NCBI GenBank assembly: GCA_963281255.1
Contig: OY725499.1
Span: 2,364,096 to 2,428,095 of the forward strand
DNA: 64,000 bases
DNA from: Aphrocallistes beatrix
Lineage: Eukaryota > Porifera > Hexactinellida > Sceptrulophora > Aphrocallistidae
Direction of reading: 5' to 3'
The translations under genes and the position numbers were made by a program. Shown in pieces: positions 1 through 64,000 of the stretch (the stretch's first letter is position 1; every line of letters starts with the position of its first letter). The notes beneath the pieces were generated by a model. The model did no database searches. It worked only from the letters and a program-made list of their open reading frames with translations, and was not told where the DNA came from.

Positions 1-302
1 TGCTCTTTGATAGCTCTTCCTTTGATATTGACTAGAATAATTATAGATTACATGCATAAAACATTGAATTTTCATAATAGAATTCAAAGTTAAAACAAAG
101 ATTTCACCACAGATATGTAAGAGACTCACTAGCAGGCATTCCAGGCGGTACAACTACATAGATAGAAGCTATGTCTTACAGGAGTGGGTTAATCAATCTT
201 ATTTGCTCCTAATATTGACATTAATTGCCCCAATTTTCAACAAAAAGAAGAAATATAGTTTATTTTCACTAGATCAATAATAAATGACCACTTACCATTA
301 CT

Positions 303-550
303 AATATTATAGTTTAGTTTTGTATTTGATTAGTATAATGCTATTTTCTAATCATGCTAACCCTAACGTTATTTCTAAGTTCTATCTTAAGATCGATCTT
401 AACTAAGATCGATCTTAAGATCGATCTTAATTCTTAGTGAATACCTCTAAGTTCGATCTTAAGATCGATCTTAACTAAGATCGATCTTAAGACTTAAGAT
501 CGATCTTAAGACTTAAGATCGATCTTAGTGCTTAAGATCTTAGTGAATAC
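303..550. repeat. Palindromic AAGATCGATCTTA-rich MITE-like repeat
   Basis: The stretch is built from repeated copies of the palindrome TAAGATCGATCTTA, separated by short linkers, and ends at GTGAATACGGC. An inverted, more diverged copy with the same terminal GCCGTATTCAC and the same AT-rich far end lies at 63329-63476. That identifies a dispersed element rather than a local microsatellite. I see no coding capacity. The superfamily is unknown. Confidence 0.6.
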
Positions 551-555
551 GGCTG

Positions 556-1010
556 CAGATTTTTGGCATGCGGGAGTCTTTTGGCTATGGCTCAACTAAG
601 TTCTGAGTTCAGACGAAAATGTCGACTCATCATGGAATTATGATGTCACTGTCACCTTTTTTAAAATTAGAAATTTCAGTTTTTCGACTATAACTCGACT
701 ATAACCATTTTAGGTGATAGAAGGCTGAGATTTTAATAGAATGTGTAGATTAATATACCTCACATATGATATCATCAAAAAATGATGACTCATCACTCTG
801 TTATGACGTCATCATTACACATCAAAAAAAATTTTTAAATTGACAAATTTGGTGATTTTTCGTGCGATATCGATTATAACAGTAGGACAGGCGTATTTAG
901 GGATGTTATCTCCCTTATAATTAATCAATGTGACCCCAGGCACCCGCAGGGCTCCAGCTGACACAAAATGTCCGCCAGCCGCGCAACGCAAGCAAGCGAA
1001 GCGCGCTTGT
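556..1010 (+). mobile_element. HLE-1 Helitron-like element, 5'-truncated
   Basis: Body and 3' end of the HLE-1 family. It carries the TGACTCATCA and TGACGTCA palindromes, then the GC-rich terminal block ending in GCGCGCTTGT. The 5' end with its microsatellite is missing, and the copy abuts the palindromic repeat at 303-550. It is non-coding. Confidence 0.65.
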
Positions 1011-1332
1011 TAGCTCAAAAATGCGAAAACATACGCCAGTCCCAACCCGTTGGGTGGGGCTTTTTGCCACTAATTTGTTGTGTGATATACTTTCGTGCTA
1101 AATCATGGATTTAAGATTTTCCCTGTGTCATCATGATGAAATTAACAGTATTGCTAGAATAAGTAACATGCTACAAAATAACAGCAAGTAGTAATTCTTC
1201 TAATACTAAATACTAGGAGGCCCAATTGAGCAAGTGTTGGAATGCATATTTCGTAAGGTGTTAACATCCTGATCTAGTTACCTAATTCATAACAATATTG
1301 TGGAGAAATCCATATTGAACATTTTATAACTC
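1011..1332. other. Gene-free stretch
   Basis: AT-rich sequence with no coding, RNA or repeat signal that I can support. Confidence 0.4.
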
Positions 1333-1490
1333 ACAAGCGCGCTGCGCGGCTGGCAGACAAAATGTAGACTCATCATGGAATTATTACGTCATTGTCACAT
1401 TTTTTAAATTAGAAATTTCAGTTTTTCGACTATAACTCCGTCATTTTAGGTGATCTAAGGCTGAAATTTTAATAGAATGTGTATATTGAT
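1333..1490. mobile_element. Rearranged HLE-1 fragment
   Basis: A minus-oriented HLE-1 3' end (ACAAGCGCGCTGCGCGGCTGG) runs straight into plus-oriented HLE-1 body sequence (GACTCATCATGGAATTAT). This is a chimera of two pieces of one family, probably from an internal deletion or inversion. Confidence 0.5.
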
Positions 1491-1499
1491 ATATATCAA

Positions 1500-1700
1500 A
1501 TTTGATACACCTTTTATCAATAATAGTCCAGCTGGATTTAGGGGTTAACCGAGAAATTTGAAAAGTATGAACTTTTTTGGTGGTTTTGAGTTCTTGGGGG
1601 TCTCTTTGACCAAAATAAAGCCCATGCCCCTTTGGCATGTTTGGGCAATTTTCTTTATGCAAAAACTTAAATATTTGGGGCGCCTGAATAATTCGGACAA
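1500..1700. repeat. Dispersed repeat, copy 1 (second copy near 28930)
   Basis: Read on the minus strand, this matches 28930-29090. Both copies can be translated into similar peptides sharing PQELKTTKK and GHG/WHG motifs. Neither has a plausible full-length reading frame or neighbouring exons, so I treat this as an uncharacterised dispersed repeat that may contain a protein relic. Confidence 0.4.
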
Positions 1701-1784
1701 TTCCAAGCAACAAATATTAAAAATTTAAGCACAAAAAAAAAGTAATCAATACAAAATTAGAGTTAAATGTATTCAAATTTCATT

Positions 1785-2321
1785 TTATATGAGATTTTTA
1801 TACATCTCTATTTCAGCTAAAAGAAAGGTCTTTTCATTTTCATACTCTCGTTTTACATGGGTCAAGACTTCAATATCCGTTTGTTCACAGAAAACTCTTC
1901 TGGGAGAATTTTTGTAAACTTCGATTTGAGCTAAAAGACACACCTTCTTATTCTCAAAGTATCGTTTCCTACACTTTAGGAGTCCAATCTCTTCCTCGTC
2001 TTTGATAACTCCTCTGGGATTGGAACTACTTACTCCCTTCTTCTTCTTCTTCTTATCTGCATATACCCGTGAGGCCACCCTACCTTTCAATTTCCTCCGA
2101 AGTTCTCTAATGGTTGCTGCTGCCGTAGTATCCAATATGCCGCAATGTTCCCCTTCTGAAATAAGTTCGTTTAGCTCAGATAATTCAATACTCCGTACCT
2201 TAAATTCATCCAACTGTTGTTCTATTATAGTTTTTTCATTTACTACCGAAACGCCATCTTTTAGAATGGATTTTATTAGGTAATTATCTGAACTAGTATA
2301 CTTGTATGTTGAGTGAGACAT
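1785..2321 (-). CDS. bZIP-like basic/coiled-coil protein, tandem copy A
   Basis: A 178-residue uninterrupted ORF. Around residues 68-95 is a strongly basic stretch (RELRRKLKGRVASR, then a lysine run) that resembles a bZIP basic region, with Gly in place of the usual Asn. It is followed by two related coiled-coil blocks of about 28 residues, each ending LLAxIExYKN. A nearly identical paralogue lies 1.6 kb away on the same strand (3950-4477). From the basic region to past the stop codon the two are almost identical, while the first 65 residues differ at many positions. A nuclear DNA-binding role is an inference from the basic region only. Nothing here identifies a named family. The run of AAG codons for lysine gives a spurious ORF on the opposite strand. 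Confidence 0.6.
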   Translation of the reverse strand: MSHSTYKYTSSDNYLIKSILKDGVSVVNEKTIIEQQLDEFKVRSIELSELNELISEGEHCGILDTTAAATIRELRRKLKGRVASRVYADKKKKKKGVSSSNPRGVIKDEEEIGLLKCRKRYFENKKVCLLAQIEVYKNSPRRVFCEQTDIEVLTHVKREYENEKTFLLAEIEMYKNLI

Positions 2322-2764
2322 GTTTTACTATCCAATATCAAAATTCAATCTTTTTATATTGATATAATCAATATTTTCCCGATCAGGAACTGTCGATAGG
2401 ACAGTTCGATTTCATCTTTATAAATCTAAGCTCCCCAGAATCCTGAATCACGCTGGATAATAAGCTGACCTATTTTATGTCACATTAGGAAATAACAAGC
2501 TATGATTAATCTGATACTATAAAATTCCGGTTATAGCCTTTGCACTAACGCACTAATGTAACATATGACTCAAACATGACTATACACTTTAGTCTGCAGA
2601 CACGAATATGAATATATACTTTGCATATAAAATAAATATTTTTGTAAAATTAAAACAGTCACTAATATGATAAAGATAAATACCTAAAGAAATATCTGAC
2701 CACTTCACCATTAACCGAGCGATGCAAGTTATTTTCGATTTCTCAATATTCAAGGAGTAAAATA
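2322..2764. other. Upstream region of copy A gene
   Basis: AT-rich sequence 5' of the minus-strand gene ending at 2321. It should contain its promoter, but I recognise no specific motif. Confidence 0.3.
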
Positions 2765-2935
2765 CAGTAGAACTCGGATAGACGTACCCCTTCGGGAAGG
2801 AATTATTTGTACGTACTATCCGTAAGTACGTACTAACCGAGTTTAAACTACATAGAAATCTATATTATAAATGGATTTTGGTTCAGAGAAATGAGTACGT
2901 ACTAAACCGAAGTACGTACTAAACGAGTTCTACTG
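2765..2935. mobile_element. pogo-like MITE (TA-flanked)
   Basis: 171 bp with inverted ends CAGTAGAACTCGGATAG and ACTAAACGAGTTCTACTG, flanked on both sides by TA. The interior repeats the palindrome GTACGTAC. CAGTNGA-type ends with a TA target are typical of pogo/Tigger-derived MITEs. Relatives lie at 12883-13023 and, as a fragment, at 5164-5313. Confidence 0.75.
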
Positions 2936-3124
2936 TAGTTGGTAGGTCGGTCTTCGGATATTTGAGGCAGATAAGAAAGTGCGAGCTGGAATTGTCTTCT
3001 TGCAAAGTGATATAAATTATTCCTCCTATATACGTACCAATGTTTAACTACTTAATGGACATCACATTCCTGATCTATCCTTACTCAAAAATTATTTTGG
3101 GTCATCATTCCTAAAGAAATATTC

Positions 3125-3412
3125 AGTTTACTATTTTTTGAATAAAAAATTATAGGAATGGACATATGATTGATAAGATGTTCAACTATGGAGGGAAAAT
3201 CCCCCTCACAGACGGCTTAGGAGTTTAGTTCTAAATTCTTGGACGAGGACACAATCTGAAATATTGTGTCTCCACCCTAAGAAGGTAAAAAGCACAGTCC
3301 TATCCCATCTGTGAGGAGCATTTCCCGTACCTGAACATCTAATCAATCATATGTCCACTTCTATAACTTCTTATAGCTTCTTATAACTTCTTATTCAAAA
3401 GATAGTAAACTA
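3125..3412. repeat. Foldback repeat, about 290 bp
   Basis: Imperfect inverted repeat. The left arm contains GGACATATGATTGAT and GGGAAAATCCCCCTCACAGA. The right arm contains their complements (ATCAATCATATGTCC and TCTGTGAGGAGCATTTCCC). No coding content. Confidence 0.6.
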
Positions 3413-3870
3413 CTTAGGTGTAGAATATTTAATAGAAATGAGATATTTAAAATTCTTGAATACGATTAATAAAACAACAATGTGATATCATATTGATTTG
3501 TGGTTTGAAAAGGCATAGATATATGAAATTAATATACTTTCCATCTTAATTTGTTCCTTACAAGAAAAACTATGAAATAAGTTTTTAGTATCATGACGTA
3601 AGCATGCAGCGTAAAATTGGGAGCTTTACATTCAAATTAAGTTTAAGATTTCTTGTGATAGGACTATTGACGTGTAATGAATGTATGTTATTATATTTTG
3701 ATTTTGTTGTAGATATCAGATACTCCCACAATTGCACTCGCACAGGATCACCACACTTCTAAATCCGGCACTGATACTTATTAATCAATATCATATTATA
3801 ATTAGAGCAGCTCTTAAATTTAGAAATTTTACATGAATATGTCTGCACAATTAGACTGCTTCACAGGTTA
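3413..3870. other. Gene-free stretch
   Basis: AT-rich, no support for genes. The duplicated block shared with 1707-2335 starts at about 3871 with AAGCAACAAATATT. Confidence 0.3.
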
Positions 3871-3949
3871 AGCAACAAATATTAAAAATTTAAGCACAAA
3901 AAAAAAGTAATCAATACAAAATTAGAGTTAAATGTATTCAAATTTCATT

Positions 3950-4477
3950 TTATATGAGATTTTTATACATCTCGATTTCAGCTAAAAGATAGTTCTTTTC
4001 ATTTTCATACTCTCGTTTCACATGGGTCAAGACTTCAATATCCGTTTGTTCACAGAAAACTCTTCTGGGAGAATTTTTGTAAACTTCGATTTGAGCTAAA
4101 AGACACACCTTCTTATCCTCAAAGTATCGTTTCCTACACTTTAGGAGTCCAATCTCTTCCTCGTCTTTGATAACTCCTCTGGGATTGGAACTACTTACTC
4201 TCTTCTTCTTCTTCTTATCTGCATATACCCGTGAGGCCACCCTACCTTTCAATTTCCTCCGAAGTTCTCTAATGATTGCATCTGCCTTAGTATTCAATAT
4301 GCTCGAAAACCTACCTTCTGTAATAAGTTCGTCTAGCTCAGAAAATTTAATTTTCCGTACTTTCAATTCATCCAACTGTTCGCTTATATGTTCACAATTT
4401 ACTACCGATATGCCATCTTTTAGAATGGATTTTATTAGGTAATTACCAGAATTAGTATTATATATTGATTGAGACAT
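3950..4477 (-). CDS. bZIP-like basic/coiled-coil protein, tandem copy B
   Basis: A 175-residue paralogue of the 1785-2321 gene with the same architecture: a divergent N-terminal 65 residues, a basic segment (RELRRKLKGRVASR plus lysines), and two coiled-coil repeats ending LLAEIEMYKNLI. The C-terminal two thirds differ from copy A at only a handful of residues, one of them a single-residue length change in the lysine run. DNA identity continues through the 3' flank down to about 3871. Both copies are open over full length, so neither looks dead. The mosaic of a divergent front and a homogenised back suggests gene conversion or selection on the N-terminus. Confidence 0.6.
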   Translation of the reverse strand: MSQSIYNTNSGNYLIKSILKDGISVVNCEHISEQLDELKVRKIKFSELDELITEGRFSSILNTKADAIIRELRRKLKGRVASRVYADKKKKKRVSSSNPRGVIKDEEEIGLLKCRKRYFEDKKVCLLAQIEVYKNSPRRVFCEQTDIEVLTHVKREYENEKNYLLAEIEMYKNLI

Positions 4478-5163
4478 GTTTTACTCAATAATAATAAAAT
4501 TCATTATTTTTATATCAATATAATCAATGTTTCTCCCTATTTCCTAAAAAATCCGAGGAACAGTTGATACATTGAAATTTTCCATATTTCGAAATCTAAG
4601 CTACACATCCGGGTGATGCTGGAAATAACATGCTGACTACATTCTTACGTAGCAATATTTATGGAGTAAGAAGATTGAGATGATACTACGTAGTGAGATT
4701 CTAGTACTGTAGTATTAATCATTGCATTAGTGCAAGGTAATGCTTGTGGCATATTACTCGTAATATTATTATCAAATATTCTTAGATATATACTTAAATA
4801 CTCCTCCAATCAGACAGTGCTTATTTAAGAAAATGTTAAGAGTGTCCAATATGCAGGTATCTTTTATTTTAGTGGGCAAGAAAGCGTTCTGAACTGGAAC
4901 AGTCTTCACGAGTTTATTGGAGTCGAACTTATTAAAAATCCCACAATTCTCGTGGGGAGGCAGAGTTCCAACAAATTCGATTAATTAAATTTCCCCATGC
5001 TCACAGTCGTCCTCCAACTGTTCAACAGCCAACGATTTCAAGAGATCAGTATACTCGCCTTATACACCAAGAGAAAAAAGTATTTGCACACTTCCCTTTT
5101 CAATTCAATACTTAATTAACTCCCACTGTTCTGTATCAAGAGACACAAAATAATGATCTGTAG
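4478..5163. other. Gene-free stretch
   Basis: Upstream of copy B. AT-rich, no feature supported. Confidence 0.3.
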
Positions 5164-5313
5164 CATAAAAAGGTACGTACTATCCGTAAGTACGTACTGA
5201 ACGTCTTGATCTTACATAGAAATCTAGATATTAAATGAATTTTGGTTCAGAGAAATGAGTACGTGCTAAGCCGAAGTACGTCTTATCCAGTACGTACTAA
5301 CCGAGTTCTACAT
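5164..5313. mobile_element. pogo-like MITE fragment
   Basis: Shares the internal block TTTTGGTTCAGAGAAATGAG, the GTACGTAC palindromes and one end (CCGAGTTCTAC) with the MITE at 2765-2935. The left terminus and clean TA flanks are lost. Confidence 0.55.
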
Positions 5314-5559
5314 ACTATATTGAAAATCTCCAAATATGGTCCCACTTTTACAAAAATAGTATTTGTGAAGCTGTTTAATTAAATCATGACGGCAGGGCTG
5401 TATCAATTCGTTTCGAGTTGGTAAGAAAACTCATTTTCTAGGGACCAAATCATTCATTTATATTGTACCAACTCAATCAACTGATTTCAACACATTTTCT
5501 AAGTAGGGTCACATTGCTTCAATTCAAGTCTTCAGGTACAAAGGTCAGTGATTGCCAAT

Positions 5560-5884
5560 TGGTATTTCGATATTCGCACACCGTGTGCTTCATTCTTGAG
5601 AGACTGGGCGAAGGACAGGATTGAGGGTGCTATTCTGGCGTTATGAAAACGCAATCACCGCATATCATCGCCTTGACTATCGACTTTTTGACGGAAATAG
5701 AGTCACTCTGCTCCCCAATCTGACTTATTTTTCCTACTTTGCCCCTTACGACATTTTTCTGTTTCCTGTAGCCAAGGAGATAAGTCTGATTAACCCGGCC
5801 AGACATACGAAATTTTTAAAAGTCGATGATTTGCAAACTTTCAAAAAGTCAATGAATTTCGAACCTTATGATTCGATGAATTAA
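5560..5884 (+). pseudogene. mariner-type transposase relic (C-terminal part)
   Basis: The 87-residue frame at 5621-5884 contains YFAPYDIFLFPVAKEI. It resembles the PxSPDLAPxDFFLFPxLK segment around the third catalytic Asp of mariner transposases. Sequence just upstream has broken frames. No inverted termini were recognised, so this is an old fragment. Confidence 0.5.
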
Positions 5885-6920
5885 CGCGTCCACAGAAATT
5901 AAGTTGGACAGTTCCCTCATACTTAAAATTGGAAAGTCATGCTCACTTGATAAGCAAAAAGTGAAACTTGAAAAATCGAAACTTAAATTAACCTTTAATT
6001 AACAGGGATAAAATTACAATCTAATATTCCTGCTTACGCATTGCTCAAAACTTCATTTATGGTCACGTTATAATTATTGTTCAATTATTTCTAATATGCG
6101 TTAATCAATGATTTTAAATCGGATTAGACCCAAAATGCATTCTTTTTATTAAATATTAATTTGCAGAATGTTTATTTTTGTAGAATAGGTCAAATTATGT
6201 GATAGAAGAAATTAACTCAAAAACTTAAAAATTCGCTAACTCATTTCCGGTTAAGTCATTTTTTGGGGGAAGTCATTAAAATACGGGGTCAATTCTATAA
6301 ATAGAATCGACCCCATGTCTTAATGTGTGCTCATTAGTATTTTACATTACTGTGCAATAATTAAATATGCACAAATGTATAGTAGTAGATTAAGAGAGTT
6401 TCTGAAGATTAATAAGTACAAGCGTGCTTCACTCGCTTGCGAGGAGCTGCCTGCTAACACTTTATTTCTGCAAAATATTTGGAATTATATCTTTCCAAAT
6501 TTGATCTTAAGAATCGAATTACCCATGATATGACCACGAAGGTAATGGTACAGTCTATAATCTTTGGGCCATGGATGAAATAGCATACATAGTTGGGAGA
6601 TTTTACAACATGAAACAAAAATTGTTCCATAGTCACGATAAACCTTATAAATACATTACCAGCATATATGAACGAATTGTATGTATCCCGAAAATTTAAG
6701 AGTGTCAAATAGGGAAATTCTAAAATCTAAATTATCAGAATTTGTCATAAATATTGAAATAAAATTATTTCTATGGATTTTTACAATAAAAGCAGTCTAG
6801 TCCAAAAATATATTTTGAGTATCTCAACTCAATGATCCAAAATATGAAATATGCACGGGCTACATAATATCCACATGTCAGTATACACGGATATTGCATA
6901 GCATGTCTACTTGTACATCT
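5885..6920. other. Intergenic AT-rich region
   Basis: No gene supported. At about 6417-6460 there is a degraded HLE 3'-end (ACAAGCGTGCTTC, then CGCTTGCGAGG). Short ORFs here are not conserved-looking. Confidence 0.35.
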
Positions 6921-7628
6921 TCACAAGTGATGCTTACTCAGACCATCTTTAGAGGAATCAACATCCCAAGTATCTACATCATTCAGCGTGCAGACATACA
7001 CCAGCTTGTTGGTTTTGTCGCCCATTCTCTCTGCGAGAATACCTCCACAGTATGGAATGAGTCCTTTCAACAGAGGAGCCGAGAGCATGGGAAATGCAGA
7101 TCGAACACAAATAGCATGAGTAATAATCAACACATTGTCTGGCCAGTACTTGTCTGCCACCATTTGGATAGCCTGCCTATATCTCTCTTTAGCCTCGACT
7201 AGCGTCTCCGGAAAGGTCGGACTTGGATCTCCCATAAAGTTTAGAGTTATCCCAGGACAGGATTCGGCCTGCTCTTCCTGTTGGAATTCGGGAGCTGTCA
7301 GTATCCCTACCTCTTCAGACAGGAACTCGCACAGTCCGCTACATACAACGAGCTCTGAGCATCCCACCTGTCTGGCTACAGGTGTTGCCGTCTGCAGAGT
7401 GCGCAGGAAGGGGGAAGAGACGACATGCTTAAACTTCAGGCTAGCCAGCTGCAACTGCTCGCACAGACCGCTGGCTACTGCCATTCCGGCAGGAGAGAGG
7501 GGAGGATCGTATTGCCGCGTGTTTTTGCTACTCAACCAATTTATATCTACGTCATCCAGGCGCTCAGCGTGTCTCAGCAGACATACCAGCTGTTTGTCAG
7601 CTGACGGCGCTGCGTACTTAGAGGCCAT
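6921..7628 (-). CDS. Histidine phosphatase, UBASH3/TULA-like
   Basis: A 235-residue single-exon protein of the phosphoglycerate mutase-like (histidine phosphatase) superfamily. The phospho-accepting motif is LLRHAERLD (Arg19-His20). The family features LSPAGMAVASGL and SSPFLRTLQTA (second catalytic Arg, Arg76) follow. The late ITHA motif at about residue 170 supplies the second His. The Arg-His-Ala-Glu-Arg signature and overall length fit the isolated phosphatase domain of UBASH3 (TULA) proteins and related ecdysteroid-phosphate phosphatases. No UBA or SH3 domain is present, so it is the stand-alone form. All catalytic residues are there, so it should be active. The substrate is unknown. The base composition is more GC-rich than its surroundings, as for the other intact genes. 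Confidence 0.85.
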   Translation of the reverse strand: MASKYAAPSADKQLVCLLRHAERLDDVDINWLSSKNTRQYDPPLSPAGMAVASGLCEQLQLASLKFKHVVSSPFLRTLQTATPVARQVGCSELVVCSGLCEFLSEEVGILTAPEFQQEEQAESCPGITLNFMGDPSPTFPETLVEAKERYRQAIQMVADKYWPDNVLIITHAICVRSAFPMLSAPLLKGLIPYCGGILAERMGDKTNKLVYVCTLNDVDTWDVDSSKDGLSKHHL

Positions 7629-7780
7629 TCATTGAATAAATCTAGATAAATGTAAATGTAAAAGATAATCCATCTTCCGCTGCTCACTCTCAATTACACA
7701 ATTTTCATCTAAATTTTCTAGGTCCATAAAAAATGTGATATGTCATATATGTGTGTAGAATAGTAATAAATTTACCATAG
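7629..7780. promoter_or_regulatory. Likely 5' region of the phosphatase gene
   Basis: Immediately upstream of the minus-strand start at 7628. Short and AT-rich, and it precedes repeat fragments from 7781 on. The promoter is inferred from position only. Confidence 0.25.
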
Positions 7781-7972
7781 CATAGCCTTCTGCATATAAG
7801 GCCTCACAGTAACTTGCGGATTTTGGACTAGGGATGCAGTAGAAGAAGTCATAATTCCATGATGAGTCGGCATTTTCGGCTGAGGTCAGAACTTAGTGGA
7901 GCCATAGCCAAAAGACTCCCACATCCCAAAAATCAGCTTTCTGTCCCTGGCAGTTTCTTCAATCAATTCGGC
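7781..7972 (-). mobile_element. Fragments of a foldback repeat and HLE-1
   Basis: 7781-7848 matches one arm of the foldback at 61870-62254 (AAGGCCTCACAGTAACTTGC, then GGGATGCAGTAGAAGA). 7849-7972 is the HLE-1 5'-proximal body in minus orientation (ATGATGAGTCGGCATTTTCG ... CTTCAATCAATTCG), lacking its terminus. Confidence 0.55.
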
Positions 7973-8116
7973 TTTTTTTATTCATCATATTTAATTTTAA
8001 TTAATACAGTCGAAACAGGTTTTTATCACTTAATTCGTAATCCCAAACTTCTGTTGAAATTTGAAGCAAAGAAGTTTTAATAAAAATATAACACAGGACT
8101 AGACTCTAGATACAGG

Positions 8117-9051
8117 TTAGTAACATTGAAATGTAAAGTTAGGATTTTGTGAGACAATAAATATTGTCCCAGAATGGGGCACAGCAATACCATAGGGTTC
8201 AATAAATTCTCTTGATTTCCCTTTCTTCCCTAGCGTGTGTATAAGCTCAGAATATGTGAATATCTTGATAGTGTCATGTCCATGGTCACTAATCAAGATA
8301 TTCATATCTGGATCTGAACAGAAGAAGAATGGTGTCTGAACCAAACAATTCTGTTTATCTCCTCGAGAGACAGGAAGTAAGCAGGTCTCCACTCCTGGAG
8401 AATATTCTCACACAGTTAGGACTATGGTCTAATACCACCAGTGTATCTGGACTCAGTTTCACGTCTTGAGAGTTGTCAAGGATTCCTTCCCAATACAGGA
8501 TTTGAAACTAAGGTTACCTGAGAATACACTCACTGTTGTTCCAACAATCTGCTATAAACACATCTCCATTCCTGTCCACACCCAATCCTCTAGGACCATC
8601 TAACTCTCCTTCAGCCTTCCATAAGTACCAACTCTGTTGATTAGTTGGAGAGTGTCTTTATTGGATTGGAATAGAGAGTCTTGTGCAGAGTCTGTAACGT
8701 AGATGAATTCTTCTGTTACTGCTATTCCCCGTGGCCCACCGAGTACATCCTGTCCAAACTGAGCAAGGAACTCTCCTTGGACATCCTGACTTATTTCGTC
8801 TAATGCTAATCCTGAAGGATCTCAAAGCTCTTATTTCCTGTTCCTAGCTTCATAGCTGACACGACGGGTTTATCCTTGGTGGCGTAATCGGGACATTTCC
8901 AGGTGACGACATCTCCAAACCCAGAGATTTGAGATTGGAGGGTTGCTAGGAGACATTGGAATGTTATGGCAGGGAGTTTAGTTGGTATCTCCAGCTCCTT
9001 CTGTCCCTGTTGGTACAGCTGTCCTGCTTGCTGGTGCAAGGGGAAATTCAA
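8117..9051 (-). pseudogene. NHL-repeat protein, frameshifted
   Basis: On the minus strand, pieces in different frames read as NHL/beta-propeller blades: SGLALDEISQD, GPRGIAVTEEFIYVTDSAQD, then after a frame change GPRGLGVDRNGDVFIADCWN, then MNILISDHGHDTIKIFTYSE and EPYGIAVPHSGTIFIV. The upstream frame (8806-9051) ends GNKSFEILQD and shifts exactly where a blade should begin. Together these are a C-terminal TRIM/NHL-type propeller with at least two frameshifts. The joining segments do not look like GT-AG introns, though I cannot fully exclude small introns. An intact NHL gene of different sequence is at 43874-45259. Confidence 0.6.
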
Positions 9052-10065
9052 GTTAGCCTAAAAGAGAGAATCGGAATATATTCATGCAAATAGAAAAATA
9101 TCTAGGAAATTTAGATAATAAATTGTATCAATAAATCTTAGTGGATACGTTAGTGTAAATGCACTAAAATACTAACCAAATGTGTGAAGTGTGTATATAT
9201 AAATATTAATAACCCATTCATCTTATTGAAAAATCAGATTCTACATACTGAAATAGAGCTATTTTAGGTATTCAGATTTCACACATAATTTGAATATAAT
9301 TTTGTGTAAAGATGTAGAATGAACAGCCTAGCCTCTACTATGATTTTTCAGAATATACTAGGTCATAAAGTCAGAGCAAAGTGGAAATATATATATATAT
9401 ATATATATAGGAGTTAAGGACATTTTCGCGCGCCTAGTTTAAATTGACGCGCCTTTAGGTGCGCTGCAACGCCCGAATGAAACCCAGATGCCAATTATTA
9501 CGGAAAATCCACGGATTTCTGCTCCAAAGTTTGGCGTCTCTGAGGTAAGGTATTTCAGAAATATCAAACATTTAATTTTACAAATTTCCGTTGAAATGAC
9601 AATTGATCAGGGCCGCTGCATTAGTGCGTTTTTAGAGTTGACATTAGTTCTACTCGATTTTGGGAGAGTTGGCATTCGTTAACGGAAAGATGGTTGTGGG
9701 AAAAAATAGTCACGGAAAGTGAAAGTGGCATTTATATTCGTGAGGGGGTGTGGTTAAATGGATTTTTGGAAGCATAACAATGAGTAAATACCAAGAGTTG
9801 ATTATTTAGAACTAATGTAAACTCTCTCAAAATTCGTGTAGAACTAATGCCAACTCACCAAATTCGCACTAACGACTCTAGAAATTGGTACTAATGACAC
9901 CTCAATAGATCAAAACTACAGGGACACATTTACTTTTCAGAGAACAAAACAGTGAAACCGCAAAATGAAAGCGAATAATCTACGGTCTTCAAAATCTATT
10001 TCAATCGGAATGGAGACAACTACTAATGGTTACAACTTTCTAAGCTAAATACGCAGTCATAAATA
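9052..10065. repeat. Intergenic, (TA)n and foldback repeat
   Basis: Contains a short (TA)n run at about 9390-9408. An imperfect inverted repeat lies at about 9613-9900, with arms containing CATTAGTTCTACTCGATTTT and its near complement around TCGTGTAGAACTAATG. No gene supported. Confidence 0.4.
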
Positions 10066-10303
10066 CTAGTTATTTGTTAGAGAGACACCAGCTGAGTTCT
10101 GCCATGAGTCGCTGAGCTCTGAGAGCAACTCTTCCAGAGCTTCAATCTGAGTAATCTCTTTGTTCAGGAACTCCTCTCGCATCTGGACTACCTTCTGGAG
10201 GAGGGCGTCCTTCCTCTGGATCAGCTGATTGAACATGCGTTGCGACACGGTTGAAGTGTGTCATGGTGTCACTGGGAGCAGGTGGTAGCATATTAGTGGC
10301 CAT
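10066..10303 (-). CDS. Small coiled-coil protein with apparent frameshift
   Basis: An ATG at 10303 opens MATNMLPPAPSDTMTHFNR. A second frame, offset by one base at about 10245, continues SQRMFNQLIQRKDALLQKV and ends at 10066 after an amphipathic helix (EELLSELSDSWQNSAG). Together they make about 79 residues that look like one compact helical protein, similar in style to small Mediator or tethering-complex subunits. I do not recognise the family. The one-base offset is either a real frameshift, a sequencing error or an undetected tiny intron. I found no convincing splice pair. Confidence 0.45.
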
Positions 10304-10736
10304 TTCTGTGTTCAGATTTGTTAGGTTGAATTGAATAGAAAGAATATAGTTTATCCAATAAACTCTCCATATATGTACTCTTAGATTGCCATTATACGTC
10401 AATGGTTGCTAGGGTAGCCTGGGAATGTTATCTTGTTTACATGAGTAAAATGAACTCAGATATCCCAGAGTTGTTATATCATTAAGTGCTGACATCATCT
10501 AACTTGGAGATGGAAAATACGGATCTAAAAAAAATCGAGTTAGAGTAAACGATTGAATGTGACATAGATTCTGAATTTTTACACAATTAATATTGAATAG
10601 TAGAAAAATACGATTAGTGAGAAACCGATGGAAATTAATAAAAAACCTGCTGCAGAATTAAATAATATCTGCAGGACAAATTAGTAAGAATAAACCGGTG
10701 TAAGAAAAATCCGGTTTCGACTGTAATTACGAGTAC
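10304..10736. other. Gene-free stretch
   Basis: AT-rich sequence upstream of the small coiled-coil gene. No other feature. Confidence 0.3.
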
Positions 10737-11044
10737 ACAAGCACGCTTCGCTTGCTTCCGCTGCGCGGCTAGTGGACACTTTGTGTCCGCCAGAGGCGCC
10801 CTGCGGGCGCCTGGGATCACATTGATTAAATATATGGGAAAGACATCTCTAAATACGTCTGTCCTACTGCTATAATCGATATCGCACGAAAAATCACCAA
10901 ATTTATCAATTTTAACATTTTTGATGCGTAATGATGACGTCATAACAGAGTGATGAGTCATCATTTTTTGATGATAGTTGCATCGTATGTGAGGTATGTT
11001 AGTATACATATTTTATTAAAATTTCAGGCTTCTATCTCCTATAA
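10737..11044 (-). mobile_element. HLE-1 fragment, 3' half
   Basis: Minus-oriented copy starting ACAAGCACGCTTCGCTTGC, with the terminal hairpins (GGACACTTTGTGTCCGC; GCGCCCTGCGGGCGC) and body with TGACGTCA and TGAGTCATCA. It stops in the body before the 5' end. Confidence 0.65.
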
Positions 11045-11196
11045 TTGATAAGAGTACCAATCTGACAGTAATGTTTCCGTATAGAATTGCTCGTTGAAGT
11101 AATTCAGACGTGTATAAATTTCTGTTTGCCATTGAATAATTTATCAAACATTAGTAGTACAAATAATAATCAAGCTGAAGAAACCAATGTCACAAC

Positions 11197-14100
11197 TCAG
11201 TCAACTTTAATCGCTGAATATATCGCACGTACGAATACATAAGAACAATATAGCCCAATAGTGCCTGACAAGAGCCATAGGGTGAGCAGCATGATAGCTG
11301 AGTATCCCCAGTAGAAGAGGAAGGAGACGAAGCTGACACTGCCCACCCTCGTCGAGTGGAAGAGAAGAATGTACCCGAACACGTAGATAGTAACCCCGGT
11401 AGAGAGGACGTAGGAGGACCTCCACCACCAGTGGTAGTTCTCGGAGCACAGCAGGAGGTAGGTGAGGATGATGGCCACCTGGCAGGTGGAGATGGTGAAG
11501 ATCAAGAACACAACGAACAGAAAGCCGAACAGATAGTAGAAGTGGTGCTCCCAGATGGCAGACAGCACGAAGTAGAACTCTAGCAGCAGTGCGCCGAACG
11601 GGAGCATTCCAGAGAAAAGAGCAGAGGGGACCAGGGACAGGTACCAGGGAAGGGGAGTGACAGGTCTTGCTAAGAGATTGACTCGCACAGGAAATTCGTG
11701 CTTCTCTTTCGAATATCCGAAATAAAACCCTGCGAATCCTAGAGGCAGAGAGATGGTGCTCCAGAGTGTGACCATGGCAAGGATGGAGCGTAGAGAGAGA
11801 ACCTGGGAGCTGTGTTGCAGTGTCAGGAATTGATTGAGTATGAACGAGATTGAGAATACGATGCTTGGGTAGAAGGCAGCAGTTGAGATGGCGGTCTTCT
11901 TGTAATTGGACCCTCCCATGCTCTTATAGAACCTCCCAGCCACATAGCCCCCTACCGTCCCCATCAGCATGTACACCACGATGCTGAATGTGGCCAGAAC
12001 TCCCTTCTTGTCCGGAGATAAGATTCCGAAGCAAGCGACTAGGAACACGATGAGGAGTGTGGAGAAGAGGTGCACGCCAGACCCGAGCAGCACCGTGAGG
12101 AGGGAGGCGTTGGCTGGAGGTCTGAACACGTCACCGTGCACCAACTTCCAACCGCTCTCATCGAAGGGGCTGTCCGTCAGCTCATCGGAGACGCGGTTGT
12201 AGTGCGAGATGTCTCTCCGGAGGACTCGGGTGAGGATGGCGGCCACGACGCCGGAGAGCAGCAGCACGATGGCCAGCGAGTTGACGATGGAGAACCAGTG
12301 CACCTCCTTGTGCTTAGGACGCAGGAGTCTGTCCCAGCGGCTGGACCAGGAGCCCTCGCTCGGAATCCAGGTGGCGGAGTAGCTGAATAGGATCTGGTGC
12401 GACTGGCCGGGGGTGAGCTCGTAGGCGGAGTGCCCCTCTGAGATGGCGCACTCCGGCGCTCCATTCAGGTCTGAAGGCTGGACAGAGCGAGGCCGCACTG
12501 AGAAGCCGACTATGCTGTACTCTCCCAGAGTGGATGCTGAGTGGTATTTTAATGTGAAATCTACAAATATCTGTGAATTAATTAGCATACATTGCAGATC
12601 AATTAAATATGTATTTAATTGTTTTCATTTCTACAATAATATTGTTATAATGTTGCACATTTTTTCAAAAAATATTGACGAATATTGTTTGAGTGAACAA
12701 ATGAGAATATTCGTAAAACTCGTTTATAGCTCCTCACTGTCATCATATCATTGGAACCATTCCTGCAAAACCTTGATTTATATTGGCTGAACAACAAATG
12801 ATGAGTTGTTAATTAAATTCGTCAATCAGAATTTTAACCATCTCAGGATCTAGGAGCTAGCTACGAATAGTATTTACAATTACAGTAGAACTCGGTTAGT
12901 ACGTACTCATTTCTCTGAACCAAAATTCATGTCATATATAGATTCCTATGTAAGATCAACTCGGTTAATACGTACTTCCGGATAGTACGTACTTTTTTCC
13001 GCTTTCGTATCCGAGTTCTACTGTATCTGAACTTATGGATCATTATATACTATCTTCCGGGAAAGCGGAATAAGACCGAATTTTCAAAACTGGAATAAGG
13101 TCGAATTATTTCAACACTGGAATAAGGTCGAATGATCCATTTGGATCTAGAGGAAGAATGGTGTTTATTTTGCGAAATAAAGAATAGAAGGTCGATTGGA
13201 AGTATGTTTCGGTTAGTGGGGAACCAGGGGAGCTTCTAGGTGTTTATTTTATGAAACAAAGAATGTAGGTTCGAAAGGGGCATTTTTTGGTTTGTTCGGA
13301 TACAGGGGAAATTCTAAAGGTTTTTGATGTGGAATATTTTAACAATTTTCCTGTCAAGGCGGTTTCAAGCAAAATATATATTTAATAAATCCCATCAATG
13401 TACTATGGATTTTGCTATTCATTTCCGATTAAGTCATTTTGGGCGGGGAGCCTTATACCAGTGTTGATATAATTCGGCCTTATTCAGTCAACCCCAAAAA
13501 CATGATATGACAAATCGTCAAAAAATGTGCAACCTATCATCCCCTTCTTGCTACATGACGAAAACTATATAAAATCCGCCATAAAAACACATTATTTTCA
13601 AAAAACGTGTGTCCCATATTAAATAGGCTGAACCTCACCAGCGGTGCCGAGTTAGCGCAGCCACTGCCGCCAATTACTGTTCATTTCTTGCTACGGGCGT
13701 ATTTTGTCACAGCTATGGCTACGGTATAGGCCTGGGTAGAAAGGCAGTAAGTCAATAGTGTAGCGTAATACCAGAAATCTAGGAACTTACCCAAATGATT
13801 ATTGATGTAATATTTATCATTCAATGAGAACCCAATTCTGTATCCCAATTCGTAAACGCTCTCGTCTCCGATGAACTCAGTAATGACAGGGAGGTCGTCT
13901 ACAGTGAGCTGAATGAAGTACTCGTGCGAGATGCGAGATATTAGCGAGTCTGTATCGATGTCGCTATAAGATTTCTTACACACAACCCGACACGACATAT
14001 CTTCCAGTACTGTGAAGGAAATAGGGATAACAACGTTTCTGTCTCCAAGTATCATCTCTCCGATGTTCTCCTTGCTATACTGCACTCCTGCAGGATGCTC

Positions 14101-14286
14101 GCAAAACTTGAGAGAATAATAGTCGTAGGCGATAAGAGCACTATTGCTCGTCATCTTGACGGCCTGCACTGTGACGGAGTCACCATCTGCATAATCTCTA
14201 TGGGAGGTCCATGGGATGAAGAAGGGATAGGAAGGAGTGAATGAGATGGAAATGATCAAAATCAGATAAAACCAAGTGTATTCCAT
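11197..14286 (-). CDS. TM9SF nonaspanin (two exons)
   Basis: Transmembrane 9 superfamily protein of the Golgi/endosomal membrane. Exon 1 is 14286-13791 and exon 2 is 12560-11197. The intron (13790-12561, 1,230 bp) has donor GTAAGT and acceptor TTTGTAG. The junction restores YYINNHL-D-FTLKYHS in phase 1 and gives 619 residues, close to the family's usual 600-660. Exon 1 encodes a signal peptide (IISISFTPSYPFF) and the lumenal domain, with the family motifs YYSLKFCE, ENIGEMILGDR and YFIQLTVDDLPV. Exon 2 encodes the rest of the lumenal part and nine predicted membrane spans, including GTVGGYVAGRFYK. The C-terminus IYSAIKVD carries the KxD COPI-type Golgi retention signal typical of TM9SF proteins. 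It is closest in feel to TM9SF2/4. Without the splice, exon 1 would read into a meaningless tail. The intron holds a pogo-like MITE (12883-13023). Confidence 0.9.
12883..13023. mobile_element. pogo-like MITE inside the TM9SF intron
   Basis: 141 bp, TA on both sides, inverted ends CAGTAGAACTCGGTTAG and CGTATCCGAGTTCTACTG, GTACGTAC palindromes inside. Same family as 2765-2935. Confidence 0.75.
13030..13520. repeat. Intronic degenerate repeats
   Basis: Contains three spaced copies of TGGAATAAGGTCGAAT-type sequence near 13090-13130, and at about 13440-13490 their inverted counterpart (ATAATTCGGCCTTATTC). This is probably another foldback element inside the TM9SF intron. Confidence 0.4.
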
Positions 14287-14631
14287 TCGAGGTACTTTGC
14301 ATCTACATGAACTAACATTGAAAATAATAGGACAACATTATATTTGTGTCAAGCTGTCAGGTTTATTGGTTCGGACGAGTCATGACCAAACATGTTCATT
14401 TGAGTCAAACCAGATATGTCTCCATGTCCATTTCAGGCATATACGTATATCGAGAGTTCTTTACCAACCTGGTCAGATATGGGAGTAGCTAGATATTTAA
14501 ATATAATACGCACTCTTAAGTATCTATCCAGTGCAGGTCCAGGGGGTGCCTATTTGTCATGTAGGCGTACTACGTCCGTACTCGAATCTAACCGTCAGAT
14601 ACTACCAAATTTTGAAAAATTTGGTGTACTG

Positions 14632-14870
14632 ATCATGAAAATGATGACACATCATTCTGTTATGACGTCATCATTTCGCATTAAAAAAAAGTAAAAATTG
14701 ACAAATTTTGTGATTTTTCGAGTGATACCGATTATAACAGTAAACAGACGTATTTAGAGATGTTATCTACATTATAATTAATCGATGTGAGCCTAGGCGC
14801 CCAAAGGACGCCTCTGGCGGACACAAAGTGTCTGCCAGCCGTGCAACACAAGCAAGCGAAGCGCGCTTGA
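14632..14870 (+). mobile_element. HLE-1 fragment, 3' half
   Basis: Plus-oriented 3' part: ATGATGACACATCATTCTG, TGACGTCA, CGATTATAACAG, then the GGACACAAAGTGTC hairpin and terminal GCGCGCTTGA. Lies just upstream of the TM9SF start. Confidence 0.65.
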
Positions 14871-15670
14871 ATGAGTTAATACATAGTATACAAATGTTTG
14901 AAACTTAATAATATAAGGCCATTGTTATAAGGAAACTTGTTTCAGCTTCAAAAGATCCTTAGTGGGGATGCGGGAGGTCGGTATTTCATTATCTTTATCT
15001 CATTATTTGATAACATGATAAAGTTAATAATTTTATACACGTATAATAAGCTGCAAACATCGAATTAAGACAATGAAGTCTCAAAACCCGTCAAAATATA
15101 TTGAAATGCTAGCTATATTGACTATATACCCCAATCAATAGTATTAAATTCCCTATACCTGAAACATTATATGATACTGATTGCCATATACTACATATCA
15201 ATGTCTGGCTTAGTTATTGTTCAAATAAGTCCCACTAAGCTAGACGAGAATCAGTTGGTAGCGTGGCGCATTTGTGGGATGTCTGGATGGCGACTGCATG
15301 ATAAAGGTGGCAAACTGGGGTATCTTAATTAATGATACTTGTTTATATTATTTCTGGTAGTCCATTCATTCCGTTCCGTGTTTTAGTGAAGCCCCAAAAA
15401 CCCTGATATTATCCATATACGAGGTGACATTAATAAATTCTTGTCATACAAAAATATTATGAAATAATCTTGCCTGGGGAGAAGAGACAAGAGTCACAAG
15501 ACATAAGGTGAAACCAGATTTATTTGTAATTTTGTAATCAGATAGCTCATATACCAGGTAATTTGCATAATAGTAATTAGGAACATGCATGACTATGGAA
15601 CATGGTAAATACAAAACTGTATAAATAGAAGTATTGGGCAGTATAGGAGAGTACATAGAAGTTATACAAG
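14871..15670. other. Intergenic, upstream of VWA5A-like gene
   Basis: About 800 bp of AT-rich sequence with no repeat or coding signal that I can defend. It should hold the promoter of the plus-strand gene starting at 15671. Confidence 0.3.
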
Positions 15671-18037
15671 ATGGCGAGTCAAAAGAGAATTGTATTAACC
15701 GGTTTGGTGGGATTCTGCAAGAAGTCTATTAAACACGACTCCCTGCCTCTGAAGCGGGTTCAGCTCACCATACAGACCAGATGCGTGCTGGCGAGCATAG
15801 AAGCAGTGCTGGAGTACTGCAATGATGCAGCAGCTCCGATGGAAGTGGAGTTTGTCCTGCCGATGGACTCCGTCTCAGTGGTCACGGGGCTGAGTGCGCG
15901 CTTGGAGGGAAGAGAAGTGAGGGGAGTGGTCAAGAGGAAGGAGGAGGCGAAAGACGAGTACGACGATGCAGTGTCCAGCGGTCAGACCGCAGTCTATGGA
16001 GAGCAAGAAGGGAAGGACTTGTTCAAGATGGTGCTAGGCAACCTGTCGGTAGGAGGGAGTGCCGAGCTACGGCTCAGTCTCCTACAAGAGATGGAGCGAG
16101 AGGAGACAGAGGATGGAGAGACGGGAGCTCTGAGGTTCTGTCTCCCTACAACGCTCAAACCAAGGTACATCCCGTCGTCCCCTCCAGGAGTGGCTGGGCC
16201 AGGCGTCGCTAGCAGCGAGGGGACAGGAGTCAAGTACGAGTTGAGCGTGGGGATGGTAGCAGAGTACGCAGGGGGACTGTCCAGAGTTGAGTCTCCCTCG
16301 CACAAGATCAGCACGGGCATGGTAGAAGGGGGACGGCAGTGGCGGGTCGAGTTGATAGACCCAAACCCCCTGGAAAGAGACCTCGTGATTCTACTCTATC
16401 CGACGCAGCCCTCAGTCCCAGCTCTCATGTGGGGAGGTGCCTCGGCCAGTGTGAAGAGGGAGGAGGGGTCCAAGGTTCACCCATTTACTGCCTCCCGATC
16501 CATGATGCTCTCCTTCCTGCCTCAGTTCGGAGAGGCGGAGAGAGAAGAGGTAGCCACTGAGATGATATTTCTCATCGACCGTAGCGGAAGCATGCGAGGA
16601 GAGCCGATAAGAAGCGCAGGAGCTACGCTAGAATTGCTCGTGCGTAGTCTCTCTCTAGGCTGCGCACTCAACATTGTAGGATTCGGGTCCCATTACAATT
16701 CTGTGTTCCCTGGAGAGAGCAGGAACTACGATGAGGCGTGCGTGGAGACTGCAGTCTCCTACGCACGAGCTCTGCAAGCGGACATGGGCGGCACTGAGAT
16801 TCTCTCGCCATTGCAGGACATATTCCGACAGAAGAAGCGACCAGGCTTGCCTAGGCAGGTGATACTCCTGACAGACGGAGCTGTGTCTAACACAGAACAG
16901 GTGATTCGATGTGTCCGGGAGAACCGAGGACAGGCGCGAGTGTTCGCGATCGGTATCGGCTCCGGAGTGTCGACTGCGCTGGTGCGCGGGGTGGCGGAGG
17001 CGGGGGGAGGCAGAGCGGTGTTTGTGAGTGAGGGCGAGCGAATGCAGGGCAAAATCCTGAAACTGCTGAGTGACGCGATGACTCCTTGCTACACGGACGT
17101 AGCGCTCAGTGTTAGCGGAGAAGGTCTGAGGCTCTTTCCTAGCCAGCTGCCTCAGCTGTTCCCACAGGACCGACTGCTGGTGTACGGCCTGCTAGCGCCG
17201 GGAATGAGTGTGGAAGGACACACAATCAGTTTGCAGTACAAGCAAGGAGAGCGGAAGTATTCACACCTTGTGTCGCTAGATGCGAGCAGTGGAGAGGCCG
17301 TGAGTGGGGAGTGGATACACAAGCTGTGTTGTAGTGCGGTGCTGCGTGAGTGGGAAGGAGCAGAGGAGAGGGAAGAGGAGTGTGTACAGTTGAGTTGTGA
17401 CACTAACCTGGTGTGTAGGCACACCGCACTGGTGGGAGTAGACTCGGAGGAGGGACGGGTTGTGCCTGGTTCGATGCAGCACATTAAACTGAAATCTGTT
17501 TTGTTCGGTGGGATGTTGAAAGGTGTCAAGCAACATCGCGGTGCCGTGATGATGATGAGATCAGCTCCTAAGTTAGCTGCTATGGGAGGGAGAGGAGGAG
17601 GAGGAGGAGGAGGAAGCAGAGGTAGGGGGAGAGAGAGGAGTGCGGTGCCTGAACAACAAATAGATTTGAGAAAAAAAAGCAAAAGCAAAGAGTCTAAAAC
17701 AGTTCCAATATCCAACAAGATAGGAGGCCCTCCCCCTGGCCGCTCTACACATGAAGAACTGATCTCCCACCAGACAGCACAGGGATACTGGAACAAGAGT
17801 GAGAATGTGGACAACCTGCTGCAGCTGTCTCCACACACAGAGAAACTCTGTCCTCAAGGAGTGGGAGAGAGGGAATGGACCACTCTTCTCTGTTTGCTAA
17901 CGTTAGAGCTCAAGTTCGCTGCGTTTAAAGATGAGTGGCAACTAATAACCAAGAAAGGATGGAAATGGTTGAAATCATCTCAGCTGCCTGTGAGTCTGGA
18001 AGTGGCTACTGATGCCGCGAGACAAGCTGTGCAGTAA
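15671..18037 (+). CDS. VIT/vWA domain protein, VWA5A-like
   Basis: 788 residues in a single exon. Residues of about 15-140 form a VIT domain, with the characteristic EEAKDEYDDAVSSGQTA and LFKMVLGNL segments. The vWA domain covers about 293-465, with an intact MIDAS (IDRSGSMRGEP, DxSxS) and LLTDGAVSN. A Gly/Arg low-complexity stretch (about 640-660) and a lysine-rich linker follow. The C-terminal 100 residues hold a conserved-looking helical segment (WTTLLCLLTLELKF) like that of VWA5A and the corresponding region of PARP4. These are intracellular proteins. VWA5A (BCSC-1) has been described as a candidate tumour suppressor of unclear biochemistry. A polyadenylation signal AATAAA at 18083 follows the stop by 46 bp. 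A second, structurally different VIT/vWA gene is at 35603-38392. Confidence 0.85.
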   Translation: MASQKRIVLTGLVGFCKKSIKHDSLPLKRVQLTIQTRCVLASIEAVLEYCNDAAAPMEVEFVLPMDSVSVVTGLSARLEGREVRGVVKRKEEAKDEYDDAVSSGQTAVYGEQEGKDLFKMVLGNLSVGGSAELRLSLLQEMEREETEDGETGALRFCLPTTLKPRYIPSSPPGVAGPGVASSEGTGVKYELSVGMVAEYAGGLSRVESPSHKISTGMVEGGRQWRVELIDPNPLERDLVILLYPTQPSVPALMWGGASASVKREEGSKVHPFTASRSMMLSFLPQFGEAEREEVATEMIFLIDRSGSMRGEPIRSAGATLELLVRSLSLGCALNIVGFGSHYNSVFPGESRNYDEACVETAVSYARALQADMGGTEILSPLQDIFRQKKRPGLPRQVILLTDGAVSNTEQVIRCVRENRGQARVFAIGIGSGVSTALVRGVAEAGGGRAVFVSEGERMQGKILKLLSDAMTPCYTDVALSVSGEGLRLFPSQLPQLFPQDRLLVYGLLAPGMSVEGHTISLQYKQGERKYSHLVSLDASSGEAVSGEWIHKLCCSAVLREWEGAEEREEECVQLSCDTNLVCRHTALVGVDSEEGRVVPGSMQHIKLKSVLFGGMLKGVKQHRGAVMMMRSAPKLAAMGGRGGGGGGGSRGRGRERSAVPEQQIDLRKKSKSKESKTVPISNKIGGPPPGRSTHEELISHQTAQGYWNKSENVDNLLQLSPHTEKLCPQGVGEREWTTLLCLLTLELKFAAFKDEWQLITKKGWKWLKSSQLPVSLEVATDAARQAVQ

Positions 18038-18082
18038 CCAACTCAACGATACACGTAGTTAATATTAACATCTGGATATTGT

Positions 18083-18088
18083 AATAAA
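18083..18088 (+). promoter_or_regulatory. Polyadenylation signal of VWA5A-like gene
   Basis: AATAAA 46 bp after the TAA stop at 18037, followed by T-rich sequence. Confidence 0.55.
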
Positions 18089-18178
18089 TACTTGTCACAT
18101 TTGATTGTACTTATAATAATAATAAATTAGTTTTTTTATAACGTTCATAATATTGCTAATGAGGTGGATGTGCTTGTT

Positions 18179-19651
18179 TCATTTGTTCTTTACTATATAG
18201 TCAATTCCTGGTGAAGTTGAACTAAGTGCAACTCTAATATCTGCTGGTTCCACATTTAACCTGTTCCTATTCTTAGTTTTGATGACACTCATTTGGCTAA
18301 ATGCAGCCTCACACTCCCGTGATGTTGGAAACCCACCAGTAGTTCTACTGCTTCTTTCGCAAGGAGAGGAAATTCACTTAAGCGTGCTATACAAACTCTG
18401 CTATTGGGACTTGATCAAATTCTACCTTTAGAGAGGAATCAGCTCGCAGTGAAATATATTCCTCTTTCAGACTGAACTGATCATCATCGATGTGGTCTGC
18501 TGTGGATTGAGCAAATGGAAATTGGACCCACTTAATTTTTAACATCTCGAAGTCATCATCGAAGTAATTTTTCAAGTATGTTTTAGTATTTCAATGTGCT
18601 CTGAGATCAGATATCGAAAGGTACACTCCAGTTTTTCTGATTCAAGATAGTGTTGAAGATGTTGAAAATGTTCTAGCTGTCCACGATTCACTCTTATTTG
18701 CCATAGATTCAATATTTCAAAGAATGCAGTATGCTTATCACAGACCTCAAACATTGTAATGATTCTCTCTTGAAGTGATTTGTTAATACTAAAAGCAGAA
18801 AAAATGTCTGTGAGATATGGCGACGAAATCATTATCTTTGAAGCAATAGGCCAGACGATGATCCTTGTAGTCAAGAAAATCTGCTATTTCGGATCTCAAC
18901 TCGAACACACGCAGAACTGCTTTACCTCGTAACAACCATCTGACTGCAGTAAAATATAAAAGCCTTTCATACTCAGCTTCATTATCTTGACACAGTTGGG
19001 TAAAAAGACGAGAGTTAGTTGCACTTGACTTTCTGGCGTTAATCGTTTCAGACTTTATTGAAGATTGTTGACAGTTCCTCTGGCATTGCTTTCGATGATA
19101 ACACTTGTCTGTGAAGTCAGCAATGATTTCCAATCATGTCTGGTGCCATATCTTCAGCCCGGATAATGACACCATCATAGCTGGCGCTCCATCTGTAGTG
19201 CAGAAAACGAGTTTCTTTCTTGCAAATAGTACTGGGCTTTCATTTTAATGGCTGCAACAACTTGATCTTCGATATCCTCATCAAGGTGCAATATACGCCT
19301 TTGGATTGTAGTATTTGACAATGACACCTGAGCTACTTTCTTTGAATGATCTTAGAGCATCCTTTTGACAATAACTTCAACACACGGTGCAATGAGAGTT
19401 TCACCAATGGTGTGAGGTTTCTTTGTCTTGGCAATCATTTGGGAAATTTCATAGGATGCTGCCAAAGTAGCCTCATTTTGCTGTTGAAATCTTCCTGTTG
19501 AATCAAAACTTAAGTTTATGGGCCTCATGCTATCAGCTGACAACACTTTGTGACAAATCACGCATTGTAGTTGTTGTATTCCTCCAATTGTTATACTTGT
19601 AAATCCAAGTTGAAGGTAATCGTCACTATACTTTCGTTCCTTTGCTGCCAT
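18179..19651 (-). pseudogene. hAT (Buster/ZBED5-like) transposase, inactivated
   Basis: Read from 19651 downwards. The N-terminal frame begins MAAKERKYSDDYLQLGF and contains a BED-type zinc-finger start (LQCVICHKVLSADSM), as in the ZBED5/SCAND3-like group. The finger's His pair is lost by an internal deletion. Further down, in shifted frames, are core-domain pieces (YFTAVRWLLRGKAVLRVFEL). Near the end is the hAT dimerisation motif TSRECEAAFSQMSVIKTKNR, finishing IDYIVKNK before TGA at 18179. The frame is broken several times, so it cannot make a transposase. No clear hAT termini with an 8-bp duplication were found around it. hAT MITEs with intact duplications occur elsewhere in the window. 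Confidence 0.8.
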
Positions 19652-19745
19652 AGCAATAGTATTTTAGTTTAGTTATAATTTCATCCTATGTGAATATACA
19701 TACAGTATATAGTGCCTACAATGTAGTATATTGTTTTGGGTTTGG

Positions 19746-21081
19746 CCATAGCATTCTAATACACTAAAGCAATGGCACATACTTTTTTCTGGACCATGGA
19801 TTGGTTAAACGAGCTAAGTGAATTTTTCACTAATTATCAATTTAACATTTATTTGCTTTATATTTGTGAACCACACTTACTAAAGTCATATCATTGGGTT
19901 CAAAAGATTAAGTACTTAATAAATGAGCGTTTATAATCATAATAAGTTCAATTTTAATTAGCAAACAAACAAATACATTCAAATAGATTCATAGCACAGC
20001 ACGGCAAGACTAACAATTAGACACTAAGTACGGATAATCATTATTGAAATGGTGAATTACATGAATTAAAATTAGTAAACTGAGGGATGTTATGAAGAGA
20101 AGATAATATTCTAAGATTAAGGAAGATCAAAACGTTGTTATTCCGTTAGACATCACTTCTCTTTCTTCATCCTTTATCCAGTCTTGTCACACCATTCCTA
20201 AGAGAAGAATTATTATACTTTTGAAGTTTACAAATTCTCTACAGTGCGATCCTCGAACCATTTTGAAGAAAATCGATGTAGAATTAATGAAAACGATCAT
20301 TAAATGATATACGAAGCTATATACCAGCATAATCTAACCATTTTCAGAAAAAATAATGGGGAGCCTACACATGTCAGAAATTGGAGTTATGATTTTGTCA
20401 GAATATCTAGTTCTGCACATGTCAGAATCGGCTATTATAGAGTTCTGCACATGTCAGAATCGGCTATTGTAGAGTTCTGCACATGTCAGAATCGGTTTTC
20501 TAGAGTCTGCATTTGTTAGAATGTAATTTCTATAGTTCTAGTAAATGCTACTCGACCACCTCGTAAAATGCCACTTTCAGACTCAAATGGACACTATTCC
20601 GAACATAAAATGCCCCTTTTCACATCTTTATTTTACATATTACTCTCGAAACTGCTCACTTTCGCTCTTCCATTCATTCTAAAAAGAAATAAAATGCCAC
20701 TCAACCACCCTCCCACGAAACTAGAGTAGAATTTGACTCCCATTCTAACAAAGTCATAACTCGATAAAACTGATTCTGACTAGTGCAGAACTCTATAATA
20801 GCCGATTCTGACATGTGCAGAACTCTAGAAAACCGATTCTGACATGTGCAGAACTCTAGAAAACCGATTCTGACATGTGCAGAACTCTAGAAAACCGATT
20901 CTGACATGTGCAGAACTCTATAATAGCCGATTCTGACAAGTGCAGAACTAATTATTCTGACAAAATCATAACTAGAAATTCTGACATGTGCAGCTCCCCC
21001 AAAATAATTAGCTCGTTTAACCAATCCATGGTCCAGAAATTATAGTTGACGCCATTGCCTAAGTGTATTAGAATGCTATGG
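19746..21081. repeat. Large foldback element with inner foldback
   Basis: The left end is CCATAGCATTCTAATACACT and the right end is its complement AGTGTATTAGAATGCTATGG. The arms continue inward through TGGACCATGGATTGGTTAAA and its complement. Inside, at about 20355-21003, is a second inverted repeat whose arms hold tandem 31-bp units (see separate entry). No coding sequence. Confidence 0.7.
20355..21003. repeat. Inverted arrays of a 31-bp tandem repeat
   Basis: The left arm (about 20390-20520) has three copies and the right arm (about 20770-20950) about six copies, in opposite orientation, of a unit containing GATTCTGACATGTGCAGAAC plus a variable CTAGAAAACC or CTATAATAGCC tail. The outer flanks are also inverted (ATGATTTTGTCAGAATA and complement). 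It is a foldback element with satellite-like arms, nested in the larger element at 19746-21081. Confidence 0.7.
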
Positions 21082-21245
21082 GTAATACATATTAGGCATC
21101 TTTAGGATTCCTATTACCACGAGGGTCAAAAGCCCGAGGGCGTTAATAAGTGACAATATGAGCGCAAGCGAACGAAGCGCGCTGGTTAAAAAGTAGTAAG
21201 CTCAAATTTTTCCCGAGGAGCAAACAGCATTTGAATATGAAATAC

Positions 21246-21432
21246 AGTCGACTCCGCTTAATAGGGTCACTGTTTAATCGGGTCAACCGCTTAATCGGGC
21301 CACTTTTGGCAGGACCGGAATAGCTCTCACACATAGAAGCCAATACAAAATATTTTCGGTTAATAGGGTTCTCCGCTTAATCGGGTCAAAATGTCCTCTG
21401 ACCAATGTGACCCTATTAAGCGGAGTCGACTG
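21246..21432. mobile_element. pogo/Tigger-like MITE (CAGTCGACTCC family)
   Basis: 187 bp, TA-flanked. Inverted ends CAGTCGACTCCGCTTAATAG and CTATTAAGCGGAGTCGACTG. Internal repeats of TTAATCGGGTCA. A nearly identical copy is at 27254-27442, and a disrupted one at about 29631-29815. A short HLE-like 3' end (GAAGCGCGCTGG) lies just upstream near 21175. Confidence 0.85.
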
Positions 21433-21517
21433 TAATATAAATGTAAAAAGTATTCTGTAAAAAATATTATAAATAACAATCTGAGTAAAAGTTGAATAAA
21501 GTTTTCACCATATGTTA

Positions 21518-21700
21518 TTAAATATTTCCTTTATCGAGGCATTCTTCGCAAACATTCATGGCCTTGCCATGATCAGAACAAATGAATACAAAACACAATT
21601 CACACTTCTTCCTAGTTTTTCTATCTTTATTCCGTTTGCAAGACGCACATCTAGCTGCTCTAACCTGTGGAGTAGCAATAGATGTACCAGTTAGATGAGA
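21518..21700 (-). pseudogene. piggyBac-type transposase C-terminal zinc finger, relic
   Basis: The last 60 residues of this frame hold RCASCKRNKDRKTRKKCELC, then CSDHGKAMNVCEECL. That is a run of paired cysteines spaced like the cysteine-rich C-terminal domain of piggyBac transposases. No catalytic domain is present upstream, where the frame is low-complexity. Two TTAA-flanked MITEs in the window (31102-31219, 62753-62852) fit past piggyBac activity. Confidence 0.5.
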
Positions 21701-23075
21701 ACTGGATGTCATCGTAGTGATAAACATGGAAGAGCAGAGTTGGGGACTTGGATAGAAGACGGAGTACCATGTCAGGGGATTCGATAGGAGACATTGAGGA
21801 TAGAGAGAGAGAGAGAGGTTGTTCAATGGAATAACATTGGGGGAAGAGAGAGGGGTTGTTCAATAGAGGACGTTGGGTGAAATGTTTCAAGTTTAGACGT
21901 GGACTGAGGATGGCTGCATATAGAATTTATTGTGTTTGATGTCACACGAAAGAAAACGAAAATTGACAGTCTTTTCTCTGAAAAATCAGAGGTGTGACCA
22001 TTTCGATGCCGAGTTGGTATACAAATCTTCTGTGATTTTTCGACTTTGTAGAAAACGGTCTGGATGTTTCAATGGTAAAAAGCCCCCAAGACGCCTGTGA
22101 ACCAAAACCTAATAAGGTGAAGAACAAGGCGCATGGCCACCTACGAGTCGTACGGTATGGACGGTACTCTTTCATTATTTGATCGAGTTTATCTACACCT
22201 CCCTGTAAACATTATAATCTAATTTAGTTGTGGTTTCAGTTTGGGAGTGCTAGAAACTTCCTTTGCATGATGGACATTAGAAATTAACAGAACTGCTTTA
22301 GATCTAGTCCATGCATAAGAGACTAATGTAGTAGTATTATTAAAAAAGAAAATAAAGGAATATAAAGGGAAGCCGCCTTTTTGAGATCTAAGCATTTGTG
22401 GGATCTCCCTGCGGTTATGACGGATGGTACCAAAATAAAATAGATTTTTTTCCTTCAATAATTTTTGGCAAAGGGAGAGGGATATCTGTTACCAATTGAT
22501 TTGTCTGGATTTAAGCAACAATCCAATTTCAAATTGGAAATCTCCAAAATATTTTGTAACAAGCCATCATGTAAATATAATGAGAAAAAATATGAGGAAA
22601 CAAACTATGGCTAAATTACGCAATTATAATAAAATAAACATGAAAATAAAAAAGACTTGGTACTGCGAAATATAATTTAGGTAGGATAGATTGACTAGAA
22701 CAATCGTTACTATTAACGTGCTCCGGAGACTCCATCAAAAATAATTTAAAAGGCTTCCTCTCAAGAGAAGATTCAAAATAAAAGAATTAAATAGAAAATG
22801 TAATAAATGATAAATTAAAACAAAATTTAAAGAAATTAAATTGGGAAAGGGTATAATGAATTCGAAAAAACTCGATGGGGTTACTAGGAGGTTTGAGTTA
22901 GAATGTTGCACATTCCTGCGTAATCAAGGAAAATATTCAGCTTGGGCAAAATAAAAACATCTGGTGCCTTTCCTATGATTTTGGCTTAGGTGGTCGAATG
23001 AAATCTGGGGCCGCAGAATCAAACTCGGGGCAAAAGTCCCGGATATCCCCCCTCCCCTGGGATTGCCCCTGTTTA
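21701..23075. other. Gene-free stretch with an old repeat
   Basis: No gene supported. Around 22865-22925 is a repeat (ACTCGATGGGG, then GAATGTTGCACATTCCTGCG) whose inverted relative is at about 28790-28850. Confidence 0.35.
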
Positions 23076-23660
23076 CAGTATATCACAAAATTATTGGCAG
23101 TGAACTTTAACTTCGTGCCATATTATACATAAGCGCGCTTCGCTTGCTTCCGCTGCGCGGCTGGCGGGTACTTTGTGTTCGCCGGAGGCGCCCTTTGGGC
23201 GCCTGGGGTCACATTGATTAATTATAAGGAAATAACATCTCTAAATACGTCTGTCCTACTGTTATAATCGATATCGCACCAAAAATCACCAAATTTATCA
23301 ACTTTTAAAATTTTTGATGAGTAATGATGACGTCATAACAAAGTGATGAGTCATCATTTTTGAGAGGTATGTTAGTATACAGATTCTATTAAAATTTCAG
23401 CCTTCTATCTCCTATAATGGCTGAGTTAAGCTCGAATAACTGTATTGCTTAACCTTTAAAAATGTGACAATGACGTCATAATTCCATGATGAGTCGACAT
23501 TTTCGTCTGAGCTCAGAACTTACTGGAGCCATAGCCAAAACACTCCCACATGCCAAAAATCAGCTTTCTGAGCCCGGCAGTCTCTTCAATCAATTCGTTA
23601 CAGATATATATATATATATACACAAATAACAATCGAGTTTTAATAGTAAGGATATACATA

Positions 23661-24427
23661 CAGGGTGGTCCGCGGGAAACTCCCTGATTTCGTTATATCC
23701 TCATTTGAAAACTAATAAAGCAAAAGTAATTTTCTGAAAATATATAAATAGATAAGGGTTATCGATTTTGTTTTTCATTACCAGTTAAGTTTCTAGTTAT
23801 TCATTATGTGTTCTATCCATCCTCCTTTTTCAAGTTAATATCATTATTCTCGATCTTTTCTGACAGCATCAAAGCATAATCTAGTCTCTGTTGTTTATTT
23901 TGGTGTGTCTGTGTTTGTAATATGTGTATTTTATATGGGAACAACTTCAGTTCATCCCTGATTATTCTTCTGATAGTAGTTTTAGGTATTTTGATCTCTC
24001 TTGAGAGCCGTCCCTGCGATCTTTTCGGTGAGTCCTCCAATTTTTTCCGAATTTTTTAATGTTTTCAGGGGTCCTAACTGTTAGTTCAGGTCCCAACCTC
24101 TTTTTATCACCTACTGAGCCATTTTCCTCAAAGTTCTTGACAATGTTTCGGATGGTTTTGGGATCTGGAGCCGTCTTTGTCCCATATTTCCTCCGATAAG
24201 CACGTTGTGTTGAAATAATGCTTTTATTGTTTTCATAATAGCAGGAAACTAGCGCCACTTTTACCTTCAGTGTCAGCCTTGCCATGACTTCCTGCTAATA
24301 TTTATGCTAGAACAGAACAAATTCAGCTGGCCTTAGCTTCGAAACGAGTGGTGGCCCACTCGAATTAAGTAATCAGGGCAAAAGTTATTACAAAAATAAA
24401 TTAGGGAGCTTCCCGTGGACCACCCTG
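23661..24427 (-). mobile_element. mariner-like element, internally deleted
   Basis: 767 bp between TA duplications. Terminal repeats are CAGGGTGGTCCGCGGGAAAC and its near complement (CTTCCCGTGGACCACCCTG). It encodes only the N-terminal part of a transposase and so is non-autonomous. Confidence 0.85.
23813..24285 (-). pseudogene. mariner-type transposase N-terminal HTH domain, frameshifted
   Basis: From ATG at 24285: MARLTLKVKVALVSCYYENN, then RRKYGTKTAPDPKTIRNIVK. This is the helix-turn-helix (DUF4817-like) domain found at the start of many animal mariner-type transposases. At about 24050 the frame shifts by one base and continues (GRLSREIKIPKTTIRRIIRD, a second HTH) before stopping at 23813. 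The catalytic DDE domain is absent, removed by an internal deletion. The right and left terminal repeats of the element lie at 24427 and 23661. Confidence 0.8.
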
Positions 24428-24937
24428 TATATAGGTGTGATTTATCATAAGGCAGTTAACAATATGTGACTATTATAATTAGCTTTACAGACTATCACAA
24501 TAATAAATGATAATTACATACAACTTAAGACTATCACTCTAGTATATAATATAAGTAGAGTATCGACTCCAAAGAGAATACCAGCAGCGCTGCATACTAA
24601 GTTTAACATAGACTACGACTAGACTACACTACTATATAACATAGGTGTATATATAAATAAATAAATATTAATCGAGTTTTAATAGTAAGGATATGTTTAG
24701 GAAGAATATTATAATTTCAGGATTACTTCATTTCTGAGTTTTCATCCTATATATACACTATCTTGAGTCACACTATCATACCATGCGGTTAAACAGCACC
24801 TTTTCTGGAATGCAAACTCATTTTTTTGTCGAATTTTTTGGAAATCCCAGCAAATATATATCACAGTGTAGCAATGTATTCTTATATACTACTGAATTTA
24901 GTTATGCAAATATTCATGTATGTCAATATCATTTAGA

Positions 24938-25442
24938 CAAGCGCGCTTCGCTTGCTTGCGCTGCGCGGCTGGCGGACACTTTGTGTCCGCCAGAGGCTCC
25001 CTTCGGTCGCCATTGATTAATTATAAGGGAGATAACATCTCTAAATACGTCTGTCCTACTATTATAATCGATATCGCACGAAAAAGCACCGAATTTTTCA
25101 ATTTTTAAAATTTTGATGAGTAATGAAAAATTTTGATGAGTAATTTTTTGATGATAGTTGCATCATATGTTAGATATGTTAGTATACAGATTCTATTAAA
25201 ATTTCAGCCTTCTATCTCCTATAATGGCTGAGTTATGCTCGAATTACTATATTGCTTAACTTTTTAAAAAGTGACAATGACGTCATAATTCCATGATGAA
25301 TCGACATTTTGCTCAGAACTTAGTGGAGCCATAGCAAAAAGACTCCCACATGCCAAAAATCAGCTTTCTGTGCCCGGCAGTTTCTTCAATCAATTCGTTA
25401 CATATATATATATATAGATTAATCGAGTTTTAATAGTAAGGA
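24938..25442 (-). mobile_element. HLE-1, full-length copy in family B left arm
   Basis: The 3' block CAAGCGCGCTTCGCTTGC at 24938, the hairpins, a short (TA)n and the 5' end AATCGAGTTTTAATAGTAAGGA at 25421-25442. The internal body carries a local duplication of TTTTGATGAGTAAT and has lost one TGACGTCA. The uninterrupted target is visible in family B at about 30015 (TTAGTGGTGTAATTT). Confidence 0.8.
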
Positions 25443-25609
25443 TGTGTAATTTCTTTAGTATTTGTTCAAAGGATTCAGCAAGATATAGTAGGCTTTAGAA
25501 AGTCAGAATTAGGTAAATAATTTACTTTACCACAAAATGATCCTAAATCATGCTGGATCCTTTAACAAATACTCCAAAATTACACAACTAAAATATATAA
25601 ACATACTTA

Positions 25610-26364
25610 CCGTATTTCCCTGAATAAGCGCCGGGACTTGAATAAGCGCCGGGGCTTGAATAACGCCGGGGCATTTTAGTTCTCTGAACATCATATCAAA
25701 CCATAAATGTATAATAATAATTTCATCCTTTAAATCACAATCTAAGCTGTTGTAACCAATATTTTTGAAACATTACATTATCCTTTTTTAATAGAACTGT
25801 TGCATGAAAAAATGCCCCCACCATGGATATTCATGTAATATGGGGGGGTAAAATTTCATGGAGTTAGCGTGAAAAATTGCCCCCCCCCGTGAAAAATGCC
25901 CCCACCATGGATATTCTTGAGTTTAACACTAAATATTGCTGATACTATTTACGTATATACGATACATTTATGAAAGTCATTGTTATTACTTCACACGACT
26001 AGTTTGTTGATTTGCAATGCTTTAGTAAACGAATAGAAGCCAAATAGCATTCAAAATGTTTTGTATAAGCATTGGCATACTTTAGAAGTTCCATGGTGGG
26101 GCCATTTTTTCACGGGGGGGCAATTTTTCACGCTAACTCCATGAAATTTTTCCCCCCCCCATATTACATGAATATCCATGGTGGGGACATTTTTTCATGC
26201 AACAGAACTAACATTCTCAGTTGTGGCAAAAATAAAAGTGCCAGTCAATGTAGTAAACAAAAAAAAGAGCGCCGGTTCAAAATAGCGAATGAAAAAAATA
26301 AGCGCCGGGTCTAAAGGGTGCACGAAATAAATAAGCGCCCGGGCGCTTATTCGAAGCAATACGG
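25610..26364. mobile_element. TA-flanked MITE with AATAAGCGCC ends
   Basis: 755 bp. Ends are CCGTATTTCCCTGAATAAGC and GCTTATTCGAAGCAATACGG, flanked by TA. The mirror arm shows the empty site (CATACTTATATATTTG). The repeated AATAAGCGCCGGG motif fills both subterminal regions. A second MITE (25798-26204) is inserted in the middle. Confidence 0.75.
25798..26204. mobile_element. TGTTGCATG foldback MITE (GCCCCCACCATGG family), copy 1
   Basis: 407 bp with ends TGTTGCATGAAAAAATG and CATTTTTTCATGCAACA, flanked by the 4-bp duplication GAAC. The arms carry GCCCCCACCATGGATATTCA and runs of seven to ten G or C. A 156-bp relative with 4-bp duplication GGTC is at 50479-50634. Confidence 0.75.
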
Positions 26365-26394
26365 TATATATTTGAATAACTAATTTCAGTAGTA

Positions 26395-26732
26395 CAGGAA
26401 ACCCTCGATTATCCGAACACTTCGTTAATTGAAGCTGGTTAAGTTTTAAATAAGTTTAAGTGTGTTTAGGTGGACGAAATAATAAAGGTTTGCTTATATA
26501 CCTAGGCAGTTATGTTTAAATTGTATCATAAGCCCAATTTAATTGTAGTTAGTGGAAGTACCATAATAATTATATCCTCGAGAAATATTATGCGACACAG
26601 AAATTGAAATAGTGCGATTGCAATCTACCGACAAGACAAGGAGTACCGAGTTTAAACAAATTTTAATCAAAAAGTTTAAAAAGAGTAAAGCGAGACTAAG
26701 ACTCGACTGTTCGGATAATCGAGGGTTTACTG
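26395..26732. mobile_element. pogo/Tigger-like MITE (TTATCCGAACA ends)
   Basis: 338 bp between TA pairs. Ends are CAGGAAACCCTCGATTATCC and GGATAATCGAGGGTTTACTG, very close to the Tigger-type consensus. No transposase inside. Inserted in the family B right arm at ..CAGTAGTA|TAAGAATAC. Confidence 0.85.
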
Positions 26733-26744
26733 TATATAAGAATA

Positions 26745-27490
26745 CAAGCTACGCGGCTGGCGGTCACTTTGTGTCCGCCGGAGGCTCCCTTCGGTCGCCT
26801 GGGGTCACATTGGTTAATTCATCAAAATTTCAAAAATTGATAAATTTGGTGATTTTTCGTGCGATATAGATTATAACAGTACGTACTATTATAATCTATA
26901 TCGCACGAAAAATCACCAAATTTATCAATTTTTGAAATTTTGATGAGTAATGATGACGTCATAACACAGTGATGAGTCATCATTTTTTTTATGATAGTTG
27001 CATCATATGTGAAATATATTTGTATATAGTTTCTATTAAAATTTCAGCCTCCTATCTCCTATAATAGCTGAGTTATGCTCGAATAACTGTATTGCTTAAC
27101 TTTTAAAAATGTGACAATGACGTCATAATTCCATGATGAGTCGACATTTTCGTCTGAGCTCAGAACTTAGTGGAACCATAGCCAAAAAACTCCCACATGC
27201 CAAAAATCAGCTTTCTGCGCCTGGCAGTTTCTTCAATCAATTCGTTACAGATACAGTCGACTCCGCTTAATAGGGTCACTGTTTAATCGGGTCAGCCGCT
27301 TAATCGGTTCACTTTTGGCAGGACCGGAATAGCTCTCACACATAGAAGCTAATACAAAAATATTTTCGGTTAATAGGGTTCTCCGCTTAATCGGGTCAAA
27401 ATACGCCCTGACCGATGTGACCCTATTAAGCGGAGTCGACTGTATACACACACACACACACACACATTAATCGAGTTTTAATAGCAAGGA
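26745..27490 (-). mobile_element. HLE-1 in family B right arm, carrying a pogo MITE
   Basis: The terminal 3' block has a small deletion (CAAGCTACGCGGCTGGCGG). The body is followed by a microsatellite region in which the pogo MITE 27254-27442 is inserted, then (CA)n and the 5' end at 27467-27490. At 26826-26960 is a perfect local inverted duplication of body sequence centred on GTACGTAC. Confidence 0.75.
27254..27442. mobile_element. pogo/Tigger-like MITE, second copy
   Basis: 189 bp, TA-flanked, nearly identical to 21246-21432, nested within the microsatellite of the HLE-1 copy at 26745-27490. The close identity of the two copies implies recent movement. Confidence 0.85.
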
Positions 27491-27796
27491 TAGATATACT
27501 GTGGTAGACAGCTACTGGGATTTTCAAAAAGATTGCTATAAAGAAAAAGAGCTTGCATTCCAGAAAAGGAGCTGGTTAACTGCGTGGTGTCATAGTATCA
27601 CTCAAAATAGTGTATATATAGGATGAAAACTCAGAAATGAAGTAATCCTGAAATTATAATACTCTTCTTAAACATATGTATAATATTACACAAAGTTAAA
27701 GTTCATTGCCAATAATTTGGGCCATACTGTAAATGCCCATTCCTTCCAATCTTGGTTGGACCAGCAATGACATACTCAATTAGGTTTTAATTGATA

Positions 27797-28722
27797 CAAG
27801 CGCGCTTCGCTTGCTTGCGCTGCGCGGCTTGCGGACACTGTGTAACCGCAGAGTCGCCCTGCGGGCGCCTGGAGTTACGCAATCTAAACTATTTTTGGAA
27901 TTTTTTCCTTTATATATATATTGTAAACAAAGGTCAACGAATAATTTTTCATATGGATCCGAAAATATGATATTCGAAATCTACACCCCTGAAAACCCCA
28001 TGTCAACCGTTGAAAGCAAGTCTCTAGCCTATTTTTGTAATTTGTTTACTTTATGTATCTATTGTAGACAAAGGTAAACAAATAATTTATCATATCGATC
28101 TGAAAATATGATATTCGAAATCTACACCCTGAAAACCCCATGTCAACGTTTGGAAGCTAGTTTCTCGCTTATTTTTGTCATTTGTTTACTTTATGTATCT
28201 ATTGTAAACAAAAGTAAACAATCGATTTATCATATCGATCTGAAAATATGATATTCGAAATCTACAACCCTAAAAACCCCATGTCAACCGTTGGAAGCTA
28301 GTTTCTAGCATAATTTTCAAAATTCGTCAAATCGTGTGAAAATATGTATATAAAGGTGTGAAAATATACAAATAACCTTTTTAACTGCTATACACTATAA
28401 TATATAATTGAGACATTTATATAAGTTATTGCTTTGAAGTATTAATAACAACGACAGCCTATAATATTGTCGTATAATGATTTCTATTGTGAGAGTGAAG
28501 CCGTACATAGTATTGTATAGAAAAGGTATGAAAAATTGTTTTCCATTTTTTTTGCAGAGGTGTGAAAATTTCGCTTAGATTTTCGAACTTAATCCTAGAT
28601 TCATTATTTGACACCTACATGCCAATTTCCGTATCTCTACGACTTGCCAATTCTTCATTCAATTCGGACAAACAAACAAACAAACAAACAAACAAAAAAT
28701 CCTAGCATTTTAATATATAAGA
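27797..28722 (-). mobile_element. HLE-2 Helitron-like element with three 148-bp core repeats
   Basis: The 3' end CAAGCGCGCTTCGCTTGC is shared with HLE-1, but the body differs. It contains three tandem units of about 148 bp (marked by TGATATTCGAAATCTACA and GAAAACCCCATGTCAAC) at about 27893, 28041 and 28189. The 5' end is CCTAGCATTTTAATATATAAGA, preceded by a (GTTT)n microsatellite (written CAAA here) and CCAATTCTTCATTCAATTCG. Flanks are A and T, with no duplication. It is non-coding. Confidence 0.8.
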
Positions 28723-28769
28723 TTCTTACTCAGCATTAAATTTGGTGAAATTTGAGGAGTCACATGACC

Positions 28770-29100
28770 GTATTCGAGCTGAATATTTTACTTGACGACG
28801 CAGGAATGTGCAACATTCCAATCCCAAACCCCATCGAGTGACCCCTTGTTTTGCTTCCCTATATTCCATGAGTTCAAATAAACATAAATCAGCACTCTCA
28901 ATGATCATTTAGTAGGATTTCCTGGATGCGGAATTGTCCGAATTATTCAGGTGCCCTCAAAATGTTTAAGCTTGAATACAAAAATAGCTCAAACATGCCA
29001 AAGTGGCATGGGCTTAATTTTGGTCAAGGGAACCCCCAAGAACTCAAAACCACCAAAAAGTTATATACTTCTCAAATTTACCGGTTGTCCCTCCGTGGTG
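28770..29100 (+). repeat. Dispersed repeat, copy 2
   Basis: 28930-29090 matches 1500-1700 (inverted). 28790-28850 matches the 22865-22925 region (inverted). Probably one old element with several decayed copies. Confidence 0.4.
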
Positions 29101-29630
29101 CTGAACTATTAGTTATTTTCCAAATGACAACCTTAACGTTCTATGCAGTCAGGGAGTCAGAAAATAAATTTGAGGAGGCGTGATCTAGAGTGGTGCTCGA
29201 AATTTTATATGGGGATTTGTATTGGAAAATTGCAATGTCATTGTGGGATGGGAAGGAGTGATATAAACTAACTATCAGAATAGAAGAAAGCCCCATACTA
29301 GACTATTCCACAGGACAAGTTTGACCATGATTGATATAGAATTGACTGAGAAATTATGGCGTAAGTTGTGCTCACATCTCGCTGCTAACTTCACACTCGC
29401 CCAGGGAGCTAGTAAGCAGTGTATAGCAACGAATTTAATATGCAATATTATAGCGGAATAGTATGCAATATAGCAAAGAATTGATATGACAACATTATAG
29501 GGGATTTGTATGCAATATACACCAACCGGACAAAAGCATTTGAACACTTGATTCTTTCCTTCACAAATAATACTAAATTGAATTTTTTCATGAAGGGCAA
29601 TATTTTCTTATTCAAAGAGATACAGTCGAC

Positions 29631-29815
29631 TCTGCTTAATGCCACTTTTACCTGGGGTCTTTTCTATTTATAGTCTGGACCCAAATTTATATGGCTTCAA
29701 CGCCCAAAATGGCTTAAACAGGAAATGACGCAACACATTCCTGGTATAGGTGGGGATTTATTAATTAATTAATTGGGTCAACCGCTTAATCGGGCCACCT
29801 TTGGCAGGATCATTT
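29631..29815. mobile_element. Disrupted pogo MITE
   Basis: Begins CAGTCGACTCTGCTTAAT and resumes GGGTCAACCGCTTAATCGGG after about 130 bp of inserted sequence, part of which is the inverse of the TTAA-MITE at 31102-31219. The right end is lost. Confidence 0.55.
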
Positions 29816-29818
29816 CTG

Positions 29819-30072
29819 AGTTATCATCCTATATATACACTATTTTGAGTGATACTATGATACCATGCGGTTAACCAGCACTTTTTCTGGAATGCAAATT
29901 CATTTTTTTGTAGACAAATTTTTGAAAATCCCAGTAACTGTCTGTCATAGTATATCATTGTATTCTTATATACTACTGAATTTAGTTATGCAAATATATA
30001 AGTATGTCTATATACATTAGTGGTGTAATTTTTGAGTATTTGTTAAAGGATTCAGCAAGATTTAGACTGAAA
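29819..30072 (+). repeat. Family B arm, solo copy
   Basis: Matches 24726-24937 joined directly to 25443-25490 without the HLE-1 insertion. It therefore serves as an empty-site allele for the insertion at 24938-25442. Confidence 0.7.
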
Positions 30073-30235
30073 AAATACAAGTAGTCAGTAGATTTATAAG
30101 AGGAAAATTTTTAATATAATTAATAATTAATTGTACTTTAGTTTAATCCTAGCTAGGAGTCCTAATTATTAGTTAAACTATTACTTTAAACAAGGCAAGT
30201 ATAAAATTTTGAATTTTAAGGGCAAAATTCAAACA

Positions 30236-30296
30236 ATGTGAGCCTAGGCGCCCAAAGGCCGCCTCTGACGGACACAAAGTGTCCGCCAGCTGAAAT
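30236..30296 (+). mobile_element. HLE-1 3' fragment
   Basis: Only the hairpin block remains: GTGAGCCTAGGCGCC and GGACACAAAGTGTCCGCCAG. Confidence 0.55.
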
Positions 30297-31101
30297 GAAC
30301 AAATCAACTGAAAATTAGAAATTCAGTGTTAATGTTCGCATAACTTTCTGATTTGAGCAATTTAACTTAACTATATGACTAAGTTACACTCGTATACTCA
30401 AATTTTCCCAAGGTTTAAAATAGCCTGTTCCTGGTCCAGTTAATGTACATATGTAATCAACATGCGAGTTCTAATTATTCTGATAAATTGTCATATAATC
30501 ACAAATACAATTGCAGATATAGTATACTTAGCTTGTCGATTACGAAGAAGGTCATCGACACTCCTCCAATATATTACTCAGAAAAACTAATTGCAGGTGC
30601 AGTATGCTAATAATAATCTGATACAATCTAAGAAACATGTGACTGAAAGTTGGAAATAGGACATCAGGATTGTTAGTATAAATAAGAAGGTTCAAGTATT
30701 TTCTTCATATTTTTGCTTTGTTATTTCTATAAGTAGGTTTTGTTACTTTTACTTGCTTCTTTCTGATACTGAAAGCATCATTTATCATGTGCGTTTAATA
30801 AATAGTCAATATAGATTTTTATTTTAAAACTTTTGTATCCCTTGTATTAAAGTTGTTAACATATTCTAAATTCCTCGCTGTAATTGTTTCGTTTGATGTC
30901 TTTATGAGGTTTGACTGATATTATACGTACTCTGAACACTGCTCTCAATTACAACAAGTATTAAACCATAGAAATTAATGGAAACTAGCGCGTTTTCGCA
31001 AACTTTATTATTTATGCTCAATATTGACATAATAATTTAATGCATCCTCATTATTGATTTTGTTGATATGATCAGGCAATAACTGCTAGTTAATTAATTA
31101 A
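30297..31101. other. Gene-free stretch
   Basis: AT-rich sequence without any ORF, RNA or repeat I can support. Confidence 0.35.
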
Positions 31102-31219
31102 CCCGCGCTTGGCGAAGTGTTTTGTAGCGTCATTTCCTGTTTAAGCCATTTTGGGCGGGGAAGCCATACAAGTTTGGGGTCTGACTATAAATAGAAAAAA
31201 TCACTTAGCCAAGCGCAGG
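31102..31219. mobile_element. piggyBac-like MITE (TTAA-flanked)
   Basis: 118 bp, flanked by TTAA on both sides. Ends are CCCGCGCTTGGCGAAGTG and CACTTAGCCAAGCGCAGG (inverted, two mismatches). The interior (CATTTTGGGCGGGGAAGCC) recurs inverted near 29665-29745. Confidence 0.75.
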
Positions 31220-31591
31220 TTAAGGACTGGAAACAAACTAAAATTTGGACCAGGGATAAATGAGAATTATATTGAGATAATGCCAATTGGTCTAAAGTCT
31301 ACAACCTTACATGGTACAACCTTAAAAATGTATCAACAATATTATTATATACAGACATTATATCGAAGTACACACTTCCAAATTGTCAAAATATGATAGG
31401 TCATCACATTATTACGCAATATGCATAATGCAAATTGGGCTAGTTAGACATATGCGAATGGGAAGTTGCATGAAAGAAGTATATTGGCTTATCTTAAATA
31501 TTACTGTTTTTATTTTGATTTGCGGTTTTCAAATATTTCCATATATGGTAATATCATTGAGACCTCATAATCGGATGTAGATTGTCGTTCA

Positions 31592-31980
31592 TCCTTACTA
31601 TTAAAACTCGATTAATGTGTATATGTATGTATTTAAGTATATATTTGTATATATGCTCTCTCTCTATATATATATATATATGAATTGATTGAAGAAGCTG
31701 CCAGGCACAGAAAGCTGATTTTTGGCATGCGGGAGTCTTTTGGCTATGGCTCCACTAAGTGACGTCATTGTCACCTTTTTTATAATTATAAATTTCAGTT
31801 TTTCGAACATAACTCAGCCATTTTAAGTGATAGAAGGCTGAAATTTTAATAGAATGTGTATATTAATATACCCATGGGCATAGGCCGAACCCGGGGGGGC
31901 TGGGGGGGGCTCGAGCCCCCCTGGAACCCCGAAATTGTCCTTAGATTTCGAAAGGTTCGGCGCCCCTGAATATACCTCAT
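31592..31980 (+). mobile_element. HLE-1, 5' half, with hAT MITE insertion
   Basis: Starts TCCTTACTATTAAAACTCG at 31592, then the microsatellite region, GAATTGATTGAAG, and the body up to AATATACCTCAT. The body is split by a 96-bp hAT MITE. The 3' half is missing. Another isolated HLE-1 5' end is at 32044-32070. Confidence 0.75.
31873..31968. mobile_element. hAT MITE with 8-bp duplication AATATACC
   Basis: Exact AATATACC repeats at 31865-31872 and 31969-31976. Termini are CATGGGCATAGGCCGAACC and GGTTCGGCGCCCCTG. Small GC-rich interior. Intact HLE-1 copies carry one AATATACC here, confirming the insertion. Confidence 0.85.
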
Positions 31981-32499
31981 TGGGCGGGAACGGAAAAAAT
32001 ATGTTGACTAGATTCACTGCTAAGGCATTTGTTACTACAACCATCCTTATTATTAAAACTCGATTAATGTTTGTGTGAGACGCTCGCAATTGATCAACTA
32101 AGTTGGGAATGTATGTCCTATATACCGTTCTACGACTGCAGATCGGATACCAATATTAATCTAATTGCCTACTCTAATCTAATCTAACTTATCATTTTTT
32201 TTCATGATTATATTTTTCATTCTCATTATAATACTTTCAGTTAATTTATATTACTAAAATGATACTACTAAAATAAATTATAGTAAAAACCATTGTGAAT
32301 AGAGCTGCAAACCCCAGATGACCAATTACAAACCTTAAGAATGGCAGAACTTTCGTCCCTGGAATTTTCGTTCCCTGAAATGCCCCTCTCGCACATATTG
32401 ATTTCTCAATCAAAATGCCTCATTTTCACCTTTTTTTTCAAACATACCCACCCCAAATTATTTTAATCTATATTGAGACAAAAATTCAGGGAAAAAATG

Positions 32500-33012
32500 G
32501 TCCAGGGGATTAGTTTGGTCGACAAAGTTGGTCTGAGGGACCAGTTTTGGCTGCCAAAATTGGTTCATGGGACCAGTTTGGGTCGCCAAATTTGGTTCGG
32601 GAACCAGGTTGGCAACCAATTTGATCCGTGTGTCGTATTTTTAAAGATTAATTAAGTTGGAAAAAATAGTTATTAGAACAATAGAAATATATAAGTAAGT
32701 ACCCTGATCTAATGGTTACAGATAACTATTAACATATAACCAATGTATACAAAAATTCCAGTACAGTCGAAACCGTTTTTTTCTTGCACCGAGTTATCCT
32801 TACTAATCGGTTTATTCTTACTCTTTATAGTGTAATAAATTCCAGGTTTACTAGTACATTCCATCGGGTTTTTATTACTCGCGGTTTACTCTTATAATCG
32901 GTTTATTATTACTTTGGTTTATCTTTACTTCGGTTTATTCTCACTATCGGTTTATTCTTACATCGGTTTATCCTTACATCGGTTTATCCTCACTTTCGGT
33001 TTATCCTTACTA
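32500..33012. repeat. Two degenerate tandem repeats and a pogo-like end
   Basis: 32510-32630 repeats a GGGACCAGTTTGGGTCGCCA-type unit of about 37 bp. From 32764 (TA|CAGTCGAAACCG) a pogo-like terminus leads into many copies of TCGGTTTATYCTTACT up to 33012. No coding. Confidence 0.5.
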
Positions 33013-33206
33013 TATTGATCTGAAAAGAATTTAGCGATTTTCTGAGTTGTTTTAAGCCTGCTTCTAAATGTTATTAAGATATGATTTTTGTGTAGACCAT
33101 AGACTCCTTTAAGTAAGGACTGTAAGCGTTCAATCTCGAGGCCTGGAACTTGGGTCCATTGTATCATTGATATCTCATAATCTGCTCAAGTTAGACTTGG
33201 GAGATA

Positions 33207-33271
33207 TCCTTACTATTAAAACTCGATTAATGTGTGTGTATATATGTGTATACGTATATATATATATATAC

Positions 33272-33366
<95 letters not shown>

Positions 33367-33855
33367 ACGAATTGATTGAAGAAACTGCCAGTCACAGAAA
33401 GCTGATTTTTGGTATGTGGGAGTTTTTTGGCTATGGCTCCACTAAGTTCTGAGCTCATACGAAAATGTCGACTCATCATGGAATTATGACGTCATTGTCA
33501 TATTTTTAAAAGTTAAGCAATACAGTTATTCGAGCATAACTCACCCATTATAGGAGATAGAAGGCTGAAATTTTAATAGAATCTGTATTCTAATATACCT
33601 CACATATGATGCAACTATCATCAAAAAATGATGACTCATCACTTTGTTATGACGTCATCATTACGCATCAAAATTTTAAAAATTGACAAATTTGGTGATT
33701 TTTCGTGCGATATCGATTATAACAGTAGGACATACGTATTTAGAGATGCTATCTCACTTATGATTAACCAATGTGACCCCAGGCGACCGAAGGGAGCCTC
33801 CGGCGGACACAAAGTGTCCGCCAGCCGCGCAGCGCAAGCAAGCGAATCGCGCTTG
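33207..33855 (+). mobile_element. HLE-1, complete reference copy
   Basis: 649 bp. 5' TCCTTACTATTAAAACTCG, then about 110 bp of (TG/TA)n, then CGAATTGATTGAAGAAACTG, then the body with two TGACGTCA palindromes and TGACTCATCA. It ends in the GC-rich block (GGAGCCTCCGGCGGACAC, AAAGTGTCCGCCAGCC, GCGCTTG). Flanks are A before and T after. There is no ORF other than microsatellite artefacts, so it is non-autonomous. Confidence 0.85.
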
Positions 33856-34315
33856 TTTATTATTAAATAGGAAGTCATATTTTTGAAATCCATTGGTTAT
33901 GTTGGATGACTTCAACTATGTGTGGAATGTTAGTTATGTCATATTTGTTAAATTGCACCATATCGCGAAAACATTAAGATTTAATGATATGAAATGTATT
34001 AGGAGCTAATAGAAAGTAGCCTATTATCTATCAAATATAGTCAAATTTGAATTTCTAACTGTAACGGTTTTCAAGATATAGGCTCAAATGGTGTAAATAC
34101 GTTTCCATAGCAACGCTTAATCAAGTTTTCACCGCACCTCATCATATTTCCACCCTCCCCTCTCCAAGTTTGGACTGAACCTGAGGATTTTTAATAGATT
34201 CGGCATTTCCTTAAGCGTACCATTCTAAAAAGTGGGAATGCGATGTTGTTCCACCCCCTTAGGACATCTCTGAAAAGTGGTACGGCGTTCGCCGTACCGG
34301 ATATACCGCCCCTGA
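33856..34315. other. Gene-free stretch
   Basis: AT-rich. 34040-34120 resembles, inverted, 42265-42330 (GCTATGGAAACGTA, then ATCTTGAAAACC), so an old repeat is present. Confidence 0.35.
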
Positions 34316-34660
34316 CACATTCGAATTAGTAATAGTTGAAGATTTCTTATACAATTTTTAACCCAATAAGTAAATTATCAACCTGTGGCATAATTCAACA
34401 CCATCATGTATGATGGTAAATAGCTACATATGTGGCACAAGGTGGCAGTGATTGATAATTTAAAAACGTTGTGAATAAATGATGATTAGAAATATTATAC
34501 TGTAACTAATTCGAATGACTTTTGATTTCGAATCTGAAATCCGAATTGTTGTATCACTTACCGTTTAGGAGTTCTGATCTTCATGAATAGACTCATTTAG
34601 TATTGGATGCACGTGAAATAATGGAGTGTGCGAATACTTTTGTCTGGGTAGTGTCTATCT
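34316..34660. mobile_element. Decayed Tc1-like MITE
   Basis: Shares internal sequence (TCATGTATGATGG, GTGGCACAAGGTGGCAGTGATT) and one end (CGAATACTTTTGTCTG) with the intact element at 51345-51822. Termini degraded. Confidence 0.5.
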
Positions 34661-34754
34661 CGAGTTAAGCAAAATATTTAATTAATTTGATTATTAATGT
34701 ACCATGATGGCGTAATAACTTACGATTAACCGGGCTATAGTTTCAGTGACCGCC

Positions 34755-35358
34755 CATCTTGCCGAAAGACATTATGCCGAACACATCTTGCCGAAATGAT
34801 ATAATATTGCCAAAAGACATCTTGTTATGAGTACTTATGTTTGTTTACCTTAGTCGCTTAGGAACAGTAAGCTCTATTAAGCAATAGGCATTAGACTCAA
34901 TCTTATATAGTTGTGTACTTGTTGTTTTACCTAGTTCACATACTGTTTAGTATTTCTCTTTGCATTACATTGAAGTATCAGTCACATATTTCCAATCGCG
35001 ACAATCTTGCCGAATCTATAAATTGAGCAAAACTCAAATGAGACTTTGGAAAAAATTACTACTAGCTAAAAGACTCAGGACTCAGAAAAAGGCATTTCTG
35101 AAGAGAGGGGGTGGTTCCAGGGATCAATGGTGACTTTTGGGAAAGGAGTCAATTGAATAGTATGATTTGTGCAGCATTTTGGATGAGATATCTGTAAGAA
35201 CACAGGAAAAAGTTTTAGCAAAATTAGTTGCGCCGATGAACCATCAATGCCTTTTATTATTAAATTATAAAATGTTATGATCATCTGAGTTATTTTGCAC
35301 AATGGCAAAATCAATATGCATTTTCGGTAATGTCTTTCGGCACTCTATTCGGCAAGGT
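34755..35358. repeat. Foldback repeat with TTGCCGAA ends
   Basis: Left arm CATCTTGCCGAAAGACATTA and right arm AATGTCTTTCGGCACTCTAT, then TCGGCAAGGTG. The interior is unrelated AT-rich DNA. It lies 245 bp upstream of the next gene. Confidence 0.5.
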
Positions 35359-35602
35359 GTCCTAGTATCAGTATTCTAATAGATCAAAATGCTTTGGTAG
35401 AATCAACATGAAATCGTATAGCATGCATGGTTTAATATGGCCATTCTATGTAAATATTATTGAGACATTTCTTAATTTTACATGCCAACTTTATTTTAAA
35501 CTTCTTTAATATTCAATATTACTATATTTTAGTTCAATAACCTTGTATTTCCATAATAATTGCATTTTTTTTACAATAACTTTAGAAATTTGAACTATTT
35601 CG

Positions 35603-38392
35603 ATGTTAGGACTGCACACTAATGAGGGTAGTCAAATCCCATTAAAATCCATATTTGCGGATGTTCAAATAGCTGACTACACTGCCAAAGTGAATCTCAC
35701 TCAAACCTATAAGAATGAATTTGATGATTCTATCGAGGCGACTTATAATTTCCCTATCACAGATAATTCAGCAGTCACAGGTTTCACGGCTAAGATCAAT
35801 GACAAGATAATCCGAGCCGAGATAAAAGAAGACGAAGAAGCGAAGCAAGTGTATGATGATAGTGTAGCATCAGGACAAGGTGCCTACCTTTTGCAACAGA
35901 CTTCAGATGATATTTTTACCATGTCCGTTGGGAATCTTCCTTCAGGTGCTGTAGTCGAGATTGAGATATCTTACATTTGCGAGTTGAAAGGGTCGGGAGA
36001 AGAGAAATCACCACATGTTATCTTCACCATTCTCACTACAATGTTGCAACCTTATGGACCCGACCAAGCCACTCTCCCAGTAATATTAGCTCGTAGACCT
36101 AAAGTTAGTTATACTTTCGATGCGCACGTCGTCGCCAAAATGCCTTGTAAGATTACCAAAGTCAATTGCACTACGCATCACTGCAACGTCACACACAACT
36201 CAGATGAAGAGTTTGAGCTGTCCGTTAAAAAAACTTCTCAACATGTTATAAACAAAGGCTTCATTGTGGAGGTCTATCTGAAGGACCCACATAAACCGAG
36301 GTTATGGAGTGAAAGGCGACCGGATGGCAGTGTCGCATTAATGCTAGCTACTTATCCTGATATATCTTATAAGCAATTATCGACTGAGATAATATTCGTT
36401 ATTGATCGGTCTGGGTCAATGGGAGGAGAACCAATTTTACAGGCCCGAGAAACGCTACTAACTTGTCTTAAAATGCTACCAGAAACAGTGCTTTTCAATA
36501 TTATTGGTTTTGGATCCGATTATCATGCTTTGTTTCAAAAGTCCCAGGAAGCAAGAGGAGCAAGTCTTAAAAAAGCGATAGCCCATACTTCAAAACTAGC
36601 TGCTAACCTCGGCGGTACCGACATCTTACCTCCTCTTGAATATATCTACCAGCAAAAACACATTCCAGGCACTCCAAGAAACGTTTTTGTCCTAACAGAT
36701 GGTGGAGTAAGTAACATGGATGATGTTAAAAAGTCCGTCCAGAAAAATTCCGATTCGACCCGTGTTTTTTCTTTTGGGATTGGTAGTGGGGTTTCTGAGA
36801 GTTTAGTTAATGGCATAGCTCGACTTGGCAAAGGTAAAGCAGTTTTCACTCGTAACATCACTGAACTACAAGGCATCGTATCCAGCCAAGTGCAGGCAGC
36901 TCTACAGCCAGCTCTGACGAATGTGAGAGTCACTTTCGATGGAATTAATATTGCGCAGTATGCTCCTAGCAATCTACCCCCGATATTCAACCTAGAACAG
37001 TATATTGTATATGCGTTTAGTGAACCGGATTATAAAGGAAATTTGAACAATGTTGTAGTAACTCTAAGTGCTGTTAATCCAAGTAAAAAGGAAATTAAAT
37101 ACAAACTCAAACTCACAGCCATAACGAACCTTTTCACTTCTGGTGAGCAGTTCATTCAGAAGTTAGCTGCCAGATCTCTGATACAAGAACTCCAAGAGAT
37201 TAGTTGTCTTCATGAATCTGATCGCAAAGACGAAATAAAACAGAAGATAATAGACCTAGGACTGACCTACTCTCTAGCAACTAAGCACACTAGTTTTGTC
37301 GCGGTAGAGGAAAGAGATCAAAGCACTATTCAACAAGCTCCGATGCAACAAGTTGAAGTACCTCTCCCAGTTCCAAGTGGAAGTAGCTTACCCACCAGAA
37401 GGGCTGGAGGGTTTGCTCATAAAATTGACAATTCTCTGTTCAAATTCAACTCTTTGTTTGCCTCGTTGCCCAATATTGTTACGCGTAGTCAATCTGCAAA
37501 GATGTTGACAGAACTTAAATCGAACCGTAAGCGTACCTGTTCACAAGAGTGCTCTCTCAGCTCAGATCTTAAAGTTTCCAGACAGTCACATTATGATTTA
37601 CGAGATTTCCCATTTAGAAATGTACTTCAGACTTCTCTAGATATACCTTTGACCAAATCTCCCAGCTCATTTACTGATTCCTGCATCACTTTTGCATTAA
37701 AGGGTCCAGTGCTGGATTCTAAAAGTTTCACCTGCTGGCTAGACGCATCAATTGCATTTTTGATCTCAATCAGACCCTTGAAACAGTCCATTATGTCATT
37801 CCTGAATGCTGAACTCCAACATAATTCATTTTTAAATCAATTGGCCACTGTTATTGAGGTTTGGTGTGATTATGATAATTCTGAGCGTTCGTGGCGATCC
37901 AGATTGAATAGTGAATACAAAACACTCAAAGATATCCTGCGAACATTTGGATTCTCATTTTCGAAAGAGACTAGCCCAGGAGAATTTATTCAATTTACAC
38001 TTAATGCTGTTTCAAAAATCACTCAAACCACGTGTCTACTCTTCCCTTCTCTTGAAGACTTTTCGCAAAAGATTCCACAAGAAAATATTCAACATGTTAT
38101 TATAGAGAATAGCCATCACTTCCCTGGGATTTTACCAAAAAATTGGAAATTATCGTCTCTCATCCACATGTCTAATGTTGAGTATAGAGGAGGAGAATCT
38201 CCATTTTGTGGCCATTTCAGTATGTTTGCTTTGGACAATTCACCAACTGGCTACATAATCTATGATTCGATGCTTACTCTTTATCCGGGAAATTTCCAAG
38301 GTGGATATGTGGCTGATACTGAGTCAGTCTACCAGACTGTTATGGATGAAGTGATGGATAGTGTTGTAGTTTATTCTCTCGCACGAGTTTAG
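35603..38392 (+). CDS. VIT-vWA protein with a C-terminal USP/USPL1-like cysteine-protease domain
   Basis: 929 residues, one exon. Residues 1-125 form a VIT domain, with EEAKQVYDDSVASGQGA and IFTMSVGNLPSGA. The vWA domain covers about 258-425, with an intact MIDAS (IDRSGSMGGEP, Asp at about 267) and VFVLTDGGVSN. It resembles VWA5A/PARP4 in these parts. After a Ser-rich linker (about 600-690), the last 230 residues are different. SFTCWLDASIAFLISI has the shape of the catalytic Cys box of ubiquitin- and SUMO-specific proteases (Cys711). GGESPFCGHFSMFAL (His871), then GYIIYDSM (Asp888), matches the late His and Asp of that fold. The spacing (160 then 17 residues) is short for a USP but reasonable for USPL1-type minimal domains. 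A protease activity on ubiquitin or SUMO is inferred. The vWA part is much like the gene at 15671-18037, but the C-termini are unrelated. Confidence 0.8.
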   Translation: MLGLHTNEGSQIPLKSIFADVQIADYTAKVNLTQTYKNEFDDSIEATYNFPITDNSAVTGFTAKINDKIIRAEIKEDEEAKQVYDDSVASGQGAYLLQQTSDDIFTMSVGNLPSGAVVEIEISYICELKGSGEEKSPHVIFTILTTMLQPYGPDQATLPVILARRPKVSYTFDAHVVAKMPCKITKVNCTTHHCNVTHNSDEEFELSVKKTSQHVINKGFIVEVYLKDPHKPRLWSERRPDGSVALMLATYPDISYKQLSTEIIFVIDRSGSMGGEPILQARETLLTCLKMLPETVLFNIIGFGSDYHALFQKSQEARGASLKKAIAHTSKLAANLGGTDILPPLEYIYQQKHIPGTPRNVFVLTDGGVSNMDDVKKSVQKNSDSTRVFSFGIGSGVSESLVNGIARLGKGKAVFTRNITELQGIVSSQVQAALQPALTNVRVTFDGINIAQYAPSNLPPIFNLEQYIVYAFSEPDYKGNLNNVVVTLSAVNPSKKEIKYKLKLTAITNLFTSGEQFIQKLAARSLIQELQEISCLHESDRKDEIKQKIIDLGLTYSLATKHTSFVAVEERDQSTIQQAPMQQVEVPLPVPSGSSLPTRRAGGFAHKIDNSLFKFNSLFASLPNIVTRSQSAKMLTELKSNRKRTCSQECSLSSDLKVSRQSHYDLRDFPFRNVLQTSLDIPLTKSPSSFTDSCITFALKGPVLDSKSFTCWLDASIAFLISIRPLKQSIMSFLNAELQHNSFLNQLATVIEVWCDYDNSERSWRSRLNSEYKTLKDILRTFGFSFSKETSPGEFIQFTLNAVSKITQTTCLLFPSLEDFSQKIPQENIQHVIIENSHHFPGILPKNWKLSSLIHMSNVEYRGGESPFCGHFSMFALDNSPTGYIIYDSMLTLYPGNFQGGYVADTESVYQTVMDEVMDSVVVYSLARV

Positions 38393-38663
38393 GTGGCATG
38401 ATAGTTGCATGGTATTGTTAGTTATGAACACTAGGTTCGCGAACTAAACAAGGGACATCTCTACAACTTCTATTTCCATTGCATGTCTTTAAGCTTACTT
38501 ACAGGCTTAACGGTTTGAATCCTCATAATATTTTATTTTTCTCATTTATCTTATATTTTATCTCTAAGGACATGTCTATATATTTAAATCCGGGGAAATA
38601 CAAGTAATTTAAGCAGTAGCTAAAGTGATTGTAATGGCATTTATTTTATATTTCCTAGAGTAG

Positions 38664-38783
38664 GGCATGCCTAATTTCTGGGACCATCTAGATACCTAAT
38701 TTCCGGGACGGGATCCCGTCCCGCCCCGGAAATTAGGTATCAGATTTTCTGGAACGGTCCCGTCCCGGAAATTAGGTATGCCC
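38664..38783. mobile_element. Palindromic MITE with 8-bp duplication CTAGAGTA
   Basis: 120 bp flanked by CTAGAGTA at 38656-38663 and 38784-38791. Ends are GGGCATGCCTAATTTC and GAAATTAGGTATGCCC. The interior is GGGACGGGATCCCGTCCC-type palindrome. A diverged relative (CTAATTTCCGGAATGGGAC) lies near 47139-47200. The 8-bp duplication suggests the hAT or P superfamilies. Confidence 0.75.
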
Positions 38784-38791
38784 CTAGAGTA

Positions 38792-39880
38792 CCAGTAACA
38801 TGATATTGTCTTAAATCTTAAAGGTTACGTTTTAATTAAAAAACTCATTTTTCACTAATAAAAACAGTCCCAAATTGGTTACTGGAAAGCAAAAACACCG
38901 AAAAGGCCTATGGCCACGCTTTTAGGGGAAACATATGCAATTGATTAAATTATTCTGAAATTGAATTTTCCAAATTTTCAACTCAAATCCTTCAAGCGGG
39001 AGTTAGAAACAGATGAGAATAGAGCGACCTTCGGAAGCCCTTTAACATGTTATTTAGCTGACCAAATCGGTTCTGAATCACGGTCTAAGGTTGCATTTAG
39101 GAGTATGATGTTTTGAAGACAAAAATATTGTTTGGGCATTAGTAACTAATTTGAGGCTGTATACTAAAAAAATAGTTTTTTACAATTAAATAAAGCCCTT
39201 TTTCGTGATATGCCTTTAAGATTTAAGTCAAGATTCCGTTCCTACCACTCGATAATTTCCTTAGAGTGCCGTTACTGAAACTGTCAGGCCAAACTGAACT
39301 CAAGAGCTCAATTAATAATGTAGGGTATTTCACTATTAGTCTGATTTTCGCACTTTGAAAGTAATAAAATGATTTATTTATGAGTTATTAACATGTGTAT
39401 ATTAGGGTATTTCTGAAAACAATTTTTTTGTAGCAGGAGTTCGCTCTCGTTGCTTTCTGATTTCCCTTGATGATGATACTTGTATATTGCTCAAAAAATT
39501 TCAGCTTCTATCGCTACTGAAAATAACTGTTCAAGAGTTCTCCATTTCTCTAATGTATTCAATATTAATGATATTGGAACTAAAGGCTGTCCTGTTCTAG
39601 TCTCAAATATTTGGTACATAACTTATTTGTTAGATAAACACTGCTCTTATGCTACAAATGAATTTTCATATCATTCTGAGGTGATATCTTTTGAAATATT
39701 GTGTGTGAAATATCCCAATCATGTAGAAATATTTTATATGCCATATTTCCAAAAAATAGACTCAGAATGATATGGAATTTCTTTTGTGTATAATAGCAGC
39801 GTTTTATCAAATAAAATAAGCTCTGTACCAAAAATTTGAGACCAAAATAGGAGACCCTTTAAGTCCCAATATTTCTAATA
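38792..39880. other. Gene-free stretch downstream of the VIT-vWA gene
   Basis: AT-rich. The 96-residue frame at 39480-39770 shows no recognisable domain and is not supported as a gene. Confidence 0.35.
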
Positions 39881-40374
39881 CAAGCACGCTTCGCTTGCTT
39901 GCGCTGCGCGGCTTCTACACCCCTGAAAACCCCATGTCACCCGTTGGAAGCTAGTCTCTAGCATTATTTTCAAAATTCATCAAATGGTGTGAAAATATGT
40001 ATATAAAGGTGTGAAAATATGCACATAATCTTTTTTATTGCCATACACTATAATACATTTAAGATATCAAACATAAGTTGTGGCTTTGAAGTATTAATAA
40101 CAATGACGATCTATTTATTGTAGTATCGTACTTGTACAATGATTTCTATTGTGATAGTGTAGTCATATGTTTTGTATAGAAAAGGTGTGAAAAATTGTTT
40201 TCCATTTTTTTTGCAGAGGTGTGGAAATTTCGCTTAGATCTTAGAACTTAATCCTAGATTCATCATTTGACACCTACATGCCAATTTTCGTATTTCTACG
40301 ACTTGCCAATTCTTCAATCAATTCGGACAAACAAACAAACAAACAAACAAATCCTAGCATTTTAATATATAAGA
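39881..40374 (-). mobile_element. HLE-2, copy with a fraction of one core repeat
   Basis: The 3' end CAAGCACGCTTCGCTTGC goes quickly into the tail of one core unit (GAAAACCCCATGTCACC), then the common body, (CAAA)n and CCTAGCATTTTAATATATAAGA. The 5' side abuts the TA of the mariner-like element at 40377. Confidence 0.75.
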
Positions 40375-40376
40375 TA

Positions 40377-41829
40377 CAGGGTGATCCAAAAGTTCTGCAA
40401 CTATAAATTCTACTTCATTGATTTGACTAAGATAATTTATTTTAACTTTAAATCGGTTTGCATCTATGGAATCTACCACCCTTCTAGTTTAGAAATGAAC
40501 ACTATTCATTGCGCAAAATATTTTGTATACAAATTTTTGAAATATTATATACCCGGGACTCCAATAATCTGATCTCAAAAATGTCAAGTTCGAAAAAACT
40601 TTTTTTCTCCTTATTAAATATATTTATAGCTTCCAATAGTCAGTTATTAATTCAAAATACTAATATATGACTATTTCTTTTGGTATATATGCTATGGGCA
40701 ATATGAGAAATTGGCCATTTTGCATAATGCCTAGGCAATATGCATAATGCTATTTTCTGAGTCAATATGCATAGTGTCCAGACAATATGCATAATGCTAT
40801 TTTCTGAGTCAATATGCATAATGTCCAGACAATATGCATAATGCTTCTCTCATTGGACAATATACGAAATACAATTTTCCATACGCATTATACAAATTTT
40901 CTTGTTGTCAGCATTATTTTTACTAAACAAAGATACTTATTTATTGATCAGAGGTTAAATTTAATAGAAGCCTATTTCTACTAATTAATTTTTAACAATT
41001 TTGTGAATTGAGTCATAGCCGATTGAGTAGCATTTCATTATCATTCTCTCATTATTGTTTGCGTTATCATCATGCGAAGTGCCTGATACATGGAAATATT
41101 TCAATGACCCTATTTCTAAATATGTTTAGCATGTTAGGGTAAATCACTAGCCGTGAACTATCAAATATATCGTGTAGTGGAAATTCACTGTAATGTTTTA
41201 AATAATAACTATAGTTCAGCGGTAAGTAAACTTGATGCGGGTGGTGGAGCAGAGATAAGTTTCTAATAATAGTTAATGATGGCCTAATCGTACCCATTCA
41301 TTCATAATTTTTTGCTAGGAGCAAGATCAATGTTTGAACAAGTGGAATTGTGTCGACCGGTGTTATATAACTAGCGGCAGAGAAATTCAATCAAAAAAGC
41401 GACCGAAATCAAAGGGTTCGTTATGCATATTGTCTCTGGACATTATGTATATTGTCCAATGAGAGAAGCATTATGCATATTGTCTGGACATTATGCATAT
41501 TGCCTCAGAAAATAGCATTATGCATATTGCCTAGGCATTATGCAAAATGACCAATTTTTCATATTGCCCATAACATATATACTAGTAATCTTCAATAAGA
41601 ACAACAATTGTTAAAGTATAATCATAGAATGTACCAAGCATTCGAGATTTTTTTCTTTTGATTTTTCTCTTTTTTCTAAACACACAAACATTTATGATCC
41701 ACCTTAGCAAATACATTAGGAAAGATAGGAAATTGGATTGCAAAATAATTAAAATAACCCTTATGATTTTCAAGTAAAACGAGTATAATACTTCAGCAAA
41801 ATTTGTTGCAGAACTTTTGGATCACCCTG
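40377..41829. mobile_element. mariner-like MITE with 1.45 kb span
   Basis: TA-flanked. Ends are CAGGGTGATCCAAAAGTTCT and AGAACTTTTGGATCACCCTG, perfect inverted repeats continuing to TGCAAC. There is no transposase frame. A foldback element with tandem arms occupies the centre (40685-41580). Confidence 0.85.
40685..41580. repeat. Foldback with ATATGCATAATG tandem arms
   Basis: Ends are TATATATGCTATGGGCAATA and complement. Each arm holds several copies of CAATATGCATAATGC separated by TATTTTCTGAGT or TCCAGA. The right arm lacks one unit present in the left. It is nested inside the mariner-like element. Confidence 0.75.
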
Positions 41830-42791
41830 TAGAATGCAATAGAGCAATAGAGAACTGGTGGACCATCATCTCCATTAGCGATAGAACGTTGAAGAGCGAT
41901 TCAAAATCATCAAAGAAAAACGAGAAGCAACGAGAGCAAACTCCTACCAGAAATATTTTTTTTGTGAAATGCCCGTATATACTCGTAGTATACATATTTT
42001 CACTTTAGGCGATGTCTCAACAGCTGATATATGGTATTATTTTAGTGTGTATAATTTTCGTACTTCGTGAACGTAAGAATGTGAATATATGTTTTCATAA
42101 ACACATTCCAAGGGCAACGGAGGGATTTATCATAATTATCATAGGATGGCTAGCAAATAGTCATACTAGTACACGGATCTTAATACGTATTTCTTATTAG
42201 TACTTACTATTCTGTGATCGTGCTATTCAATTACTAGATTGTTACATCTAATCCCGTATTTTCACAACACTGCTATGGAAACGTATGTTGGTCAGTTAGG
42301 ATCATATCTTGAAAACCTCAATAACTAGGCATTCAAATTGATTATATTAATACATATTTTCGCTTTATTACCAAATGTAACCAATATGATAAATTGTCTA
42401 ATAACTCGTAAACCATTGAATTTAGACATAAAAAGTATATTATCGCTTAATAGTCTTTGCGAAAAACATTATATTAAAAACACTTAGAAATGTCCTTAAA
42501 GCCAGTACTCGGAGCTGAGACCGATTTTTTTCAAAAATTTTCGAGCACTGTCCAAGGAGTATAGAAAGGATCCCAAAATATACAGTACATCCCCACTGTG
42601 GAATCATTTGAAAAATTCACGCCCAGAAATTTTTAAACACACCGACAAATCAAAAGCTACTCTTCCCACATGTCGATTCCTGGCAGAACAGCTTTGCAAG
42701 ATTTCTCCCAATCAACCAAATCCAGGATGACTCTGATTCCGCATTCTCAATCAGATTTATTCAAAAGAATTCATCATTGTTTAATTACAAA
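41830..42791. other. Gene-free stretch
   Basis: AT-rich. Apart from the old repeat near 42265-42330 shared with 34040-34120, I see no supported feature. Confidence 0.35.
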
Positions 42792-43520
42792 CAAGCGCGC
42801 TTCGCTTGCTTGCGCTGCGCGGCTTGCGGACACTTCGTATCCGCAGAGTCGCCCTGCGGGCGCCTGAAGTTACTCAATCTAACCTATTTTGGGATTTTTT
42901 TAATTTTATATAAATATTGTAAAAAAAGTTAACGAATAATTTATCATATGGATCCGAAGATATAATATTCGAAATCTACACCCCTGAAAACCCCATGTCA
43001 CCCGTTGGAAGCAAGTTTCTAGCATATTTTTGAGATTTGTTTACTTTATGTATCTAATGTAAACAAAAGTAAACAAATAATTTAACATATAGATCTGAAA
43101 ATATGATATTCGAAATCTACACCCCTAAAAACCCCAAAGTCTTTAGCATTATTTTCAAAATTCATCAAATGGTGTGAAAATATGTATATAAAGGTGTGAA
43201 AATATGCAGATCATATTTTTTATTGCCATACACTATAATACATTTAATATATCAAACATAAGTTGTGGCTTTGAAGTATTAATAACAATGACGATATATT
43301 GTAGTGTCGTACAACGATTTCTATTATGATAGTGTAGTCATTTATTTTGTATAGTAAAGGTGTGAGAATTTGTTTTCCATTTTTTTCGCAGAGATGTGAA
43401 AATTTCGCTTAGATCTTAGAACTTAATCGTAGTCATATCATTTGACACCTACATGCCAATTTTCGTACCTCTACGACTTGCCAATTCTTCAACAATTCGG
43501 ACAAACAAAACAAAAAACTA
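42792..43520 (-). mobile_element. HLE-2, copy with two core repeats
   Basis: The 3' end CAAGCGCGCTTCGCTTGC is at 42792. Two core units are present, the second cut short after ACCCCTAAAAACCCC. The common body follows, then ACAATTCGGACAAACAAAAC and a diverged 5' end. Ends about 350 bp upstream of the NHL gene ORF. Confidence 0.7.
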
Positions 43521-43873
43521 TCAATAAATTTTAGTGCTTTAATTACTTAATTCCATATACTTAAAATACTAAAATCGGATATTGCTTCATACGCATATCC
43601 ACAGCTCTACTACTTGTAGATATTCATGTTCACTTTAGAACTAATTAGGCTACCTAAAATTTTCCTGATTTGTACTGGTTATACCGCTATAGTATACATT
43701 AAAATATTCATTAATTCACCGATAGAGATAAAAATGCAATCGATGCATTTTATAAAGACTACAATATTCAACCATTGCATTTCCATATATTGAGGTCTAC
43801 ATCAAACCTTTCTAAGAATATTATCTTATCTGTAACCAGAGAAGATATCTGAGAATATTCACTAGACTATTAT

Positions 43874-45259
43874 TTGATTAAATCTAGAATGTTAAATCCA
43901 ATAAATATTAAATTGATTCATCAACTACTTCATTCTCAGTTGAATATATCGGAGTGTATGTGCATTTCGTTGCTATTGGGGAAAACAGAGTGTATAGACA
44001 TGGCAGAATCTGACAACGTTCATATATTTGGAGTAAGTAACAAGCTCAACACTAAAATTAATTCATTTAGAGAAGTGATTCAAGAGAAAAAGTTGGAAGT
44101 GAAGAGAGTTTGTAGAGAGCTGAGAAATATTATCGAAAAGAAAGAAGAAGAATTGATTCGAGAATTAGACCTTGTTTGGAAAGACGTGAACGCTAAAATC
44201 TCGACGGAGAAAGAAAATTTACTTAAGGAAATAGATCAAGTAGAAAGCTATAAAAAAGAATTAGAGAAAGTTTTATCACTACAGAACACAAAAAACGAAC
44301 CTCTTTTCGATATTTCAGAAGAATTTGATTCCATCAAAAGAGAAATGGATATCGAAGTTCCTAATGTGAAAATGACATGGAGAGTAGATGAACTGCAAGA
44401 TTGTATATATAGAATGTGTTTTTGTGAACAAAAGGTAATAATTTATACAGCGGATACTCAGCATCAACTGGAATGGAGTGGGTGCGAGAGAGGAGAAGGT
44501 TACGACCAGCTCAATGGTCCATGGGGTGTGGCGATCAATTCTAGGAATGATAATATATATGTAGCAGATGGTGATAATGACCGGATACAAATATTTTCTA
44601 AGGATGGGCTTCCAATCAGATGTATACAAGATAATGAATTAAAATGGCCAGAACACATTCTATTCCATGATAGGTCAATATATGTACAATGCAACAGTGC
44701 AATTTTAAAACTGAATGGAATTACTGAGAAGAAAGACTATTTTAAGTCGTACTATTTTAGTATTAGCGGTCTCTGTACAGATTCAAATCATATTTTTGTC
44801 GGAAACCATACAGAATTGAATCTATTTATGCTAACACTAGATTTGATTGAAGAAAGCAGAATACCTCTCAAGTCTCAATACTGCAGCCAAAATACTAAAA
44901 TCCGAGATTTATCTTTAGTACAAGACTATTTTTACATTTTGCTCTCTGATACCGAAAATCCGATTCAATCTTTTTCTAAAGATGGCATTCTAATGAGATG
45001 TGTTGTGAAGAATGATAGCATTAGCTCAGCTTATTGTTTCGCTCTAGACCAACAACACAATATCATAGTAGCAGATAACGGAGAATCGGAAGTCAAAATA
45101 TTTTCGAGTGACGGAAAAATATTGGCACGAGTTGGTAAGGAAGGATCAGAAACGGATATTTTCTCTTCTCTATATGGAGTAGCTGTGGATGAATTGGGTA
45201 ATATTTTCACAACAGATGGCAGACTATACAATAAGTTACAAGCATTCTCTCCTGTATAG
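43874..45259 (+). CDS. Coiled-coil / NHL-repeat protein (TRIM-NHL-like, no RING)
   Basis: The open frame covers 461 residues. The likeliest start is the internal ATG at 44000 (MAESDNVHIFGV, 419 residues), because the preceding 42 residues look like read-through of upstream sequence. After it comes a charged coiled coil (to about residue 140 of the ORF; KKEEELIRELDLVWKD). A six-bladed NHL-like propeller follows, with clear blades at NGPWGVAINSRNDNIYVADG, AYCFALDQQHNIIVADNGES and LYGVAVDELGNIFTTDG. This is the C-terminal two thirds of a TRIM-NHL protein without RING or B-box fingers. Such truncated forms are common in invertebrates and probably act in protein binding. The polyadenylation signal AATAAA is at 45498. 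It is unlike the dead NHL copy at 8117-9051. Confidence 0.8.
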   Translation: MIKSRMLNPINIKLIHQLLHSQLNISECMCISLLLGKTECIDMAESDNVHIFGVSNKLNTKINSFREVIQEKKLEVKRVCRELRNIIEKKEEELIRELDLVWKDVNAKISTEKENLLKEIDQVESYKKELEKVLSLQNTKNEPLFDISEEFDSIKREMDIEVPNVKMTWRVDELQDCIYRMCFCEQKVIIYTADTQHQLEWSGCERGEGYDQLNGPWGVAINSRNDNIYVADGDNDRIQIFSKDGLPIRCIQDNELKWPEHILFHDRSIYVQCNSAILKLNGITEKKDYFKSYYFSISGLCTDSNHIFVGNHTELNLFMLTLDLIEESRIPLKSQYCSQNTKIRDLSLVQDYFYILLSDTENPIQSFSKDGILMRCVVKNDSISSAYCFALDQQHNIIVADNGESEVKIFSSDGKILARVGKEGSETDIFSSLYGVAVDELGNIFTTDGRLYNKLQAFSPV

Positions 45260-45497
45260 AACATCTTTTCCCGTACTTCTACGAGGTGAATTTTTCTTCT
45301 TATCATTTTAATCCTATTTTAAAGAGACATAAATGGCAATAATGTAGGTACGTGATTGACCATTGATAAAATGGTGAATGTAAAACTTAATTCGTAACTG
45401 TAGTGATTATTTTATTGGCTTTTCTGAATTCATTGAATAATTGAACTATTATTAAAAATGTGAAATTCAGTCCTTAGTGTCAGATTGTCATTCTATG

Positions 45498-45503
45498 AAT
45501 AAA
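45498..45503 (+). promoter_or_regulatory. Polyadenylation signal of the NHL gene
   Basis: AATAAA 239 bp after the stop codon, the first good match downstream. Confidence 0.4.
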
Positions 45504-45832
45504 GAAGTATTCGCCATTCACATATATCCGGATACCGGAAATTTTTTTAAACCAGGTATCCGGATATCCAGATATCCGTTTAACAACCTGTCTATTTGAA
45601 TTTGGCCAAATTTATATTTGACCCAATTATGCACGTAGTATAGATCATTTAATAAACATGTTTATCGAGGATCTGAAAAGTAATAGATATCTAAGATATA
45701 GTAATTAGTCCTTTAATTTCCTAAAGTGACTTCTTAGAAAACATAACCCATACTTCTTACTTAGTATTTTAGTTACAAATTAGATACAAATATTATGCTA
45801 TGAACGGCATTGGTTTCGCATTGTACTTGTAC

Positions 45833-46216
45833 CAGAGTGGGCCATGGGTCACTGGGTCATGGGTCACTTGGGTCACATAAATCGCTGGGTCAGTTGGGTC
45901 ATGGGTCACGACCTCTTGACCCAGTGACCCAGGTGACCCAGTCACTGGGTCACTGGATTACATGGTCATGGGTCACATGGGCCACATAAATCGATGGATC
46001 ATCTCTGTAGTTTTAGAATGTTATAAGAATTAATTAATTGATAAACATAATTTACTTGTATGTGTTGTGTTAAACTAGTCTGGGTCACTGTGTCACGTAC
46101 TGGGTCACTGGGTCACATACTGGGTCACTGGGTCACGTACTGGGTCACTGGGTAATGGGTCACGCATGCAATTGGTCAGATGGATCGTCACTGTAAGTGA
46201 CCCATGGTCCACTCTG
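45833..46216. mobile_element. hAT MITE filled with GGGTCAC repeats
   Basis: 384 bp between exact ACTTGTAC duplications (45825-45832 and 46217-46224). Ends are CAGAGTGGGCCATGGGTCAC and GTGACCCATGGTCCACTCTG (19 of 20 complementary). The interior consists largely of degenerate TGGGTCAC / TGGGTCACTGGGTCACGTAC repeats in both orientations, split by about 90 bp of AT-rich DNA. Confidence 0.85.
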
Positions 46217-47405
46217 ACTTGTACAACTGCCTTGACAATAAATTTCTGTATCACAAGCGTTGCAGCTTGCTAGCTATCGCCGCCTCGAGAAAAATGATTA
46301 GTTAGGCTTCCACAGTAAGCATTCTACTTAAATTATGGATTTTAAGGCGAGTATCATAAACAAATATCTCTGAAAATTGATACACATCGATATCAGTGAA
46401 TTTGTAAATAATATAATGACAGTGACTCTGAATCTTTGACTAATTACCAATTGCAGCCAAGATATCTAAATATCTTCTAAAAATCCGGACATCTGACTAT
46501 TTACTATCCGGATTCCAAACACTAATTCTAAGATTCCATAATCAAACTCTTGTCAGTGTGGTATTACAGTTTGTTTTAGTTAGTAATTTAGATATTTGTC
46601 ACAAAATTAACTCTTATGCAACTCTGGGAATGTGTGAAGATTTCGGTAGAGAGAATATAAAATGACGCAAGCCCTTGAATAATATTGTCCAATTTTAGAT
46701 TGATTTCTTACAAACATTTAGTTAAATCGTTTTAGTGGTCATTTATTTGAGGAGTCTTGTTAATAAATAATATCGGTTTTACTTAAATGATTATGTCCAT
46801 CCATACGCGGGATCCGCTGGGGAGTGACCACGAAGTCCGCATCCCACATATTTATGCTGACCAGCCCGTGGCTTCAAATGGGCATGCATTTAGGTTAATC
46901 AGGATAATTTATTCCATAGTATCTCAAATATACATTAAATAGGATTCTTATCGTTCCTAATAATGTCTTTTTTCTGCTATTTAATTAAAATACTCCTTTT
47001 AAGCAGGTTCTTAACAGAAAGTTTGCACTTTCCTCCTCTATGTAATTTTCCATTTTAAAATTTTATTTGAATGGGAGAGTTTCATGATATTACTTCCCCA
47101 ATTTCAGAGATCCCATTTCAGAGGTTTCACTATACCTAATTTCCGGAATGGGACAAAAATTAGATTATCTATCTGTCCCGTTCCGGAAACTAAACATTTC
47201 TTGAAAGAGATGTGCACATAATGTTATTGGGCACTCCAGCGTCCGCTCCTACAATTTCAAAGGAACGCGCTCTATCTTCCGTTCCTGAAAAAGGAGTGTG
47301 TGTAAACTGGAGCCCTCTCCTTTAATGTTATTTTTGTATGCATTATTATATATTTCTCTTTTCTAACCATACTAGTTTTTTTATTGATCGAGTTCCTGCA
47401 CGAGA
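46217..47405. other. Intergenic, upstream of TPR-SET gene
   Basis: No coding signal. A fragment near 47139-47200 (CTAATTTCCGGAATGGGAC ... GTCCCGTTCCGGAAACTAAA) is a decayed relative of the MITE at 38664-38783. Confidence 0.35.
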
Positions 47406-49268
47406 ATGGCGGATATACCTGACCCTGTCCCTAACCATTTCTTTAGACAGAAGATTCTGGAAGAATATTGTTTGAATTTACCGACTAGTGACCAGGAAAT
47501 TGTCCGAAAATACTGCAATCCGGTTTCAAAAGTCCACGTAGGTTTAAGAGATACGCTTGCCGGAATTAATAAGACTGAAGATGAGTTAGTTCGTGAAGCT
47601 GTTGATAAAGTGTGTATAGGAATTCCTGATAAAAGGAAAGAGAAGATCCTTAAGGTATTGAGTAACACTTTCAAATATGTTGATCCGCGTTTGCCTTTCC
47701 GGGTGGATGGTGGGAAACCTGGTATTCTAAAGCCAGATATCCTGATCCCAGGCTCCAACTGTCATTATACGAAAGAGTTCTTGTTATCTAATATTAATTC
47801 GCCGGAAGTTACAATGTCAAGTAACAAACATATGAGTATACAACATATTCAAAGCACTTCAAAGGTGATAGAACCAAATATTGATCTCAATAAATATCAA
47901 AAAATGAAAATAATTGAACTAGTCCCTGGAATAATCCATTCTCATAAAGTGATATACGCTACAGTATTGGTGGATGAAGGGTGTACGGAGGGAGCTTATA
48001 ACACTGTCATTGAGGATGGATACGGACAATGTGTTAAATTGGGCATAAATAATATTACTACACAGCTTCATCAGTCATTGAAACGAGGTACGAAAATCGC
48101 AGTTGTTGATCCTTTCTATAAATTAGATGCTTTCGATGGCTACTATTTCATTCGAGTTGATTCTCCAGGAGAGGTGCTGGAAATAGTAGATGATGAGAGT
48201 GAGCAAAGTAAATCAGGTGAGGATAACAAGATGGAAGGAAATGAACTCTTCAAATCTGACAATTATACCGGAGCAATGAGATGCTACACGCGTGCCATCA
48301 AAACTGACAAATCCAATCCCATTTATTTATGTAACCGAGCTCTCTGCTACATAAAACTAGATTTGTACGAAGAGGCTCTCTTAGATTCCGAATCAGCTTT
48401 GAAAATGGAGCCAACCAACCACAAATTTCTTTACAGATTGGCTATGGCATGGTCTGGACTGGGTGATCATGAAAGAAGTGTAGAAATTTTAGAAAGTACA
48501 AACGTTAACAAAGATAATCATGATGCCTTATTTTTTCTCAATAGAGAGAGGATACTGCTAGCTAACAGTCGAGGGAAATTTGATTTTAACGAGATTGAGG
48601 ACAAACTGGAGCAAGGAGAAGATGTAAAGATTGGTGACTACATAGGTCCTGTTGCTATTGATACTTCACCCTCTCATGGACATGGCTTGTTTGCTACGAG
48701 GGAAATTCAGGAGGGAGAGATATTGATGGTCTGTAAAGCTGTGGCTTCTGTTGTAAGGAACTTATATAAAGAAAAATTGGATTTTGGTCTAGAATTTCAT
48801 AGCGAAACTAATGAACCTTCAATGATACCATTTTGCTATAATCAATTAATTGAAAAATTAACTGAAAAAATATCAAATTCTAAACTGACAGCGTTTCGAG
48901 TATTTAATTTATACAACAAGGGTTTGGATACAGGTCCAATTTGCACAGATTTGTACAGAAGCAAGGGCTACCAGCTCATTAAAGACAAACTTAAGCCGCC
49001 TTATCAAGTAGAGCAATTAATTACAATTGCTAAACAGAACATGCGTATCAATTATAAATGTAGGCAAAGTGTTGAACCTGAATCCGATCTTCGCAAGTCG
49101 GAGCATATCGGCATATGGCTAATCCCCTCTTACATGAAAAGTTCTTGTGTTTCTAACACTTATTCTCGCTTTCTTCGAGATATCTGGGTAGTTCGTGCTC
49201 GTTTGTTTATTCCCAAAGGGACTGAATTAACTTATTCTTCTACTGAATCATACTCTGAAATGATATAG
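47406..49268 (+). CDS. TPR-SET domain protein (SMYD-like, no MYND finger)
   Basis: 620 residues, single exon. The N-terminal 110 residues are of unknown fold. Residues of about 160-265 form a beta-rich domain ending VAVVDPFYKLDAFDGYYFI, seen in other TPR-SET proteins. Three TPR helices-pairs follow at about 277-385 (AMRCYTRAIKTDKSNPIYLC). The SET domain then starts GPVAIDTSPSHGHGLFATRE (about 415-435). It is interrupted by about 140 residues and resumes at SSCVSNTYSRFLRD, ending GTELTYSST. In active enzymes the second half reads NHSCxPN and ELTxSY. Here the first Asn-His is absent and the terminal Tyr is followed by Ser-Ser, so methyltransferase activity is doubtful. No zinc-binding post-SET cysteines are visible. 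Confidence 0.8.
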   Translation: MADIPDPVPNHFFRQKILEEYCLNLPTSDQEIVRKYCNPVSKVHVGLRDTLAGINKTEDELVREAVDKVCIGIPDKRKEKILKVLSNTFKYVDPRLPFRVDGGKPGILKPDILIPGSNCHYTKEFLLSNINSPEVTMSSNKHMSIQHIQSTSKVIEPNIDLNKYQKMKIIELVPGIIHSHKVIYATVLVDEGCTEGAYNTVIEDGYGQCVKLGINNITTQLHQSLKRGTKIAVVDPFYKLDAFDGYYFIRVDSPGEVLEIVDDESEQSKSGEDNKMEGNELFKSDNYTGAMRCYTRAIKTDKSNPIYLCNRALCYIKLDLYEEALLDSESALKMEPTNHKFLYRLAMAWSGLGDHERSVEILESTNVNKDNHDALFFLNRERILLANSRGKFDFNEIEDKLEQGEDVKIGDYIGPVAIDTSPSHGHGLFATREIQEGEILMVCKAVASVVRNLYKEKLDFGLEFHSETNEPSMIPFCYNQLIEKLTEKISNSKLTAFRVFNLYNKGLDTGPICTDLYRSKGYQLIKDKLKPPYQVEQLITIAKQNMRINYKCRQSVEPESDLRKSEHIGIWLIPSYMKSSCVSNTYSRFLRDIWVVRARLFIPKGTELTYSSTESYSEMI

Positions 49269-49501
49269 GAAGATGCAAAGATACATTGCAAAATCTATGA
49301 ATTTATTATATTTTTTAGTTTGGACACGGTGTATGCATATTTAAAATTCTCGATGAAGATATCTCTGTAAAAACTATGGAAGGACCTCAGAAGAACAATC
49401 AGTGTAATAACAAGTGTATATTTAATTTTGAGTAAATAGTGGAATTTTTATGATACTTTTCTACTCGTAAATGCAATCGGATTTTACGGAATTAATACAT
49501 A

Positions 49502-49553
49502 CAAGCGCGCTTCGCTTGCTTGCGCTGCGCGGCTGGCGGACACTTTGTGTCCG
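49502..49553 (-). mobile_element. HLE 3'-end fragment
   Basis: Only CAAGCGCGCTTCGCTTGC, GCGCGGCTGGCGG and the GACACTTTGTGTC hairpin remain. Confidence 0.55.
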
Positions 49554-49735
49554 CAGAAGTATCGATTTATAACTTTAGAAGATCGATTTATAACTTTCTT
49601 TCTAGAGGAAACTATGCCTCTTATAGTAGCTAATTTTGTTTTGAATGAGGTATCCGTGATGTAGATTTTAATAGAACCATTTTTGAAGCTCTTGGGATTG
49701 TGGTTATGTGGTTTATGCGCCATTTTATGATGAAG

Positions 49736-50948
49736 CATGGCCTACTTAATATACGGCTATATATGTCACCGAGAAGGCCATAAAACGAAGAGGCCAGTTT
49801 TAACAAAGTCAAAATTTAATTAGACCGATAAATTAAAAACCGCTTCCAATAGACATTTGAAATGTATTATTACCATATACAAACATTATAGAGAGTATCC
49901 AATTCCGCTGATTGCGCAATAGGCTCTTTTTAGAGCGGAAAATATTGCTGTTCCAGTTCATATTAAACATCGTTATCTGCATTTCTAATGCTTGATTTTT
50001 TGATAGAGCAACAATAGGAAGACCTCAAGCCAAAAAATCTGAAAATTTTAGTTGGAATGTCTATGCATTCCTCAGTTGCTATTGAAACAAAAAATACATG
50101 TTTAAGCCATAACTCGAAAAGTATAGATCGTAGACACTAAGAAATTATACCATTTAATCCGTAAACTATTACTTCCTATATGAGAATAATACTATTCGCA
50201 TGTCTATTTTCGATAAGTTCTGAGTTATCTAGGATTTTGTCACATCTCATTACTTAGTAATAAAATCCTAGATAACCAGAACTTATTGAAAATAGACATG
50301 CGAATAGTATTATTCTCATATAGGAAGTAATAGTTTACGGATTAAATGGTATAATTTCTTAGTGTCTACGATCTATACTTTTCGAGTTATGGCTTAAACA
50401 TGTATTTTTTGTTTCCATAGCAACTGAGGAATGCATAGACATTCCAACTAAAATTTTCAGATTTTTTGGCTTGAGGTCTGTTGCATGAAAAAATGCCCCC
50501 CCCTGAAAAAATGCCCCCACCATGGATATTCATGTAATATGGGGGGGGGGGCAATTTTTCACGCTAACTCCATTAAATTTTGCCCCCCCCATATTACATG
50601 AATATCCATGGTGGGGGCATTTTTTCTTGCAACAGGTCTTCCTATTGTTGCTCTATAAAAAAATCAAGCATTAGAAATTCAGATAACGAAGTTTAATATG
50701 AGCTGGAACAGCAACATTTTCGCTCTAAAAAGAGCTTATTGCGCAATCACATTATGACATATCAAATTTTTGACAGCGGAACTGGATAATCTGATATAAT
50801 GTTTGTATATGGTTATAATACATTTCAAATGTCTATCGGAAGCACCTTTTGATTTATGGTCTAATTAAATTTTGACTTTGTTAAAACTGGCCTCTTCGTT
50901 TTATGGCCTTCTCGGAGACATATATAGCCGTATATTAAGTAGACCATG
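49736..50948. repeat. 1.2 kb near-perfect palindrome (foldback element)
   Basis: The left end is CATGGCCTACTTAATATACG and the right end CGTATATTAAGTAGACCATG, flanked by direct repeats GATGAAG (49729-49735 and 50949-50955). The arms of about 500 bp are almost identical inverted copies, meeting at about 50243 (TTATCTAGGATTTT ... AAAATCCTAGATAA). The right arm is interrupted by the MITE 50479-50634. No coding. Confidence 0.85.
50479..50634. mobile_element. TGTTGCATG foldback MITE, copy 2
   Basis: 156 bp with duplication GGTC on each side. The opposite arm of the surrounding palindrome reads AGGAAGACCTCAAG at the matching place (near 50022) and shows the empty site with a single GGTC (complement GACC). 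Nearly a perfect hairpin with CCCCC/GGGGG runs. Confidence 0.85.
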
Positions 50949-50988
50949 GATGAAGTCATCATTTATCGATAATATCGTATTATCATTA

Positions 50989-51146
50989 CAGTAGAGTCTC
51001 CGAATAACGGCACAGTTTTTGTCCGTTATAGAGAGATGCCCGCTTTTTCTGAGAGTTGTTTAACTACTACCTAGGTATATGGTAAATTCATTCCTTTCCG
51101 TGAGGTTTGTCTGCTTCCGGAGTGTCCGTTTTGGGAGACTCCACTG
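50989..51146. mobile_element. pogo-like MITE (CAGTAGAGTCTCC ends)
   Basis: 158 bp, TA-flanked. Ends are CAGTAGAGTCTCCGAATAAC and GTTTTGGGAGACTCCACTG. A partial relative begins at 61275 (CAGTGGAGTCTCCCAAAACG). Confidence 0.8.
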
Positions 51147-51344
51147 TATAACGATTTACAAAAATAATACCGGAAAGTAAAAGCATATTAGTTAAAAATC
51201 AAACAATATAGTAGGGTCGAAAATAGTGATTGGTGACCAACTTCTGGTTAGTTAGGTTTCATGATTAAATTTGGTATTTAAAAAATTTTTCCTATAAAAT
51301 AATAGTAGTATACGGCAACGTTAACTCATCAACTGTTCTATATA

Positions 51345-51822
51345 CACGAAGTGGACAAAAGTATTTCAACACTTGATTCTTTCCCATACGAATAATACTA
51401 AAATGGGTCTATTCATGAAGAGGGTTACTTCTAAACGGTATGGGATACAGCTAATCGGATTCCAGATTCGAATAATACGCATTCAAATTAGTTATAAGTT
51501 AATTTTTCTAATTAATCATTAATTCCTAACTTTTTGTAATATCAATCAGTGCCACCTTATGCCACATACACCCATTTTGACCACTACACATGATGGCGAT
51601 GAATTACCTATGGTGGCTCAGCCTGATAAGATTGTTCATTGAGTTGAGGAATTTATTAGTTTTGTTCAACTATGACTAATTCGAATGTGTAGATTTCGAA
51701 TCTGAAATCAGATTTTTAGTATCTCTTTGAATTTGAACGTATTGTCCTTCATGAAAAAATCCGATTTAGTATTATTTGTATGGGAAAGAATCAAGTGTTG
51801 AAATACTTTTGTCCGCTTAGTG
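51345..51822. mobile_element. Tc1-like MITE, 478 bp
   Basis: TA-flanked. Ends are CACGAAGTGGACAAAAGTAT and ATACTTTTGTCCGCTTAGTG. The inverted arms extend about 60 bp (TCAAGTGTTGAAA). Decayed copies lie at 34316-34660 and near 29525-29600. Confidence 0.8.
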
Positions 51823-52041
51823 TACGTGTATATGAAATTTATTAGTTATGATATCAATGTGACCCAGATTTCGGGGGTATCACTTTGAAACATCATAACT
51901 GTTCTTAAAAACAATTTTATCACAATTCTAAAAATCCCTTTAGATATATTTAGGCTAATTAGACAATTAGAATGGAAATTATCCTACGTAAGTAATCAGG
52001 ATATTTGATCAAGCTGTACTGTGCTTTTGTTGCAGTGTATG

Positions 52042-52176
52042 CAGGGCCGTCGGAAGCTCCTCAAAAGTGGGTGAGTGGGGCCCTTCCTACCTTAGCGTCC
52101 CCAGGCCTACCCATCAGATGCCTCGTCAAAAGTGGTCGGCATGGCCGCCCCATCTGCCCCATGTCTGACGGCCTTG
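52042..52176. mobile_element. hAT MITE with 8-bp duplication AGTGTATG
   Basis: 135 bp between AGTGTATG (52034-52041) and AGTGTATG (52177-52184). Ends are CAGGGCCGTCGGAAG and GTCTGACGGCCTTG. GC-rich interior. A lone related terminus (CAGGGCCGGCGAGAG) is at about 61784. Confidence 0.85.
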
Positions 52177-52190
52177 AGTGTATGTATATA

Positions 52191-52349
52191 GAGTCAGTCC
52201 TCTCTAATTGTCCACTTCTGTAATTGTCCAGGTTCTCTATTTTTCCACTTGCCAGAATAGGAGTACTATGTCCACACAAACTTCGAATTCTCAAATTGTC
52301 CACTTATGATCCCATTACCCAATGGTGGACAATTAGAGAGGACTTAGTG
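52191..52349. mobile_element. pogo-like MITE (TCTCTAATTGTCCAC ends)
   Basis: TA on both sides. Subterminal inverted repeats AGTCCTCTCTAATTGTCCAC and GTGGACAATTAGAGAGGACT. Sits 6 bp after the duplication of the preceding hAT MITE. Confidence 0.7.
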
Positions 52350-52605
52350 TACACACATTACTTCGCTTGTCTGTACGAATATTCAGAGAGTCTTGGACGT
52401 GCGCGTACACACACTACATATTATTATTAACTGTGTTGGAGTTCAATATAGGACGTGGGGTTGCAGTGTACGTATTAAGAACTCTATGCGTAGGCGTGTA
52501 GGTGCACTGTACACGCAAAGTAATTATCTAAACTATTAAAAGCCCTAGCAAAGCTAATCAAATTTCAATTATTTCAAAACCTTAACTATATCCTTTATTT
52601 TAGAC

Positions 52606-53257
52606 CAGGGGTTCCTAACTGAAACAATCATACTATCCCCTTGCGAAATTTCAAGATATCATTCTCCCCTTCAGTGGCGTAGCCAGGATTTTCTATTGGG
52701 GGCCTAGCAGCCAGCTGGAGCTCTGGGGGCGATGTAAGCCAACAAAATGGGGTCCAGGGGCTTTGCCCCTGGAAACTGACATTTGTTTCAGACTTCGCCC
52801 AGATTCTTCTAATTTTGTCGTTCTAAAAATATAAAATAATTCCAAGAACACCCCTCTAATCGGCGTGAGTAGTTCTGATTATTGGGTGGCCATACTCTTA
52901 CGGTGGGTTGCCCATAAATTTTATGGATTGGCCAATAATGAATCCTGAGCGAGCGAAGCGAACCAATAAGGACATCTAGGGGCATAGGGCCCCCAGCGAT
53001 TTCTAAAATTACTGTAACAAAGACATATTTTGCGGTATGAGAAAAGTGAACAAGTAAGAATAAGATCAAGTTATAGACTAATAGCGTTGGATACTGAGCA
53101 AATTACTTGTTTTCTTTGGTAACCTTTAAGTTTTGTAAATACCTGCCCACTTTTAGTCTAGAGTTATAAGATTTTAGCCAATTTGGCAAATAATCCTCCT
53201 AAAATCTTGGAAATTCCCCAATTTATTCGGTCTAAAGCATGGGTTAAGAACCCCCTG
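52606..53257. mobile_element. hAT non-autonomous element with duplication TTTTAGAC
   Basis: 652 bp between exact TTTTAGAC copies (52598-52605, 53258-53265). Ends are CAGGGGTTCCTAAC and GTTAAGAACCCCCTG. Inside, CAGTGGCGTAGCCAGGATT (about 52673) looks like the left terminus of a second, nested hAT element whose right end I could not fix. Confidence 0.85.
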
Positions 53258-53265
53258 TTTTAGAC

Positions 53266-55427
53266 CAAATAAAAGCAGGATAACTTATAACCATATTTAC
53301 TTTGATTATTCAATGCGTCTAGTGTTTGGTAGTGAATGTAACAGATTCCTATATTTTCAAACTTCCAGCAAATTGGTTGACTGATGAGAATAGACGTTTT
53401 AAAGAAGAGGGTACAAGCTACAATCTGCTAGTGGTTGCTAATCCTGGTGTTGATTAAGAGGCAGAATGGCAGTGGAGATAATGCTAGCGCAGGATGCCTT
53501 ATCTCACGGAGTAGAGCTGACTCAAGAAAGATTTGAAATAACATAGCCAAATGGAAATGATTTGATATTTACGAAAATGAAAAATGAAACAGAGCCATTA
53601 ATTCGGAGGTATAGGAGATTCTAGTACAAATTAAATGGATTGGGAACTCGTTTTTGAAATAGGCAAAATGCTCAGGAATGGAATACGAATTCGATTCACT
53701 ATTCTCTGTGGCAAGAAGAAGATAAGATTTAGTGAATTCCTCCCGATTGAATGAGATCCATGTAAAATAGAATTGATACGTATACATAGGCATTACATGG
53801 AGTTACAGTGGATTGGAGAAAGCATGGCGACAGAGAATGGGTGTCATACGTCCTCTTAAGATCCCACTCATGAAATGCCATTTCACACAGAGTATACTTA
53901 GCCGAGGATGTTAAGCAACGGAGCATAAAACAAAAATTTATCCTAAAGATTTAATAGTTGTTACAGATAAAAACTGCGGCCATATATTCTTGGATGATTA
54001 TGTGTTGTAAGGTCCACGCATGCCAAGCCTAACAACTTTTATGGACTTACATAGACTAAGACGTTGGCTTCCACACTGCCTCCTACACCTTCTTCATTCG
54101 TAAGATGGACTTGTCAGATGTCAGTTCACGTTCAAATATTCCCTGATTCACTTCGAGTCTGATGGTTTGGATGCAATCTTGAATGACCAGGTGGAAGTTG
54201 GACATGACTACTATTTTACTCTGTCCTCAAGACCCGTTCGCAACAACAGTCGTCTAACGATGATACTTGACTATAAGTTTTGGTGGAGATGTGACATTGT
54301 CTGGGTGAGGATCGAATCAGGCGTGTTGAGGAGAGCACTGAATCACAGGCACAGAGACAATTGCTTTATTTAATCGTGATGATAAAACATTTCGTGACAG
54401 AATTAAGGTAATAGTCTCCAGGCATTCAGTACTAACACGTTGACGTTGATATGGAATTCGGCGCCGTATGTGTACTTGAAATCTTAGCACGTACTGGGTC
54501 GACTAGTTATGGGGAAGGTATAATGTAAGGAATTGTCGCTCTAGCATATTGTATATTATATGTAGAGTCAGGCGGTATTGAATGTGAGACTCCGTCGATT
54601 ATGCATAGGTCCCAAGACTGAGTCAGCCTAATGTGGTCCCTAGGGCCAAGTCGCTATGTATAAACAGTGGTAACCAGCCACGCCGCTTCCTACGGACCTG
54701 ATTCGGAAGTATTCGCATTGGAGATGTGAGTTACAGGGGTACCATGTCCAAAGCAAATTTTTAAAAATAATTCTCACTGAAACGCTATTTCTTGAATTCT
54801 GAAACTATTTTGTAGCAAATCTAATTGTACTCTTGTTTAAAAATGAAATTTATCAGCTCATGACTATCAGATTCAATCGATTTGTGAGGAAATGTAGATT
54901 TCATTTTATGGTGAAGCATTGCCGTCGGAAGCGCATAAAAAGTGTCAAGGCCATTGCCATTGTGTTAACCAAAAGTAATATTCTCATCCACCTTATCGGC
55001 GTGGCTTTACCAGCCAAACCTCTTCCTTACTAATCTCGAACACTAATCTACCCTAGACAGGCAGTTTGTATGTATATTGAAAAAATCCTCCATTAAACTA
55101 CTCTAGGGTCTGAATAAACAGGGGTGAGGGGATTGGATTATACGGGGGGTTTCAATTGAAAACAATTGATGTGTATTGCATAGTAATACGTATCATTTAT
55201 CTAGAATAAGAATAAAATATAATAGAATTCAGATACTGTAGAAGATAATTGATGCAATGCACACTAAAACTTTCAAATTCAATTTACGAAATTTAATAAA
55301 CGGAGGGGGGTTGGAAAAAAATTCATAAATTAATAAGCGTTTTTTTTTTACTTAGGACTGAATATTTCAATCATTTTTTATCCGTGATGCGAAATTCTAA
55401 ATTGATGACCGACAACTACGAAGTGCC
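53266..55427. other. Intergenic, upstream of RECQL5
   Basis: Over 2 kb with no gene I can support. The 68-residue frame at 54167-54373 has more balanced base composition and could be a remnant exon, but no motif identifies it. Confidence 0.35.
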
Positions 55428-58424
55428 ATGACACAATCTATGTTTATATACAAACTCGCGATAGTAGATTTTGATGAACCAACCCTACCCACTCACCTCA
55501 TGAGCTGCACACAGGCGGACCTCGAGTCCAACCTACACCGACTGGGGCTGTCTGCGTTCAGATCTCCCACGCAGAGGGAAGCTGTCTGCGCCGTGATGCG
55601 AGGGGACAGAGACGTGTTCGTGTCCATGCCCACTGGCTCTGGCAAGTCTCTCTGCTACCAGCTGCCCGCCTCCGCCGGGTCTGGGGTGTTCCTGGTGGTC
55701 TCCCCTCTCATCGCCCTCATCCAGGACCAGGTCCAGAGCTGCAACGCTCGCGGCTTGAAGGCTGTGGCCATCAACTCCACGACGGGGAAGAAGGAGCGGG
55801 ACCTGGCGATCTCTGATCTCTACAAGGTCAATCCCTCTTTCAAACTCCTCTACGTCACCCCCGAGTTTATGACCAGTCTCCCCTGCATGCGGTTAGCCTC
55901 ACGCCTCTACAAGAACGGGATGTTCTCCTGCCTCGTAGTGGATGAGGCGCACTGCATCTCTCAGTGGGGACACGACTTCCGGCCGGCCTACCTCAAGCTC
56001 GGTCAGTTCAAGAGGAAATTCTTGGGCGTTCCTTGTCTCGCTCTCACGGCCACGGCTACTGAGGCGGTGAAGCGGGATATATTCGAGTTTCTTTCTCTCG
56101 AAAATCCGCAGACATTCCTCCTTCCCTGCTTCCGGGAGAACCTCTACTACGACCTAAGATTCAAGGAGACCCTCGCCGACCCGACCAAGGACCTGAGAGA
56201 GTTCGCTATCCACTCCCTGACTGGCTGCGCGGACGCTATCATCAAAGGAGTCGGAATACAGTCGCTTAAGTCGAAACGAAGTCCCGTCTCTAAACAGGTG
56301 GAGAAGCCTGTCTCTAAACAGGTGGAGAAGCCTGTCTCTAAACAGGTGGAGAAACCCGTCTCTAAACAGGTGGAGAAACCCGTCTCTGTCTCCGGCTCCG
56401 GTATCGTCTACTGCCACACTCGAGAGGCCTGCGAGACGCTGGCTGCTCGGCTGAGCGGGGAAGAGCTCCAGTGCCAGGCCTACCACGCCGGCCTCAGCAA
56501 GGCGGACAGGGCGCAAGTGCAGCAGCGCTGGATGCAGGGAGAAGTGTCCGTCATCGTCGCCACCATCAGCTTCGGGATGGGCGTGGACAAGCAGGACGTG
56601 AGGTTCGTAGCCCACTGGGACCTCCCCAAGTCCCTGGAAGGCTACTACCAGGAGTCGGGACGGGCCGGCAGGGATGGAGCCAGGGCCTTCTGCCGTCTGT
56701 ACTTCTGCCACAAGCAGAGAGACCTGCTCAGGTTCATGATGCTGAAGGATAAGGAGAAGGAGGAGAAGAGCGAGGGAAATAAGGGGGAGGATAGCGCGAG
56801 AGGAGAAGAGGGGGAGAGCAAACGATACCAGGCCTCTCTCCTTACCTTCCAGAGAATGGCTAGCTACTGCGAGGAGCTCGGCTGTAGACACGCGACATTC
56901 GCTGAGTACTTCGGAGACCCAACTCCCGTCTGTAACAGGAACTGCGACTACTGCAGCGACAAGAGTAAGACCGAGCGCACCCTGAATGCTTACAAGCAGT
57001 GTCTGCTCTCCAGCAAGTTCGGTAGTGGGAAGAATTCGTTTGATTTGAACTCTGATTCCAATTCCGGGTTCGGCTTGTACTGCGGAGGCAGGCGAGGATA
57101 TGCGAACGACGTTTCTGACTCTTCTACGGAGGACGAACCAGACAGGGAGGGGTGGACCCGAGCAGGCAAAGCTGAGTTAGAAGATTATATGAAGGATGAG
57201 ATCAGACGTAGGAAGAAGCGACTGGGAGCTGTGCAGAAGAGAGCTGCAGCTGGGAGTGCGACTGCGGAGTGGAGAGTGAGGGATCCGACTGCTGAGCGCA
57301 TCCGCAGTCTGAGTGTAGAGGCGAGGGAGCAGAATCTGGACAAGCTGCGGGCAGCCCTCAGAGACAACCAGGTGGCCGCAGCTGGCGAGGACACAGACGG
57401 CGATTCAGAGTCCACTGCGAGTGGGTTGGCAGCGCAGCACATCGAGCACCGCGTTTTTCTAGAGAACCGCTCCGTCCCTGGCTACCAAGCTGGAGTCTAC
57501 AAGGTACTGAGCGAGATTCACAAGCACACGGCCCAGGCTCAGGAGTACCCGGATCTCAAAGCTGTGAGAGATAGCGCTGAATGCATACCGGATATCTCTA
57601 GTGGTTACCATTCATTCCAGACTGCATCGGAAGTGCTTTCTCACGCGCCTACTGCAGATCTGAGTGCAGAGGTTTGTGCTGCTGAGCATTCGACTCAGTT
57701 TGTCAGGGCTTCCGACATCGTGGACAAGTGCAGAGAAGTGCTACCAGTCTCGTCTGATGTCAAAATGGAGACGGAACAGAAGTGTATCGATTTTAAAGAG
57801 GGCTTCTCTGCGGATCCTCTTGTTGCTCGCGCTAGCAAGAGGAAAGCTCCCGAGAGCAGCGAGCAGAAGAGAGAGGAGAACTCTGACCTTTGTACAAAGA
57901 GAGTGAAGAAACAGCTTCCGATAATGAAGTTCTTCTTTGAAACACCTGTCACTCCTGTGGATAGGAAACCATCCCCGTCTACTCACAGCTCTGCAGAACT
58001 CGAAACGAAGGTGATAGACCTCACTGAGCAATCCGACGCAGTCTCTGCTCTTCCTCTCATCTCCCCCGACAAGCCCGCGCCCTCTGTTCCTGAGTCAGAT
58101 CCTCTCATCCAACCTCTCCCCAACCCAGCCAATCCTAAGCCTCAGGCTGTGCACGATAGAGCTGCTAACAAGGACGTGGCTAGTACTGTAGTGCGTCTGC
58201 TCAATCCGTACTTCTCACAGCAGAAGAGGATCAGCTCCAAGGAGTTGTTCAAACTCTTCGCTAAGCAACTGACTCGCTCCCTGCTAGCTTCCGCCTACAG
58301 GACTCAGGACACGGAAGAGCTAGCGCAGACTGTGATTCGGCAGTATTTCCGACTGAAAGACAGCTGCTCCAGTATTCGGGATCTAGAACTGCTGGAACAG
58401 ATCGGGAGAGAAATGTTGAAATGA
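55428..58424 (+). CDS. RECQL5: RecQ helicase, RECQL5-like
   Basis: 998 residues, single exon. The true start may be the ATG at 55500 ([17 protein letters not shown]), as the preceding residues are not family-like. It is a 3'-5' DNA helicase of the RecQ family. Walker A is [12 protein letters not shown] (about 66-77), the DEAH box is [17 protein letters not shown] (about 170), and lobe 2 has [12 protein letters not shown]. The RecQ zinc-binding part has paired cysteines (CNRNCDYC, about 500). After it come an internal region consistent with the KIX-like part of RECQL5 ([20 protein letters not shown]), a textbook PIP box QLPIMKFF at 829-836, and a C-terminal SRI-like helical segment ([20 protein letters not shown]). 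These are the hallmarks of RECQL5, which suppresses recombination and binds RNA polymerase II and PCNA. There is no HRDC domain. Between the helicase lobes lies a 4-fold tandem PVSKQVEK repeat. Confidence 0.9.
56286..56381 (+). repeat. In-frame 24-bp minisatellite in RECQL5
   Basis: Four tandem copies of GTCTCTAAACAGGTGGAGAA plus four bases, encoding PVSKQVEK four times. The repeats sit at the junction of the two RecA lobes. The unit length keeps the frame, so copy number could vary freely. Confidence 0.85.
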
Positions 58425-58531
58425 TAGCAAACAGGATTCAACCTTGACATCTCACAGACTGATTTTAAATGAACTACAGTGGAGACCTGCCTGCCAGTAT
58501 AATATCTTAATTCATGCGTTCATTCACTGAA

Positions 58532-58537
58532 AATAAA
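58532..58537 (+). promoter_or_regulatory. Polyadenylation signal of RECQL5
   Basis: AATAAA 108 bp past the stop at 58424 and only about 90 bp before the next gene's start codon. Confidence 0.5.
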
Positions 58538-58622
58538 TTATGTGTGTGATTTAACACGGCCACACCTGGTGCCGTGAACTTGTGTTAGAGTTGTGTGTTT
58601 CAGATGAATAGCTGATTGTAAC

Positions 58623-59137
58623 ATGGCAGCACGCAGCACCAACTTCAAGCTTCCTCCTCCTCCCAAGAATATATTCGTCACTCAAATCAAGTGAGTCCAT
58701 CATTCAGTTTAGATTGCTGTGCTATCAACGATAACTAACAAGAGTACTTCTATTTAGAGATGATCTGGACTTCCATTCTGATCAGATCAGACTGCATCCA
58801 GTTGTTAAGCAGGTAGTAATGGCAGTATTTGCTATTAGCTACTGAGCACTAGAATTACTGTGTGAAATATACGCTAGAACGCAAGTAGCTTGGTGAGAGA
58901 GAGTGCTGATACTTTTCAGAGCACACTTCTGTTGCAGAAACAACAAGAACTATCTCGGACAGAACAGGAGTATTCAGAGGCTATAGAGAGGTTCAAACTT
59001 AAGCAGAAGAATCTGAGAGAGAGGGAGGCAATACTCAGAGATAGGAGAAAGCAGGTTTTCATTAAATAGGTTGCGTAATGATGGCAATGTTTGAGAACAA
59101 AGTTCACATTTAGAACGAAAAATCTCAGATTAAAAGC
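58623..59137 (+). CDS. Coiled-coil protein, DUF4200-like (CCDC42/CFAP73 type), 5' part
   Basis: Reconstructed from splice sites. Exon 1 is 58623-58690 (MAARSTNFKLPPPPKNIFVT), exon 2 58758-58812, exon 3 58938-59054 and exon 4 59114-59137. Introns of 67, 125 and 59 bp all begin GT and end AG, and phases agree at every junction. The joined product starts with a short proline-rich leader. It continues as a coiled coil (KQQELSRTEQEYSEAIERF, KLKQKNLREREAILRDRRKQ) in the style of the DUF4200 domain of CCDC42/CFAP73-type axonemal proteins. Exon 4 is only 24 bp (NEKSQIKS) and is followed by a good donor GTAAGA. I cannot find the next exon: the following 600 bp contain a MITE and AT-rich DNA. The gene therefore either has a longer intron or is broken there. 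The ciliary role is an inference. Confidence 0.6.
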
Positions 59138-59193
59138 GTAAGATATAGCAATTTGTAACTGGCTTCAAGTTGATACAGTAAATATTGGATATA

Positions 59194-59258
59194 CAGTAGA
59201 ACGTCAGTTATCCGAACACGATGGGACCAAAGGGGTTCGGAAAACTGACGTTCTACTG
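59194..59258. mobile_element. 65-bp pogo-like MITE
   Basis: Ends are CAGTAGAACGTCAGTTATCC and AAACTGACGTTCTACTG. A TA precedes it, but the right flank is GA, so the duplication is imperfect. It may lie in an intron of the preceding coiled-coil gene. Confidence 0.6.
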
Positions 59259-59781
59259 GAGTGATGATGTCAGAGACATGGAATTTTCGGCCAAATTATC
59301 ACTATCTCTAATATATCAATTTGGAGCAAAGATATACGTACTCCCCTTGTAATAATTGAAAAATGACAACCATTCCAGCAATGGCATTGGTCATCCAACC
59401 TTTCCTCACCTAAGCACGAATGAGTTAAATGTTTTATTCGTTACTATACTTGTGCCATATTAACAACTTAAATATTTAGATTAAATAAGAATTTGCTTAA
59501 TAATATGGTTAAATTACGCTAAAAATTTTAAATTTGTAGTTCTCTACAAAAAAAATGTCCCTTAGGGATTTTTGGATATTTTGGTAGAGAACTAGTTTTT
59601 TGCAATTTTCAAATTTTGTGCCCTTTGGAGTAATTTTGCCATTATTATTAATACAAAATATTTACTGATTGGAATATTTAGTATATCATTTCTACAGTAA
59701 GGCATTTTTTAATTCTTTAAATATACAGGAATGTATTTTTATAAATGCAATTCTATACAATCCTCGGTTAGAAGAACAACG
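59259..59781. other. Gene-free stretch
   Basis: AT-rich, with a short foldback near 59540-59620 (GTAGTTCTCTACAAAA and its complement around TTTTGGTAGAGAACTAG). No exon of the coiled-coil gene could be identified. Confidence 0.35.
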
Positions 59782-60342
59782 TCAGTAATACTTTTTCAAG
59801 AGAGGTTCTAGTTTTTCATAATTGTACCGATAATGGTCTTCTTTCTCTCTGCATCTCTTCACGCATTTAATAATGACTGGGATGAAGGTTATGCCACATA
59901 CAGGTAGGCAGAGGAAGGCAGCATATAGGATGAGAAATAAGGTATCCATTGAAGCTATGAAATACCTAATTAGCAAGGGGGATTGAGTTTGGCCTGACAC
60001 TGATATATTAACGTTGTTCTGTAAGTGTATGTAGCAAGTATCATGAATTACCATCCGAATTATTCCACCTACAAAGAAACCTACTTGCGTTAGAAAAATA
60101 AAAAAAAGTGAAACCAGTGATACGATGCGGAATGTTCGATAGAACTTGAATGCAGACAATTGCTGGTTGTAGAAGACTCTGTTGTTGGAATAGAGTCGAA
60201 TGTCTCTAAGAATGGATTGGAGCACACGAGAAAGAAAGGACGTATCCCTGACCAATATAATCCAGTTAGCTAAGCTGATGAGAGGCAAAATCAGGAGCAA
60301 GAATATCCAAGTGTACGACGTAGAACAGAATCCCATCAACAT
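59782..60342 (-). CDS. Four-pass membrane protein of unknown family
   Basis: 186 residues. Hydrophobic spans are at about 12-30 ([20 protein letters not shown]), 73-97 (IVSLVSLFFIFLTQVGFFVG) and 133-158 (LFLILYAAFLCLPVCGITFI). The third is long enough to count as one or two passes, so three or four in total. An extracytoplasmic loop near 100-125 has two potential Asn-linked sites (NNVNIS). The tail is charged (CVKRCREKEDHYRYNYEKLE). No signature identifies a family. The start is chosen as the first ATG after AT-rich DNA, and no splice sites are needed. Could also be one exon of a larger gene. Confidence 0.5.
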   Translation of the reverse strand: MLMGFCSTSYTWIFLLLILPLISLANWIILVRDTSFLSRVLQSILRDIRLYSNNRVFYNQQLSAFKFYRTFRIVSLVSLFFIFLTQVGFFVGGIIRMVIHDTCYIHLQNNVNISVSGQTQSPLLIRYFIASMDTLFLILYAAFLCLPVCGITFIPVIIKCVKRCREKEDHYRYNYEKLEPLLKKYY

Positions 60343-60377
60343 GCATTGGACACAGCACCAGACGAGATATTTATATT

Positions 60378-60949
60378 AAATAGTTTACTTTGATCACCAA
60401 ATGTTCACCATAAAAAATCAAGGAATATGGAGATGATTTAGTGGTCGCGCAAGGTAGGCTTCTCCAAGTGCAGATTTATAATGTTGTTTTTTCCGGTTTA
60501 GGGATAAAATTCCGAAAAGAGTACTTCTGATATATGCAATTGATCTAACAACCTTGTATTGAGATATTTGGGTATGGTTTTATATCAGCCAATAATACAT
60601 TTTGATGGGCTAAAATATACCGGTTCGGATATTGGTGTTGGTGAAACCAATTGGGGCCATTAATAATTACAAGTACGAAGACTGATCCCAACTGATTGAA
60701 CCGGTAGATTTTAGCCCATCAAAATGTATTATTGGCTGATATAGAACCATACCTAAATATCTCAATACAAGGTTGTTATATCCATTGCTTATATCAGAAA
60801 TACTCTTTTTGCAATTTTATCCCTAAAAGAAAAATCCCATTATAGTAAATCTGCACTTGGAGAAGCCTACCTTGCGCGTGACCACTAAATCATCCCAAAA
60901 TTGCTTGATTTTTTTATGGTGAACATTTGGTGATCAAAGTAAACTATTT
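60378..60949. repeat. Foldback element, about 570 bp
   Basis: Arms of about 250 bp from AAATAGTTTACTTTGATCAC to its complement. Matching internal blocks include AGGTAGGCTTCTCCAAGTGC and GCCAATAATACATTTTGATG. The unique centre is at about 60640-60700. Lies directly upstream of the membrane-protein gene. Confidence 0.75.
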
Positions 60950-61009
60950 AAAGGGTAATCATCTGAAGATTCGAACTTTTTAATTTTTTGACACACTCTA
61001 AATTTATTA

Positions 61010-61229
61010 TACACATTCTATTAAAATTTCAGCCTTCTATCACCTATAATAGCTGAGTTATAATCGAAAAACTGAAATTTCGAATTATAAAAAGGTGACA
61101 ATGACGTCATAATCCCATGATGAGTCGACATTTTCGTCTGAGGTCAGAACTTGGTGCCATAGCCAAAAGACTCCCACATGCGAAAAATCCGCTTTCTGTC
61201 CCTGGCAGTATCTTCAATCAATTCACTAC

Positions 61230-61263
<34 letters not shown>

Positions 61264-61652
61264 GAGTATATATACAGTGGAGTCTCCCAAAACGGACATT
61301 CCGAGAAGCGGACAACCCCATACAACGGACAAACCTCGTGGTACGGATTGAATTTGCCAAGCATGTAATACTTAAGCAGTCTCCGAGAAGCGGACAACTC
61401 CGAATTCCGAACATAGATTGATAATAATTCAAATGATGAATGAATATGGCAATAGAAGGCTTCAAACCTGAGTAAATCGAATGTGTGAAATATGGGTTTA
61501 TTTTTTTACAGTTTTATTACATTTCTCTCCATGAAAAGACCCACTTTATAACTAGTTATGATGGAAAATAGTAAGGATTTCAAATACTAGTATTGTCCGG
61601 TTAGAGTATATATATACACACATACACATTAATCGAGTTTTAATAGTAAGGA
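61010..61652 (-). mobile_element. HLE-1, 5' half with insertion in its microsatellite
   Basis: Body from ATTCTATTAAAATTTCAGCC through TGACGTCA and CTTCAATCAATTC, then a (TA)n run. About 340 bp of other sequence follows (beginning with pogo-like terminus CAGTGGAGTCTCCC at 61275), then more microsatellite and the 5' end at 61629-61652. The 3' half is missing. Confidence 0.65.
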
Positions 61653-61672
61653 TAATTGTGGTTTACTGATAA

Positions 61673-61735
61673 CAAGCGCGCTTCGCTTGCTTGCGCTGCG
61701 CGGCTTGCGGACACTGCGTGTCCGCAGAGTTACCC
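61673..61735 (-). mobile_element. HLE-2-type 3'-end fragment
   Basis: CAAGCGCGCTTCGCTTGC, GCGCGGCTTGCGG, and the GGACACTGCGTGTCCG hairpin. The rest is missing. Lies 20 bp from the 5' end of the preceding HLE-1. Confidence 0.6.
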
Positions 61736-61869
61736 AGTGGACATTTGGGGATATTAGAGAAACAATGGTGGTTATCTTAACCAGGGCCGGCGAGAGCAAA
61801 AACGGGCCCAGGGCTGGTATGTGTACGGGCCCCTTCCCTAAATTATTTTATAGTTTGAATAAAAAATAC

Positions 61870-62254
61870 CATAGCCTACTGTATATAAGGCCTCAAAGTA
61901 ACTTGCGGATTTGGGACTAGGGATGCGGTAGAAGATGGTTGAGCTAATACATGAGCTGCCTTAAATCATTAACAAGCACAATAGAGCTTAGGAATGTATT
62001 ACCAGTATATAAATATGGTGTCAAAGTACCCATATCCGTAGTAGAAAATGACCAAATATGTCACAAATATAACCTATTGCGCAACCATATGGTAACTAAT
62101 CTAAATTTTAACTACGGATATGGGTACTTTGACCATATTTATATATGCTGGTAATACATTCCTAAGTTCTATTGTGCTTTGTTAATGATTTAAGGCAGCT
62201 CATGTATTAGTTCAACCATCTTCTACCGTGAGGCCTTATATACAGTAGGCTATG
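61870..62254. repeat. Foldback element with AAGGCCTC ends
   Basis: Arms begin CATAGCCTACTGTATATAAG and share AGATGGTTGAGCTAATACAT and ATGAGCTGCCTTAAATCATT. The left arm has a 30-bp block (AGTAACTTGCGGATTTGGGA) that the right arm lacks. A fragment of this family is at 7781-7848. Confidence 0.7.
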
Positions 62255-62752
62255 AAAATACATGTATTAAAAATGACAAGGTGTTAGCGCCTATACGTAT
62301 TGCCTTCCAATTTGTCTGTTTCCCACATTTTTGAGACGAATGTGATGATTTCATTTAGGATAGTTTCGTCTGGAAATGTATATCTACTTGTAGATTTCAA
62401 GAAATAATCGACTATAGTATTTTCCTTTTATAGATAAAGTAACGCGATGGATTACGAACAGTAATATTTCGAACCCTCTCAGATTGAGAATCCTTTGCAT
62501 TGTTTCTGCTGAGAATTTTTATAGATAGACGTAATTCAAATCTCTTTCGTAGCCAAAATATCCAGATTTTGTCAGATCGCCCGAAGTTAGGGGCATTAAA
62601 TCGTATGTGCAATTAAATTATCATAACATTTCACAAACGACTTGAGAATTCATTTGACACTCATTTTTTGTATCCTCGCAGGTCACGCTAGTTTTGACAA
62701 CAAACTGATCAGACGAGTTAATTAACAAACAAAACATGTAGACTCGACTTAA
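62255..62752. other. Gene-free stretch
   Basis: AT-rich, nothing supported. Confidence 0.3.
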
Positions 62753-62852
62753 CTGTAGAATGCCCAGCTTTATATGGCTTCAGTGCCATAGAAAATGGCT
62801 GGGAGACATCCGCGATATCGGGGATACTGTATCCCCACTGGGCATTTTACGG
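62753..62852. mobile_element. piggyBac-like MITE, 100 bp
   Basis: Flanked by TTAA at 62749-62752 and 62853-62856. Ends are CTGTAGAATGCCCAG and CTGGGCATTTTACGG (13 of 15 complementary). Confidence 0.75.
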
Positions 62853-63159
62853 TTAATTAAATAACCAACACAATTCAACTTGGAAAATGGAGGTCATGAA
62901 AGAATGTGTACTCAAAACTACTCATTACTAGTAGTTCTTAATATGTAATCCTGACTTGTCAATATTTTAGTGGTATGTTCATTCGAATTCCGATTACTCG
63001 ACTGTTATTAATGTAAGCATCACATATCATTTTGATACTGTCATGTCCGAGCAAGTAAACAGTACTACGTGTACTTATATAAAACGCGGCTTTGCCGGCC
63101 CCTTGCAAGTCCCGGGTCCTGGGTACTTTGCTCCCCTCTCTCGCCGGCTTTGATCTTAA

Positions 63160-63300
63160 CCACCATTTTAATTTTTTCTGGTGGCTAATAGCCACCAAAT
63201 TCTAAATACGCTATATAAATAGACCAGAATTTCATAAAATTTGGTGGCTTCGTTAGCCACCATGCTGGGGAATCTGGTGGCTTTCGCCACCAAACAACCA
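63160..63300. repeat. GGTGGC/GCCACC hairpin cluster
   Basis: Three or more short palindromes of the form GGTGGCTAATAGCCACC, GGTGGCTTCGTTAGCCACC, GGTGGCTTTCGCCACC within 140 bp. Possibly a small repeat family or structured RNA. Function unknown. Confidence 0.5.
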
Positions 63301-63328
63301 GACTTGTCGAGCACTATCAGCAGCAGCC

Positions 63329-63476
63329 GTATTCACCAAGATCTTAAGCACTAAGATCAATCTTAAGACCAAGCTTAGTTATTCACTAAGAATTAAGATC
63401 AAACTTAAAAATAACGTTAAGGTTAATATGATTAGAATATAATATAGCATTATACTAATCAAATAAAAAGTAAAGT
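63329..63476. repeat. Palindromic MITE-like repeat, inverted copy
   Basis: Reverse-oriented relative of 303-550: CCGTATTCACCAAGATCTTA at one end, TTAAGGTTAATATGATTAGA and an AT-rich end at the other. It has fewer AAGATCGATCTTA units. Confidence 0.55.
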
Positions 63477-63508
63477 TACCCCCCGGATCCATGCTAATAT
63501 GTTCTCAG

Positions 63509-63814
63509 GGGGTTCACAATCTGGGTGAGGTACTAACTTCTATTTGTAATCCTTGTGCTATCAAGTATGACATTCTTGCCAAGTTTGAAACTCTCAGTGA
63601 GGATTCACAGGCAATAGTGGACTACGTGCAAGCTAAGCACAACAACGAATCTATAAATTTCCCAACTCAGGAGCCGCAAGTAGATTCTAAAAAGTGTAGG
63701 AAAGAGTTTGAAAAAATTCCTATTGATGTTAGAAATTCTCTTTATCAGATATTTAAAGAAGATTATCTTAGTTTCGGCTATCAGTACAATGAACTTGAAT
63801 ACTTGTTTTGTTAG
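63509..63814 (+). CDS. Carbohydrate sulfotransferase, last exon (partial gene)
   Basis: After an AG acceptor (TGTTCTCAG at 63508) the frame reads ICNPCAIKYDILAKFETLSE, then EKIPIDVRNSLYQIFKEDYL and FGYQ. It stops at 63814. This is the C-terminus of the Golgi Sulfotransfer_2 family (CHST8-14 type): PC-x-I-x-YD-x-x-x-x-FE, then the helix ending in a Phe-Gly-Tyr motif. The PAPS-binding region would lie in upstream exons. None is visible between the repeats before 63500, so they are beyond repeat-filled introns or lost. If lost, this is a fragment. Confidence 0.7.
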   Translation, partial: GVHNLGEVLTSICNPCAIKYDILAKFETLSEDSQAIVDYVQAKHNNESINFPTQEPQVDSKKCRKEFEKIPIDVRNSLYQIFKEDYLSFGYQYNELEYLFC

Positions 63815-63898
63815 TATACCTATATCAAGTGACATTCTAAGCACACAATATTTTGGTACGAGTATTCTTTACCTTTGTGGCAGTAAATAATAAGCATA

Positions 63899-64000
63899 TC
63901 TTATTAAAATTCGATTAATGTGCCAGGCACAAAAACCTGATTTTTGGCATGTGGAGTCTGGAGGCTATGGCTCCACAAGTTCTGACCTCAGACAAAAAAA
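63899..64000 (+). mobile_element. HLE-1 5' end, cut by the window edge
   Basis: TCTTATTAAAATTCGATTAATG, then directly GTGCCAGGCACA, GATTTTTGGCATG and GGCTATGGCTCCAC. The microsatellite is absent in this copy. Confidence 0.6.

Follow-up and report, generated by a model that had tools for sequence, protein, structure and literature searches.

A VIT-vWA protein with a putative USP-like cysteine protease domain at its C-terminus, encoded in one genomic open reading frame

Intracellular VIT-vWA proteins such as VWA5A and Dictyostelium Vwa1 are widespread, and the functions of their domains are, according to the available part of one survey, generally not known (PMC10539598). Many VWA5A-type members, not all, carry a helical C-terminal domain (CTD). 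For Dictyostelium, prediction has this domain follow a disordered linker and dock onto the vWA domain; in VWA5A and Vwa1 it has been suggested to autoinhibit the vWA domain by binding to it (PMC10539598). Vwa1 also co-precipitates with the F-box protein FbxwD, a component of an SCF ubiquitin ligase (PMC10539598). The enzyme that the available text names as an addition to a VIT-vWA protein is a PARP domain, in agreement with a first-pass annotation of the DNA studied here, which had held that other VIT/vWA proteins have no protease domain (PMC10539598). A fusion of VIT-vWA to a USP-like domain was not described in the literature searched, which lay mostly outside subscription journals and was in part available as excerpts.

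The second family of relevance is that of the SUMO isopeptidase USPL1 (C98), which crystal structures place in the USP fold at less than 15% identity (PMC8983731). As described in the available part of that paper, USPL1 differs from the ubiquitin USPs in having Phe after the catalytic His and in carrying Tyr at position 451, where those have His; it lacks the blocking loops and has five residues from Tyr451 to His456 (PMC8983731). Its SUMO contacts are R324, M330, F335 and N398; its fingers retain a four-cysteine zinc site, and no other obvious folded domain is present (PMC8983731).

The DNA analysed here (the window) is a 64-kb stretch of contig C13, from a genome searched as 100.5 Mb in 28 contigs. 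On the + strand of the window, an unbroken open reading frame from the ATG at 35603 to the stop at 38392 (35603..38392) encodes a VIT-vWA protein of 929 residues with a USP-like C-terminal domain, and contains no internal stops. The fusion of VIT-vWA and C-terminal domain is thus present in the DNA, and is known here from a single genomic frame. The 720 bases coding for residues 690–929 have no in-frame stop, while the other five frames contain 11, 23, 14, 11 and 20. Codon usage of the C-terminal part correlated with that of residues 1–600 of the same frame at 0.82, which is weak support for a coding C-terminal part because the reverse strand also gave 0.77. The fusion architecture was seen in one genome, where we also interpret several genes as NHL, SMYD-like and RecQ helicase genes. 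Together with a vault protein and the VIT-vWA family, this gene content would point to an animal.

Pfam placed a VIT domain (PF08487, E = 1.1e-36) at residues 14–124 (35642..35974, + strand) and a vWA domain (VWA_3, PF13768, E = 3.4e-22) at residues 262–415 (36386..36847, + strand), confirming the VIT and vWA pair that had been read earlier from the letters. The vWA domain has the motifs DRSGS (268), GGTD (337) and LTDG (364), which we read as a complete MIDAS. VIT followed by vWA with this MIDAS is the arrangement of VWA5A-type VIT-vWA proteins. The NCBIfam model of a bacterial VIT-vWA family, TIGR03788, matched residues 19–599 with E = 7.7e-86, a match that lies under its cut-off.

At E ≤ 0.001 the protein had 17 matches in the genome, itself included, which by our reading would represent about ten further VIT-vWA genes. 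Identity to seven VIT-vWA paralogues of the same genome was about 30% over residues 2–589, and in BLASTP comparisons with these seven, the homology stopped at residues 575–589. Beyond its end lies a linker, residues 590–689 (37370..37669, + strand). A C-terminal tail of about 99 residues was common to all seven paralogues examined; a profile built from five of them recovered the tail in 7 of 7 paralogues but had no match in the present protein, even when the HMMER filters were switched off and matches up to E = 100 were allowed. Given its place and length, we regard this tail as the likely counterpart of the VWA5A and Vwa1 CTD. The place after the linker, occupied by the CTD in Vwa1, is here taken by the protease-like domain. 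In a tree of the eight full-length VIT-vWA proteins, tails included, the longest branch (1.27) was that of this protein.

The first-pass annotation had read the C-terminal part as a USP/USPL1-like cysteine protease, with a triad of Cys711 (in CWLD; 37733..37744, + strand), His871 (in GHF) and Asp888 (in YDSM). The three residues are found at these positions, within a 240-residue C-terminal domain (residues 690–929; 37670..38389, + strand). The family searches of this domain were negative: zero Pfam or NCBIfam families scored over their cut-offs. The USP family UCH (PF00443) gave no match with queries of 929, 300, 224 or 126 residues. With a 113-residue fragment beginning just before Cys711, it ranked first of 24,736 Pfam families (E = 0.068), its 13.2 bits falling short of the 23.9-bit cut-off, with aligned positions that fit the hhalign register described below. 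The USPL1 family C98 (PF15499) was absent from the Pfam matches at E up to 10, and its profile had no match in the genome. No canonical USPL1 was found there either: the human catalytic domain gave a tandem-repeat match alone (E = 1.8), in an exon-wise type of search that can miss genes. The best match in a PDB sequence search with the domain had E = 0.74, none being of note, and no relatives were found in the same genome besides the domain itself, in viral contigs or in prokaryote genomes, while phages gave three chance matches.

Pairwise similarity to human USPL1 was close to noise. BLASTP against human USPL1 brought the HF..LD stretch into register, with E = 0.007 for a single comparison, and against a viral USP it aligned the Cys box (E = 0.010). 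The local alignment score with human USPL1 (BLOSUM62, gap cost 11) was 48, compared with 32.8 ± 5.3 for shuffles, 8 of 500 of which reached it. Over six pairwise settings with human USPL1, the local scores were reached by 8, 9 and 14 of 500 shuffles, and the global scores, reached by 30, 48 and 113 of 500, were at noise level.

A divergent USP-type domain in residues 690–929 was supported statistically by profile comparison. The profile was built from nine USP domains encoded in this genome; ten loci had been picked among 65 PF00443 matches, and one without a Cys box (L018) was dropped. The C-terminal domain, as a single sequence, aligned to this profile with an hhalign score of 29.4 (P = 0.0017 for that comparison), in a register that paired Cys711 with the catalytic Cys of the USPs and TSPGEF (residues 790–795; 37970..37987, + strand) with the QQDxxEF box. 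None of 200 shuffles reached this score (mean 14.6, sd 2.8, maximum 26.6); the reversed sequence gave 20.7, and 46 windows of other protein sequence from the 64-kb stretch, including the protein's own first 690 residues, gave at most 19.2. Human USPL1, used as a positive control, scored above the C-terminal domain, at 38.2. The N-terminal half of the domain alone scored 28.7 (0 of 200 shuffles). The C-terminal half alone scored 17.8, in a register that bypasses His871, and was not significant (9 of 200 shuffles). Neither was a comparison with two viral USPs (P = 0.55). The domain therefore shares with USPs of family C19 the order and spacing of the Cys and QQDxxEF boxes, with the letters QQD not kept.

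The order and spacing of the conserved boxes were also scored directly. Seven USPs, six from the same genome and one viral, supplied position-specific scores for the Cys, QQDxxEF, His, Asp and end-strand boxes, five in all. Left out were L013 (end undefined), L016 (presumed near-copy of L015), L015 (second box misfits the regular expression) and L018. Wide spacing limits were used, but the candidate spacing of the query was known when they were chosen. The seven-USP set is mute on Tyr versus Phe after the His because the anchor expressions demand GHY. Unprompted as to the triad, the best chain in residues 690–929 ran through Cys711, Phe795, His871, Asp888 and Tyr924, and scored 24.1. This score was reached by 0 of 500 and 2 of 3000 shuffles, one of the 3000 scoring higher than the real sequence at 31.9, and 344 windows of other protein sequence scored 11.4 or less. 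Canonical USPs, left out in turn, scored 88–125, while the query scored 22.0–28.9 with each USP omitted in turn. Human USPL1 scored 29.4 with four boxes, the fragment ending before the fifth, and its true triad was picked.

Taken singly, the boxes differ in how well they are marked. For the USP Cys block no position scored better than Cys711, the putative nucleophile, and for the second block none better than Phe795. His871, with Phe872 (38213..38218, + strand), topped the His block as the putative general base, at 6.4 with runners-up at 6.0 and 5.6, and Asp888 (38264..38266, + strand), the putative third triad residue, ranked outside the top six single positions of its block. When the QQD box was left out, the chain took His838 rather than His871 (score 15.0; 5 of 500 shuffles). 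The His, Asp and end boxes alone again took His838 (189 of 500), and the His and Asp boxes alone chose Gly901 and Met914 and were not significant (69 of 500). Because these sub-chains pick other His and Asp sites, the support rests on the Cys/QQD-like half and on the order of all boxes, and the assignment of His871 and Asp888 is plausible. Of the earlier USP/USPL1-like reading, the resemblance itself was upheld by the profile and box tests with their controls, and the five-box search picked the triad it had named; it did not extend to reaching any Pfam or NCBIfam cut-off or to a significant His/Asp half taken alone.

The spacings of the chain were compared with those of the seven USPs. Cys to EF is 84 residues (65–103 in the seven), and His871 to Asp888 is 17 (15–18). 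Asp888 to the end strand, for which VVVYSLAR (residues 921–928; 38363..38386, + strand; anchor Tyr924) is the candidate, is 36 residues, longer than the 17–25 of the seven. The fingers seem to be gone, because the second box is followed by His871 after 76 residues, compared with 121 in USPL1 by its numbering and 128–263 in the seven USPs. No CxxC pair occurs in the whole 929-residue protein, which thus has no zinc site of the USPL1 kind.

The reading we consider probable is that the protein is a VIT-vWA scaffold in which a compact, zinc-finger-free cysteine isopeptidase has taken the place of the tail; this isopeptidase would have the USP fold and a triad of Cys711, His871 and Asp888. An alternative, which we regard as unlikely, is that the domain is a USP-fold pseudo-protease that has lost catalysis and binds only a ubiquitin-like protein or the vWA domain. 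USP GNTC reads SFTC here, so that GN is not kept, QQD of QQDxxEF reads TSP, and the fingers are missing; moreover, at least one other USP of the genome has its Cys replaced (L018). An alternative register would also set USP GGHY on QGGY, leaving no His. Alignments with viral USPs bear on this point. Three such loci were found in a first scan, two of the same contigs in a second and none in a third, and MAFFT with these sequences left the C-terminal half scattered or set it in another register, with GHF on another strand and no catalytic His left. The register in which GHF is the preceding strand and QGGY the His box is disfavoured because few residues follow the Asp of VMDEV, whereas the seven USPs have at least 17 before the end strand. 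Loss of catalysis is also at odds with a triad that is complete at USP-like spacing, with the His-aromatic and aromatic-Asp neighbours kept; an active site in decay would be expected to lose some of the triad residues or their neighbours.

Structure prediction could be set beside a different alternative, that the domain belongs to a different papain-like (clan CA) peptidase family, with the Cys-His-Asp order due to the shared fold and a substrate that is not ubiquitin-like. Single-sequence AlphaFold models of residues 676–929 and 703–929 were of very low confidence (pLDDT 34.8 and 37.9), too low to serve as support for the fold, and neither gave a Foldseek match at E < 0.2. Among the best 50 matches listed, USP4 (both models) and USP18 (one model) appeared at chance level (E 3–6), beside arylamine N-acetyltransferases (E = 3.7 and 2.4 in the two models). 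The presence of these transferases, the weak scores and the missing ubiquitin-gripping fingers would suit another clan CA family; the best-supported match, however, is USP-specific, with the Cys and QQDxxEF boxes in register, and we consider this alternative quite unlikely. In the low-confidence models, helices precede strands located at the His box and immediately ahead of Asp888, and a helix follows, an order in weak agreement with that of a USP. Finally, an unrelated or poorly folded C-terminal extension with motifs arising by chance, as might be suggested by the lack of any family above cut-off, of a confident fold and of a homologue in the collections searched, and by a His/Asp half not significant alone, is highly unlikely given the shuffle and natural-sequence controls and the boxes, which lie in order within 214 residues of uninterrupted frame.

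If the domain is a USP-fold isopeptidase as we propose, the protein would be intracellular and catalytic, and we infer that the isopeptidase would act on a ubiquitin-like tag under the guidance of the vWA domain. The VIT-vWA part may use its MIDAS face or its VIT sandwich to bind a partner or substrate, perhaps a ubiquitin-ligase complex by analogy with the Dictyostelium pair of Vwa1 and FbxwD (SCF ubiquitin ligase). From the bound partner, the attached protease-like domain would then strip ubiquitin or SUMO conjugates. Without fingers, the modifier might be held by the thumb and palm, or by the vWA domain itself. A more specific form of this proposal, possible and put forward tentatively, is that the autoinhibitory tail was exchanged for a fingerless C98-like isopeptidase, making a minimal vWA-guided deSUMOylase or deubiquitinase in which vWA perhaps replaces the fingers. 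The genome encodes ubiquitin, and locus L020 is by our own reading a SUMO gene. As to the modifier, there is a slight lean towards SUMO over ubiquitin, because the Cys box and Phe872 match the USPL1 state. The link to vaults that had been suggested earlier is possible because Major vault protein repeats are encoded elsewhere in the genome.

Were this interpretation true, the protein would be independent genomic evidence that VIT-vWA scaffolds serve in the writing and erasing of tags. The fusion would pose direct questions, namely which modifier is cut by the domain and which ligand is held by vWA, and a fingerless USP-type domain would help to show which elements of the fold are required for telling ubiquitin from SUMO.

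Compared with the USPs (C19, PF00443), the domain has the same box order, the EF of the second box, and similar Cys-to-EF and His-to-Asp distances, but it falls below the Pfam cut-off and its stretch from the second box to His is shortened. Like USPL1 (C98), it has CWLD at the Cys and, provided that His871 is the catalytic His, Phe872 after it. Aligned by eye, Phe795 stands at the place of USPL1 Phe335, and Tyr861 (38183..38185, + strand), ahead of the His, is a candidate counterpart of Tyr451, a feature taken from the available part of the USPL1 paper (PMC8983731). Unlike in USPL1, Tyr861, if that by-eye equivalence holds, is ten residues from His871 rather than five, the loop before His looks longer and of USP-like length, and R324, M330 and N398 have no clear counterpart by eye. 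We have not filed the domain under USPL1 or C19, because CWLD and Phe872 are USPL1-like while the zinc cysteines and the finger length are missing; it seems to be a third variant of the USP fold, reduced in size.

In its N-terminal part the protein resembles VWA5A/BCSC-1 and Dictyostelium Vwa1, with VIT followed by vWA, a likeness drawn from their descriptions, the sequences aligned being those of its own paralogues. It differs from VWA5A and Vwa1 in that their C-terminal helical domain has no match in it. In PARP4 (vault PARP) the order of the parts differs from the VIT-vWA-protease order seen here. The enzyme of PARP4 is an ADP-ribosyltransferase, whereas that of the present protein is a putative cysteine isopeptidase. 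Like PARP4, a family member according to the available part of the survey, the protein joins VIT-vWA to what appears to be a protein-modification enzyme (PMC10539598).

The window carries a second intronless VIT-vWA gene besides the gene under study (positions 15671-18037, + strand), encoding a protein of 788 aa with the C-terminal tail shared by the VIT-vWA paralogues. This gene has a higher GC content of about 0.55, and its codon usage is hardly correlated with that of the gene under study (correlations of 0.36 and 0.16). About 270-400 bases past the stop codon of the latter, at 38658-38795, a CTAATTTCCGGGACGG-like stretch is present in inverted copies, as identified by eye, and looks like a small inverted-repeat element. 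Elsewhere in the window, two adjacent ORFs that clearly resemble each other (178 and 175 aa; 1785-2321 and 3950-4477, both − strand) each have a lysine-rich middle part.

Two arrays of repeats were seen in the genome containing the window. Divergent ubiquitin-like repeats lie in tandem across several ORFs, mostly on the − strand, at C15:555023-584653, a region that holds 65 of the 95 PF11976 (ubiquitin-like) matches of this genome by our count; together they make up an extensive series of unusual polyubiquitin-like genes. The second, a long array of short repeats (locus L035, C1:7872701-7873027), contains many open frames in several phases.

USP genes form a tandem cluster on the − strand at C17:3630818-3668145, which includes loci L015, L016 and L018, mostly with a single open frame per gene. 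By our count, this cluster accounts for 13 matches of at least 100 bits among the 65 PF00443 matches of this genome, and 2 of these 13 have internal stops. In L018, GNND stands in place of GNTC, so that the nucleophile is missing.

Two viral contigs (106 and 132 kb) also carry compact USP genes, at L030 (1489-2235, ORF of 248 aa) and L031 (1471-2235, ORF of 254 aa). Each is immediately upstream of an ORF, which we read as the ribonucleotide reductase small subunit.
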